43,253 bases of DNA, from the NCBI GenBank assembly GCA_947468085.1, contig CANIKY010000012.1:1-43253 (forward strand). Reading direction: 5' to 3'. This DNA comes from Paracoccaceae bacterium. GTDB lineage: Bacteria > Pseudomonadota > Alphaproteobacteria > Rhodobacterales > Rhodobacteraceae. The translations under genes were made by a program, and so were the position numbers. The notes beneath the pieces were generated by a model. It saw only the letters and a list, made by a program, of their open reading frames with translations. It did not search any database and was not told the origin of the DNA. Shown here one piece after another: positions 1 through 43,253 of the stretch. The stretch's first letter is position 1; every line of letters starts with the position of its first letter.

Positions 1-2
1 TG

Positions 3-377
3 ACACGGGCTGCGGCGCAAGTGCCGCTGTCGTGGGTTGGCGTCGCCAAGGGCGATACCGTGCGGCTGGCGGCTTATCCCGAAGGTTGCGTCTTTCGTCG
101 GGCGATGATTGCCAGTCTGGAAGGCGCCGGCAGGCCGTGGCAAGTGGCCGTGCAAAGCAGCAGCCATGCCGGCATCTTTGCCGCCGTGCGCGCGGGTGTT
201 GCGGTGAGTGCTGTGGCCACCGGCACAGCGCCGCCCGATCTGTATGAGGGCGGCGAAGGCCTGCCCGCCCTACCCCGCATACCTGTGTATCTGGTGGCAG
301 CGGCCAGCCTGCGGCCCATAGCGCGGCGGTTGGAAGCGGCCCTGATGACACAAATGCTGACTTGGGCAGACCGATGA
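3..377 (+). CDS. LysR-type transcriptional regulator, C-terminal fragment (5' end outside window)
   Basis: The frame is open from the left edge of the window to the stop at 377, so the gene starts upstream. The visible 124 codons look like the end of a LysR effector-binding domain. They contain a segment on small-residue strands (VQSSSHAGIFAAVRAGVAVS) and a late strand with proline pairs (ALPRIPVYLV), followed by a final helix (ARRLEAALM). In LysR proteins this part forms the second lobe of the inducer pocket. Its helix-turn-helix is not visible, so neither target nor ligand can be named. The stop codon overlaps the start of the next gene in an ATGA, which suggests translational coupling to aat, though that may be fortuitous. 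Confidence 0.7.
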   Translation, partial: TRAAAQVPLSWVGVAKGDTVRLAAYPEGCVFRRAMIASLEGAGRPWQVAVQSSSHAGIFAAVRAGVAVSAVATGTAPPDLYEGGEGLPALPRIPVYLVAAASLRPIARRLEAALMTQMLTWADR

Positions 378-1036
378 TCCTAACGCCAGACTTGTTGCTG
401 CGGGCTTATGCGGCCGGGGTTTTCCCCATGGCCGAGGGCCGCTGTGACCCCGTGATCCACTGGATCGACCCGCAACGCCGCGCAGTCTTTCCGATGTCAG
501 GCTTTCACCTCTCACACAGTTTGGCGCGCCATATTCGCCGCACCCAACCGCGCGTTACGGTGGACGCGGATTTTGCAGGCGTGGTGCGCGGCTGCGCCAA
601 TCGGCCCGAAACATGGATCAACGCCGAGATTTTTGCCGCCTACGCTGCGCTTTTTGATCAAGGTCATGCGCATAGTTTGGAGGTTTGGCGGGGGCCTGAA
701 CTGATCGGCGGCATCTACGGTGTGGTATTGGGGGCGGCGTTTTTTGGCGAGAGTATGTTTTCAGCACAGGTGAACGGCTCAAAAATGGCGCTGGTCTATT
801 TGATGCATCGCTTACAGGCGGGCGGATTTAAACTGTTTGACGTGCAGTTCATGACCGACCATCTAGCCAGCCTTGGCGCGGTTGAAATCTCGCGTGCAAC
901 CTATCGCAAACGCTTGGGCGAGGCCTTAGCCGCACCCGCCCAGTTTGCCCCCCAAGGTTACCCGCCAGAACCAGAGGCGGGCTTTGTACTATCGAGCGTG
1001 TCAGGCACATCACACCTCAGCACCCAGACATCATAG
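374..1036 (+). CDS. aat: Leucyl/phenylalanyl-tRNA--protein transferase
   Basis: This cytoplasmic enzyme moves Leu or Phe from tRNA to the N-terminus of proteins that begin with Arg or Lys, marking them for ClpS/ClpAP degradation (N-degron pathway). The 220-residue product keeps the family landmarks: an early GVFPM, the PQRRAVFPMSGFHLSHSL strand, HAHSLEVW, the GGIYGVVLGAAFFGESMFS core, and VQFMTDHLASLGAVEISR near the C-terminus. I chose the ATG at 374 over an upstream TTG at 362 because the residues after it match the family start (LTPDLLLRAYAAGVFPM). It overlaps the upstream stop by 4 bp. Its last 79 bp run antisense over the 3' end of the DUF2155 gene. Confidence 0.95.
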   Translation: MILTPDLLLRAYAAGVFPMAEGRCDPVIHWIDPQRRAVFPMSGFHLSHSLARHIRRTQPRVTVDADFAGVVRGCANRPETWINAEIFAAYAALFDQGHAHSLEVWRGPELIGGIYGVVLGAAFFGESMFSAQVNGSKMALVYLMHRLQAGGFKLFDVQFMTDHLASLGAVEISRATYRKRLGEALAAPAQFAPQGYPPEPEAGFVLSSVSGTSHLSTQTS

Positions 1037-1368
1037 CGCGGATGATCCAGCGCCGAGAGTGCGGGGCTAGAGGCCACCATCCAGCCGTGAAAGACGGGGT
1101 CGGTCAGGCCGGAATCAAGGATGGTGACATGGGCAAAGGCATCGCTGAGCGGGCTATCAACCGGATAGCGGCATTCATCCAGCCGCAAAGTCAGGCGGCC
1201 TTCAACCTGCAGTTGCCCAGGCGCCAGATCATAGTCAGCCACAGTCCCCGTCAGGCGGTCTAAAAGGCGCACCACACCGCCCGTGGCCACAACCACTTGG
1301 GCCGATGCCGCAACAGCCAATCCGACGACGAGCGCTCCGGCAAGGCCTAGGCGGGTCAGGGCGGTCAC
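958..1368 (-). CDS. DUF2155 domain-containing exported protein
   Basis: A 136-residue protein that begins with a clear Sec signal peptide (about residues 1-23, ending ASA-Q), so it is probably periplasmic. The mature part contains the DUF2155-type pattern: a TGGVVRLLDRLTG segment, strands around LTLRLDECRYP, FHGWMVASSPALSAL, and a C-terminal YDVWVLRC. Two cysteines (in DECRYP and VLRC) could form a disulfide. Its function is unknown. The start is GTG at 1366-1368, which overlaps the mlaD stop as GTGA, so it is likely translated by coupling to mlaD. The aat - DUF2155 - mlaD - NDUFA12 order is, from memory, a common Rhodobacteraceae arrangement. The 3' end overlaps aat tail to tail. Confidence 0.85.
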   Translation of the reverse strand: MTALTRLGLAGALVVGLAVAASAQVVVATGGVVRLLDRLTGTVADYDLAPGQLQVEGRLTLRLDECRYPVDSPLSDAFAHVTILDSGLTDPVFHGWMVASSPALSALDHPRYDVWVLRCDVPDTLDSTKPASGSGG

Positions 1369-1832
1369 GGGGCCTTGTCCGCACCGCTTGCCGGTTTGGA
1401 CCCGACGAACTTCATCAAAAGCGACACCAAAGAGACCGCCCCTTGGGTGTCTTCAATCTCTTCGCCCGGGGCCAACACATCGGGCATCCCGCCGGGTTGC
1501 AATTCGATGAAGTTACCCCCCAACAGCCCTTCGGAAGATATAAGAACCGCGCTATCACTGGGCAGTTCAAGGCCCTTGTTCAACGAAAGAACCGCATCGG
1601 CCATATAGGTCTGCGGGTTGAGCGTCACCTGCGTCAGCGTGCCCACCTTGACCCCTGCAAGCTTTACATCCGACCCAAGGCTGACCCCTTCGATCGAGCG
1701 GAACGAGGCGCGCAGATCATAGGTATCTTGGCCCCCGCCCAAGCCAGCCCCTTTTCCAGCGAAGATCGCAAAACCCAAGGCGGCAGCCACAACCAGCACA
1801 CCGGCGGCAATCTCTAGCTTGTTTTCGGCCAT
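1365..1832 (-). CDS. mlaD: Outer-membrane lipid asymmetry protein MlaD (MCE domain)
   Basis: A 155-residue MlaD-type protein: the inner-membrane-anchored, periplasmic substrate-binding part of the Mla phospholipid transporter. It starts MAENKLEIAAGV, has one N-terminal transmembrane helix (about residues 8-27) and a single MCE domain. Typical strands are visible: DLRASFRSIEGVSLGSDVKL, GVKVGTLTQVTL, and SSEGLLGGNFIELQPGG. The start at 1832 was preferred over longer in-frame extensions because it places the membrane helix at the usual distance from the N-terminus. No mlaE or mlaF lies nearby, so the partners must be elsewhere. The gene overlaps DUF2155 by 4 bp and lies 25 bp after the NDUFA12-like gene. 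Confidence 0.9.
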   Translation of the reverse strand: MAENKLEIAAGVLVVAAALGFAIFAGKGAGLGGGQDTYDLRASFRSIEGVSLGSDVKLAGVKVGTLTQVTLNPQTYMADAVLSLNKGLELPSDSAVLISSEGLLGGNFIELQPGGMPDVLAPGEEIEDTQGAVSLVSLLMKFVGSKPASGADKAP

Positions 1833-1857
1833 GATCTGCCCTGCCTTTGGTGCAAAA

Positions 1858-2232
1858 TTATTGGGGCGTCCACGCTTCGTAATCCGAACGTGCCACGGGG
1901 GGGGCGCGGCGAATGGATCCGGTGGGCGCATAAGCTGCCACTGTACCGGTCAGGTTTTCCAGATGGGGCTCTTCCCACGATTTGTGCGCCAAAGGGGCTG
2001 TGGTGGGCGGATGGTCCCAAGTGTGGTGCAGCCAGCCGTGCCAATCGGGCGCTACGCGCGAGGCTTCCATCTCGCCATTGTAAATGACCCAGCGTTTCTT
2101 GCCATCGGCGGTTTGGTAATACAGGTTGCCTTGGCCATCTGCGCCCACTTTAACACCGCGCCGTGCGGTGAAAAGTTGGGTGCCTAAGGTCTGGCTGTTC
2201 CACCAAGTCACTGCGCGCTTTAGAACAGACAT
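1858..2232 (-). CDS. NADH:ubiquinone oxidoreductase accessory subunit, NDUFA12 / 17.2 kDa family
   Basis: A 124-residue homologue of mitochondrial NDUFA12 (B17.2), an accessory subunit on the matrix arm of complex I that is known in alphaproteobacteria such as Paracoccus. Family features visible are the start [12 protein letters not shown], the core [19 protein letters not shown], and the tryptophan-rich stretch [16 protein letters not shown] followed by W-E[10 protein letters not shown]. The start at 2232 gives the expected family N-terminus; a longer frame would run through the upstream hairpin array. The gene is probably transcribed with mlaD. No nuo genes lie in the window, so it acts in trans with the main complex I operon. 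Confidence 0.93.
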
Positions 2233-2300
2233 GGCTGACCTCCAGATGGTTTGAGGTTCTATGCCGGAAAAGGGCGAAGAGGTCCAGAGGTGGCACAAAC

Positions 2301-2372
2301 GAGTTTTCTGCGAAAACTCTGCCAAACGATCTTTCTGCGAAAGATCGACAAGAAAATTTTCGCAGAAAATTT
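2301..2372. repeat. Tandem array of three 19-bp hairpins with shared loop CTGCG/CGCAG
   Basis: Three perfect inverted repeats follow each other. At 2301-2319 the arms are GAGTTTT/AAAACTC, at 2328-2346 GATCTTT/AAAGATC (extendable by one pair to 2327-2347), and at 2354-2372 AAATTTT/AAAATTT. Each has a 7-bp stem and a 5-nt loop, read CTGCG in the first two and CGCAG in the third on the plus strand. The stems differ while the TTT-loop-AAA core is kept, so the structure seems conserved more than the sequence. The array fills most of the 153-bp gap between the PLP-enzyme stop and the NDUFA12 start. It could end or attenuate minus-strand transcription. Confidence 0.85.
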
Positions 2373-2374
2373 GT

Positions 2375-2394
2375 GGGCGCACCGCTTAGCGCCC
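2375..2394 (-). terminator. GC hairpin across the stop codon of the PLP enzyme gene
   Basis: GGGCGC (2375-2380) pairs with GCGCCC (2389-2394) around an 8-nt loop that includes the TAA stop at 2386-2388. On the minus strand it is followed by ACAAATTTT, a weak U-rich tract, and then by the three-hairpin array. This may be an intrinsic terminator for the upstream gene. The short stem and interrupted T-run make that tentative. Confidence 0.4.
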
Positions 2395-3486
2395 AAGCGC
2401 TTTTCCCATGGCGGCCCAAAGCACCTCGACCGGTTCTACGCCCACCGAAAAGCGGATGAACCCCGGCGCCACCGCATCCCCCCACCGCGCGCGGCGCTCT
2501 CCGGCCGAATGTGTGCCGCCGAAAGATGTGGTTTGCGTCACATAGGCGCAGCGCGACAGGAAATCCTCGGCCTCAGCCTCGCCTTCCAACTCAAAGGTCA
2601 GCAAAAAGCCAAAACCGCTCATCTGCCGCTTGGCGATGGCATGGGCGCGGTCGGCGGGCAGGCCGGGATAGCGCAGGGCTTTGATGCGCGGATGCAGGGC
2701 CAAGCGTTGCGCAATGGTCTGAGCGCTGGCGCACATGCGGGCCAAGCGTACCTCCAGCGTTTCAAGGCCACGGTGCAACAGCCATGCCTCAAACGCCCCG
2801 GGGACCGAGCCTGACAGTTTGCGCCACTCGGCCACCCGCGCCATCAACGCCACATCGCGCCCCGCGACATGGCCATAAAGCACATCGGAATGGCCTGCAG
2901 GGGCCTTGGTGTCAGCGGCCACCACCAGATCGGCACCCAGATCCAGCGGGCGTTGCAACAGGGCCGTCATCGTGGTGTTATCCACAATCAACTTCGCCCC
3001 CACGGCATGGGCCTTACGCGCGGCCAAAGCCAGATCGCAGCAGTCAAGCCCCGGGTTAGAGGGGGTTTCGACAAAGACCACCGACGCGCCGCTGAAATCG
3101 GCAAGGTCCATATCGGCCGTGGCAATCAGGCGCACCTTAACGCCCAAGGGGGCTAGGAACTGATCCGTCAACAGGCGGGTTGTGTAGTACCCGTCCGACG
3201 GCAAGATCACCTCGCAGCCAGCCTTGCAGGTGCAAAACAAAGCCGCCGCAATCGCGGCCATACCAGAGGGAAACCCCACAACAGGGGCACCTTCCAAAAT
3301 GGCCAGCTGCTCTTCAACTTCTTCCCAAGTGGGCATCGCCATACGGCCATATTTAAAGGCCGCATTCTCCAATCCCGGCAAATGATAGGTCGTGGCCGAA
3401 ACCAAGGGCGGAACGATGGGATCGCCGCGCCCTAACCTTTCCGCCCTATGGTGCAGCATATCGGCAAAGCGGCGGTCTGACGTCAT
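2386..3486 (-). CDS. Cys/Met-metabolism PLP-dependent enzyme (cystathionine lyase-like)
   Basis: A 366-residue fold-type I PLP enzyme of the trans-sulfuration family (cystathionine beta/gamma-lyase, cystathionine synthase). Visible marks are the substrate-loop tyrosine region (FKYGRMAMPT), the PLP phosphate segment GFPSGMAAIAAAL, VFVETPSNPGLD, the PLP ring aspartate in IVDNT, and the probable Schiff-base lysine in ADTKAPAGHSDVLYG. Most relatives have a Tyr or similar after that lysine, so the local sequence is slightly unusual. The ATG at 3486 is preferred because AGGA lies 8-10 bp upstream; an in-frame start six codons earlier lacks this. Substrate is not predictable from sequence. It stands alone between hairpin-rich intergenic regions. 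Confidence 0.85.
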   Translation of the reverse strand: MTSDRRFADMLHHRAERLGRGDPIVPPLVSATTYHLPGLENAAFKYGRMAMPTWEEVEEQLAILEGAPVVGFPSGMAAIAAALFCTCKAGCEVILPSDGYYTTRLLTDQFLAPLGVKVRLIATADMDLADFSGASVVFVETPSNPGLDCCDLALAARKAHAVGAKLIVDNTTMTALLQRPLDLGADLVVAADTKAPAGHSDVLYGHVAGRDVALMARVAEWRKLSGSVPGAFEAWLLHRGLETLEVRLARMCASAQTIAQRLALHPRIKALRYPGLPADRAHAIAKRQMSGFGFLLTFELEGEAEAEDFLSRCAYVTQTTSFGGTHSAGERRARWGDAVAPGFIRFSVGVEPVEVLWAAMGKALGR

Positions 3487-3540
3487 GGCGAGGTTCCTAT
3501 CCAACGAAGGCCGAAGGTTTCACCCCCCCGAACCCTCGTA

Positions 3541-3561
3541 GAGTATTTACGCCAAGATGAA
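3541..3561 (+). repeat. Dispersed intergenic box, copy A (GAGTATTT...CCAAGATGAA)
   Basis: The 21-bp string GAGTATTT-AC-GCCAAGATGAA matches five other intergenic sites in this window. It is preceded on the plus strand by a C-rich tract (3521-3534). This copy points opposite to its two flanking minus-strand genes, unlike the others, which read in the same direction as the gene they follow. It sits between the PLP-enzyme start and the stop of the beta-hydroxyacid dehydrogenase gene. Confidence 0.75.
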
Positions 3562-3562
3562 C

Positions 3563-4462
3563 TTATTCAAGCCGTGCTGGAAAGCCTGCCGCGCGCAGGT
3601 CGGTGCCAAGCGCATCTTCCAGCAGTTTGACGATCTGGGTCGATTGCGCCTGCCCGCCATAAACCGCCTTGCCCTTCATAAAGGTTTGGTTGGTCAGCGA
3701 GGCAAGATCCAACGGCACGCCGTATTCCTTGCCAAACCCCATGGCGAAGCCCAGATCCTTCAGCGCCAGATCCATCGTGAAGGCGATGTCGTAAGAGCCG
3801 TTCAAGATCAACTGGCCTTCGGTTTCATGCACGAAGGAAGACCCCGACGAGGCTGTAATCGCCTCCCAAGCAGTTTTCAGATCAAGGCCGCCGCGTTTGG
3901 CCAGCATCAAAGCCTCGCCGTCGGCGACAAGGTGGATGAAGGCCAGCATATTGGTGATAACCTTGATCACCGCCGCCGACCCAAGCGGCCCCATGTGGAA
4001 AATCTTGTCGCCAATCGCCTGCAAGGCGGGGCGGTGCAGGTCGAACAGGTCTTGGTCGCCGCCCACCAGCACAGTGATCTCGCCGCGTGCTGCCAGATGA
4101 ACCCCGCCGGTTACCGGCGCTTCCAGCATCCGCACGCCAAAGCCCTGCGCAAGCTCGCCCAAGCGCAGCACATCTTCCCGCCCGAGGGTAGAGTTTTCCA
4201 CCCAAGTGGCCCCTTTGCGCATCGCAGGCAAAATCTGCGTCAGAACGGCTTGCGACACAGCAGGCGATGGCAGGCAGGTGAAGATATGATCCACCCCCGC
4301 CGCAAGCTCTGCCGGAGAGGCCGCAACCTTTGCCCCCATCGCCGCATGGCGGGCCGCAAGGTCGGTGTTGCGGTCGTAAACCGTGACCTGATGACCAGCG
4401 CGGATCAGACTGGCGGCCAGATGGCCGCCCAGATTGCCAAGCCCGATATAGCCGTAATTCAT
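3563..4462 (-). CDS. NAD(P)-dependent beta-hydroxyacid dehydrogenase (3-hydroxyisobutyrate dehydrogenase family)
   Basis: A 299-residue dehydrogenase. The N-terminal Rossmann fold shows the GxGxxG-type YIGLGNLGGHLA. The substrate-binding signature follows as EAPVTGGVHLAARGEITVLVGG, and the catalytic lysine lies in the helix KVITNMLAF (K-x-x-x-N), all typical of 3-hydroxyisobutyrate, tartronate-semialdehyde and related reductases. The start at 4462 overlaps the aldehyde dehydrogenase stop as ATGA, so the two are cotranslated. The family oxidises or reduces a short beta-hydroxyacid/semialdehyde pair. Beside an aldehyde dehydrogenase and methyl-group enzymes it may handle the carbon skeleton left after demethylation, but the substrate is unknown. 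Confidence 0.88.
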   Translation of the reverse strand: MNYGYIGLGNLGGHLAASLIRAGHQVTVYDRNTDLAARHAAMGAKVAASPAELAAGVDHIFTCLPSPAVSQAVLTQILPAMRKGATWVENSTLGREDVLRLGELAQGFGVRMLEAPVTGGVHLAARGEITVLVGGDQDLFDLHRPALQAIGDKIFHMGPLGSAAVIKVITNMLAFIHLVADGEALMLAKRGGLDLKTAWEAITASSGSSFVHETEGQLILNGSYDIAFTMDLALKDLGFAMGFGKEYGVPLDLASLTNQTFMKGKAVYGGQAQSTQIVKLLEDALGTDLRAAGFPARLE

Positions 4463-5889
4463 TCCGCCCACCCAACGATGCCTTTCACTTCGCAGAAATC
4501 ATGAATGCCCCAATCGGCATATTCGCGCCCGTTGCCCGATTGCTTATAGCCGCCAAAGGGGGCGAATGTATCCCAAGCGGGATAGTTCAGGTTCACCGTG
4601 CCCGCCCGCAGACGGCGGGCGACAGGCTTGGCCTCTTCAACACTTCCCGCGATATAGGCGGCAAGACCGTAAGGCGTGTCATTGGCCATCTCGACCGCGT
4701 GGTCGATGCTGTCATAGGGCAGAATCGACAGAACCGGCCCAAAGATTTCCTCGCGCGAGATGGTCATGTCGTTGGTCACATGGCCAAAGATCGTGGGCTT
4801 CACAAACCAGCCGTGGTTCAGGCCCTGCGGACGCCCGATGCCCCCACAAACCAGCGTGGCGCCTTCGTCGATGCCCGCCTGAATAAGCCGCTGCACCTTA
4901 TCAAACTGCAGTTTCGAGATCAGCGGGCCCATGGTCGTTTCGGTTTCCATAGGGTCGCCTACCACCACCGCTGCGGCAGCTTCCGCGGCATGACCCAAGG
5001 CTGCCTCATGCAGTTCGGCAGGCACAAACATCCGCGTGGGCGCATCGCAGCTTTGGCCGGTGTTGCCAAAGCACGCCTCGACCCCTGCTTTGACAGCAGC
5101 GGCAAGATCAGCACTGGGCAGGATGATATTGGGCGATTTGCCGCCCAGTTCTTGGGCCACACGCTTAACCGTGGGCGCAGCGGCCGCAGCCACGGCGGTG
5201 CCTGCGCGGGTGGATCCGGTAAAGGACACCATATCCACATCCGGATGCGATGACATCCGCGCGCCAACATCCAACCCCGTCCCGTTGACAAGGTTGAACA
5301 CGCCCGCAGGCACCCCCGCCTTATGGCAGACATGGGCGAACAGAACCCCCGACATCGGCGCAATTTCGGACGGTTTCAGCACCATCGTGCAGCCCGCAAT
5401 CAAGGCCGGAGCCACTTTGCAGGCGATCTGGTTCATCGGCCAGTTCCACGGCGTGATCAGCGCGCAAACACCGATGCCTTCGTGCACGATCCGCGTGGTG
5501 CCGCGCATATATTCCCACGCCATAGCCTCGGCAGCTTTGATCGTGCTTTCGATATGCACTTGGCCCGCCCAAGCCTGCGCGTCGCGCGCCCATTCGATGG
5601 GCGCGCCCATCTCGGTGCTCATGACTTGGGCGAATTCCTCGTACATCTCGTTATAGGTGTCAAGGATGCGTTTAACCAAGGCGATCCGCTCGGCCACAGG
5701 GGTCACTGTCCAAGCGGGAAAGGCCGCTTTGGCGATGGCGATGGCTGTGTCAATGTCGACCATATCGCCCAAGGCGACTTGGGCCACGATCTCTTCGGTC
5801 GCGGGGTTTTCCACCCCCATCCGCGCGCTGGAATGGGGGGTGACCCAAGCGCCACCGATGTAGAACTTTTCCATATGTGCCGGAACCAT
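4459..5889 (-). CDS. NAD(P)-dependent aldehyde dehydrogenase
   Basis: A 476-residue ALDH-superfamily enzyme that oxidises an aldehyde to the acid. Landmarks are the TPWNWPMNQIACKVAPAL helix, KPSEIAP (NAD binding), FTGSTRAG, the catalytic glutamate in QELGGKSPNI, the nucleophilic cysteine in GNTGQSCDAPTR, EEIFGPVLSI, and a C-terminal FGGYKQSGNGRE. Two adjacent ATGs are possible (5892 and 5889). GAGG lies 2 nt from the first and 5 nt from the second, so I chose 5889. It overlaps the next gene by 4 bp and follows the MttB-like gene by 7 bp. Within this cluster it probably acts on an amino- or betaine-type aldehyde, which is inference. Confidence 0.92.
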   Translation of the reverse strand: MVPAHMEKFYIGGAWVTPHSSARMGVENPATEEIVAQVALGDMVDIDTAIAIAKAAFPAWTVTPVAERIALVKRILDTYNEMYEEFAQVMSTEMGAPIEWARDAQAWAGQVHIESTIKAAEAMAWEYMRGTTRIVHEGIGVCALITPWNWPMNQIACKVAPALIAGCTMVLKPSEIAPMSGVLFAHVCHKAGVPAGVFNLVNGTGLDVGARMSSHPDVDMVSFTGSTRAGTAVAAAAAPTVKRVAQELGGKSPNIILPSADLAAAVKAGVEACFGNTGQSCDAPTRMFVPAELHEAALGHAAEAAAAVVVGDPMETETTMGPLISKLQFDKVQRLIQAGIDEGATLVCGGIGRPQGLNHGWFVKPTIFGHVTNDMTISREEIFGPVLSILPYDSIDHAVEMANDTPYGLAAYIAGSVEEAKPVARRLRAGTVNLNYPAWDTFAPFGGYKQSGNGREYADWGIHDFCEVKGIVGWAE

Positions 5890-5896
5890 CATATCC

Positions 5897-7456
5897 TCAC
5901 TTGAAATGGATGTTGTATTTGGCGCGGATGGCAGCGTCGATCTGGGGATCAATCACGTTGCCTGCGCGCGACAGAATTTCATTCTTGCGCTCGATGGCCT
6001 TGTCAAGCAAGACGGGCTTGCCTGCCTCGTTCCATTCCTTCGGGCTCATCCGGTTGGCGACTTTGGGATAGATATACTCGGTTTGCATCAGTTTGAGCGT
6101 TTGATCCGACCCCAGATAATGCCCCGGCCCGCCCAAGCAGACCTCTTTCATCGCCTCGATCGAGGTTGAATCTTCCGTCACCTCGATGCCGCGCACGCAG
6201 CGCATGGCTTGGCCCAAAAGGTCATCGCCCAAGATCAGGCTTTCCATGCAGAACCCCAAAAGCGAGGCGTGCATGCCGACCGCTTCATAGCACATGTTCA
6301 ATCCGGCCAGACCTGCCAGCGTGTTGGTGATGCCCTGTTCCCATCCGGCCTGCATATCAGGCAGTTTGCTATCGGAAATCCCCGAAGCAGCCCCGCCAGG
6401 CAGGTCGTAAAAGCGGTGCATTTGCGCACAGCCTGCGGTCAGCAAAGCCTGCTCGGCACTGCCGCCCGACATCGCCCCCGTGCGCAAGTCTGACACAAAG
6501 GGCCATGTGCCAAAAATCGCCGGCGCACCCTTTTTGATGGCGTTGACATAAACCACCCCCGCCAAACATTCCGCCATAGCCTGCACAATCGCCAAAGCGA
6601 TCGGGGCCGGAGCGGTCGCCCCCGCCTGCCCCGCACTCAACAGCAGCATCGGCATGCCGCGCCGGATACAGTCTTCCATCACGCGGCAGGATTCTTCGGC
6701 AAACTTCATCGGCGGAACGACAAAGCAGTTGGAGTTACTGACAAAAGGCCGCTCTAGCCACTTATCCTCGCCGCCTGCGACCTGATGCAGAATGTCAAAG
6801 GCGGGGGCGACGGCGTCGGGGTCAAAAAAGCTGGTGCCGACGTGCTTTTTGGTGCCCGCAAGGCAGGCATACAGCGTGTTCAGGTCCATATCGACGTTGT
6901 CGATCACATCGCGGCACACCATCGTGCGCTGGTAGAAGTGGATGTTGTCAAGGTTATCGACCAAGCGTGCTGCATCATACAGATCTTGCGCGGTCGAATC
7001 GCGGTAGTCCAGCGTGATCGGGTCAACGATATGCACAGCAGCCCCTGCCGTGCCGAAATGCACATTGGTGCCCGACAAATGCAAATCATGGCGGGTGTCG
7101 CGGGCGTGCAGCGTGATGTTGCGCGCAGCCACCGCCAGCATATCTTCGACCAAGGCACGCGGAAAGCGGATGCGCCCGTCATCGCCCAAAATCGCCCCCG
7201 CGCCAGTCAAAATTTCCACCCCCGACGAGGGCGCGTTCGACAGGCCGATCACCTCTAGCGCCTCTAGGGCCGAGGCATGGATTTTCGCCATCCCCGCCTC
7301 GGTCAGCGGCTTATAGGTGCCTCCGGGCAAGCCACCGCGCACGGGGCGCACGTCATCGGCCAAGGGCGCTGCCCGCATGGCCACGCGGGCCTGACGCCCA
7401 CCGGAACGGCCAGACCGCGCCCGTGCAGGTTCACAAATGTCTCCAAGATCGCTCAT
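5897..7456 (-). CDS. Trimethylamine methyltransferase (MttB) family protein, non-pyrrolysine type
   Basis: A 519-residue member of the MttB superfamily. True MttB reads an in-frame amber codon as pyrrolysine, and this frame has none, so it belongs to the larger non-Pyl branch, whose characterised members demethylate quaternary amines such as glycine betaine and pass the methyl group to a corrinoid protein. Visible family segments are HFGTAGAAVHIVDP, DNIHFYQRTMV, AGQAGATAPAPIA, the glycine-rich GAMSGGSAEQALL, and KEVCLGGPGHYLGS near the end. No corrinoid-binding or reactivase gene is in the window. It heads the promoter-distal half of the cluster after a hairpin and a dispersed box. A substrate such as a betaine is inference. 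Confidence 0.88.
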   Translation of the reverse strand: MSDLGDICEPARARSGRSGGRQARVAMRAAPLADDVRPVRGGLPGGTYKPLTEAGMAKIHASALEALEVIGLSNAPSSGVEILTGAGAILGDDGRIRFPRALVEDMLAVAARNITLHARDTRHDLHLSGTNVHFGTAGAAVHIVDPITLDYRDSTAQDLYDAARLVDNLDNIHFYQRTMVCRDVIDNVDMDLNTLYACLAGTKKHVGTSFFDPDAVAPAFDILHQVAGGEDKWLERPFVSNSNCFVVPPMKFAEESCRVMEDCIRRGMPMLLLSAGQAGATAPAPIALAIVQAMAECLAGVVYVNAIKKGAPAIFGTWPFVSDLRTGAMSGGSAEQALLTAGCAQMHRFYDLPGGAASGISDSKLPDMQAGWEQGITNTLAGLAGLNMCYEAVGMHASLLGFCMESLILGDDLLGQAMRCVRGIEVTEDSTSIEAMKEVCLGGPGHYLGSDQTLKLMQTEYIYPKVANRMSPKEWNEAGKPVLLDKAIERKNEILSRAGNVIDPQIDAAIRAKYNIHFK

Positions 7457-7467
7457 CGCTTTGCCCT

Positions 7468-7489
7468 TTCATCTTGGCATAAATACTCC
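7468..7489 (-). repeat. Dispersed intergenic box, copy B
   Basis: On the minus strand this reads GGAGTATTTATGCCAAGATGAA, matching copy A almost base for base. It follows the hairpin at 7496-7513, which in turn follows the stop of the FAD/GcvT gene. It lies just upstream of the MttB-family start (7456), so it is inside the probable operon. The A-rich end GAAAGGG may also serve as part of the MttB ribosome-binding region. Confidence 0.8.
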
Positions 7490-7495
7490 GGGGGT

Positions 7496-7513
7496 GCGGG
7501 GGCTGGCCCCCGC
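7496..7513 (-). terminator. GC-rich hairpin between the two halves of the methyl-group cluster
   Basis: GCGGGGGC (7496-7503) and GCCCCCGC (7506-7513) form a perfect 8-bp inverted repeat with a 2-nt centre; a 4-nt loop with a 7-bp stem is more realistic. It lies 13 bp after the FAD/GcvT stop on the minus strand. There is no good T-run, so it may pause transcription or stabilise an mRNA end instead of terminating fully. Confidence 0.55.
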
Positions 7514-7525
7514 TTTGCCCCTTGG

Positions 7526-9961
7526 TTACATCTTCACGCGCGCCGCTTTGGGGTCATACATCGGCACCAAAGAGGCCACGGCCTTGTGCCGCACGCCTGC
7601 GACTTCGATTTCATAGCTGCTAGCCAGCACCTCCGCCTCACTTTGGCCTTGGCAGGGCACATAGCCCAACCCAATCGCCCCGCCGAGGTGATGGCCATAG
7701 TTGCCCGAGGTCACCGGCCCCACGATCTTGCCGTCGCGCACGATGGCTTCGTTGTGAAACAGCAGCGGCTCAGGGTCGGTCAGGCGGAACTGCACCATCC
7801 GGCGGTTCAACCCCGCCTCTTGCTTTTTCAGCACGGCATCGCGGCCGATAAAGGCGGGCTTTTTGGTCCGCACGGCAAAGCCAAGGCCTGCTTCCAAGAC
7901 GTGGTCTTCATCGGTGATGTCATGGCCAAAGTGGCGAAAGGCCTTTTCGATCCGGCAGGAATCCAGCGTGTGCAGGCCACACAGCGTCATCAGGCCCGTG
8001 GCATCCAGCGCCTCGAACACATGGGCGGTTTGGTCAGCACTAACATACAATTCCCAGCCCAATTCGCCGACATAGGTCACACGGTGCGCGCGGGCCAACC
8101 CCATGCCGATTTCTATTTCCTTTGCAGTCCCAAAGGGGTGTCCTTCATTGCTAAAGTCGTTGGGCGAGACGGCCTGCATCACCTCGCGCGCTTTGGGGCC
8201 CATCACGCACAGCACAGATTCCGCCGCTGTTATGTCGGTGATCACCGCAAAGGCATCGCCCACATGGCGGCGCATCCATGCCAGATCGCGCTGTAATGTC
8301 GCCCCCGGAACCACGGCCAAATAGGCGGTTTCTGACAAGCGGGTCACGGTCAGATCACTTTCGATCCCGCCGCGGGCATTGAGCATCTGGGTATAGACAA
8401 TGCGCCCCACGGGCACATCCATCTCGTTCCCGCAGACCTTGTTCAGAAAGGCGCAGGCATCGCGCCCCTCAACCCTGATCTTGCCAAACGAGGTCATATC
8501 GAAAAAGCCAACCCCGTTTCGCACGGCAAGATGTTCGGCCTTTTGATTTTCAAACCAGTTCTGCCGCTTCCACGAATACTGGTATTCGCGCGCCTGCCCC
8601 TCGCGGGCATACCAGTTGGCGCGTTCCCATCCCGCCACTTCGCCAAACACCGCGCCGCGTGCTTTAAGGTGTTCATGCAACGGCGTGCGCCGCACCCCGC
8701 GCGAGGTTTCCATTTGCCGATAGGGGAAGTGGTCGGCGTATAGCAATCCCAAGGTCTCAGACACACGTTCCTTCAGATACTTGCGGTTTTTCTGGAAGGG
8801 CTGGGCGCGGCGGATATCCACCTCCCACAAATCGAACGGCGCTTCGCCCTCCACGATCCAATGCGCCAGCGCCATCCCCGCCCCGCCAGACCCTGCGATT
8901 CCGACCGAGTTATAGCCCGCCGCGATCCAGTAGCCGCCCAGTTCGGGGGCCTCGCCCAGATAATAGCGGTCATCGGGGGTAAAGCTTTCCGGCCCGTTGA
9001 AAAACGTATGAATCCCCGCCGTTTGAAACAGCGGCATCCGGTTCATGGCGTCTTCTAAGATCGGTTGGAAATGGTCCCAGTCTTCGGGCAAAGTGTCGAA
9101 CATGAAGTCTTCGCGAATCCCGCCCATGCCCCAAGGCTTGGCTTTGGGTTCAAACGCCCCGATCATCATCTTGCCCGCGTCTGATTTGTAATAGGCGCAT
9201 TCATCGGGCACGCGCAGCACGGGCAAATGGCCCAAGCCGGCGACAGGTTCGGTGATCAGGTAGAAATGCTCGCAGGCATGCAAGGGCAAGGTCACGCCCG
9301 ATTGTGCGGCAAGATCGCGGCCCCACATGCCGCCGCAGTTTATCACCACATCGGTGGCAATATGGCCGGGAACGCCGTTAGCGTCGATGTAATCAACCCC
9401 CGTGGCGCGACCATCCGCTTTGGTCACCCCCGTCACCTTGGTATGTTCAAAGATCTGCGCGCCGCGCATCCGCGCGCCTTTGGCCAAGGCCATGGCGATA
9501 TTGCCCGGATCGCATTGGCCATCCAGCGGCAGATGCACGGCCCCTACCACGTCAGACACGTTCAGATGCGGATACATGGCCTTCACCTCGGACGGGGAAA
9601 TCTCGGTCACATCCACATCGAAAATCCGCGCTACGGTGGCTTGGCGTAAAAGCTCTTCGTGCCGGTGCTGGGTCAGGGCGACAGATATTGACCCCACCTG
9701 CCGCATCCCCGTTTCCACACCGGTTTCTGCCGCCAGTTTCACATATAAATCCGCCGAATACTTGGCCAGCCGTGTCATATTGGCCGATCCGCGCAATTGC
9801 CCGATCAGCCCCGCTGCATGCCATGTCGTGCCCGAGGTGAGTTGCTTACGTTCCAGCAGCACCACATCACTCCAGCCCATTTTGGCCAGATGATAGGCCA
9901 CCGAACAGCCAGAAACACCGCCACCAATGATCACGGCGCGGGCGGAAGTTGGGATGCTCAT
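7526..9961 (-). CDS. FAD-dependent N-demethylating dehydrogenase with C-terminal GcvT domain (dimethylglycine/sarcosine dehydrogenase-like), copy 1
   Basis: An 811-residue two-part enzyme. Residues 1-400 form a DAO-type FAD domain with the dinucleotide motif AVIIGGGVSGCSVAYHLAK and TSGTTWHAAGL. In dimethylglycine and sarcosine dehydrogenases the histidine of that second motif carries covalent FAD. Residues 430-811 form a GcvT-like folate domain (GVGFFDMTSFGKIRVEG, YTQMLNARGGIESDLTV, YVGELGWELYV, CGLHTLDSCRIEKAFRHFG). Such enzymes oxidise N-methyl groups and pass the formaldehyde-level carbon to tetrahydrofolate. The start overlaps the MDR gene stop (ATGA). It is one of two paralogues in this operon and probably handles a different methylation step from copy 2; this is inference. 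Confidence 0.9.
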   Translation of the reverse strand: MSIPTSARAVIIGGGVSGCSVAYHLAKMGWSDVVLLERKQLTSGTTWHAAGLIGQLRGSANMTRLAKYSADLYVKLAAETGVETGMRQVGSISVALTQHRHEELLRQATVARIFDVDVTEISPSEVKAMYPHLNVSDVVGAVHLPLDGQCDPGNIAMALAKGARMRGAQIFEHTKVTGVTKADGRATGVDYIDANGVPGHIATDVVINCGGMWGRDLAAQSGVTLPLHACEHFYLITEPVAGLGHLPVLRVPDECAYYKSDAGKMMIGAFEPKAKPWGMGGIREDFMFDTLPEDWDHFQPILEDAMNRMPLFQTAGIHTFFNGPESFTPDDRYYLGEAPELGGYWIAAGYNSVGIAGSGGAGMALAHWIVEGEAPFDLWEVDIRRAQPFQKNRKYLKERVSETLGLLYADHFPYRQMETSRGVRRTPLHEHLKARGAVFGEVAGWERANWYAREGQAREYQYSWKRQNWFENQKAEHLAVRNGVGFFDMTSFGKIRVEGRDACAFLNKVCGNEMDVPVGRIVYTQMLNARGGIESDLTVTRLSETAYLAVVPGATLQRDLAWMRRHVGDAFAVITDITAAESVLCVMGPKAREVMQAVSPNDFSNEGHPFGTAKEIEIGMGLARAHRVTYVGELGWELYVSADQTAHVFEALDATGLMTLCGLHTLDSCRIEKAFRHFGHDITDEDHVLEAGLGFAVRTKKPAFIGRDAVLKKQEAGLNRRMVQFRLTDPEPLLFHNEAIVRDGKIVGPVTSGNYGHHLGGAIGLGYVPCQGQSEAEVLASSYEIEVAGVRHKAVASLVPMYDPKAARVKM

Positions 9962-10986
9962 TCTTGGGTCTCCGGGATCAGGACAAGTTTGCCGGGGAAG
10001 GTTCCAGCGATTAGGTCGGCTTGGGCGCGGGCAATGTCACGCATCGGGTAGGTGTTAGAGACGACAGGGCGGATGCGGGCGGTGTTGATCAGCGTGACAA
10101 GGCCCGCAAACACCTCGCGCGGTTGGTGGGTGGCGCCGTGTAGCGTCAGGTCATTCAGGTAAATCGTGCGCAAATCGCCCGTCACCATCGGCCCGCCCAC
10201 AGCACCCGATGTCGCATAGCGCCCGCCGGGTTTAAGTGCGTCAAGCCTTTCAGAAAAGCCATCGCCGCCCACCACATCAATCACCACATCAAAGCTGCGC
10301 GCCTTGGGGGGGGTGGCGCGGTCAAGGATCAAGGCCCCCATCTGGCGCAAGGGGGCGGATTTGTTCAGCGCGCACTGTGCTGTCACCACAGCACCGCGCA
10401 GCAGCGCCAGTTGCACAGCCGCCAACCCAACACCGCCCGAAGCACCCGTCACCAAGACCCGCTCGCCCACCGCCACATTGGCGCGGGTCAACAGGTTATG
10501 CGCTGTGCCATGCGCGCAAGGCATAGCGCCGATTTCAATGTCCGACAGTGGAGAGGCCGTCACATCATGCAAATGCTGGGCCCGCACGACACAGTATTGC
10601 GCAAAGGCCCCGTCAAATTCCGATCCGATTGACACAAAAGCCAAGGGGTTTTGCTCGGTTGGTTCGCCCTGATTGGTCGGGCAAATCACCCGTGCGCCCA
10701 AGGCCAAGCCCTTGACCCCGTCGCCCAAGGCCACGATGCGACCACATAGGTCAGACCCTTGGATGCGCGGAAATTCCATCTCTCCGGCCCAACCGGCACG
10801 GCCTTCCCGGCCATACCAGCCGATGCGGGTGTTGACATCGGTGCGGTTCACACCGGCGGCCAGCACTTGCACCAGCACCTCGCCCTGTGCGGGGCGCGGT
10901 ACGGGAATATCATCGCGCCACACCAGCGCCTCTGGCCCGCCGTGGCGGGTCAGGTGCACGGCCTGCATGGTGCGCGGTAAGGTCAT
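9958..10986 (-). CDS. Medium-chain dehydrogenase/reductase (zinc-type alcohol dehydrogenase-like / quinone oxidoreductase-like)
   Basis: A 342-residue MDR protein. The GroES-like N-terminal domain shows GEVLVQVLAAGVNRTDVNTR and the conserved GSDLCGRIVALGDGV. The Rossmann domain has VLVTGASGGVGLAAVQLAL, and the late segment FPGKLVLIPE is typical. The catalytic zinc cysteine and histidine pattern of classical alcohol dehydrogenases is not evident, which favours the quinone-oxidoreductase or enoyl-reductase branch. The start MTLPRTMQAVHL overlaps the upstream FAD/GcvT stop as ATGA, and its own stop overlaps the next gene the same way. It lies between two demethylating dehydrogenases, so a role in the same pathway is likely. 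Substrate is unknown. Confidence 0.87.
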   Translation of the reverse strand: MTLPRTMQAVHLTRHGGPEALVWRDDIPVPRPAQGEVLVQVLAAGVNRTDVNTRIGWYGREGRAGWAGEMEFPRIQGSDLCGRIVALGDGVKGLALGARVICPTNQGEPTEQNPLAFVSIGSEFDGAFAQYCVVRAQHLHDVTASPLSDIEIGAMPCAHGTAHNLLTRANVAVGERVLVTGASGGVGLAAVQLALLRGAVVTAQCALNKSAPLRQMGALILDRATPPKARSFDVVIDVVGGDGFSERLDALKPGGRYATSGAVGGPMVTGDLRTIYLNDLTLHGATHQPREVFAGLVTLINTARIRPVVSNTYPMRDIARAQADLIAGTFPGKLVLIPETQE

Positions 10987-13424
10987 GCGCGGATCCGTTC
11001 GTTCTTGGCATCCCACAAAGGTTGGTCTTCTTGCACCACGGCGGGGTAGCGGGTGCCAAAGATTTCCACCTCGACCGCCGTGCCTGCCACGTTCACCTCG
11101 GATTTCAACATCCCAAGGCCGATGCACGCGCCCACCCGGTGGCCGTAATAGCCGCTGGTGAGTTCGCCCACCACTTGGCCCTTGTGCCAGATGGTTGACA
11201 TATAGGGCGGATCTTGTTCGCCCGCCTCGATCACTAGGGTACAAAACCGCTTGGACACGCCGCGCTGCTTTTCCGCCTCAAGGGCGGCTTTGCCACGAAA
11301 GTCGGGCTTGGCCCAATCGACGAAGCGGTCAAGACCGCCTTGCAGGATGGTGTAATCGGTCGACAGATCACCCTTCCAAGCGCGGTAGCCTTTTTCAACG
11401 CGCAGCGAATTGAGCGCGAACATCCCGAAGGGTTTTAACCCCAAAGGCGCACCTGCGGCCATCACGGCATCCCAGACCTTTGGCGTGTCGGCGGTTTTTG
11501 AGTGGATCTCCCAGCCCAATTCCCCCGCAAAAGACACGCGCATCAACCAAACCTCGGCCCCGGCAATCGTTGCAGATTGATGGGTCAGCCAGCCCTTGGT
11601 CAGATCGGCATCGCTGCAAGCGGCCAAGATAGCGCGGCTTTTGGGGCCGGTGAGGATTTGGGTCGACCAGTCAAGGGTAAGATCCTTAAGACTCAAACCC
11701 GCATCCAGATGCGACAAAAGCCATTCCTTATCATGGCTTTGCGCGGTGGCGGCGGTGATCAAAAGCACCTCATCCTCGCCCAAACGCGCCACGGACATTT
11801 CGGTAACGATGCGGCCCTTTTCATCGCTGAAATACGCCAGCCCCAAGCGCCCGATTGAAGGCACTTTGCCCGTAATCTGGCGGCCAAGCCATGCCACAGC
11901 GCCACTGCCTGACAGGTGAAAGCGGCTAAAGCCGGGCAGGTCCAAAATCCCCGCCGCATCGCGCACGGCGGCACATTCTTCGGCCACGGCCCCAAACCAT
12001 GGGCCTTTGCGGTCCCAAGTGCGCTGGGCGTCTTCGCTGATGTCATCTCCCGGACGGGCGTACCATGTGGCGCGTTCCCAGCCGTTATAGGGGGCATAGA
12101 TGGCCCCCAAGGCTTTGGTGTGGGCATGAACAGCCGACAGTTTCTTATCGCGCCCTTCGGGCCAAGAATGATGGGGGAAGTGGATGGCGTATTCGTGGCC
12201 ATACACCTCCATCCCCTTTTTGACACAGTATTCGGGGTCTTCAAAGCCAGTAAAGCGGCGCGGATCGCACGACCACATATCCCATTCGGTCGCCCCTTCG
12301 GTGACCCATTCGGCCAAAACCTTACCTGCCCCGCCCGCTTGGCAGATGCCAAAGGTGAACACACAGGCCTCAAACGCGTTGGGCACGCCGGGCATCGGGC
12401 CGATCAGGGGGTTGCCATCGGGGGTATAGGGGATGGGGCCATTGATGACCTTGGTCAGTGCTGCCTTTTCCAACAAGGGCACACGGGCCATGGCATCGGC
12501 GATGTGCCATTCCAGACGTTCCAGATCGTCTGGGAACAGCTGAAAGCTGAAGTCTTGCGGGAAGGGGTCGTCAGGGGTTGTCCAATGGGCTTTGCAGTTG
12601 CCCTCATAAGGGCCAAGGTTGAAGCCGTTCTTTTCTTGGCGCAGGTAATAGCTGGAATCGACATCACGCAGCAGCGGCAGTTTGTGGCCCACATCGTGCG
12701 ACCACTTTTCCAGTTCAGGGATGGTGTCGAACAGCATGTACTGGTGGCTCATCACCATCATCGGCAGGTCGCGGCCAAACCATTTGCCCACCTCGCGGGC
12801 GTAGTAGCCTGCGGCGTTCACCACGATTTCGCAGCGGATATCACCCTTGGGGGTGGACACCACCCATTCATCGCCTTCACGCCGCACACCGGTGGCAGGG
12901 CAGAACCGCTCGATCCGCGCGCCCATTTGCCGCGCACCTTTGGCCAAGGCTTGGGTCAATTGCGCAGGATCAATGTCGCCGTCATAGGGGTCGTGCAACG
13001 CGCCCGACAGATCGTGGGTTTCCAAGAAGGGGTAGACGTTTTTGACATCGTCCGCAGACAGGATATTTAGATCCATCCCCTGATAGCGCCCCATGCCCAC
13101 CACGCGCTGGAATTCTTGCAGGCGTTCTTTGCTATGGCCCAGACGGACCGATCCGGTGACGTGGTAGTTCATCGGGTAATCCACCTCGGCCCCAAGGCCG
13201 CGGTACAGACTCGCGGAATAACGCTGCATGTTCATGATCGACCAAGACGACGAAAAGGTCGGCACATTGCCCGCCGCGTGCCATGTCGACCCTGCGGTGA
13301 GTTCATTCTTTTCCAACAAGACGCAATCGGTCCAGCCTGCTTTGCACAGATGGTAAAGCGATGAGGCCCCAACGGCCCCGCCGCCAATGATCACCACCCG
13401 CGCGGTTGTTGGAAAATCAGCCAT
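10983..13424 (-). CDS. FAD-dependent N-demethylating dehydrogenase with C-terminal GcvT domain, copy 2 (first gene of operon)
   Basis: An 813-residue paralogue of the gene at 7526-9961 with the same order: FAD domain (VVIIGGGAVGASSLYHLCK, ELTAGSTWHAAGN with the probable flavin-linking histidine), then a GcvT-like folate domain (AAGILDLPGFSRFHLSG, VSFAGELGWEIHSK, FALNSLRVEKGYRAWKGDLS, LTSGYYGHRVGACIGLG). The two differ strongly in the substrate region, so they probably act on different N-methyl compounds. The start at 13424 has GGGAG 6 bp upstream. It is the first gene after a divergent LysR regulator, with a good promoter candidate at 13450-13478. Confidence 0.9.
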   Translation of the reverse strand: MADFPTTARVVIIGGGAVGASSLYHLCKAGWTDCVLLEKNELTAGSTWHAAGNVPTFSSSWSIMNMQRYSASLYRGLGAEVDYPMNYHVTGSVRLGHSKERLQEFQRVVGMGRYQGMDLNILSADDVKNVYPFLETHDLSGALHDPYDGDIDPAQLTQALAKGARQMGARIERFCPATGVRREGDEWVVSTPKGDIRCEIVVNAAGYYAREVGKWFGRDLPMMVMSHQYMLFDTIPELEKWSHDVGHKLPLLRDVDSSYYLRQEKNGFNLGPYEGNCKAHWTTPDDPFPQDFSFQLFPDDLERLEWHIADAMARVPLLEKAALTKVINGPIPYTPDGNPLIGPMPGVPNAFEACVFTFGICQAGGAGKVLAEWVTEGATEWDMWSCDPRRFTGFEDPEYCVKKGMEVYGHEYAIHFPHHSWPEGRDKKLSAVHAHTKALGAIYAPYNGWERATWYARPGDDISEDAQRTWDRKGPWFGAVAEECAAVRDAAGILDLPGFSRFHLSGSGAVAWLGRQITGKVPSIGRLGLAYFSDEKGRIVTEMSVARLGEDEVLLITAATAQSHDKEWLLSHLDAGLSLKDLTLDWSTQILTGPKSRAILAACSDADLTKGWLTHQSATIAGAEVWLMRVSFAGELGWEIHSKTADTPKVWDAVMAAGAPLGLKPFGMFALNSLRVEKGYRAWKGDLSTDYTILQGGLDRFVDWAKPDFRGKAALEAEKQRGVSKRFCTLVIEAGEQDPPYMSTIWHKGQVVGELTSGYYGHRVGACIGLGMLKSEVNVAGTAVEVEIFGTRYPAVVQEDQPLWDAKNERIRA

Positions 13425-13449
13425 GTCATGCTCCCTTATCGTTGGGCTC

Positions 13450-13478
13450 AGTATCACCCCCTTGGGGCCTGCTTTCAA
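13450..13478 (-). promoter_or_regulatory. Putative sigma-70-type promoter of the methyl-group operon
   Basis: On the minus strand TTGAAA (13473-13478) and GATACT (13450-13455) are separated by 17 bp. They lead to a short leader and the GGGAG Shine-Dalgarno of the copy-2 dehydrogenase. The spacer holds a CCCC/GGGG dyad. The expected start point is near 13443. This is a consensus match only. Confidence 0.5.
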
Positions 13479-13498
13479 TTCGTTCCAGACCACGCTAT

Positions 13499-13517
13499 TG
13501 ATCGATAAAATCGATCA
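13499..13517. promoter_or_regulatory. Putative LysR-type operator, perfect palindrome TGATCGAT-AAA-ATCGATCA
   Basis: An exact 8-bp inverted repeat with a 3-bp centre lies between the divergent LysR gene and the methyl-group operon. Its centre (13508) is about 65 bp upstream of the predicted operon start point, the usual place for the high-affinity LysR recognition site. It ends 9 bp before the LysR start codon, so bound protein could also repress its own gene. Confidence 0.65.
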
Positions 13518-13526
13518 GGGGGCAGG

Positions 13527-14381
13527 ATGCAAACCGAAGTTATCGACACATTTCTAGACCTGATCGAAACCCGCAGCTTTCACCGCACGGCGGAACGCTT
13601 GCAGGTCAAGCAATCCACTATTTCCGCGCGCATCGCAGCCCTAGAGGCGACCTTGGGCGCGCGGTTGTTCACACGATCTCGGGCAGGGACCGATCTTACG
13701 ACCGAAGGGCTGAAATTCGAAACCCACGCCCGCGCCCTGCGCCATGCTTGGGCCGAGGCGCAGCGGGCGGTGGTGCCATCGGGCACGGCGGCGGTGGTGT
13801 TGCGCATTGGCATCCAGAATGATCTGGCGGCGGGTAATATCGGTGATTGGGTGGCGAATTTTCGCAAATCCCTGCCGGAGTGTTCATTTTACATCGAGCC
13901 GGATTATTCCGCACAGATGTGCAAGGATCTCGATCGGGGGGTATTGGATTTTGCCGTGCTGTATTCGCCCCAAGCCCTGCCCGATTTGCACATCACCTCG
14001 GTGGGCGAAGTGAAATACCGCTTGATCAGTTCGGACGGATCAAAACGGGCGAGTATTGACCCCGCCCGCTATATTCGCGGGGCCTATTCGGCGGCCTTTG
14101 ATGAAACCCACCGCCAAGTGCTGCCCGATTGCGCGGTGGCGGTGCTGGCATCAGGGCAGAATGCGGCGGTGGCGGGGCTTTTGGCGCGGATGGGCGGGGC
14201 GGGGTTTGTGCTGGCCGAAACGGCGGCACAGATGATCGCCGCAGGCGGGTTTGTGGCGGTGGCGGATGTCGACTCGATCAGCCAACCGATCTTTGCCGCC
14301 ATGCACCAGCGCCACCGCACCAGCCGGATGCACCGCCACCTCACACGGATCGTGGCGCGCGAGATTGCAGAGCGCAGTTAA
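13527..14381 (+). CDS. LysR-type transcriptional regulator, divergent from methyl-group operon
   Basis: A 284-residue LysR protein. The N-terminal winged helix-turn-helix covers about residues 5-60 (FLDLIETRSFHRTAERLQV, QSTISARIAALEATLGARLF). It is followed by the linker helix and an effector domain (VLRIGIQNDLAAGNIGDWV, VLDFAVLYSPQALPDLHI). Divergent placement and the palindrome directly upstream suggest it activates the operon of FAD/GcvT, MDR, MttB-type and ALDH genes and controls itself. The inducer is likely the methylated substrate or an intermediate; this is inference. The start is supported by GGGGCAGG just upstream. Confidence 0.92.
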   Translation: MQTEVIDTFLDLIETRSFHRTAERLQVKQSTISARIAALEATLGARLFTRSRAGTDLTTEGLKFETHARALRHAWAEAQRAVVPSGTAAVVLRIGIQNDLAAGNIGDWVANFRKSLPECSFYIEPDYSAQMCKDLDRGVLDFAVLYSPQALPDLHITSVGEVKYRLISSDGSKRASIDPARYIRGAYSAAFDETHRQVLPDCAVAVLASGQNAAVAGLLARMGGAGFVLAETAAQMIAAGGFVAVADVDSISQPIFAAMHQRHRTSRMHRHLTRIVAREIAERS

Positions 14382-14406
14382 GGCCAAGGGCGCGCGGCGG
14401 CCCCGG

Positions 14407-14429
14407 CTGGGGGGTTTCACACCCCCCAG
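14407..14429 (+). terminator. Hairpin after LysR gene
   Basis: CTGGGGGG (14407-14414) pairs with CCCCCCAG (14422-14429) around the 7-nt loop TTTCACA. It lies 25 bp after the LysR stop, in the convergent gap before the hutU 3' end. Dispersed box copy C follows at once. No long T-run follows. Confidence 0.6.
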
Positions 14430-14438
14430 ACCCCCCGT

Positions 14439-14462
14439 GGAGTATTTGAACCTCGGTGAAGG
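14439..14462 (+). repeat. Dispersed intergenic box, copy C (divergent version)
   Basis: GGAGTATTTGAACCTCGGTGAAGG matches the other boxes at both ends (GGAGTATTT and TGAAG), with changes in the middle. It follows the hairpin at 14407-14429, in the same hairpin-then-box order as copies B, D and F. It reaches to within 2 bp of the hutU stop. Confidence 0.65.
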
Positions 14463-14463
14463 G

Positions 14464-16143
14464 TTAAAGCCCCGTGATCCCCGGCAGGCGCAACCTGTGG
14501 TCTTTGGCGCATTGGATGGCGGTGTCGTAGCCGGCATCGGCATGACGCCACACACCTGAGGCGGGGTCGTTCCATAGCACCCTTTCCAGCCGTTTGGCAG
14601 CTTCTGGCGTGCCATCAGCCACGATCACCACACCTGCGTGCTGGCTAAAGCCCATGCCAACCCCGCCGCCGTGATGCAGGCTGACCCAAGTGGCGCCTGA
14701 GGCGGTGTTGATCAGCGCGTTCAGCAGCGGCCAGTCCGAAACGGCATCTGATCCGTCTTTCATCGCCTCGGTCTCGCGGTTGGGCGAGGCAACAGAGCCT
14801 GCATCCAGATGGTCGCGACCAATGACGATGGGGGCTTTCAACGCGCCCGAGGCGACCATGTCGTTGAACATCAGCCCTGCACGGTGGCGATCACCCAGGC
14901 CAATCCAGCAGATGCGGGCGGGCAGGCCTTGGAAGGCGATACGCTCGGAGGCCATATCCAGCCAGCGGTGCAAGTGATGGTTTTCAGGGAACAGCTTTTT
15001 CATCGCCGCATCGGTCTTGCGGATATCTTCCGGATCGCCCGACAGCGCCACCCAGCGAAAGGGGCCGATGCCTTTGCAAAACAGCGGGCGGATATAGGCG
15101 GGCACGAAACCGGGAAAGGCGAAGGCGTTCTCTAGCCCCTCTTCTTTCGCCACCTGACGGATGTTGTTGCCGTAATCGAGCGTGGGCACACCGGAATTCC
15201 AAAAATCAACCATCGCCGCGACATGGGCACGCATAGAAGCACGCGCCGCCAGTTGCACGGCCTTGGGATCGCTTTCCTGCTTGGCGCGCCATTCGCCGAT
15301 GGTCCAGCCCACGGGACAATAGCCGTGCAGCGGATCATGGGCGGAGGTTTGGTCGGTGACGATATCGGGCCTGTGGCCGCCCGCTTTCATGCGGCGGTAA
15401 ATCTCGGGGAAAACCTCGGCGGCGTTGCCGACAAGGCCGACCGATTTGGCCTCGCCAGCCGCTGTCCAAGCGTCAATCATGGCCAAGGCTTCGTCCAAGG
15501 TTTTGGCCTTGGCGTCGACATAGCGGGTGCGGATGCGAAAATCGATGCGGGTCTCGTCAACCTCAACCGCAAGGCAGCACGCACCGGCAAACACCGCCGC
15601 CAAGGGCTGCGCCCCGCCCATGCCGCCCAAGCCACCGGTCAGGATCCACCGACCGTTCAGATTGCCATTGTAATGCTGCCGCCCAGCTTCGGCAAAGGTT
15701 TCATAAGTACCCTGCACGATGCCTTGGGTGCCGATGTAGATCCACGACCCTGCGGTCATCTGGCCGTACATCATCAGTCCCTTTTTATCCAAGTCGTTAA
15801 AATGCTCCCACGTGGCCCAGTGTGGCACAAGATTGGAATTGGCGATCAGCACGCGCGGAGCATCTGTGTGGGTTTTGATGATGGCAATGGGCTTGCCTGA
15901 TTGCACGATAAGGGTTTCATCGGCCTCCAGATCGCGCAGACCGGCACAGATGCGGTCAAAATCTTCCCATGTGCGCGCAGCGCGGCCGATGCCGCCGTAC
16001 ACCACCAGCTCATGCGGGTTTTCAGCCACATCGGGGTGCAGGTTGTTCATCAGCATGCGCAGGGGGGCTTCGGTCAGCCAAGATTTGGCCGACAGCTCGG
16101 TGCCAGTGGCGGGGTAGATGTCGCGGGTGTTGTGGCGGGTCAT
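14464..16143 (-). CDS. hutU: Urocanate hydratase
   Basis: Second enzyme of histidine degradation: it hydrates urocanate to 4-imidazolone-5-propionate using tightly bound NAD+ as an electrophile. The 559-residue length is normal. The family signature [10 protein letters not shown] is intact, including its essential cysteine. Other conserved blocks are the N-terminal [28 protein letters not shown] (NAD binding), NAAEVFPE and [20 protein letters not shown]. It is the last gene of the leftward hut operon, 7 bp after the acyl-CoA dehydrogenase gene. It converges with the LysR gene at 13527. Confidence 0.97.
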
Positions 16144-16150
16144 GGGAACC

Positions 16151-17266
16151 TCAAAGAATGTGGCCAGCGATGATCATGCGCTGGATTTCGGAACTGCCTT
16201 CGTAGATGCGGAAAATCCGGCAATCACGGGCAAGACGTTCAAGGGGAAAGTCGCGGGTAAAGCCGTAGCCGCCGTGCAGTTGCAACGCCGCATCGGTGAC
16301 GCGGTGAACCATTTCTGACGCAAACAGTTTCGCCATCGAGGCTTGCAACGTGCAGCGCACCCCCGTTTGTCGCAACGCAACCGCTTGGGCGGCCAGCGCG
16401 CGGGCGGCGGCAAGGTCGGTGGCCATATCGGCCAGTTGCCAGCGAATACCTTGGCGGTTCGACAGCGCCTCCCCCCCGATGATGCGGGCCTTGCACCAGT
16501 CTTGCGCAAGCTTTAGCGCGGTATCCGCGATGCCCGTTGCCATGGCGGCCACTTCGATGCGGCCGTGGTCTAGCACCTTCATCGCCGTTTTAAAGCCCGT
16601 GCCTTCGGGGCCAAGGCGGTTTTCTTGCGGGATCAGACAGTCAAACTCCAGCTCCCAGACATGGCCACCGCGCAGGCCCATGGTGCGTTCAACACGGCCA
16701 TAGCTCAGGCCCTGTGTGCCCTTTTCGACCACAAAAGCCGAAATGCCGCGATGGCCTGCGGTGGGGTCTGTGACAGCATAGACAATCAAAAAATCGGCCA
16801 CACCACCGTTGGAAATGAAGCACTTAGACCCTTTCAGGCGGTAGTGGTCGCCCTGACGGGTGGCCGTGGTGCGCATATCGGCGGGGTCAGAACCTGCGTT
16901 GCGTTCGGTTAAAGCAAAGGCCCCAAGCTTATCGCCTGCCGCCGCATCGGGCAAAAACCGGGCTTGCAAAGCGGCATCGGCCCCAAGCAGCAGCGAGTCG
17001 GTCGCCAGATAATGCGCCGTCAGGGCCGAGGCGGTCGACCCGCAGGCCCCTGCCACAGCCTCGACCGCCGCATACAGCGCTGAGGCTGCGATGTCGGGGC
17101 CATAGGGCGCGGGCAGATTGGCCCCCATCAGGCCAAGATCAGCCAAGATGGCCAGTTGGCGGTGCACGAACTGGGCGGTTTCATCGGTTTCCGCGGCCAA
17201 GGGGGCGACTTTCTCGGCCAAAGCGCGGTGCAGTTGGTCGAGGAAGCTAATCTCTTCGGGGGTCAT
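16151..17266 (-). CDS. Acyl-CoA dehydrogenase inside the hut operon
   Basis: A 371-residue acyl-CoA dehydrogenase. Visible features are the N-terminal helical domain, the FAD/substrate strand [37 protein letters not shown], the C-terminal [20 protein letters not shown], and a catalytic-base region [10 protein letters not shown] with the usual glutamate. It would form a 2,3-double bond on a CoA thioester, passing electrons to ETF. The start overlaps the CoA transferase stop as ATGA and hutU follows 7 bp later, so it is embedded in histidine degradation. That pathway needs no CoA steps. Together with its neighbour it resembles the CaiA/CaiB pair of carnitine metabolism. Its substrate may be an imidazole acyl-CoA; this is inference. 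Confidence 0.93.
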
Positions 17267-18396
17267 GGCGCTGCTCCGAACTTGGCCAGAATGGCGGGCC
17301 CATCGGCACCCAGTTGCGGGGCGGTGGTGGGCGACAGGGGCTTTGCCCCGTCAAAGCGCACAGGTTGGCCGATGATGGCCGATGTGCCCATTACAGGATG
17401 TGGCATGTGCGCCACCAAATCGCGGGCGATGGCATGGGGCGAGGCTGCGGCCTCAGCCAGTGTTTGCACTTGGGCGGTGGGGATGCCAGCGGCGGCGAGG
17501 GTTGCGACAACCTCGGCCACGGGGCGCTGCATTGTCCAGTGTTCAATAGCGGCTTTGATGCGCGGCTCTTGTGCTGTGCGGCCTTCGTCAGTGGACAGGG
17601 CTAAATCGCCGCCCATGTCAGACCCGATCACGGCGCACAGCGACTGCCATTGACGCTCTCCCAACACGGCGATGACGGCTTGGCCATCGCTACAGGTAAA
17701 ACAGCCAAAGGGGGTCGACAGCGGGTGGCGGTTGCCGACTGGCGCAGGCGTGCGGCCTGCGTAGAACTGCAAGGCATGGCTGGTGGGTAATAAGGAAAAC
17801 AACGCATCAAACATCGCCACATCAATGGTGACCCCCTCACCCGTGGCATTTCGGCGGTAAAGGGCAGCAAGAATGGCCCAAGACGCATAAAGCCCCGCCA
17901 TCAAATCGCCGTAACTTTCGCCCACTTTCAAGGGCTTGCCCCCCGCCTCTCCCGTCGCGGCCATCAGCCCAGACATGGCCTGCGCCACCAGATCATAGGC
18001 GGGCAAATGCGCATCCGGCCCGCTTTGCCCAAAGCCCGAGATCGAAGCGTAGATCAGCGCAGGCTTGTCTTGCCGCAACTCTGGCCCAAGACCCAAGCGG
18101 GCGGCCACGCCGGGGCGGAAGTTTTCCACCACCACATCGCATTGCAAGGCGATGGAACGTGCCACCTGCACGGCCTTTGGGTCTTTCAGATCCAGCACAA
18201 TCGACTGTTTGCCGCGGTTCATCAGCGTAAACAGCGCGGATTCGCCCTGAACAAAGGGGCCGATGTGACGGTAATCATCGCCCTGTGGCGGTTCCAGCTT
18301 GATCACCTCGGCCCCCAAATCGGCCAGAAGGGCGGTGCAAAAGGGGCCTGCCATCACGCGGGTCAGATCAAGAATTTTAAGGCCCTGCAACATCAT
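17263..18396 (-). CDS. CaiB/BaiF-family (class III) CoA transferase inside the hut operon
   Basis: A 377-residue class III CoA transferase. It has the N-terminal [30 protein letters not shown] block, [29 protein letters not shown], and [13 protein letters not shown] with the catalytic aspartate that forms the acyl anhydride. These enzymes move CoA between two acids of similar shape, so the product acid can return the CoA to the next substrate. The start ATG (18396) overlaps the hutH stop and no Shine-Dalgarno is obvious, so translation is probably coupled. Its position between hutH and the acyl-CoA dehydrogenase points to an acid that joins the pathway at urocanate. Confidence 0.93.
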
Positions 18397-19922
18397 AGCG
18401 CAGGCATTTCAACGCCAGAGGCGTCGACAAGCGCGCCCGATGCCACCAACCGCGCGGCGGCGGCCAGATCGGGGGCCATGTAGCGGTCATCGCCCAAGGT
18501 CGCCACATCTTGCCGCAACCGCGCCACCACTGCCGCAAGTGGGGCCGAAGTTGGCAAGGGTGCGCGAAAATCAATGCCTTGGGCGGCGGTGATCGCCTCG
18601 ACCCCCAAGATCACATTCAGGTTTTCCACCATCCGCCCCAAGCGCCGCGCACCGTGGGCGGCCATTGAAACGTGATCTTCCTGATTGGCCGAAGTGGGGG
18701 TGGAATCGATCACGGTTGGATGGGCCATATGTTTGTTTTCGCTCATCAAAGCGGCCGTTGTTACCTCGGCGATCATCAGGCCGGAATTCAGGCCCGGGCG
18801 CGGCGTTAGGAAGGCGGGAAGATCGAAACTCAGCACCGGATCAACCATTAAAGCCACACGGCGCTGGGCTATCGCGCCAATTTCACTGATCGCCATAGCT
18901 ATCATATCGGCTGCAAAACCAACGGGTTCGGCGTGAAAGTTGCCACCAGAGACGATCTGCCCATCTGACAGCACCAAGGGATTGTCGGTGGCGGCATTCG
19001 CCTCGATCTCTAAAGTGCGGGCGGATTGGCGCAGAATATCCATCGCAGCGCCCGTCACCTGCGGCTGGCAGCGGATGCAATAGGGGTCTTGCACGCGCGC
19101 ATCGCCCTCGCGGTGGCTTTCGCGGATCACCGATCCTGCCAGCAGTGCCCGCAACGTCGCCGCCGCATCAATCTGCCCCGGTTGGCCGCGCAAGGCGTGA
19201 ATTTCAGCCTCTAGCGGCGCGGTTGAGCCCATGATCGCATCCGTCGACAGGGCCGAGGTGACAAGCGCTGTCAGCCCCCCCCGCCATGCACCAAACAGGC
19301 CCACCAGCGCGTAAGCGGTGGAAAACTGCGTGCCGTTGATGAGGGCAAGCCCCTCTTTAGCACCCAAAATTATGGGAAAAATCTCAGCATCATCAAGCGC
19401 TTGCGCGGCGGTTTTGATCTGGCCGTTATGTTCAGCCTCGCCGTGGCCGATCATCACCGCCGTCATATGGGCCAAGGGGGCCAAGTCACCACTGGCCCCG
19501 ACAGAACCTTGGGCGGGGATCACCGGCGTCACACCCGCCGCCAGCATGGATTGCAGCATCTCGATAATCTGCCAGCGCACGCCGGATGCGCCGCGCCCCA
19601 AGGATAAAAGCTTCAGCGCCATCATAAAGCGCACCACGGGACGGGGCATGGCATCACCCACACCGCAGCAATGCGACAAGATCAGGTTTTTCTGCAAGGT
19701 TTCGGTATCTTGCGGGGCGATCTTTAAGCTGGCCAACTTGCCAAAGCCGGTGTTTACGCCATAAACTGCCGCTGACCCTGCCGCAGCCTTAGCGATTTGC
19801 GCTGCTGCCCAGTCCACACCTGCGCGGGCAGAAGGATCCAGCACCGCTGGCGCCTGAGTTCGAAACAAGCGTTCCAACTGCGCCAAGGTGGTTTGGCCAG
19901 GGATCAGGATTTCAGGCGTCAA
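18393..19922 (-). CDS. hutH: Histidine ammonia-lyase
   Basis: First enzyme of histidine degradation, converting histidine to urocanate and ammonia. From the chosen start the protein has 509 residues, normal for the family. The Ala-Ser-Gly that cyclises into the MIO electrophile lies at residues 143-145 ([15 protein letters not shown]), nearly the same numbering as in Pseudomonas. [20 protein letters not shown] and [15 protein letters not shown] are also conserved. The start is TTG at 19922: GGAGG sits 5 bp upstream, and the family N-terminus ([12 protein letters not shown]) begins there. A longer frame reaches 20072 but runs through hutI. It overlaps the hutI 3' end by 11 bp. Confidence 0.96.
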
Positions 19923-21111
19923 AGCGGCCTCCAAACATACGGGCGTGCAGGGGAGTTGCCCCGATTCTATAAGATAATTCCGCAGGATGGCGGGCGTTCC
20001 AGATGCACAGATCAGCCCGTTTTCCCCGAGCCAGAACACCGCAATCGGCCAGCCCAAGGGCGCGCGCCGCATGGATGGTGGTGCCTTGCAGGGCTTCTAG
20101 CGGGGTCATGCGAAAAAGCGTGCAGGCCATGTTCATGGCCAAAGTCAGCGACGTCATGGGCGATGAGCCCGGGTTGCAATCGGTGGCAACCGCCATCGCA
20201 ACCCCCGCCTGTCGCAGGGCGGCAATGGGGGGCATTTGGGTTTCGCGCAGGGTGTAAAAGGCACCGGGCAAAATCACGGCCACGCTGCCCGATGCGGCCA
20301 TCGCGGCCACGCCGTCCGCGCCCAGATATTCCAGATGATCCGCCGACAAAGCACCATAGCCCGCCGCCATGACAGCGCCCTTCAGGTCGGAAAGCTGCTC
20401 GGCATGCAGTTTTACGGGCAAGCCCAAAGTGCTGGCTTGGGCAAACAGGCGGTCAAGCTCGGCCACCGAAAAGGCGATGCCTTCGCAAAAGGCATCGACC
20501 GCGTCGATCAGGCCCAAGGCGGCGGCTTGGTGCAGCACGGGGATGGCGACCTCGTCGATATAAGCGCCAGCGCGGCCTTGGTATTCTGGCGGGATGGCAT
20601 GGGCCGCCAGATGCGTAACTTGCACCCGCACCGCGCGGTGCTGGCCGATCTGGCGCGCCACGCGCAGCATTTTTAGCTCATCGGCCACATTCAGGCCGTA
20701 GCCGGATTTCACCTCGATCACCGTCGCGCCACCTGCCATGATCTGATCGGCGCGCATCAGGGCTTGGGCCAGCAGGTCAGCCTCTGATGCGGCGCGGGTG
20801 GCGCTTACGGTCGACAGGATACCGCCACCAGCGCGGGCCACCTGTTCATAGCTGGCCCCGTTCAGGCGCAATTCAAACTCTGCCGCGCGGTCACCGGCAA
20901 AGACGATATGGGTGTGACAATCGATCAGGCCCGGGGTGACAAGTTTGCCGCCAAGGTCTTGCGGTGCAAGACCGCCAAAAGCGGCGGGAACTTCGGCCAT
21001 GGGGCCTGCGAAAGTGATCTGGTCACCGTCAATCACCAAAGCCCCGCCCTCGATCAGGCCATAGCCCTGCACCATCGTCGCAAGCGTTGCATTGGTTAGA
21101 AGAATCGGCAT
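19912..21111 (-). CDS. hutI: Imidazolonepropionase
   Basis: Third enzyme of histidine degradation, hydrolysing 4-imidazolone-5-propionate to N-formimidoyl-glutamate. It is a 399-residue amidohydrolase. Metal ligands are visible as the HTH of [15 protein letters not shown], a histidine in [13 protein letters not shown], and the aspartate in [18 protein letters not shown] and [11 protein letters not shown] are characteristic of HutI. The start [10 protein letters not shown] at 21111 fits the family and leaves a 22-nt leader from the predicted promoter. It is the first gene of the leftward operon hutI - hutH - CoA transferase - acyl-CoA dehydrogenase - hutU and is divergent from hutF. Confidence 0.97.
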
Positions 21112-21116
21112 GAGCC

Positions 21117-21169
21117 TTGCCTTATGTCTGGATCTATTGCTATTATGTCTGCACATATTCCAAAGTCAA
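21117..21169. promoter_or_regulatory. Back-to-back hut promoters with shared palindromic operator (putative HutC site)
   Basis: Leftward promoter: TTGACT (21164-21169) and TAATAG (21140-21145) on the minus strand, 18-bp spacer. Rightward promoter: TTGCCT (21117-21122) and TATTAT (21141-21146), 18-bp spacer. The palindrome TATGT-CTGC-ACATA (21144-21157) covers the leftward spacer and the rightward -10 to start-point region, so one bound repressor could block both. A direct repeat TTATGTCTG occurs at 21122-21130 and 21143-21151, 21 bp apart (two helical turns). HutC, encoded downstream of hutF, is the obvious candidate repressor with urocanate as inducer. Confidence 0.65.
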
Positions 21170-21178
21170 GGAGCGGCC

Positions 21179-22519
21179 ATGCTGCTGCACGCCGATCACG
21201 CCCTGTTGCCGCAAGGTTGGGTGCAAGATGTCACGGTTCAAATCACCGATGGCCGGATTGCGGCCGTTGGTCCAGCGCGTGGCGGGATGCGCGTCGGCTG
21301 CCTGCTGCCTGCGCCTGTCAACCTGCACAGCCACGCTTTTCAACGCGCTATGGCGGGGTTGACCGAATACCGCACCGCTGGCCAAGACAGTTTTTGGACA
21401 TGGCGCAACCTGATGTACCGCTTTTTAGAACACCTTTCGCCCGAAGATGTGGGTGTCATCGCAGCCCAAGTGATGGTGGAAATGGCAGAGGCGGGTTACG
21501 GGGCTGTGGCCGAGTTTCACTATCTGCACCATGGGCCGCAGGGCAGCGCCTACGCCGACCGCGCCGAGATGGCGGGGCAAATTTGTGCGGCGGCGCAGGA
21601 AACTGGCTTTGGGCTGACGCTGCTGCCGGTTCTGTACGAGCGGGGCGGCTGTGACGGGCGTGCCTTGGCGGGCGGGCAGTTGCGGTTTGGTAATGATCTG
21701 GACGGGTATTTGACCTTACGAGAGGGGGCGGCGCGCCATTTGGCCGCTTTACCCGCCGATTGTGTGCTGGGCCAAGCGCCCCATTCTTTGCGCGCCGTCT
21801 CGCCCACCAGCCTTGCCGCAATGACAACCCTAAAGGGGCCTATCCACATCCATGTCGCCGAACAGGTGGCCGAGGTGGACGAGTTGCTTGCCCATACCGG
21901 CCAGCGCCCGGTTGACTGGCTGTTGTCACATGCACCAGTGGATCAGCGCTGGTGCCTGATACATGCCACACACATGCTGCCCGCCGAAACCTTGGGCCTT
22001 GCGCAATCGGGCGCTGTGGCGGGCCTTTGCCCGATCACCGAGGCGAACTTGGGCGACGGCATCTTTGACGGCGCGCGGTATCTCGCGGCGGGCGGGGCGT
22101 TCGGGATTGGGTCGGATAGCAATGTGCGCATTTCCCTTAGTGAAGAAATCCGCATGCTGGAGTATTCGCAACGCTTGGGGCTTAAGGCCCGCGCAGTGCT
22201 GGCCGATCACCGCTCTGTCGGGCGACGGGTCTTTGAAGGGATGGTGCAAGGCGGCGCGCAGGCAGCGGGGCGCGATGCGGGGGCGATTGAGGTAGGCAAA
22301 TGGGCCGATCTGGTGGCGCTTGATGCCAGTGGGCAGGATATGGCGGGGCGCAAGGGGGATAGGCTGCTCGACACCTTTGCCTTTGCCAGCGATGACCGCA
22401 TGGTCCGCCACGTTTGGTCGGCAGGCCGCCACATCGTGCAAGACGGCCACCACATCGCCCGTGACGGCGTGCGCGCGCGCTTTGCGACCGTCATGGCCCG
22501 CTTGGCCTCGGTGCTGTAA
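21179..22519 (+). CDS. hutF: Formimidoylglutamate deiminase
   Basis: Hydrolyses N-formimidoyl-glutamate to N-formyl-glutamate and ammonia, the branch of histidine degradation that normally continues through HutG. The 446-residue amidohydrolase has PAPVNLHSHAFQRAMAGLTEY with the metal-binding HSH, FHYLHHGPQG, IHIHVAEQVAEVDE, a histidine in CLIHATHM, and the catalytic aspartate in FGIGSDSNVRISL. The start at 21179 has AAGGAG 5 bp upstream; earlier in-frame starts would cross the promoter region. The stop overlaps the hutC start by one base (TAATG). The HutG that should follow is not in this window. Confidence 0.95.
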   Translation: MLLHADHALLPQGWVQDVTVQITDGRIAAVGPARGGMRVGCLLPAPVNLHSHAFQRAMAGLTEYRTAGQDSFWTWRNLMYRFLEHLSPEDVGVIAAQVMVEMAEAGYGAVAEFHYLHHGPQGSAYADRAEMAGQICAAAQETGFGLTLLPVLYERGGCDGRALAGGQLRFGNDLDGYLTLREGAARHLAALPADCVLGQAPHSLRAVSPTSLAAMTTLKGPIHIHVAEQVAEVDELLAHTGQRPVDWLLSHAPVDQRWCLIHATHMLPAETLGLAQSGAVAGLCPITEANLGDGIFDGARYLAAGGAFGIGSDSNVRISLSEEIRMLEYSQRLGLKARAVLADHRSVGRRVFEGMVQGGAQAAGRDAGAIEVGKWADLVALDASGQDMAGRKGDRLLDTFAFASDDRMVRHVWSAGRHIVQDGHHIARDGVRARFATVMARLASVL

Positions 22520-23199
22520 TGGCGGGTTGGGAGGCTATTCGAACCGAGGTTCTAGCCCGCATCCGCAGCCGCGCTTGGCCCTTGGGGACGCTGATCCCGA
22601 CCGAGGCCGCCTTGGCGCAGGAATTTGGCGTGGCACGTGCGACGGTGAACCGCGCCCTGTCGGAACTTGCGCGCGCTGGCGTGCTGGAACGCAAGCGCAA
22701 GGCGGGCACGCGGGTTGCAGCCCTTCCGGTGCGCAAGGCCACGCTGGATATCCCCGTGATCCGCGCCGAAGTCGAAGCGCGCGGCGAGGTTTACGGCCTG
22801 CGCCTGTTGCGCTGCGATCTGGCCCAACCGCCCGTGCCCGTGCTTGCCCGTTTGGGGCAGGATGTGGGGGAAATGCTGCATATCGAAACCCTGCACCTCG
22901 CCTCGGGCCGAGGGTTTGCGCTGGAGGACCGCTGGCTGAACCCTGCCATCCTGCCCACTCCCCTGCCCGACTTTGCCGCCATCAGCGCCAATGAATGGCT
23001 GGTGGCCCATGTCTCATATGCAAGCGGCGACATCAGCTTTGCCGCCGAACCCGCCAGTGATGCCGCTGCCGCAGCCTTGGGCATCGCGCAAGGATCGGCC
23101 GTTTTTGTCACCGAACGCTGCACTTGGGCCCCCGATGCGCCCATCACTTGGGTGCGTCTTGTCCATGCCCCGGGCTACCGCCTTTCCACCGTCTTATAG
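22519..23199 (+). CDS. hutC: GntR-family histidine utilisation repressor
   Basis: A 226-residue GntR/HutC-type regulator. The N-terminal winged helix covers about residues 1-65 (GTLIPTEAALAQEFGVARAT, then VNRALSELARAGVLERKRKAGTR, the diagnostic GntR block). The C-terminal UTRA ligand domain follows, with LHIETLHLASGRGFALEDRWL and the late VTERCTWAPDAPITWVRL. HutC proteins sense urocanate. It overlaps the hutF stop by one base and so is cotranscribed from a promoter it probably represses. Its likely site is the palindrome between hutI and hutF. Confidence 0.94.
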   Translation: MAGWEAIRTEVLARIRSRAWPLGTLIPTEAALAQEFGVARATVNRALSELARAGVLERKRKAGTRVAALPVRKATLDIPVIRAEVEARGEVYGLRLLRCDLAQPPVPVLARLGQDVGEMLHIETLHLASGRGFALEDRWLNPAILPTPLPDFAAISANEWLVAHVSYASGDISFAAEPASDAAAAALGIAQGSAVFVTERCTWAPDAPITWVRLVHAPGYRLSTVL

Positions 23200-23207
23200 G
23201 AAACCCC

Positions 23208-23861
23208 ATGCACTACGCCCCCGGCCGCGAGGCTTGCCCCCTGCCCTTTTCGCCCTTTAAATCCTGCACCGTGCCACGCCCGATCGGCTGGATCTCGACC
23301 GTCGATGCCCAAGGCCGCGCCAATCTGGCCCCCTATAGCCAATGGCAAAACCTGTCCTTTGACCCGCCCATGGTGATGTTTGCCGCCAACCCCTATTCTG
23401 ATGGGCGGCGCAAACATTCGGTGCTGAACGCCGAAGAGACGGGGTGGTTTGTCTGGAACATGGCGACCTATGATCTGCGCGAGGCGGTCAATATCTCGGC
23501 GATGGAATGGCCTGCGGGCGTTGACGAGTTTGACAAGGCAGGTGTGACCAAGGCGGCCTGCCTTGATGCCCCCGGGCCACGGGTGGCCGAAAGCCCCGCG
23601 CAGTTTGAATGCCGCTATCTGCAAACCACGCGGCTTAAAGGCAACTCTGCCCACGGCGGGGTCGATGTGGTTTACGGCGAGGTGACGCGCATTCATGTCA
23701 AAGACGAGGTGATCCTGCCCGATGGCAAGCTGGACATCCTTGGCATCCGCCCCTTGGCGCGCTTGGGCTATTACGATTACACCTCGGTCACCGAAGTCTT
23801 CGAAATGCGCATCCCGGGCGCATCAGAGGCAGCGGCGAAGGGATTAGAGGGTAAGGCCTAA
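23208..23861 (+). CDS. Flavin reductase-like domain protein
   Basis: A 217-residue protein of the FMN-binding split-barrel (flavin reductase) family. The FMN region is seen in SCTVPRPIGWISTVDAQGRA, NLAPYSQWQNLSFDPPMVMF and TGWFVWNMAT. Members either reduce free flavin for a partner oxygenase or bind FMN for other redox work. The start at 23208 has AGGAAA close upstream, only 8 bp after hutC, so it is probably the last gene of the rightward hut transcript. Its part in histidine metabolism is unclear. A long hairpin overlaps its stop codon. Confidence 0.85.
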   Translation: MHYAPGREACPLPFSPFKSCTVPRPIGWISTVDAQGRANLAPYSQWQNLSFDPPMVMFAANPYSDGRRKHSVLNAEETGWFVWNMATYDLREAVNISAMEWPAGVDEFDKAGVTKAACLDAPGPRVAESPAQFECRYLQTTRLKGNSAHGGVDVVYGEVTRIHVKDEVILPDGKLDILGIRPLARLGYYDYTSVTEVFEMRIPGASEAAAKGLEGKA

Positions 23862-23873
23862 CTTACCCTCTAA
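23844..23873. terminator. Bidirectional hairpin overlapping a stop codon
   Basis: TTAGAGGGTAAG (23844-23855) and CTTACCCTCTAA (23862-23873) form a perfect 12-bp stem with the loop GCCTAA. The stop codon TAA of the flavin reductase gene is in the loop. The opposite gene ends at 23914, so the hairpin serves convergent transcripts. There is little T-run on either side. Confidence 0.75.
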
Positions 23874-23913
23874 CCCACATAGTCATCTCGGCCCAAGCGC
23901 TGCGGGTCGGGCC

Positions 23914-24870
23914 TTAGGCCAGACGCGGGTTTTTGTCCTTAGCCCCCGTCCAGATCGGGTTCGACCACGCCCGCTTGCCCGCCGCATCAATCACGGCCGC
24001 GCGCACGAAGGGCGAATTGTTCAACCGCTCCAACGGGACGGCCCCGCGCGTCAGCGAATGGCCATGCACGGCTTTGGCCCCCGTGCCCCAGCCGATCGCG
24101 ACGATAGAACTGACGGCGGAACATTCCACAACCAGATGCCCGTCCTCGACCCGCACATCGCGCAATTCGGGGCCTTGGGAGGAATAAAACGCCCCCGCTT
24201 TCAGCGCCGCCAAAAGGGCCACGGGTGTGTTCGTTTCCGATTTCACCATGGTCCAGCCGCCAAAATGATCAGGCTCAGAGAAATGCGCGTCATCGGTGGC
24301 GATCAGGGTCAAGTCACGCCCTTCGGTCAGCAATTGGTCAGCGATGGCAAAGCCGTCGGGGCGGTCACAGCCCATGGCACAGCCGTGATTGTAAATCTCT
24401 ACCGCATGGGCGGCGGTGATCGACCGCGCATCTTCTACCGTCAGGCCCGACCATTGCGGATGGGCGACGGCCACAAAGGCCCCCGCCGCCACCGCGCGGG
24501 CGGCGATTTGCGGGCCGGTTTCTTGGCCTGCAACTGGCAAGAAGAGTGGCGAGTTTGACGGGGCAAAATCTGGTGGCAGGCCTACGGCCAGAATATGCCA
24601 CAACTCGCCGTTCTCCATAGCCCCCGAGTGCAGTTCTGCCCCCAAGATCGTGGTGAAAGCGGTGTCGCGAAACGACGCGGTATCGACAATCGGATAGCCG
24701 TAATGGCCCACGAAATGGTCCGTCAGGGCGATGAAATCATAGCCTTCGGCCTTATAGCGGCGGCAGACCTCGGCAGGGTCCAACACGCCGTCCGACCGTG
24801 TGGAATGGGTGTGCAGATTGCCGCGCCAAAAGCGGCCGGAATTTGTGAAGGCAGGCAGGGTTAGGGTCAT
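23914..24870 (-). CDS. PHP-domain metal-dependent hydrolase, CehA/McbA-like
   Basis: A 318-residue PHP-superfamily protein. Metal ligands typical of the fold are visible: HTH in RGNLHTHSTRSDG, the ALTDHF motif, a glutamate in LGAELHSG, a histidine in VAVAHPQWSG, and IATDDAHFSEPDH near the C-terminal part. CehA/McbA relatives hydrolyse phosphate or carbamate esters, but many are uncharacterised. AAGGA lies 7-8 bp before the start. It is the last gene of a probable operon with the SDR and enolase-superfamily genes, which suggests a sugar-acid or related pathway. No specific substrate can be named. Confidence 0.82.
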   Translation of the reverse strand: MTLTLPAFTNSGRFWRGNLHTHSTRSDGVLDPAEVCRRYKAEGYDFIALTDHFVGHYGYPIVDTASFRDTAFTTILGAELHSGAMENGELWHILAVGLPPDFAPSNSPLFLPVAGQETGPQIAARAVAAGAFVAVAHPQWSGLTVEDARSITAAHAVEIYNHGCAMGCDRPDGFAIADQLLTEGRDLTLIATDDAHFSEPDHFGGWTMVKSETNTPVALLAALKAGAFYSSQGPELRDVRVEDGHLVVECSAVSSIVAIGWGTGAKAVHGHSLTRGAVPLERLNNSPFVRAAVIDAAGKRAWSNPIWTGAKDKNPRLA

Positions 24871-24894
24871 GTAAGTGTCCTTGGCAAAGAGTGT

Positions 24895-25632
24895 TCAGCC
24901 GCGCCCGATATAGGGCATATCGCGGGCCATGATGGTGATGAAAGGCACGTTCACATCCAAAGGCAGGCGCGCCATAGTCAAGACAGCCTCGGCCACATGG
25001 CCCACATCCATCACCGGTTCGATCTTGATCTGCCCATCGGCCTGCGGCACGCCGGTTTGAAAGCGCGCGGCCATTTGGGTCAGGGCATTGCCGATATCAA
25101 TCTGGCCACAAGCGATGTTAAAGGCGCGCCCGTCCAGACCCAGCGTTTTGGTCAAGCCCGTGATGGCGTGTTTGGTGGTGGTATAAGGGGCTGACCCCGG
25201 ACGCGGCGCATGGGCCGAGATGGACCCGTTGTTGATAATCCGCCCGCCTTGCGGATCTTGCCGGCGCATCTGGCCAAAGGCCGCTCGGGCGCACAGATAC
25301 ATGCCGTTGAGGTTGACATTGACCACCTCGAACCATGTATCTAGCGGGATTTCGTCAATCGGCCCCGCCTTGGCTGACATGCCGGCGTTGTTAAACAGGA
25401 CATCCACCCGCCCAAAGGCTGCGGCGGCTTGGGCAAAGGCGGCGTCGACCTGATTGGGCTGGGTCACATCACAGGGCAGCACCAAAGCGGCAGGGTGATC
25501 GCTTGCCGTTTCGGCCAAAGCCTCGGCCCGCCGTCCGATCAGGCCCACATTCCAGCCCTCGGCCAGAAATTTATGCGCGGTGGCCCGCCCGATGCCCGAC
25601 CCCGCGCCGGTGATGATAATGGTTTGTGTCAC
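24895..25632 (-). CDS. Short-chain dehydrogenase/reductase (SDR)
   Basis: A 245-residue classical SDR. The cofactor motif [10 protein letters not shown] is at the N-terminus, NNAG follows, and the catalytic Ser, Tyr and Lys are in NNGSISAH and YTTTKHA. A basic arginine pair in IGRRAEAL after the second strand may favour NADP+. I chose the GTG at 25632 because it overlaps the enolase-gene stop as GTGA and has GGGAG 8 bp upstream. An ATG six codons earlier (25650) has no visible Shine-Dalgarno. It is coupled to the enolase-superfamily gene, so it may oxidise or reduce a sugar-acid related to that enzyme's product. Confidence 0.87.
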
Positions 25633-26729
25633 AGAACAGACTCCCGCCATGTGGCTTTGCGTAAGAACTCTGGATCAATCTCGACCCCCCAGCCCGGGGC
25701 ATCGGGCACAATCGCGCAGCCGTCTTCGATGCGGTAGGGGTCGTTCAAGAACAGCCCCTCTTGCCAAGGGTAGTAATCTTGCCCCTCGATCGAGAATTCC
25801 AGATATTTGCCCGCGTTGGGAAGGGCTTTCAAAAGGTGCATGGTGCACATCGTCACCAGCGACAGATTGGCGGCATGGGGCGTGATCGGCAGGCCCGCTT
25901 TGGCGCCCATGGCGCAAACCTCAAGCGTGCGAGAGAGACCACCCATGTACATGACATCAGGCTGTAAGATATCGACGGCCTTATGTTCGATGGCCAAGGT
26001 CCAAGCCGTCAACTCGCAATCTTGCTCGCCGCCTGCCACATCCATCGTCAAAGCGGCGCGGACTTGGGCGGTTTGATCCACCTCCCAATAGGGGCAGGGT
26101 TCTTCAAAGTGGCTGATGTCGTTGTCTTGCAGCATCTGGCCCACGGCAATGGCAGCTTGCGGGCCATAGCAGGAATTGCCGTCCACCAGCTTGTCGATTC
26201 CGTCCCCCAAGGCTTTGGCGACCACGGGCACAACGGCTTCGGTGCGGCCCGGCCATTCATCGCGGCCACGCCCGCATTCAGCCCCAACGCGCCATTTGAA
26301 GGCCGTGAAACCCTGCTCGTCACGCAGTTTGACAAAGCGGGCGGCTTCGTCTTCGGGCGTGATATCGCGCTTCATCGAGCTGGCATAGGCGCGCAGCTTG
26401 CCCGGTGTGCCACCCAAAAGCGACACAACCGGCTTGCCCGCAGCCTTGCCGCGCCAATCCCACACGGCGGTGTCTAGGCCAGTTTGCGCGCGGCGCAGGT
26501 AGCTGCCGGGGTACTTATGCTCGCGCTCGGCGATCAGGCGCAATGTGTCTTCCATATCTTCGACATGCGTGCCCAAGGCGTGACGGGCCACTTGGCGGTG
26601 AAAGATTTCGGCCGTGATATCGGCGTTATAGGTCGACAACTGCCCCCAACCCTGCGCGCCGTCTTCGGTGGTCACACGGGTGAAGGTGACAAATTCGTTG
26701 CCGATCGTTTCCAGCTTGGTGATTTTCAT
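25629..26729 (-). CDS. Enolase-superfamily enzyme (mandelate racemase/muconate lactonising family)
   Basis: A 366-residue enzyme with an N-terminal capping domain ([13 protein letters not shown]) and a C-terminal barrel. The three metal ligands appear as the aspartate of VDGNSCYG, the glutamate of HFEEPCPYW and the glutamate of VAGGEQD. A general-base lysine is in AFKWRVG and a histidine in ITPHAANLS, with an aspartate in [11 protein letters not shown]. This layout fits the mandelate-racemase subgroup, which holds many acid-sugar dehydratases. The substrate is unknown. It begins 15 bp after corA and overlaps the SDR gene by 4 bp. Confidence 0.9.
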
Positions 26730-26744
26730 GAGGCCCTCTGCGGC

Positions 26745-27701
26745 TTACAACCATTTTTTCCACTTAAACACGAACCATGTCAAAAAGGCTGCGGCCACCA
26801 TCAAGCCCAGCGCCAGCGGATAGCCCCATGCCTTAGTCAACTCTGGCATCATGCGAAAGTTCATCCCGTAGATCGACGCGATCAAGGTCGGCGGCATGAA
26901 CAGCACAGCCACCACCGACACGATGCGCACAGTTGTGTTTTGTGCAAGGTTGATCATGCCCAAGGTCGCGTCTGTCGCCTGCGCGACACGCGAAGAGAGA
27001 TAATCGCCATGCACCTCTAGCGACTGGATGTCACGCGTCAGCCCCTTGACCGTAGCGCGCAAGCCGTCAGACGTGTGTTTGTCTTCCAGCCCAACAAAAA
27101 AGAACGACAAAGCGCGTTCGATGGTCAGCAGCGACAGGCGGCAATTGCCCACCATGTCGCTTTGCTGGCCCGAAATGATAAGCGCTTTTTGCAGCACCGC
27201 CGCCTCTGGGGCCAAACCTTGGGTGGTGAAAATCTTGCGGGTGATGCCGTCAAGGGCTTTGCCCGCCCCTTCCAAAAGATCAGCAATGCGGCCTATGATC
27301 TCTTCGCACAATCCCAAGAACACCCGCTCTGCCCCGTCACAGCCCAAGCCCACCTTCTCGGCGCGCGGCGGGTAGGTCTCAAACGCGCGTGCCATATGAT
27401 AGCGCACACTAACCAAGCGCCCGCCGCCCAAGATGAAGGCCACAGGGCCTGTGATGGGTGATACACCGTCCTCGCGCGACAGTCCGGGCACCATGATGGT
27501 TAAAACGCTAAACCCACCCTCACGGTAAAGCCGCGCGGAAATTTCGATCTCTTCCAAATCATTTAGGGAGGGAACCTCTGGCACGAAGGGGGCTGCGGCA
27601 AAAGCCTCGTCTGCGTCTGGCTTGCACAGGTCAATCCATACCGCATCCGCAAGGCTGGCCTGTGTGAGCTTGCCCGCCGTGTTGGCATAAGAAAAAATCA
27701 T
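26745..27701 (-). CDS. CorA-family divalent cation transporter
   Basis: A 318-residue inner-membrane CorA/ZntB-type channel. The cytoplasmic N-terminal part is followed by a long helix and two C-terminal transmembrane segments. The signature YGMNF, which forms the selectivity loop, lies between them, followed by a loop (RMMPEL) and a basic C-terminus (FKWKKWL). It probably carries Mg2+ or a related divalent ion. The start MIFSYANTAGKL at 27701 has GGGGG 5 bp upstream; a longer frame to 27791 lacks family similarity. It is only 15 bp before the enolase-superfamily gene, so they may share a transcript without a functional link. Confidence 0.92.
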   Translation of the reverse strand: MIFSYANTAGKLTQASLADAVWIDLCKPDADEAFAAAPFVPEVPSLNDLEEIEISARLYREGGFSVLTIMVPGLSREDGVSPITGPVAFILGGGRLVSVRYHMARAFETYPPRAEKVGLGCDGAERVFLGLCEEIIGRIADLLEGAGKALDGITRKIFTTQGLAPEAAVLQKALIISGQQSDMVGNCRLSLLTIERALSFFFVGLEDKHTSDGLRATVKGLTRDIQSLEVHGDYLSSRVAQATDATLGMINLAQNTTVRIVSVVAVLFMPPTLIASIYGMNFRMMPELTKAWGYPLALGLMVAAAFLTWFVFKWKKWL

Positions 27702-27850
27702 GAAAGCCCCCGTCAGGTCAGCCCAAAGCCGACCCAAGGCTTGCCACGCATGCGGGCTGGACAAAAGCCCCCGTTTGAGAGGAAATCCCATTTAAGAAAC
27801 GGGCACGCGCCATCCATAAAGAGGCTTGGCCCACAAAACAGGGTATTTGC

Positions 27851-29284
27851 ATGGCAACGGCCTTACTTCCCACCTATAAACGTACACGCCTGACGCCGGG
27901 CATTGTGCATATTGGGCTTGGAAACTTTCACCGCGCGCATTTGGCTGTCTATATGGATGATCTCTTTGCGATGGGCCTGAACCATGACTGGGCCATCATC
28001 GGCGCTGGTGTGCGCCCAGCCGATGGGCAGATGCGGGCCGCGTTGAGGGCGCAAGACCATCTCTCGACGGTGATCGAGCTGGATCCAACCGGCCGCTCGG
28101 CCCGCCGGATCGGCGCAATGATCGACTTTTTACCGGTCGAGCCTGACAATGCCAGCCTGATTGCCGCCATGTGCCGCCCCGAGATTCGCATCGTGTCTTT
28201 GACCGTCACCGAGGGCGGCTATTTCGTCGATTCGCAGGGCCAGTTTGACGCCACATCGCCTGAGATCGTGGCCGATGGCGCCAACCCCACCCGCCCCACC
28301 ACCGCCTTTGGCGCGATTGTGGCGGCTTTGCGCGCGCGCCGTTTGGCGGGGATCATGCCTTTCACCGTGATGTCCTGCGACAACCTTCCGGGCAACGGCA
28401 ACGTTGCGCGCAATGCCGTGGTGGGCACTGCACGCCTGTCAGACCCCGACTTGGCCGCGTGGATCAGCCAAAACGTAGCCTTTCCCAACGCCATGGTCGA
28501 CCGCATCACCCCCGCCACCGGCCCGCGCGAGCTTGCCATCGCGGCCGAGTTTGGTTTGGGCGAAGACCCCGTGCCCGTCACCTGCGAACCCTTCCGGCAA
28601 TGGGTGCTGGAGGATAATTTCCCCGCCGGCCGCCCTGCTTGGGAAAAGGTCGGGGCCACATTTACCCCCCATGTCCACGCCTATGAGACGATGAAAATCC
28701 GCATCCTGAACGGTGGCCATGCCCTGATAGCCTATCCCGGTGGGCTGAAAGGTATTCACTTCGTGCATGAGGCCATGGCCGACCCGCTGATTGCAGCCTT
28801 TCTGGACGCCGTGCAAACCCGCGAGATCCTGCCCATCGTGCCCCCCGTGCCGGGGCAGAACCTTGGCGACTATAAGGCGTTGGTCATCGCGCGGTTCTCG
28901 AACCCCGATGTCGCCGACACCGAACGCCGCCTGTGTCTGGATGGATCAAACCGCCAGCCGAAATTCATCATCCCCTCGATCCGCGATGCTTTGGCGGCAG
29001 GCCATAAGGCCGAAGGCTTGACCCTGCTCTCAGCCCTGTGGTGCCGCTATTGCTACGGTGTAACCGAAGCGGGCGAGAAGATTGCGCCCAACGATCCGAA
29101 TTGGGACGCTTTGCAAGCCTGCGCAAAGGCTGCCCGCACCACTCCGGCTGTTTGGATAGCGATGGATCAGGTTTATGGCGATTTGATCAAAGACGCGGGC
29201 TTTGTCGCAAGGTTTTGCGAAGCGTTGGATTATGTCTGGGCAAAGGGTGTGGATGCGGCTTTGCAACGGTATTTGGGCCTTTGA
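27851..29284 (+). CDS. Mannitol dehydrogenase family protein (mannitol 2-dehydrogenase / fructuronate reductase-like)
   Basis: A 477-residue long-chain polyol or hexuronate dehydrogenase. The N-terminal Rossmann domain begins IVHIGLGNFHRAHLAVY. The family signature is FPNAMVDRITP, and the catalytic lysine and histidine are in YETMKIRILNGGHALIAY. The length fits mannitol 2-dehydrogenase (fructose/mannitol) and D-mannonate oxidoreductase equally well. It stands alone, divergent from corA across a 149-bp gap in which I see only an AGGG ribosome-binding site and a repeated AAAGCCCCCGT. Neighbouring sugar-acid enzymes make the fructuronate/mannonate reading slightly more attractive; this is inference. 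Confidence 0.9.
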   Translation: MATALLPTYKRTRLTPGIVHIGLGNFHRAHLAVYMDDLFAMGLNHDWAIIGAGVRPADGQMRAALRAQDHLSTVIELDPTGRSARRIGAMIDFLPVEPDNASLIAAMCRPEIRIVSLTVTEGGYFVDSQGQFDATSPEIVADGANPTRPTTAFGAIVAALRARRLAGIMPFTVMSCDNLPGNGNVARNAVVGTARLSDPDLAAWISQNVAFPNAMVDRITPATGPRELAIAAEFGLGEDPVPVTCEPFRQWVLEDNFPAGRPAWEKVGATFTPHVHAYETMKIRILNGGHALIAYPGGLKGIHFVHEAMADPLIAAFLDAVQTREILPIVPPVPGQNLGDYKALVIARFSNPDVADTERRLCLDGSNRQPKFIIPSIRDALAAGHKAEGLTLLSALWCRYCYGVTEAGEKIAPNDPNWDALQACAKAARTTPAVWIAMDQVYGDLIKDAGFVARFCEALDYVWAKGVDAALQRYLGL

Positions 29285-29293
29285 CCCAAAGCC

Positions 29294-29313
29294 GGGGGAA
29301 GGCACGCGCCCCC
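29294..29313 (+). terminator. Hairpin after the mannitol dehydrogenase-family gene
   Basis: GGGGG (29294-29298) and CCCCC (29309-29313) form a short stem around a 10-nt loop, 9 bp after the stop codon. Dispersed box copy D follows. The stem is only 5 bp, so termination is uncertain. Confidence 0.4.
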
Positions 29314-29321
29314 AGACGCCC

Positions 29322-29347
29322 GAGTGCGTATTCAAGCCAAGATGAAG
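29322..29347 (+). repeat. Dispersed intergenic box, copy D
   Basis: GAGTGCGTATTCAAGCCAAGATGAAG matches the consensus, with three extra bases near the left end and a T-to-C change in the ATTT part. The right half GCCAAGATGAA is exact. It follows a hairpin and faces the 3' end of anmK (29355). Confidence 0.7.
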
Positions 29348-29354
29348 AGGGCAG

Positions 29355-30449
29355 TTAAGGCAGGGCTAGTTGGCCACCGATCGTGCCTTTGGGAACGCCG
29401 GTTGTTTGTGGGGATGAGGTGGGCAAACCGGCTTTGACCCGCGCGGCCAGATAGGCGAAGGCCTGTGCTTCGAGCATATCACCATTAAGGCCGTGGGTGT
29501 CTATGGCCGCCACCTGCGCAAAATGCTGTGAGAGGGCCTGCATCAACGCCTTATTGTGACGACCACCGCCTGCCACCAAAAGCTGGGTGATGGGGGCAGG
29601 AAAATGCGCGGCACCCTGCGCCACGGCGGCAGCGGCGCAGTGGGTGAGGGTTGCGAGCGCATCCGCGTCCTTCAGGTGCTGCACGGCGGTCAAAAGATCA
29701 AAGGCGTTGCGGTCTAGTGATTTGGGCAGGGGGCGTTGAAAATAGGGATGGCGCAGGAAGGCGGCGATCACCGCTGGGTCGGGAAGGCCCGTCAAGGCCA
29801 GCGCCCCGCCCTCATCTTGCGCGCGGCCTTGGCGGGCCAGCATCAGGTCGTTCATGGGGGCGTTGGCGGGGCCAGTATCAAAAGCCAAAAGCGCTGCGGG
29901 ATGCGCGGGGTCAGGGTGGCGCGGATCAATCCAAGTCAGATTGCCCACCCCACCGAGGTTCAAGATCGCCAAGGGCTGATCAGCCCCCATCCGCCGTGCC
30001 AGCGCGTGGTGAAAAAAGGGCACCAAGGGCGCGCCCTGCCCGCCTGCGGCGACATCGGCTGTGCGAAAATCCCACACCACGGGTAGACCCAAACTGCGAG
30101 CAAGATGTGCTCCGTCACCCGCTTGATGCGTACCGCGACCGCCCGGATCATGGGCGAGGGTTTGGCCGTGAAAACCCACCAGATCAACCTTGGCAAACTG
30201 ACGGCAGATCGCGAGATGAGCAGCCTCGACCACCGCTGCTGCGGCGGCAACCCCCGCCTGCCCCGGCCACTGGCCAAAGGCTAAACGAATCGTGGCGCGT
30301 TCAAACTCGGTATAGGCGCGGTAGGCGTGGGCGCCAAAATCAAAGACCTCGATCCCATCCGTCAGCACCATCGCCGCATCAACCCCGTCCAGCGAGGTGC
30401 CCGACATCAGCCCCAACACCCACAACGGCGTCAAACCCTTTCCCTTCAT
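29355..30449 (-). CDS. anmK: Anhydro-N-acetylmuramic acid kinase
   Basis: Recycles peptidoglycan: it hydrolyses and phosphorylates 1,6-anhydro-N-acetylmuramic acid to MurNAc-6-phosphate in the cytoplasm. The 364-residue length is normal. Family landmarks are the N-terminal [46 protein letters not shown], the [12 protein letters not shown] strand, [14 protein letters not shown] and [14 protein letters not shown]. It diverges from tyrS with only 45 bp between starts, a region holding the palindrome CGCTATAGCG (30459-30468). The start at 30449 is the first reasonable ATG, giving [19 protein letters not shown]. Confidence 0.95.
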
Positions 30450-30494
30450 CTGATCCCCCGCTATAGCGATGTCACCTTAATGCACGAGGCCCCC

Positions 30495-32009
30495 ATGACC
30501 TACCATCCAAAATCCGACTTCATGCGCGTGATGATCGAGCGCGGCTTTCTGGCCGATTGCACCGATTATCAAGCTTTGGATGAGGCCTTCCTGAAGGGGA
30601 TCGTGCCGGGCTATATCGGCTTTGATGCCACGGCCAAGTCGTTGCATGTGGGCAGCCTGATCCAGATCATGATGCTGCGCTGGCTGCAAAAATGCGGCGG
30701 CAAACCGATTGTGCTGATGGGTGGCGGAACGACCAAGATCGGCGATCCGTCCTTTCGCGCGGATGAGCGGCCTTTGCTGACCAATGCCCAGATTGACGAC
30801 AACATCGCCGGCATCAAACGAGTGTTTTCGCGGTATCTCGATTTCGGGCATTCGGCACCGACGATCGAAAGAACACGACGCCGTTTGACACCAGCAGAAT
30901 TCGCCGAAAACGTAACTAGAAACTATTTCGCGCGTAACACTAAATCGACACACAGAGATTTTCGTCAGTTTGTAAAGACTGCTGATGCTGCTGATTTGGT
31001 TTTACTTGCGTTGAACGGCGAACGCTGGACCCAAAAACGGCAACATTTTGCGTACGAAGAAGGGCTTTATGATTTAGCTGGGGGTTTCGCATTTGACTTC
31101 GATGAACTGACAACCGCCAAACCCACTGCGATCTTGGTCAACAATGCCGAATGGCTGGACCAGTTGAATTACATCGGCTTTCTGCGCGACATCGGCAAGC
31201 ATTTCTCGGTCAACCGGATGCTGTCGTTTGAATCGGTGAAATCGCGGCTAGACCGCGAGCAAAGCCTGTCGTTTCTGGAATTCAACTATATGATCTTGCA
31301 GGCCTATGACTTTTTGGAACTGAACCGCCGCTATGGCTGTTTGGTGCAGATGGGCGGGTCGGATCAGTGGGGCAATATCGTCAACGGCGTGGATCTGACC
31401 CGCCGTGTGGTTGATCATGAGGTGTACGGATTGACCTCGCCGCTTCTGACCACGTCGGATGGCAAGAAGATGGGCAAGTCGCAAAATGGGGCTGTCTGGC
31501 TGAACGCCGATCTGCTGAGCCCCTACGAGTTTTGGCAATTTTGGCGCAATACCACCGATGCCGATGTGGGGCGGTTCTTGAAGCTGTACACCGATCTGCC
31601 GCTTGAGGACTGCGCCCGCTTGGGCGCGCTGCAAGGGTCAGAGATCAACTTGGCCAAGATAGAGCTTGCCAACGCCGTCACAACCCTGCTGCACGGCCCC
31701 GAAGCCGCAGCCGCAGCCGAGGCCACCGCGCGCGAGGTGTTTGAAAAAGGCGGTGTGGGCGATGATCTGCCCACGCTAACGCTGCATGCCGCCGACGTCG
31801 CTGAAGGCATTACGGTCGCGCAACTCTTCGTCCGCGCGGGCTTGTCGGCCACGGGCAAAGACGCCAAACGCCTGATCTTGGAAGGTGGGGCGCGCTTGAA
31901 CGACGAGATCGTTCTGGACGCAGGCCACCGCATCGGCGCGGGTGATCTGGCCGAACCTTTGAAACTTACTGCTGGCAAAAAGCGCCATGCCTTGGTGATC
32001 TTGGGCTAA
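30495..32009 (+). CDS. tyrS: Tyrosyl-tRNA synthetase with an in-frame insertion of about 89 residues
   Basis: Charges tRNA-Tyr. Core features are intact: HVGS (residues 51-54, HIGH motif), [47 protein letters not shown] (tyrosine site), [10 protein letters not shown] (KMSKS loop) and a C-terminal S4 RNA-binding domain ([12 protein letters not shown]). The protein has 504 residues; relatives have about 415. The excess lies between [10 protein letters not shown] and AILVNNAEW, about residues 124-211, where the known protein has a short surface loop. The inserted stretch is open throughout and has lower GC and rare codons. The start at 30495 has GAGG 5 bp upstream. See the separate insertion feature. 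Confidence 0.95.
30862..31128 (+). other. In-frame foreign insertion within tyrS
   Basis: A stretch of 267 bp (89 codons) interrupts the usual tyrS alignment and keeps frame. The same five bases CGATC occur at 30862-30866 and 31129-31133, exactly 267 bp apart, which may be a target duplication or chance. By hand count 99 of 220 bases (30901-31120) are G or C, about 45 percent, against 53-58 percent in nearby tyrS. AGA occurs three times and TTA once, codons rare in the surrounding genes. The encoded peptide (for example [17 protein letters not shown], and later [19 protein letters not shown]) matches no family I recognise. It lacks intein ends (no terminal His-Asn, no cysteine start). Confidence 0.75.
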
Positions 32010-32063
32010 GCAGCGCCCATGCCTTCTAGCCCAAAATAAACGCGTCCACCTGAGGCTTTTGAG

Positions 32064-32105
32064 AAGACCAAAAAAGACCCGCCAACTTGGCGGGTCTTAG
32101 GTCTT
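32064..32105. terminator. Strong bidirectional terminator between tyrS and cyclophilin gene
   Basis: AAGACCCGCCA (32074-32084) and TGGCGGGTCTT (32088-32098) form an 11-bp stem with a 3-nt loop. Outer arms AAGACC (32064-32069) and GGTCTT (32100-32105) extend it. A-rich sequence flanks one side and T-rich the other, so it can end both the rightward tyrS and the leftward cyclophilin transcripts. Confidence 0.88.
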
Positions 32106-32109
32106 TGCT

Positions 32110-32679
32110 TTATTCTTGCACCGTGACTTTCGCCATCACATCCGGTTCGGTGACCTCGCCATTGGCGCCGTCACCGCGTTTGATCTGGTCGACAATCTCC
32201 ATGCCGGAAATCACCTTGCCCACCACGGTATATTGGCCGTTGAGAAAATCGCCAGGGGCGAACATGATGAAGAACTGGCTATTGGCCGAATCCGGATCGG
32301 ACGAGCGCGCCATGCCCACGATGCCGCGGTCAAAGGCAGCTGTCGAGAACTCGGCCGGAATGTTGGGCAGATCAGACCCGCCCATTCCTGCCATGGTGGT
32401 ATCGCTGCCCTTCTTGCCGTATTGCACATCGCCCGTTTGGGCCATGAAACCCTCGATCACGCGGTGGAAGACCACGTTATCATAAGCCCCCGCTTGGGCC
32501 AGCGCCACAATCTGCGCCACAGCTTTGGGGGCAAGATCGGGAGAAAGATCAATGATGATCTCGCCCTTGGCGACACCGTCAATCAGTATCACCAGATTGG
32601 GCCCGGGCCCATCGCCCTCGGCCCAAGCCGCATTTGCCAGCATGACCAGCGCAGCAGCGCCCAGAAGATTACGCAACAT
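32110..32679 (-). CDS. Periplasmic peptidyl-prolyl cis-trans isomerase (cyclophilin type)
   Basis: A 189-residue cyclophilin with an N-terminal signal peptide (about residues 1-20, LLGAAALVMLANAAWA-E), so it folds exported proteins in the periplasm. Catalytic core: YDNVVFHRVIEGFMAQTGD with the active-site arginine, then SANSQFFIMFAPGDFLNGQY and VVGKVISGMEIVDQI. It starts inside the 3' end of the cytoplasmic cyclophilin gene (11-bp overlap) and probably shares its transcript. The tandem cyclophilins differ mainly in location. Confidence 0.94.
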   Translation of the reverse strand: MLRNLLGAAALVMLANAAWAEGDGPGPNLVILIDGVAKGEIIIDLSPDLAPKAVAQIVALAQAGAYDNVVFHRVIEGFMAQTGDVQYGKKGSDTTMAGMGGSDLPNIPAEFSTAAFDRGIVGMARSSDPDSANSQFFIMFAPGDFLNGQYTVVGKVISGMEIVDQIKRGDGANGEVTEPDVMAKVTVQE

Positions 32680-33178
32680 CCGCCGCCACCCTTACTTTGA
32701 TCATGCGATCAGGGCTTGCCGGTGGTTCGCCGCGCACAATGGCGTCAACATACTCCATCCCCGACAAAACGCGGCCATAGACCGTGTACTGCTTGTTGAG
32801 GAAGTGATTGTCGCTGAAATTGATGAAGAACTGGCTGTTGGCCGAATTCGGGTTTTGCGAGCGTGCAGCACCAATCGTGCCGCGATCATGCGGCAGGTTC
32901 GAAAATTCGGCCTGAACATCGGGATACTGCGACCCGCCCGTGCCCGCACTGCGCAGCTTGAAATTTGATTCCATATTGCCATTGGCCACATCGCCGGTCT
33001 GGGCCATGAACCCGTCAATCACGCGGTGAAAGCACACGTTGTCATAGGCCCCATCGCGGGCCAACTGCTTCATGCGGGCGGTGTGCAGTGGGGCCACATC
33101 AGCCAAAAGCTGCACCACCACATCACCGCCCTTGAGGGTGATGATGATCGTGTTCTCGGGGTCTTTGATATCGGGCAT
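32669..33178 (-). CDS. Cytoplasmic peptidyl-prolyl cis-trans isomerase (cyclophilin type)
   Basis: A 169-residue cyclophilin without a signal peptide, starting MPDIKDPENTIIITLKGGDV. The core is YDNVCFHRVIDGFMAQTGD, SQYPDVQAEFSNLPHDRGTIG, SANSQFFINFSDNHFLNKQY and VYGRVLSGMEYVDAIVRGE. It catalyses proline isomerisation in the cytoplasm. The start at 33178 has AGGA 6 bp upstream; the frame continues to 33478 but that part has no family similarity and crosses the pgk promoter region. It is divergent from pgk and overlaps the exported cyclophilin gene downstream. Confidence 0.94.
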   Translation of the reverse strand: MPDIKDPENTIIITLKGGDVVVQLLADVAPLHTARMKQLARDGAYDNVCFHRVIDGFMAQTGDVANGNMESNFKLRSAGTGGSQYPDVQAEFSNLPHDRGTIGAARSQNPNSANSQFFINFSDNHFLNKQYTVYGRVLSGMEYVDAIVRGEPPASPDRMIKVRVAADVA

Positions 33179-33213
33179 GGTTATTCCTTTGTTACGATTT
33201 GGCGAGCAAACTA

Positions 33214-33269
33214 GCGCAAAGCGGGATGGATGTCCAAGGGCCCAAGGTTGACCTTTGTGCGCTTTGCGC
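33214..33269. promoter_or_regulatory. Ten-bp inverted repeat in the ppi/pgk divergent promoter region
   Basis: GCGCAAAGCG (33214-33223) and CGCTTTGCGC (33260-33269) are exact inverted copies separated by 36 bp. Between them AAGG-TTGA-CCTT forms a small second dyad. The pair lies between the divergent start codons of the cytoplasmic cyclophilin and pgk, so it may be a paired binding site or a leader hairpin. Confidence 0.45.
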
Positions 33270-33301
33270 GGAAAGAGGGGCCAATAGGTCAGGAGGCTTT
33301 G

Positions 33302-34474
33302 ATGAGCTGGAAATCGATGGACGATCTGGCCCTTGCGGGCAAGACGGTGCTGACGCGCGTGGACATCAACGTGCCGATGGAGGGCGATGTGGTGACCGAC
33401 ACCACCCGCATCGACAAGATTTGCCCCACAGTCGCAGATATCATCGCGCGCGGTGGAAAAGTGGTGCTTTTGGCACATTTTGGACGCCCCAAAGGCAAAG
33501 TTGTGCCCGAGATGAGCCTAAAGCGCGTCCAACCCACACTGGAAGCGGCAATGGGGCGCAAGGTTGTCTTTGTGGAAAGGCCCTCTCGGCCGCTGATCGA
33601 CGGCTTGCCCTTTGACTCGGTGATTTTGGTTGAAAACACCCGATTCTCGGCAATGGAAGAAGCAAATGACCCCGCTATGGCGCGGTTTTTGGCCTCTTTA
33701 GGGGATGTCTTTTGCAACGATGCGTTCTCAGCTGCCCACCGCGCCCATGCGTCAACCGAAGGCATTGCCCATTTGCTGCCTAGCTTTGCTGGTCGTTTGA
33801 TGGAGGAGGAGTTGCGCGCCCTTGAATCCGCTTTGGGCAACCCGCAACGCCCGGTCGTGGCGGTTGTGGGCGGGGCTAAGGTATCAACCAAACTGGAACT
33901 TCTGGGAAATCTGGTCACCAAAGTGGATCACCTGGTGATCGGCGGCGGCATGGCCAATACGTTTTTGGTGGCCCAAGGGATCGAGGTGGGCAAATCCTTG
34001 GCCGAACGTGACATGGCACCCCTTGCTTTGCAGATTATGGCCAAGGCCAAAGCAGCAGGCTGCACCCTTCACCTGCCCGTAGATGTGGTGGTGGCCGCGG
34101 CCTTTCAGGCGGGGGCCGACAATAGCATTGTGGCCCCCAACGCCTGCCCCCCCGATCAGATGATTCTGGACGCAGGCCCCGCCACAGTGGCGGCCCTGAC
34201 AGCCGTGTTTGAAAGCTGCAAAACCCTGATCTGGAACGGCCCGCTTGGTGCTTTTGAAATAGCGCCCTTCGATGCCGCAACCACTGCCGCTGCGCGCGTG
34301 GCCGCGGCCCTGACCAAGGCCCATAAATTGGTATCTGTGGCCGGTGGAGGCGACACAGTCTTTGCGCTGAACCATGCGGGAGTGGCGTCTGATTTCACCT
34401 TTATCTCAACCGCGGGAGGGGCGTTTTTGGAATGGATGGAGGGCAAGGTCCTGCCCGGCGTAGCGGCACTGTAA
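33302..34474 (+). CDS. pgk: Phosphoglycerate kinase
   Basis: Glycolytic and Calvin-type enzyme that interconverts 1,3-bisphosphoglycerate and 3-phosphoglycerate with ADP/ATP. The 390-residue product starts [20 protein letters not shown] and has the signature [20 protein letters not shown] (basic patch), [46 protein letters not shown] and the C-terminal [12 protein letters not shown]. The start at 33302 has AGGAGG 5-6 bp upstream; an in-frame extension to 33230 is not supported. A pgk next to a cyclophilin is a familiar alphaproteobacterial arrangement. Confidence 0.97.
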
Positions 34475-34495
34475 GCTTAAAAAAGAGCCTCCGGC

Positions 34496-34520
34496 GGGGA
34501 TATTTGGTCACATATGAAAG
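34496..34520 (+). repeat. Dispersed intergenic box, copy E (divergent version)
   Basis: GGGGATATTTGGTCACATATGAAAG follows the pgk stop and the string GCCTCCGGC. It keeps the ATATTT and ATGAAAG ends of the consensus and has changes in the middle. From memory, similar CCTCCGGCGGGGATATTT strings occur after genes in many Roseobacter-group genomes. Confidence 0.6.
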
Positions 34521-34567
34521 GGGGGTGCGGGGGCAAACCTTGTGCTGCCCTTTAAGAGGAGGCGGTT

Positions 34568-35035
34568 TTGGCCCAAATTGTGCAGATTAGGGCGCTAGAG
34601 CAAAGTGATTTGACCGCCTTGTTGGCGATGGTGGTGGCTTTGACAAAGCACCACGGCGATGAAGCGCGCCTGACGCCCGAGAGCCTTGCGCGCGATTTTT
34701 TTGGCCCTGTGGCGTGGTATCATGGGCAGGTGGCGGTGCGCGGACCACAGGTTGTGGGCTATGCGGCCACCTTGCCCTTGGGGCGTTTGGGGGACGGCGC
34801 GCGGGGATTAGAGCTGCATCATCTTTTCGTGGAACCAACCGCGCGGCATCAGGGAGTGGGACGCCAGTTGGTGCGCGCGGTGGAGACATTGGGGCGCAAT
34901 CTTGGCTGCACCTATGTGATGATAGGCACCCATCCTGACAATCATGCAGCCCAAGGTTATTACCAGCACTTAGGCTATGCGCCCCATGCAAGCCTGGCCA
35001 AGCGCTTTTCCAAGCGCATGGATATTGCGCCTTAA
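34568..35035 (+). CDS. GNAT-family N-acetyltransferase
   Basis: A 155-residue GNAT acetyltransferase. The acetyl-CoA motif is seen in LELHHLFVEPTARHQGVGRQ (R-x-x-G-x-G type), followed by a strand (CTYVMIGTHPDN) and AAQGYYQHLGYAP. The start is TTG at 34568, supported by AAGAGGAGG 5 bp upstream; no in-frame ATG is near. The substrate is not predictable. It converges with the NDUFAF6-like gene and the two stop codons overlap by 4 bp. Confidence 0.88.
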   Translation: MAQIVQIRALEQSDLTALLAMVVALTKHHGDEARLTPESLARDFFGPVAWYHGQVAVRGPQVVGYAATLPLGRLGDGARGLELHHLFVEPTARHQGVGRQLVRAVETLGRNLGCTYVMIGTHPDNHAAQGYYQHLGYAPHASLAKRFSKRMDIAP

Positions 35036-35793
35036 AAACGCCCCGTGAAGCCCATCCAAACCAAAGCGCCCCGCCGGGTAAATTCGGACAAAGCGAGCGT
35101 GCCTTCGGCCACGCGGGTCGGATTGGCATAGGCTTGGCGCAGCAAAGGGCCCGCTTGCCACGCGACCAAGGCAGCGGGCGAACCCCGCCCAAAAGCGGCA
35201 CGCTGTTGGCGCGCGATGGCGAGGTGGTTCAACCCTTCGGCCGCCAAGATGCGCAGCGCCGTTGGGCTGGCGTCATAAAGCGGGATCACGTTGCGCGCCG
35301 CCAAAGCGGGCACAGCGCGCAGGTAACTGGCCAAGCCTGCGGCCCACCCCAAGGCACGAAAAGCGGTCTCTGCCACAGGATCGGCCCCCAAGGCGAGGGC
35401 GGCCGCCCAAAGCAGCGTGGCAGACGTGTCTTCGATATAGGCGTCAAACGCTGAGGCTGAGGCAAAGGGATCTCGGGCTATATCTCGCCGGCGGGCGTCT
35501 ATCATCCGGTCAAGAAGTTCTGCGAGCCCCGGCGTTTGGCCAAGAACAGCGTGCAGCGGGCCTGCAACCTCGTGCGCGGGGGGCTTTTCGGCCACCAGCA
35601 CATCGCGCCAGAACTGCAACCGCATCTCGGCAATAAGGGGCTGTGTGCTGACCCAAGGGGCACGGGCGATTTCCAGATTGAAGGCGTAGATCGGCCATAC
35701 CTTGGCCCGAACGGCAAGGGGGGCGGCCATGGTCGCGGCAAACCGGTCAGGATCGCCGCGCTCTACCAAACCGGCACAGGCTTGCAGCGTCAT
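35032..35793 (-). CDS. Squalene/phytoene synthase-fold protein resembling complex I assembly factor NDUFAF6
   Basis: A 253-residue protein of the squalene/phytoene synthase fold. The first aspartate-rich motif needed for prenyl synthesis is absent: the matching helix reads IYAFNLEIARAPWVSTQPLI, then EMRLQFWRDVL. This pattern (AFN-x-E-x-A, then MR-x-QFW) is the one I recall from mitochondrial NDUFAF6. The later segments IEDTSATLLW and GWAAGLASYLRAVPALAARN also fit. A role in complex I assembly is thus more likely than carotenoid or hopanoid synthesis; this is inference. The start MTLQACAGLVERG at 35793 lies 10 bp after the cimA stop; longer starts would overlap cimA. Confidence 0.78.
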   Translation of the reverse strand: MTLQACAGLVERGDPDRFAATMAAPLAVRAKVWPIYAFNLEIARAPWVSTQPLIAEMRLQFWRDVLVAEKPPAHEVAGPLHAVLGQTPGLAELLDRMIDARRRDIARDPFASASAFDAYIEDTSATLLWAAALALGADPVAETAFRALGWAAGLASYLRAVPALAARNVIPLYDASPTALRILAAEGLNHLAIARQQRAAFGRGSPAALVAWQAGPLLRQAYANPTRVAEGTLALSEFTRRGALVWMGFTGRF

Positions 35794-35803
35794 AGCACGC
35801 CCG

Positions 35804-37423
35804 TCATCCACCCAGCCCCACATCGCGCACCAGTTTCCACGTGATGGCATCCAACAGCGCCTCGAAACTGGCGTCGACGATATTGGCCGACACGCCCACC
35901 GTGCTCCACCGATGGCCGTTGGAATCTTCGCTATCTATGATCACCCGCGTGACAGCTTCGGTGCCGCCTTGGGTGATGCGCACCTTGAAATCGACCAGAT
36001 GCAAATCGTCGATCACCGCCTGATAGGGGCCCAGATCCTTGGCCAAGGCCTTGGACAGCGCGTTGATCGGGCCCCGATCCGATCCCGTCTCGTCCATGCT
36101 GTCGCTGACCGACATCATCACCTGATCACCGATCTTTACGACCACCACCGCTTCGGACAGCGTCACCGTGCCACCGGTCGCAGACCGCCGCCGCTCGACC
36201 GTTACGCGGTAGCGGTTCACCTCAAAGAAGGTGGGGCAAAGGCCCAGTTCACGCCGCGCCAAAAGCTCGAACGAGGCTTGCGCCCCGTCATAGGCATAGC
36301 CCTGATCCTCACGGTCTTTGACCACATCCAAGATGCGCGACAGGCGGTCATCGCCAGGGTTCAGCGCAATGCCGATGGCCGAAAGGCGGGCGCGCAGGTT
36401 GGATTGGCCGGCCTGATTGCTCATCGGGATGATGCGGGCATTGCCGATCAGGTCGGGGTCAACATGCTCGTAGGTGGCGGGGTTTTTCAAGATGGCGCTG
36501 GCATGCAAGCCCGCCTTATGGGCAAAGGCGCTGGCCCCGACGTAGGGCGACTGTCGCTGCGGCACGCGGTTCAGAATATCGTCCAGCATCCGACTGTCAC
36601 GCAGCAGACCGCGCAGGCCCTGAGCGGTTACGCCAGTGTCAAATTGGCTGGCATAGGGCTCTTTGAGCAGCAAAGTCGGGATCAGGCTTGTCAGATTGGC
36701 ATTGCCGCACCGCTCGCCCAAGCCGTTGAGCGTGCCTTGAATCTGGCGCACGCCTGCATCGACGGCGGCCAGCGAATTGGCCACAGCATTGCCGGTGTCA
36801 TCGTGGCAATGAATGCCCAACTGATCGCCAGAAATGCCAGACGCGATCACCTCGGCCACAATGCGCCCCACTTCGGCAGGCAGCGTGCCCCCATTGGTGT
36901 CGCACAACACCAACCACCGCGCCCCGGCATCGCGGGCTGCACGCAAGCAAGACAGCGCATAGGCCGGATTGGCCTTGTAACCGTCAAAGAAATGCTCGGC
37001 GTCAAACAGCGCCTCGCGGCCTTGTGCTGCCACATGGGCGAAGCTGTCGGCGATGGCTTGGCGGTTTTCCTCCAAGGTCACGCCCAGTGCTGTCGTCACA
37101 TGAAACTCATGACATTTGCCCACCAAACACACCGCAGGCGTGGCAGCATTCAGCACCGCCGCCAAAACATCGTCATTTGCGGCTGACCGCCCCACCCGCT
37201 TGGTCATCCCAAAGGCCGTCATCGTGGCGCGGGTGGCGGGTGGATTGGCGAAAAATTCCGAATCGGTCGGGTTCGCCCCCGGCCAGCCGCCTTCGATATA
37301 GTCCACGCCCAAAGCGTCCAGCGCCGCCGCGATCTGCAGCTTTTCCGCCGTGGAGAACTGCACGCCTTGGGTCTGCTGGCCATCGCGCAAGGTGGTGTCA
37401 AAGAGGTAGAGCCGTTCTTTCAT
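35804..37423 (-). CDS. cimA: Citramalate synthase
   Basis: Condenses pyruvate and acetyl-CoA to (R)-citramalate, the first step of the threonine-independent isoleucine route. The 539-residue protein has the catalytic signature LFDTTLRDGQQTQGVQFS, the family LGIHCHDDTGNAVANSL, then GTLNGLGERCGNANLTSLI, SAFAHKAGLHASA and a C-terminal LeuA-type regulatory domain (YDGAQASFELLARRELG). The DGQQT block and domain order favour CimA over 2-isopropylmalate synthase. It follows cysS by 79 bp and precedes the NDUFAF6-like gene. Confidence 0.93.
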   Translation of the reverse strand: MKERLYLFDTTLRDGQQTQGVQFSTAEKLQIAAALDALGVDYIEGGWPGANPTDSEFFANPPATRATMTAFGMTKRVGRSAANDDVLAAVLNAATPAVCLVGKCHEFHVTTALGVTLEENRQAIADSFAHVAAQGREALFDAEHFFDGYKANPAYALSCLRAARDAGARWLVLCDTNGGTLPAEVGRIVAEVIASGISGDQLGIHCHDDTGNAVANSLAAVDAGVRQIQGTLNGLGERCGNANLTSLIPTLLLKEPYASQFDTGVTAQGLRGLLRDSRMLDDILNRVPQRQSPYVGASAFAHKAGLHASAILKNPATYEHVDPDLIGNARIIPMSNQAGQSNLRARLSAIGIALNPGDDRLSRILDVVKDREDQGYAYDGAQASFELLARRELGLCPTFFEVNRYRVTVERRRSATGGTVTLSEAVVVVKIGDQVMMSVSDSMDETGSDRGPINALSKALAKDLGPYQAVIDDLHLVDFKVRITQGGTEAVTRVIIDSEDSNGHRWSTVGVSANIVDASFEALLDAITWKLVRDVGLGG

Positions 37424-37434
37424 GGTCTTAGCCC

Positions 37435-37455
37435 TTCATCTTGGCGCAAATACTC
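37435..37455 (-). repeat. Dispersed intergenic box, copy F
   Basis: On the minus strand this reads GAGTATTTGCGCCAAGATGAA. It is preceded by CCAAGAT, a partial second copy of its own right half. It lies between the hairpin at 37482-37500 and the cimA start (37423), the same hairpin-box-gene order seen at copy B. Confidence 0.8.
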
Positions 37456-37481
37456 ATCTTGGATTGGCCCCGCTGCGCCCC

Positions 37482-37500
37482 GATTTTTCGGCGAAAAATC
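37482..37500. terminator. Hairpin GATTTTT-CGGCG-AAAAATC after cysS
   Basis: A perfect inverted repeat whose arms can extend to 9 bp around a single base. It begins 2 bp after the cysS stop on the minus strand. Its TTTTC-GCG-AAAA-like core resembles the triple array at 2301-2372 and a smaller hairpin at 39027-39040. The stem's own A/T runs could supply the U-tract for termination in either direction. Confidence 0.7.
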
Positions 37501-37502
37501 CT

Positions 37503-38894
37503 TCATCCCAGCGCCCCTAACTTTGCGGCATCAAACCGCACACTTGGCACAAGGTCGATCCCCGCTTTGCTCATGCGCACATCGACACCCGCCGCCACCA
37601 AGACCGCCTTCAGCGCATCTACCGCTGCAAAATCCTTCGTCGCGACCGCCATTTGGCGCAATTGCGCCAATTGCGCCGCCCAAGGCGACAAGTCAACCGT
37701 TGCAGCCCAAGCGCCCTGATCCGCCCCGAGCACTCCCAAAAACTGCGCCGAGGCCAAAAGCCCCGCATAATCCCCCCGCGCCGCCGCCGCATGCAATTCC
37801 GCCACAGCCGCAGAGGTGTTTAAATCATCCGACAGCGCAGAAATAACAGCCGGCAGCGGGCTTTGCGCGGGCTCGATGCCCGTGACAAGCCCTCGCCACT
37901 TGCGCAAGGCGGCTTCGGCTTGTGCGGCTTTCTCTGCCGTCCAGTCCATCGGCTTGCTGTAATGCGTGCCCAAAAACACCAGCCGGATCATCTCTCCGGG
38001 CACGCCCTTGTCCAGCAAATCGCGCACGGTGAAGAAATTGCCCAAGCTTTTGGACATCTTCTTGCCCTCGACCTGCAACATTTCGTTGTGCATCCAGACC
38101 TTGGCAAAGCCTTCATCCGGATGGGCGCAGTGGCTTTGGGCGATTTCGTTTTCGTGGTGGGGAAATTGCAGATCCAATCCCCCGCCGTGAATGTCAAAGG
38201 CAGCGCCCAGCAACTCATGGCTCATGGCCGAGCATTCAATATGCCACCCCGGCCGCCCGCGCCCCCAAGGGCTGTCCCACCCCGGCAAATCGGCGTCAGA
38301 GGGTTTCCACAGCACAAAATCCATCGGATCTTCTTTGAAAGGCGCCACTTCCACACGCGCGCCTGCGATCATATCGTCAACCGAGCGCCCCGACAAAGCG
38401 CCGTAGGCGGCATAAGAGCGCACGCGAAACAGCACATGGCCGTCTTTGGCATAGGCATGCCCGCTTGCCACCAAACTTTGGATCATGACGATCATCTGGG
38501 CGATAAAGTCGGTGGCGCGTGGTTCCAGCGAGGGGCGCAAGGCACCCAAGGCGTCCATATCGGCGTGGTACCAGCCGATGGTTTCTTCCGTCCGCTCGCG
38601 GATCAGCGCCTCAAGCGGGCGCGCATCGCCTGCCGCTTTGCGGGCTTGGGCGGTGGCGTTGATCTTATCATCAACATCGGTAAAGTTGCGCGCATAGGTC
38701 ACATGATCAGCCCCATACACATGACGCAGCAGGCGATAAAGCACGTCAAACACCACAACGGGGCGCGCATTGCCCAAATGGGCGCGGTCATAAACCGTGG
38801 GACCGCAGACATACATGCGCACGTTCAACGGATCAATCGGGGCGAAAATCTCTTTCGTCCGCGTGGCCGTGTTGTGCAACTGGATCGTGGTCAT
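37503..38894 (-). CDS. cysS: Cysteinyl-tRNA synthetase
   Basis: Charges tRNA-Cys. The 463-residue class I synthetase has [18 protein letters not shown] (zinc cysteine and HIGH-type motif), [42 protein letters not shown] (further zinc ligands) and [11 protein letters not shown]. The C-terminal helical domain follows. The start at 38894 has GGAGG close upstream. The hairpin GATTTTT-CGGCG-AAAAATC begins 2 bp after its stop. Confidence 0.97.
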
Positions 38895-39152
38895 GGTCCC
38901 TCCAAACGTCCTGTAGCCCCTATCGGGCGGACCTTTTCGTTCTGAAGGACGAAATGACGGGCCCGCCTGACAAAGTCAGCCGGTAATGCAAGCGGTGCAG
39001 ATGGTGTTTTTGCGCGTCATGGGGGGCTTTTAGCGAAAAGGGCGGGCCAAACCAAGGGGAAAGTTCATCAGGGGGCTGTTGCCTTGCACCCCCCTTGCCA
39101 AGGCGCATCCCCTCTGCGTTCATCGCGCCAAACTGCAGCAAGGGACCATGCC
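38895..39152. other. 258-bp divergent intergenic region between cysS and the decarboxylase gene
   Basis: No convincing gene is seen. A minus-strand open frame from 39246 reaches 38920 but overlaps the decarboxylase start and matches nothing I know. Two small dyads are visible: TTTCGTTC/GGACGAAA at 38935-38954 (one G-T pair, 4-nt loop) and CTTTT-AGCG-AAAAG at 39027-39040, the latter like the hairpins at 2.3 and 37.5 kb. It holds the ribosome-binding sites of both flanking genes. No tRNA was recognised. Confidence 0.6.
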
Positions 39153-40532
39153 ATGAACCACGACGACCTGCGCCACTGGTCCAAACGCGCCGCCGATTGG
39201 GCACATGACTATCACGCAGGCTTGCGGGGCAAACCGGTGCGCGCACCTTTGATCCCCGGTGCTATCGCGCGCCAGTTGCCGACCCAACCGCCCGAGATGG
39301 CAGAGCCGATGGAGACCATCTTCGCCGATTTTGACCGCATCGTGCCCCCCGGCCTGACCCATTGGCAACACCCGCGCTTTTTTGCCTATTTTCCCGCCAA
39401 TGCCTCACCGGCCTCGATGTTGGCAGAGCAGTTGGCGAATGCTATCGCCGCCCAAGGGATGCTGTGGCAAACCTCGCCCGCTGTGACAGAGATTGAACAG
39501 GTCATGGTCGATTGGCTGCGCCAATCTTTGGGCTTGCCTGTGGAATTTACCGGCACGATCCATGACAGCGCCACGACCGCCACTCTGTCGGCCATCTTGA
39601 CGATGCGCGAGCAAGCGCTGGATTGGGCGGGGCTGACCAAGGGGTTGCAGGGCCAACCACGTTTGCGGATTTATGCCAGCGATCAGACGCATTCGTCGGT
39701 GGATAAGGCGATGAGAATTGCGGGTTTGGGCCAAGACAATCTGGTCAAGATCGCCACTGATGCAACCTTGTCGATGACCCCGTCTGCCCTGCAAGCGGCC
39801 ATCATGGCCGATCTGGCGGCAGGTTTTGTGCCTGCGGGGGTGGTTTTATGTGCGGGGGGCACCTCTGTCGGGGCGTTTGACCGGATGGGGGAGTGTATCA
39901 GGGTGGCCAAGGCGCATGACCTGCCCGTGCATGTTGATGCGGCTTGGGCGGGGTCTGCGATGATCTGCCCCGAATTTCGCAGCCTTTGGGCGGGGCTGGA
40001 GGGGGCTGATAGCATTGTCTTTAACCCCCACAAATGGCTGGGGGCGCAGTTTGACTGCGCGGTGCAGTTTCTGCGCGACCCCGGCCCGCAGGTGAAAACC
40101 CTTGGCCTGCGGCCCAGCTATCTGCAAACGGCGGGCCGCGAAGAGGTGGTGAATTTCAACGAATGGACCGTGCCCTTGGGACGGCGCTTTCGCGCGCTGA
40201 AACTGTGGTTCACCCTGCGCGCCTATGGGCTAGAGGGGCTGCGGGGGCGTATTCGCAACCATGTGGCTTGGGCGCAGGATTTGGCCTTGACCTTGGGCAA
40301 AGTGGCGGGGGTTGAGATTGTCACCCCGCCATCGTTATCGCTGTTCACCTTTGCCTTGGGCAGCGATGCCGCCACCGAAGCGCTGCTGACGCGCATCAAC
40401 GACGATGGCCGCATCTATCTGACCCAAACCCGCCATCAGGGCCGCTTTGTCATTCGCGTGCAGGTGGGGCAGTTTGATTGCACGGTGGAAGATGTGCAGA
40501 TGGTGGAACTTGTCGTGCGCGCGTTACTTTAA
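39153..40532 (+). CDS. PLP-dependent amino acid decarboxylase, group II (aromatic-L-amino-acid decarboxylase-like)
   Basis: A 459-residue fold-type I decarboxylase. The N-terminus has THWQHPRFFAYFPANASP, typical of aromatic-amino-acid decarboxylases. The PLP region follows: HDSATTATLSAI, the DQTHSSVDKAMRIAGL histidine that stacks on PLP, HVDAAWAGSAMICPEF, and the Schiff-base lysine in FNPHKWLGAQFDCA. It would release CO2 from Trp, Tyr, Phe or dopa-type substrates; the substrate is not certain. The start at 39153 has AAGGGA about 7 bp upstream. It converges with a flavin-dependent halogenase gene, a suggestive but unproven pairing. Confidence 0.9.
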   Translation: MNHDDLRHWSKRAADWAHDYHAGLRGKPVRAPLIPGAIARQLPTQPPEMAEPMETIFADFDRIVPPGLTHWQHPRFFAYFPANASPASMLAEQLANAIAAQGMLWQTSPAVTEIEQVMVDWLRQSLGLPVEFTGTIHDSATTATLSAILTMREQALDWAGLTKGLQGQPRLRIYASDQTHSSVDKAMRIAGLGQDNLVKIATDATLSMTPSALQAAIMADLAAGFVPAGVVLCAGGTSVGAFDRMGECIRVAKAHDLPVHVDAAWAGSAMICPEFRSLWAGLEGADSIVFNPHKWLGAQFDCAVQFLRDPGPQVKTLGLRPSYLQTAGREEVVNFNEWTVPLGRRFRALKLWFTLRAYGLEGLRGRIRNHVAWAQDLALTLGKVAGVEIVTPPSLSLFTFALGSDAATEALLTRINDDGRIYLTQTRHQGRFVIRVQVGQFDCTVEDVQMVELVVRALL

Positions 40533-40575
40533 GAAGCCCGTACAACCCGATTTATCTGCAAGGTTTTTTAAACCC

Positions 40576-42060
40576 TCACCCCGCTGACAAGCTGCCAAGC
40601 CATGCGCGGTGCGGGGCGCATTGGCTGGCGGCACGGGTGTAATCGCGCACAAGGCTGGCATGGGCCAAGCGGGTTTTGTCGCGCAGCGCGGGGGATTTTT
40701 CCATCTCGGTCTTGGCGGCAGCGCGGTTGAGCAGGCCTAGGCCGTCCAGCACGGGCGTATAAAGCTGGCCTTGCAAATGCGGCAGGCCCAAGGGAAACGG
40801 GTCGAAATCCTGCGCTTGCGGCAAGCGGGTTTGCCACAGGGCCAGCCTGTCGCGCACAACCTGCGGATGGCTGTCCGCCACATCGCGCCAAAAGGGCGAA
40901 TCGCGCCGTTCGCTGACATAGTGCAGGCGGATGAAATCGCGAAAGTCGTCGACCTGACGGGCCACGGCGGCGTTATACAGCCCCTGCCCTGTCGGATGGC
41001 CCAGCCATTCGGCCAAAAGCATCAACTGAACGATGGTGCCGTGGATCGATGTCGCCTCTAGGGGTTCCAGAAAGCTGGAAGACAGGCCCAAGGCCACGCA
41101 ATTGCCGATCCACGCCGATTTCAGACGGCCCGCATCAATGGCGATGTCATTGCGGGGGTGGATTTCGTGGCCAAGGGCGGCTTCGACCTCGGCCTTGGCT
41201 TGGTCTTTAGTGATGTGGGCGTCGGAATAGACATAGCCCATGCCAAAGCGGTCTTGGGTGGGGATTTGCCAGATCCAGCCGTTCTTTTGCGCCCAAGCGG
41301 TGGTGCAGGGCGCAATCTCGGCCCCGTCTTTCAGATCAACCCAAAAGGGCATCGCGCGGTTGACGGGCAGCATTTGGGCGTAGCTGAGCCATTCTGCCCC
41401 CAAGGGGCCAATCAAGGCGCGGCGAAAGCCGCTGCAATCCAGAAAGAAATCGCCTTCTACCCGCCCACCGCTGTCCATAACCAAGGCCGTGATGCCGCCC
41501 TCGCCCGTTTCCACCGACAAAACCTGATCGTCGATCACGGCTATGCCCTTGGCCTTCTTGCGCAGCCAAGCGCCCGCGCGGGCCTGATCGAAGTGAAAGG
41601 CGTGGTGAAAGGGGCCAGCGGCAATGCTGCGGCCCTCTTTCATCGCCACGGGGGCGCGGTTGGCGTTGAGCAAGTGCTGGAACAAATGCGCCTCGGCCAC
41701 GGGGCGGGCGGCGGCGACGGCATAGGTGTCAAGCGCAAGACCAGGCGTCAGCAGCGAGGGGTCATCAATCGGCCCGTCATAGCTGTGCCCCACCTTGCGC
41801 CAATCGCGGTGGCGGATGGCATATTTGATCGTCGCACCGCTTTCGCGCAAGAACTCGGCCTCGTCTAGGCCGAGGTGTTTGAGCATTTGGCGAAAGACGG
41901 CGGTTGATCCTTCGCCCACGCCAATCGTGCCGATTTTAGAGGATTCGATCACGGTGATCTTGCTCCCCCAACCTTTGCGCCCCGCCACATCGGCCAGCAT
42001 CAGGGCGGCCAGCCAACCGGCTGTGCCGCCGCCGACGATAACCAGATGGCGCGGTGCCAT
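40576..42060 (-). CDS. Flavin-dependent (tryptophan-type) halogenase
   Basis: A 494-residue enzyme of the tryptophan halogenase family. It has the FAD motif LVIVGGGTAGWLAALMLA, IGVGEGSTAVFRQML, a lysine at the place of the catalytic chloramine lysine (ESGATIKYAIRHRDW), the WIWQIP motif that keeps the halogenase from acting as a monooxygenase, and SSFLEPLEATSIHG. Activity on free Trp, a peptide or another aromatic cannot be told. The start overlaps the melA stop by one base (TGATG), so the two are cotranslated. Family members beside sugar-use genes are known to me from other proteobacteria, but their role is unsettled. A flavin reductase partner is needed in trans. Confidence 0.9.
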   Translation of the reverse strand: MAPRHLVIVGGGTAGWLAALMLADVAGRKGWGSKITVIESSKIGTIGVGEGSTAVFRQMLKHLGLDEAEFLRESGATIKYAIRHRDWRKVGHSYDGPIDDPSLLTPGLALDTYAVAAARPVAEAHLFQHLLNANRAPVAMKEGRSIAAGPFHHAFHFDQARAGAWLRKKAKGIAVIDDQVLSVETGEGGITALVMDSGGRVEGDFFLDCSGFRRALIGPLGAEWLSYAQMLPVNRAMPFWVDLKDGAEIAPCTTAWAQKNGWIWQIPTQDRFGMGYVYSDAHITKDQAKAEVEAALGHEIHPRNDIAIDAGRLKSAWIGNCVALGLSSSFLEPLEATSIHGTIVQLMLLAEWLGHPTGQGLYNAAVARQVDDFRDFIRLHYVSERRDSPFWRDVADSHPQVVRDRLALWQTRLPQAQDFDPFPLGLPHLQGQLYTPVLDGLGLLNRAAAKTEMEKSPALRDKTRLAHASLVRDYTRAASQCAPHRAWLGSLSAG

Positions 42061-43253
42061 CAGGCGACCTTGGAGGTCTTGGGCCGCGCCCATTCGGGCA
42101 GCCAGTCGCCATGCGCGACCAGCAAATCATGGGTCAGATCCCAGATTTGCTGCAAGTCAAGCTCTGCCCCCGTGTGGGGATCCAGCATAGCGGCGTGGTA
42201 GATATGTTCGGGGTTTTCGGTCAAAAGGGCCTGAACCGTCAGGTCTTGCACGTTGATATTGGTGCGCATCAGCGCGATCAGTTGCGGCGGAATATCGCGC
42301 ACCACGGTGGGTTGCAGGCCCATGTGATCAACCAGCGTTGGCACCTCGACAGCGCAGCCTTCGGGCAATTGGGGGATAAAGCCCTTGTTGCCGTGGTTGC
42401 CGTAAATCACCGAAGGCTCGCCCGTGACGACCGAATTCACGATTTGGCTGGCGTATTCGTGGCTTTCTTTCACCTCGATCGTATTGGCCTCTTTCAGGGT
42501 GGTCGCCTCTTTCTTCCAACGGGCGATTTGTTCGATGCAACGCTTGGGGTATTCATCCAAAGGGATGCCGAACTTTTCGATCAGGTCGGGGCGGTCGCGC
42601 TTGATGAACCACGGGGTGTATTCGGCGAAATGCTCGCTGCTTTCGGTGACGAAATAGCCCAGACGGGTGAGCATTTCGTAGCGCACCTTGTTGGGGCAGC
42701 GCGGGTTCCAATGGCTGGGCTTTGGAAAGCGCCCCTCGCGGTAGCCTTTCAACAAGTCGGGGTAGAGGTTCTTATACGACCCATCCGCCTGACGATGTTC
42801 AAAGGTCATATAAAACGCCATGTGGTTGATGCCGCCCGCGCGGTAGCGGATGTCTTCCACCGGAATGTCCAGATCGCGCGCCAATTCAAACGCGGTGCCT
42901 TGCACCGAATGGCACAGGCCCACCTGTTTGATCTTTGGATATTTCGCGGCAATTGACCACGTGTTGATGGCCATCGGGTTGACATATTGCATCATGATCG
43001 CCTCGGGGGCGACCTGCATCATATCCTCGCAGATCGACCAAAGTGCCGGCACGGTGCGAATGCCGCGCATGATGCCGCCGATGCCCAAAGTGTCAGCGAT
43101 GGTTTGGCGCAGACCGAATTTCTTGGGAATTTCAAAGTCGGTGATCGTGCAGGGATCATAGCCGCCGACCTGAAAGCAGCAGACGACAAAATCGGTGCCA
43201 GATAGAGCCGCGCGCTGGTTGGTATAGGTTTTCACGCTGGCCTTGCTGCCCAA
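42060..43253 (-). CDS. melA: Alpha-galactosidase, glycoside hydrolase family 4 (5' part outside window)
   Basis: The frame is open to the right edge, so the N-terminus, including the NAD-binding glycine motif, is missing; 397 residues are visible. They follow E. coli MelA closely as I remember it: QVGGYDPCTITDFEI, then QTIADTLGIGGIMRGIRT, YVNPMAINTW, GLCHSVQGTA (cysteine and histidine metal ligands), GINHMAFY, VTESSEHFAEYTPWF, SVIYGN and HAAMLDPHTGAELDL. GH4 enzymes use NAD+ and Mn2+ in a redox-assisted mechanism. It would cleave melibiose or raffinose-type galactosides in the cytoplasm. The stop is coupled to the halogenase start. Confidence 0.93.
   Translation of the reverse strand: MGSKASVKTYTNQRAALSGTDFVVCCFQVGGYDPCTITDFEIPKKFGLRQTIADTLGIGGIMRGIRTVPALWSICEDMMQVAPEAIMMQYVNPMAINTWSIAAKYPKIKQVGLCHSVQGTAFELARDLDIPVEDIRYRAGGINHMAFYMTFEHRQADGSYKNLYPDLLKGYREGRFPKPSHWNPRCPNKVRYEMLTRLGYFVTESSEHFAEYTPWFIKRDRPDLIEKFGIPLDEYPKRCIEQIARWKKEATTLKEANTIEVKESHEYASQIVNSVVTGEPSVIYGNHGNKGFIPQLPEGCAVEVPTLVDHMGLQPTVVRDIPPQLIALMRTNINVQDLTVQALLTENPEHIYHAAMLDPHTGAELDLQQIWDLTHDLLVAHGDWLPEWARPKTSKVA

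Follow-up and report, generated by a model that had tools for sequence, protein, structure and literature searches.

An orphan 88-residue segment within the tyrosyl-tRNA synthetase of a Paracoccaceae bacterium, probably acquired by homologous recombination

The stretch of DNA analysed here (the window) comprises 43,253 nucleotides from the genome of a Paracoccaceae bacterium and contains, at positions 30495–32009 of the forward strand, a tyrS gene whose translation is a tyrosyl-tRNA synthetase (TyrRS) of 504 residues. The product matches PF00579 (E = 5.4e-70) and the model for bacterial-type tyrosyl-tRNA synthetases, TIGR00234 (E = 6.8e-97), scoring 325 bits against a cut-off of 113.8 for the latter. 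Two catalytic signatures are intact on the same strand, namely HVGS (30645–30656), which we take to be the HIGH-type signature of TyrRS, and KMGKS (31467–31481), presumably the KMSKS-type signature. Residues H51, V52 and G53 of the former and K325, M326, G327 and K328 of the latter are invariant across 27 sequences, including the window's own TyrRS. The surroundings of the gene are ordinary, with Pfam matches identifying a mannitol dehydrogenase, anmK, a cyclophilin, phosphoglycerate kinase and cysteinyl-tRNA synthetase, and the order of genes around tyrS is conserved in three relatives (G004, G005 and G013). Further along the window, Pfam matches place a tryptophan halogenase-family gene (40576–42093) next to a PLP-dependent decarboxylase gene (39084–40532), a pair which possibly serves a small-molecule pathway.

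The window's tyrS provides the sole TyrRS match in the source genome, an assembly of 196 contigs that is 95.95% complete. Comparison of the TyrRS core with that of G013, the nearest relative, gives dN = 0.016 and dS = 0.438, values which point to purifying selection, mostly over a history that would predate the insertion described below. With the core under such selection, the signatures intact and a second TyrRS not found, the protein is presumably the cell's working enzyme.

The 504-residue protein is unusually long, as a first-pass annotation of the window had pointed out, its insert-free counterpart at L057 having 416 residues. That annotation had proposed an in-frame insertion of about 89 codons at 30862–31128 and had suggested aligning TyrS from close relatives to fix its limits. 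The alignment, together with composition, shows that the in-frame insertion is real but places it on the forward strand at 30864–31127, where it comprises 88 codons (264 nt; residues 124–211) and has displaced no TyrRS residue. The 267 nt originally quoted is the distance between two flanking CGATC motifs, not the length of the insert itself. The insert begins with Ile, ends with Thr and lies between ...YLDFG, which closes the first half of the catalytic domain, and the strand AILVNN. At this point the sequence is FGxxxxDAILVNN in G013, G004 and G005 and FGHSAPT[88 aa]AILVNN in the window. No second in-frame addition of similar size was found in the stretches that were compared with relatives, the largest there being 30 nt.

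The possibility that close relatives all carry the same domain, which would have counted against the proposal, did not hold. The segment has no counterpart in any of the other 15 genus members compared; in each of them tyrS matches as two pieces (query residues 1 to ~120 and ~210 to 504), and these are only 0–9 nt apart, leaving no room for an insert. A survey of the family using an insert-free TyrRS as the query gave matches in 142 of 144 genomes. The insert is absent from 140 of the 141 other genomes with a match, in which one match runs across the loop and shows no lengthy addition; the one exception, G067, is uninformative because its match starts past the loop, at a contig edge. Of the 142 genomes, the source genome (G000) is the only one whose match splits at the insert loop; additional match pieces in G099, G147 and G169 fall elsewhere in TyrRS. 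In G005, tyrS occurs as two overlapping but unequal pieces (L052 and L053, on contigs C41 and C5), reflecting either two alleles or strains mixed in the assembly.

The composition of the insert sets it apart from the gene around it. Its GC content is 45.8%, in agreement with the earlier hand count of about 45 percent, and from the first to the third codon position the GC fractions are 0.55, 0.44 and 0.39, compared to 0.60, 0.40 and 0.74 elsewhere in tyrS. The codons AGA and TTA, already singled out in the first reading, account for 3 and 2 of the 88 codons and GTA for a further 2, each of the three being absent from the remaining 416 codons. Aromatic residues (F, W and Y) make up 14% of the insert as opposed to 8% of the TyrRS core. 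In its forward frames the insert contains 0 stops (TyrRS frame), 6 and 8, and among 5000 dinucleotide shuffles the TyrRS frame was open in 1.5% and any forward frame in 4.1%. Since the TyrRS frame is the only open one in the forward direction, translation of the insert is probable. Its base usage is uneven between codon positions (P = 0.047), which lends mild support to an origin in coding DNA.

The open frame also bears on whether the stretch is an artefact of assembly or a chimera of strains, a possibility that might be raised by the fragmentation of the source genome into 196 contigs and by the two tyrS pieces at contig ends in the neighbouring genome G005. An insert open in the TyrRS frame would arise in only 1.5% of shuffles, the reading frame and the number of loop codons are preserved at both joints, and the surrounding gene order is that of G004, G005 and G013. 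We consider an artefact very improbable, in keeping with the initial judgement that assembly error is unlikely.

It is similarly hard to argue that the stretch is excised or skipped on the way to a functional enzyme, as an intein, an intron or a segment bypassed by the ribosome between the ATC codons at 30864 and 31131. These codons are in frame, matched and 267 nt apart, with an imperfect hairpin between them, as such a model would like. Inteins have characteristic ends, with a nucleophile and an Asn; the insert runs from Ile to Thr, lacks Cys altogether and matches no Pfam family, bearing out the earlier remark that intein ends are absent. As regards introns, a search of the tyrS region (30300–32200) with Rfam found no intron, the only match being a sub-threshold Trp_leader outside the insert, and the group I intron model RF00028 found nothing in the one genome searched for this purpose, that of the source organism (the control search was positive in 4 of 14 genomes). 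In ribosome bypass of the T4 gene 60 type, a stretch of message is skipped by the ribosome. Such a stretch need not be open, yet here the TyrRS frame is free of stops where the other two forward frames are not. Taken as a whole, removal by any of these routes is extremely improbable.

We searched for relatives of the insert at the level of protein, DNA and structure model, following the earlier proposal that the 89 residues and 267 bp be compared with the same and related genomes. By all three methods the insert is single copy in its own genome (95.95% complete), the best other DNA match having E = 0.43. Convincing relatives were found in none of 147 relatives, 394 genomes of the family, 385 of the class, 398 of the phylum and 390 of the order (overlapping sets). 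Among the 147 relatives, 21 other genomes gave a match with E of at most 1; with E of at most 0.01, the searches picked up 2 other genomes of 394 (family), 3 of 385 (class), 1 of 398 (phylum) and 2 of 390 (order), to be read against a chance expectation of about 4 per 400, the E-values being per genome. The best match among the 147, in G017 (E = 6e-4), is to the start of an unrelated protein resembling a signal peptide and was rejected. Inspection of the alignments for further weak matches (L034–L038 and L143–L146; L039–L051 and L175 were left out) revealed no common pattern. The insert likewise found no match in Pfam, PDB sequences, plasmids or phages, and its best scores in PHROGs and NCBIfam were E = 0.15 and E = 0.09. 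Viral contigs, screened with exact short peptide patterns that detect close relatives only, yielded none, and in a limited search of the open-licence literature we found no account of such an insert in a bacterial TyrRS.

The DNA match at E = 0.43 covers 21 of 24 nt at four places in the source genome and does not extend past 24 nt; we took it to be due to chance. The matching sites lie inside a repeat of 120–149 nt that resembles the end of an insertion sequence. This repeat, 90–100% alike between its four places (L135, L137, L138 and L139, on contigs C145, C53, C19 and C13), adjoins what we assume, by resemblance, to be fragments of insertion-sequence transposases.

The ends and the internal symmetry of the insert were examined with a mobile element in mind. 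The first-pass annotation had noted CGATC at both boundaries, 267 bp apart, and the copies indeed lie on the forward strand at 30862–30866 and 31129–31133. We place little weight on this repeat, because a common 5-mer or longer occurs within 8 nt of each site for 17% of 4000 random pairs of positions spaced 264 nt apart in the window, and because the right copy is already present in G013. A target-site duplication of this kind would imply an empty loop one codon shorter than that of the closest kin, and as a sign of such a duplication the pair of motifs is weak evidence. No terminal inverted repeat is listed at the insert ends, where the direct repeat amounts to 5 nt.

An absence of any long palindrome, as originally claimed, is not quite right. 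Alignment of the insert to its own reverse complement yields an imperfect palindrome at about 30865–31057, with a folded core at 30880–31041, although its significance is nominal only. The score of 85.5 compares with an average of 55.6 for shuffled versions (p = 0.008; p = 0.009 when codon order is shuffled), and 3 of 328 control tiles reach the same z of 3.3 or more, one of these three belonging to the 17 tiles with GC below 0.53. The raw score is reached by 17% of 86 tiles from the window. The fold energy of the insert is ordinary (z = -1.6, with 5 of 200 shuffles equally low; p = 0.12 for codon-order shuffles), and a covariance model of the 162-nt palindrome core matches only itself among 16 genomes of the genus. 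The palindrome, recognised only post hoc, is a weak signal with a nominal significance of about 0.01.

These features invite comparison with the palindromic elements of Rickettsia, which are about 150 bp long and present in many copies (PMC10969869). Like those elements, the tyrS insert sits in frame in a housekeeping gene, and it shows an imperfect palindrome of nominal significance; they differ in that the Rickettsia elements are multi-copy, whereas the tyrS insert is single copy and its palindrome weak. The dispersed copies that mark the Rickettsia elements have no equivalent for the tyrS insert in its own genome. A second comparison is with the mitochondria of Nematomorpha, for which PMC6649704 describes coding palindromes with perfect repeats of up to 284 bp. 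There, as here, an inverted repeat lies within coding sequence, but the Nematomorpha repeats are perfect and that of the tyrS insert is imperfect and near chance. A mobile, palindromic, protein-coding element of the Rickettsia kind would account for the in-frame position in a housekeeping gene and for nominal palindrome scores equalled by few control tiles. It is, however, difficult to reconcile with a protein and DNA sequence found once (and a structure model matching once in 16 genus genomes), with an unremarkable fold energy and with the frequency of comparable scores among low-GC and window tiles; we regard it as very unlikely. The wider suggestion of a new protein-level insertion element finds no support here, given the single copy, termini without evident repeats and a direct repeat of a kind often expected by chance.

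The position of the insert is a naturally permissive loop of TyrRS. Loop length could be read in 75 of the best 80 of at least 594 TyrRS loci, and extra residues occur in the same loop in Wenxinia (23), Celeribacter (12) and a Sulfitobacter (11); one further locus has 4 and the others at most 1. These enzymes share the site of the addition with the window's TyrRS, but their extras are of 11 to 23 residues rich in Gly, Ala, Ser, Asp, Glu and Pro, as opposed to 88 residues here. In the five alignments shown to solved TyrRS structures, both matching pieces meet at the insert loop too. Towards the C-terminus, TyrRS additions of ~13–17 residues are seen at L132, L133 and L126 (Lutimaribacter, Maritimibacter and a Roseobacter MAG, respectively).

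The two flanks of the insert are asymmetric. On the right (31128–31217, forward strand), the gene is identical to G013 over 90 nt (0 of 90 mismatched), and the first two 45-nt bins after the insert each have an identity of 1.00. On the left (30819–30863, forward strand; codons 109–123), the sequence is TyrRS-like but unlike that of the closest kin: 25 of 45 nt are mismatched to G013, compared to a maximum of 7 in any other 45-nt stretch to the left and 12 to the right. Changes affect 12 of the 15 codons and are synonymous in 2 of these. Measured in bins of 45 nt, identity to G013 stays at 0.84–0.98 up to codon 105 and drops to 0.62 for codons 106–120. The window shares 0.42–0.53 identity with five relatives over these 45 nt, where relatives at similar distance share 0.58–0.89 (six pairs only). 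Among 101 sequences, the first ten codons of the tract are nearest to G001 and Wenxinia (0.73), even though over the remaining left part of the gene identity is 0.76 to G001, 0.69 to Wenxinia and 0.94 to G013. The five codons adjoining the insert are also variable among relatives.

This pattern leads us to favour the view that approximately 30819–31127 is one foreign tract recombined into the native tyrS. It could also be that a lower-GC coding fragment was inserted directly into the cell's own tyrS, by end-joining or template switching, with the 15 adjoining codons changed then or later. Such a capture is conceivable, given a permissive loop, codons next to the insert that vary in all relatives, and the failure to find an insert-bearing donor tyrS in the genomes compared. 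It is rather unlikely in our view, as it does not readily explain why the altered tract starts 45 nt upstream of the insert, includes synonymous changes and resembles the TyrRS of other lineages.

Our preferred reading, to which we assign a probability of roughly 0.55, is that a translated orphan segment of 88 residues recently entered a permissive loop when the gene recombined homologously with the tyrS of another lineage, an allele in which the segment was already present. The left crossover would lie near 30818, in ATCAAACG, and the right crossover at or past GCGATCTTGG (31128 on), such that some 45 nt of donor TyrRS would have been transferred together with the insert. The diverged left and identical right flanks, the contrast in GC3, the absence of the segment from kin and the permissive loop all argue for this reading. 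A donor tyrS carrying the insert was found neither in the genomes of the genus and family nor in the best 80 of at least 594 TyrRS loci. We infer recombination as the route, a donor already bearing the insert, and the translation and folding of the segment. The initial proposals of a laterally acquired module or a lineage-specific domain both find support in these results, namely in the absence from kin, the foreign composition and the diverged left flank.

Under the recombination reading, the enzyme would remain the cell's TyrRS and the segment would most likely form an appendage on the surface that does not interfere with catalysis. As to its role, our guess is that it is near-neutral or provides an accessory binding surface, as opposed to taking part in catalysis. 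The fungal mitochondrial TyrRS CYT-18 offers a parallel: PMC4275181 describes insertions specific to Pezizomycotina (H0 and Ins 1–5), terms the Ins 1 helix a robust location for new elements and relates how extra elements in the catalytic domain came to contribute to a surface that binds group I introns. Both enzymes bear lineage-specific additions to the catalytic domain, but the insertions of CYT-18 are small and linked to group I intron splicing (PMC4275181), and the source genome here has no group I intron match. CYT-18 illustrates what such TyrRS additions can become. We also entertain, as a long shot, that the segment belongs to a new type of hairpin-forming, protein-coding insert in a housekeeping enzyme outside Rickettsia, which would spread between species inside tyrS alleles that recombine homologously through their conserved flanks, the essential gene acting as its vehicle.

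In one species, an essential enzyme that is usually constant in size has gained a foreign segment of considerable length, which the enzymes of its close kin have not. The TyrRS of G013, G005 and G004 is 96% identical to that of the source genome after the loop and 93–95% identical before it. Together with the source genome, these relatives form a before-and-after pair that would make it possible to test how a synthetase tolerates, or makes use of, a new surface module.
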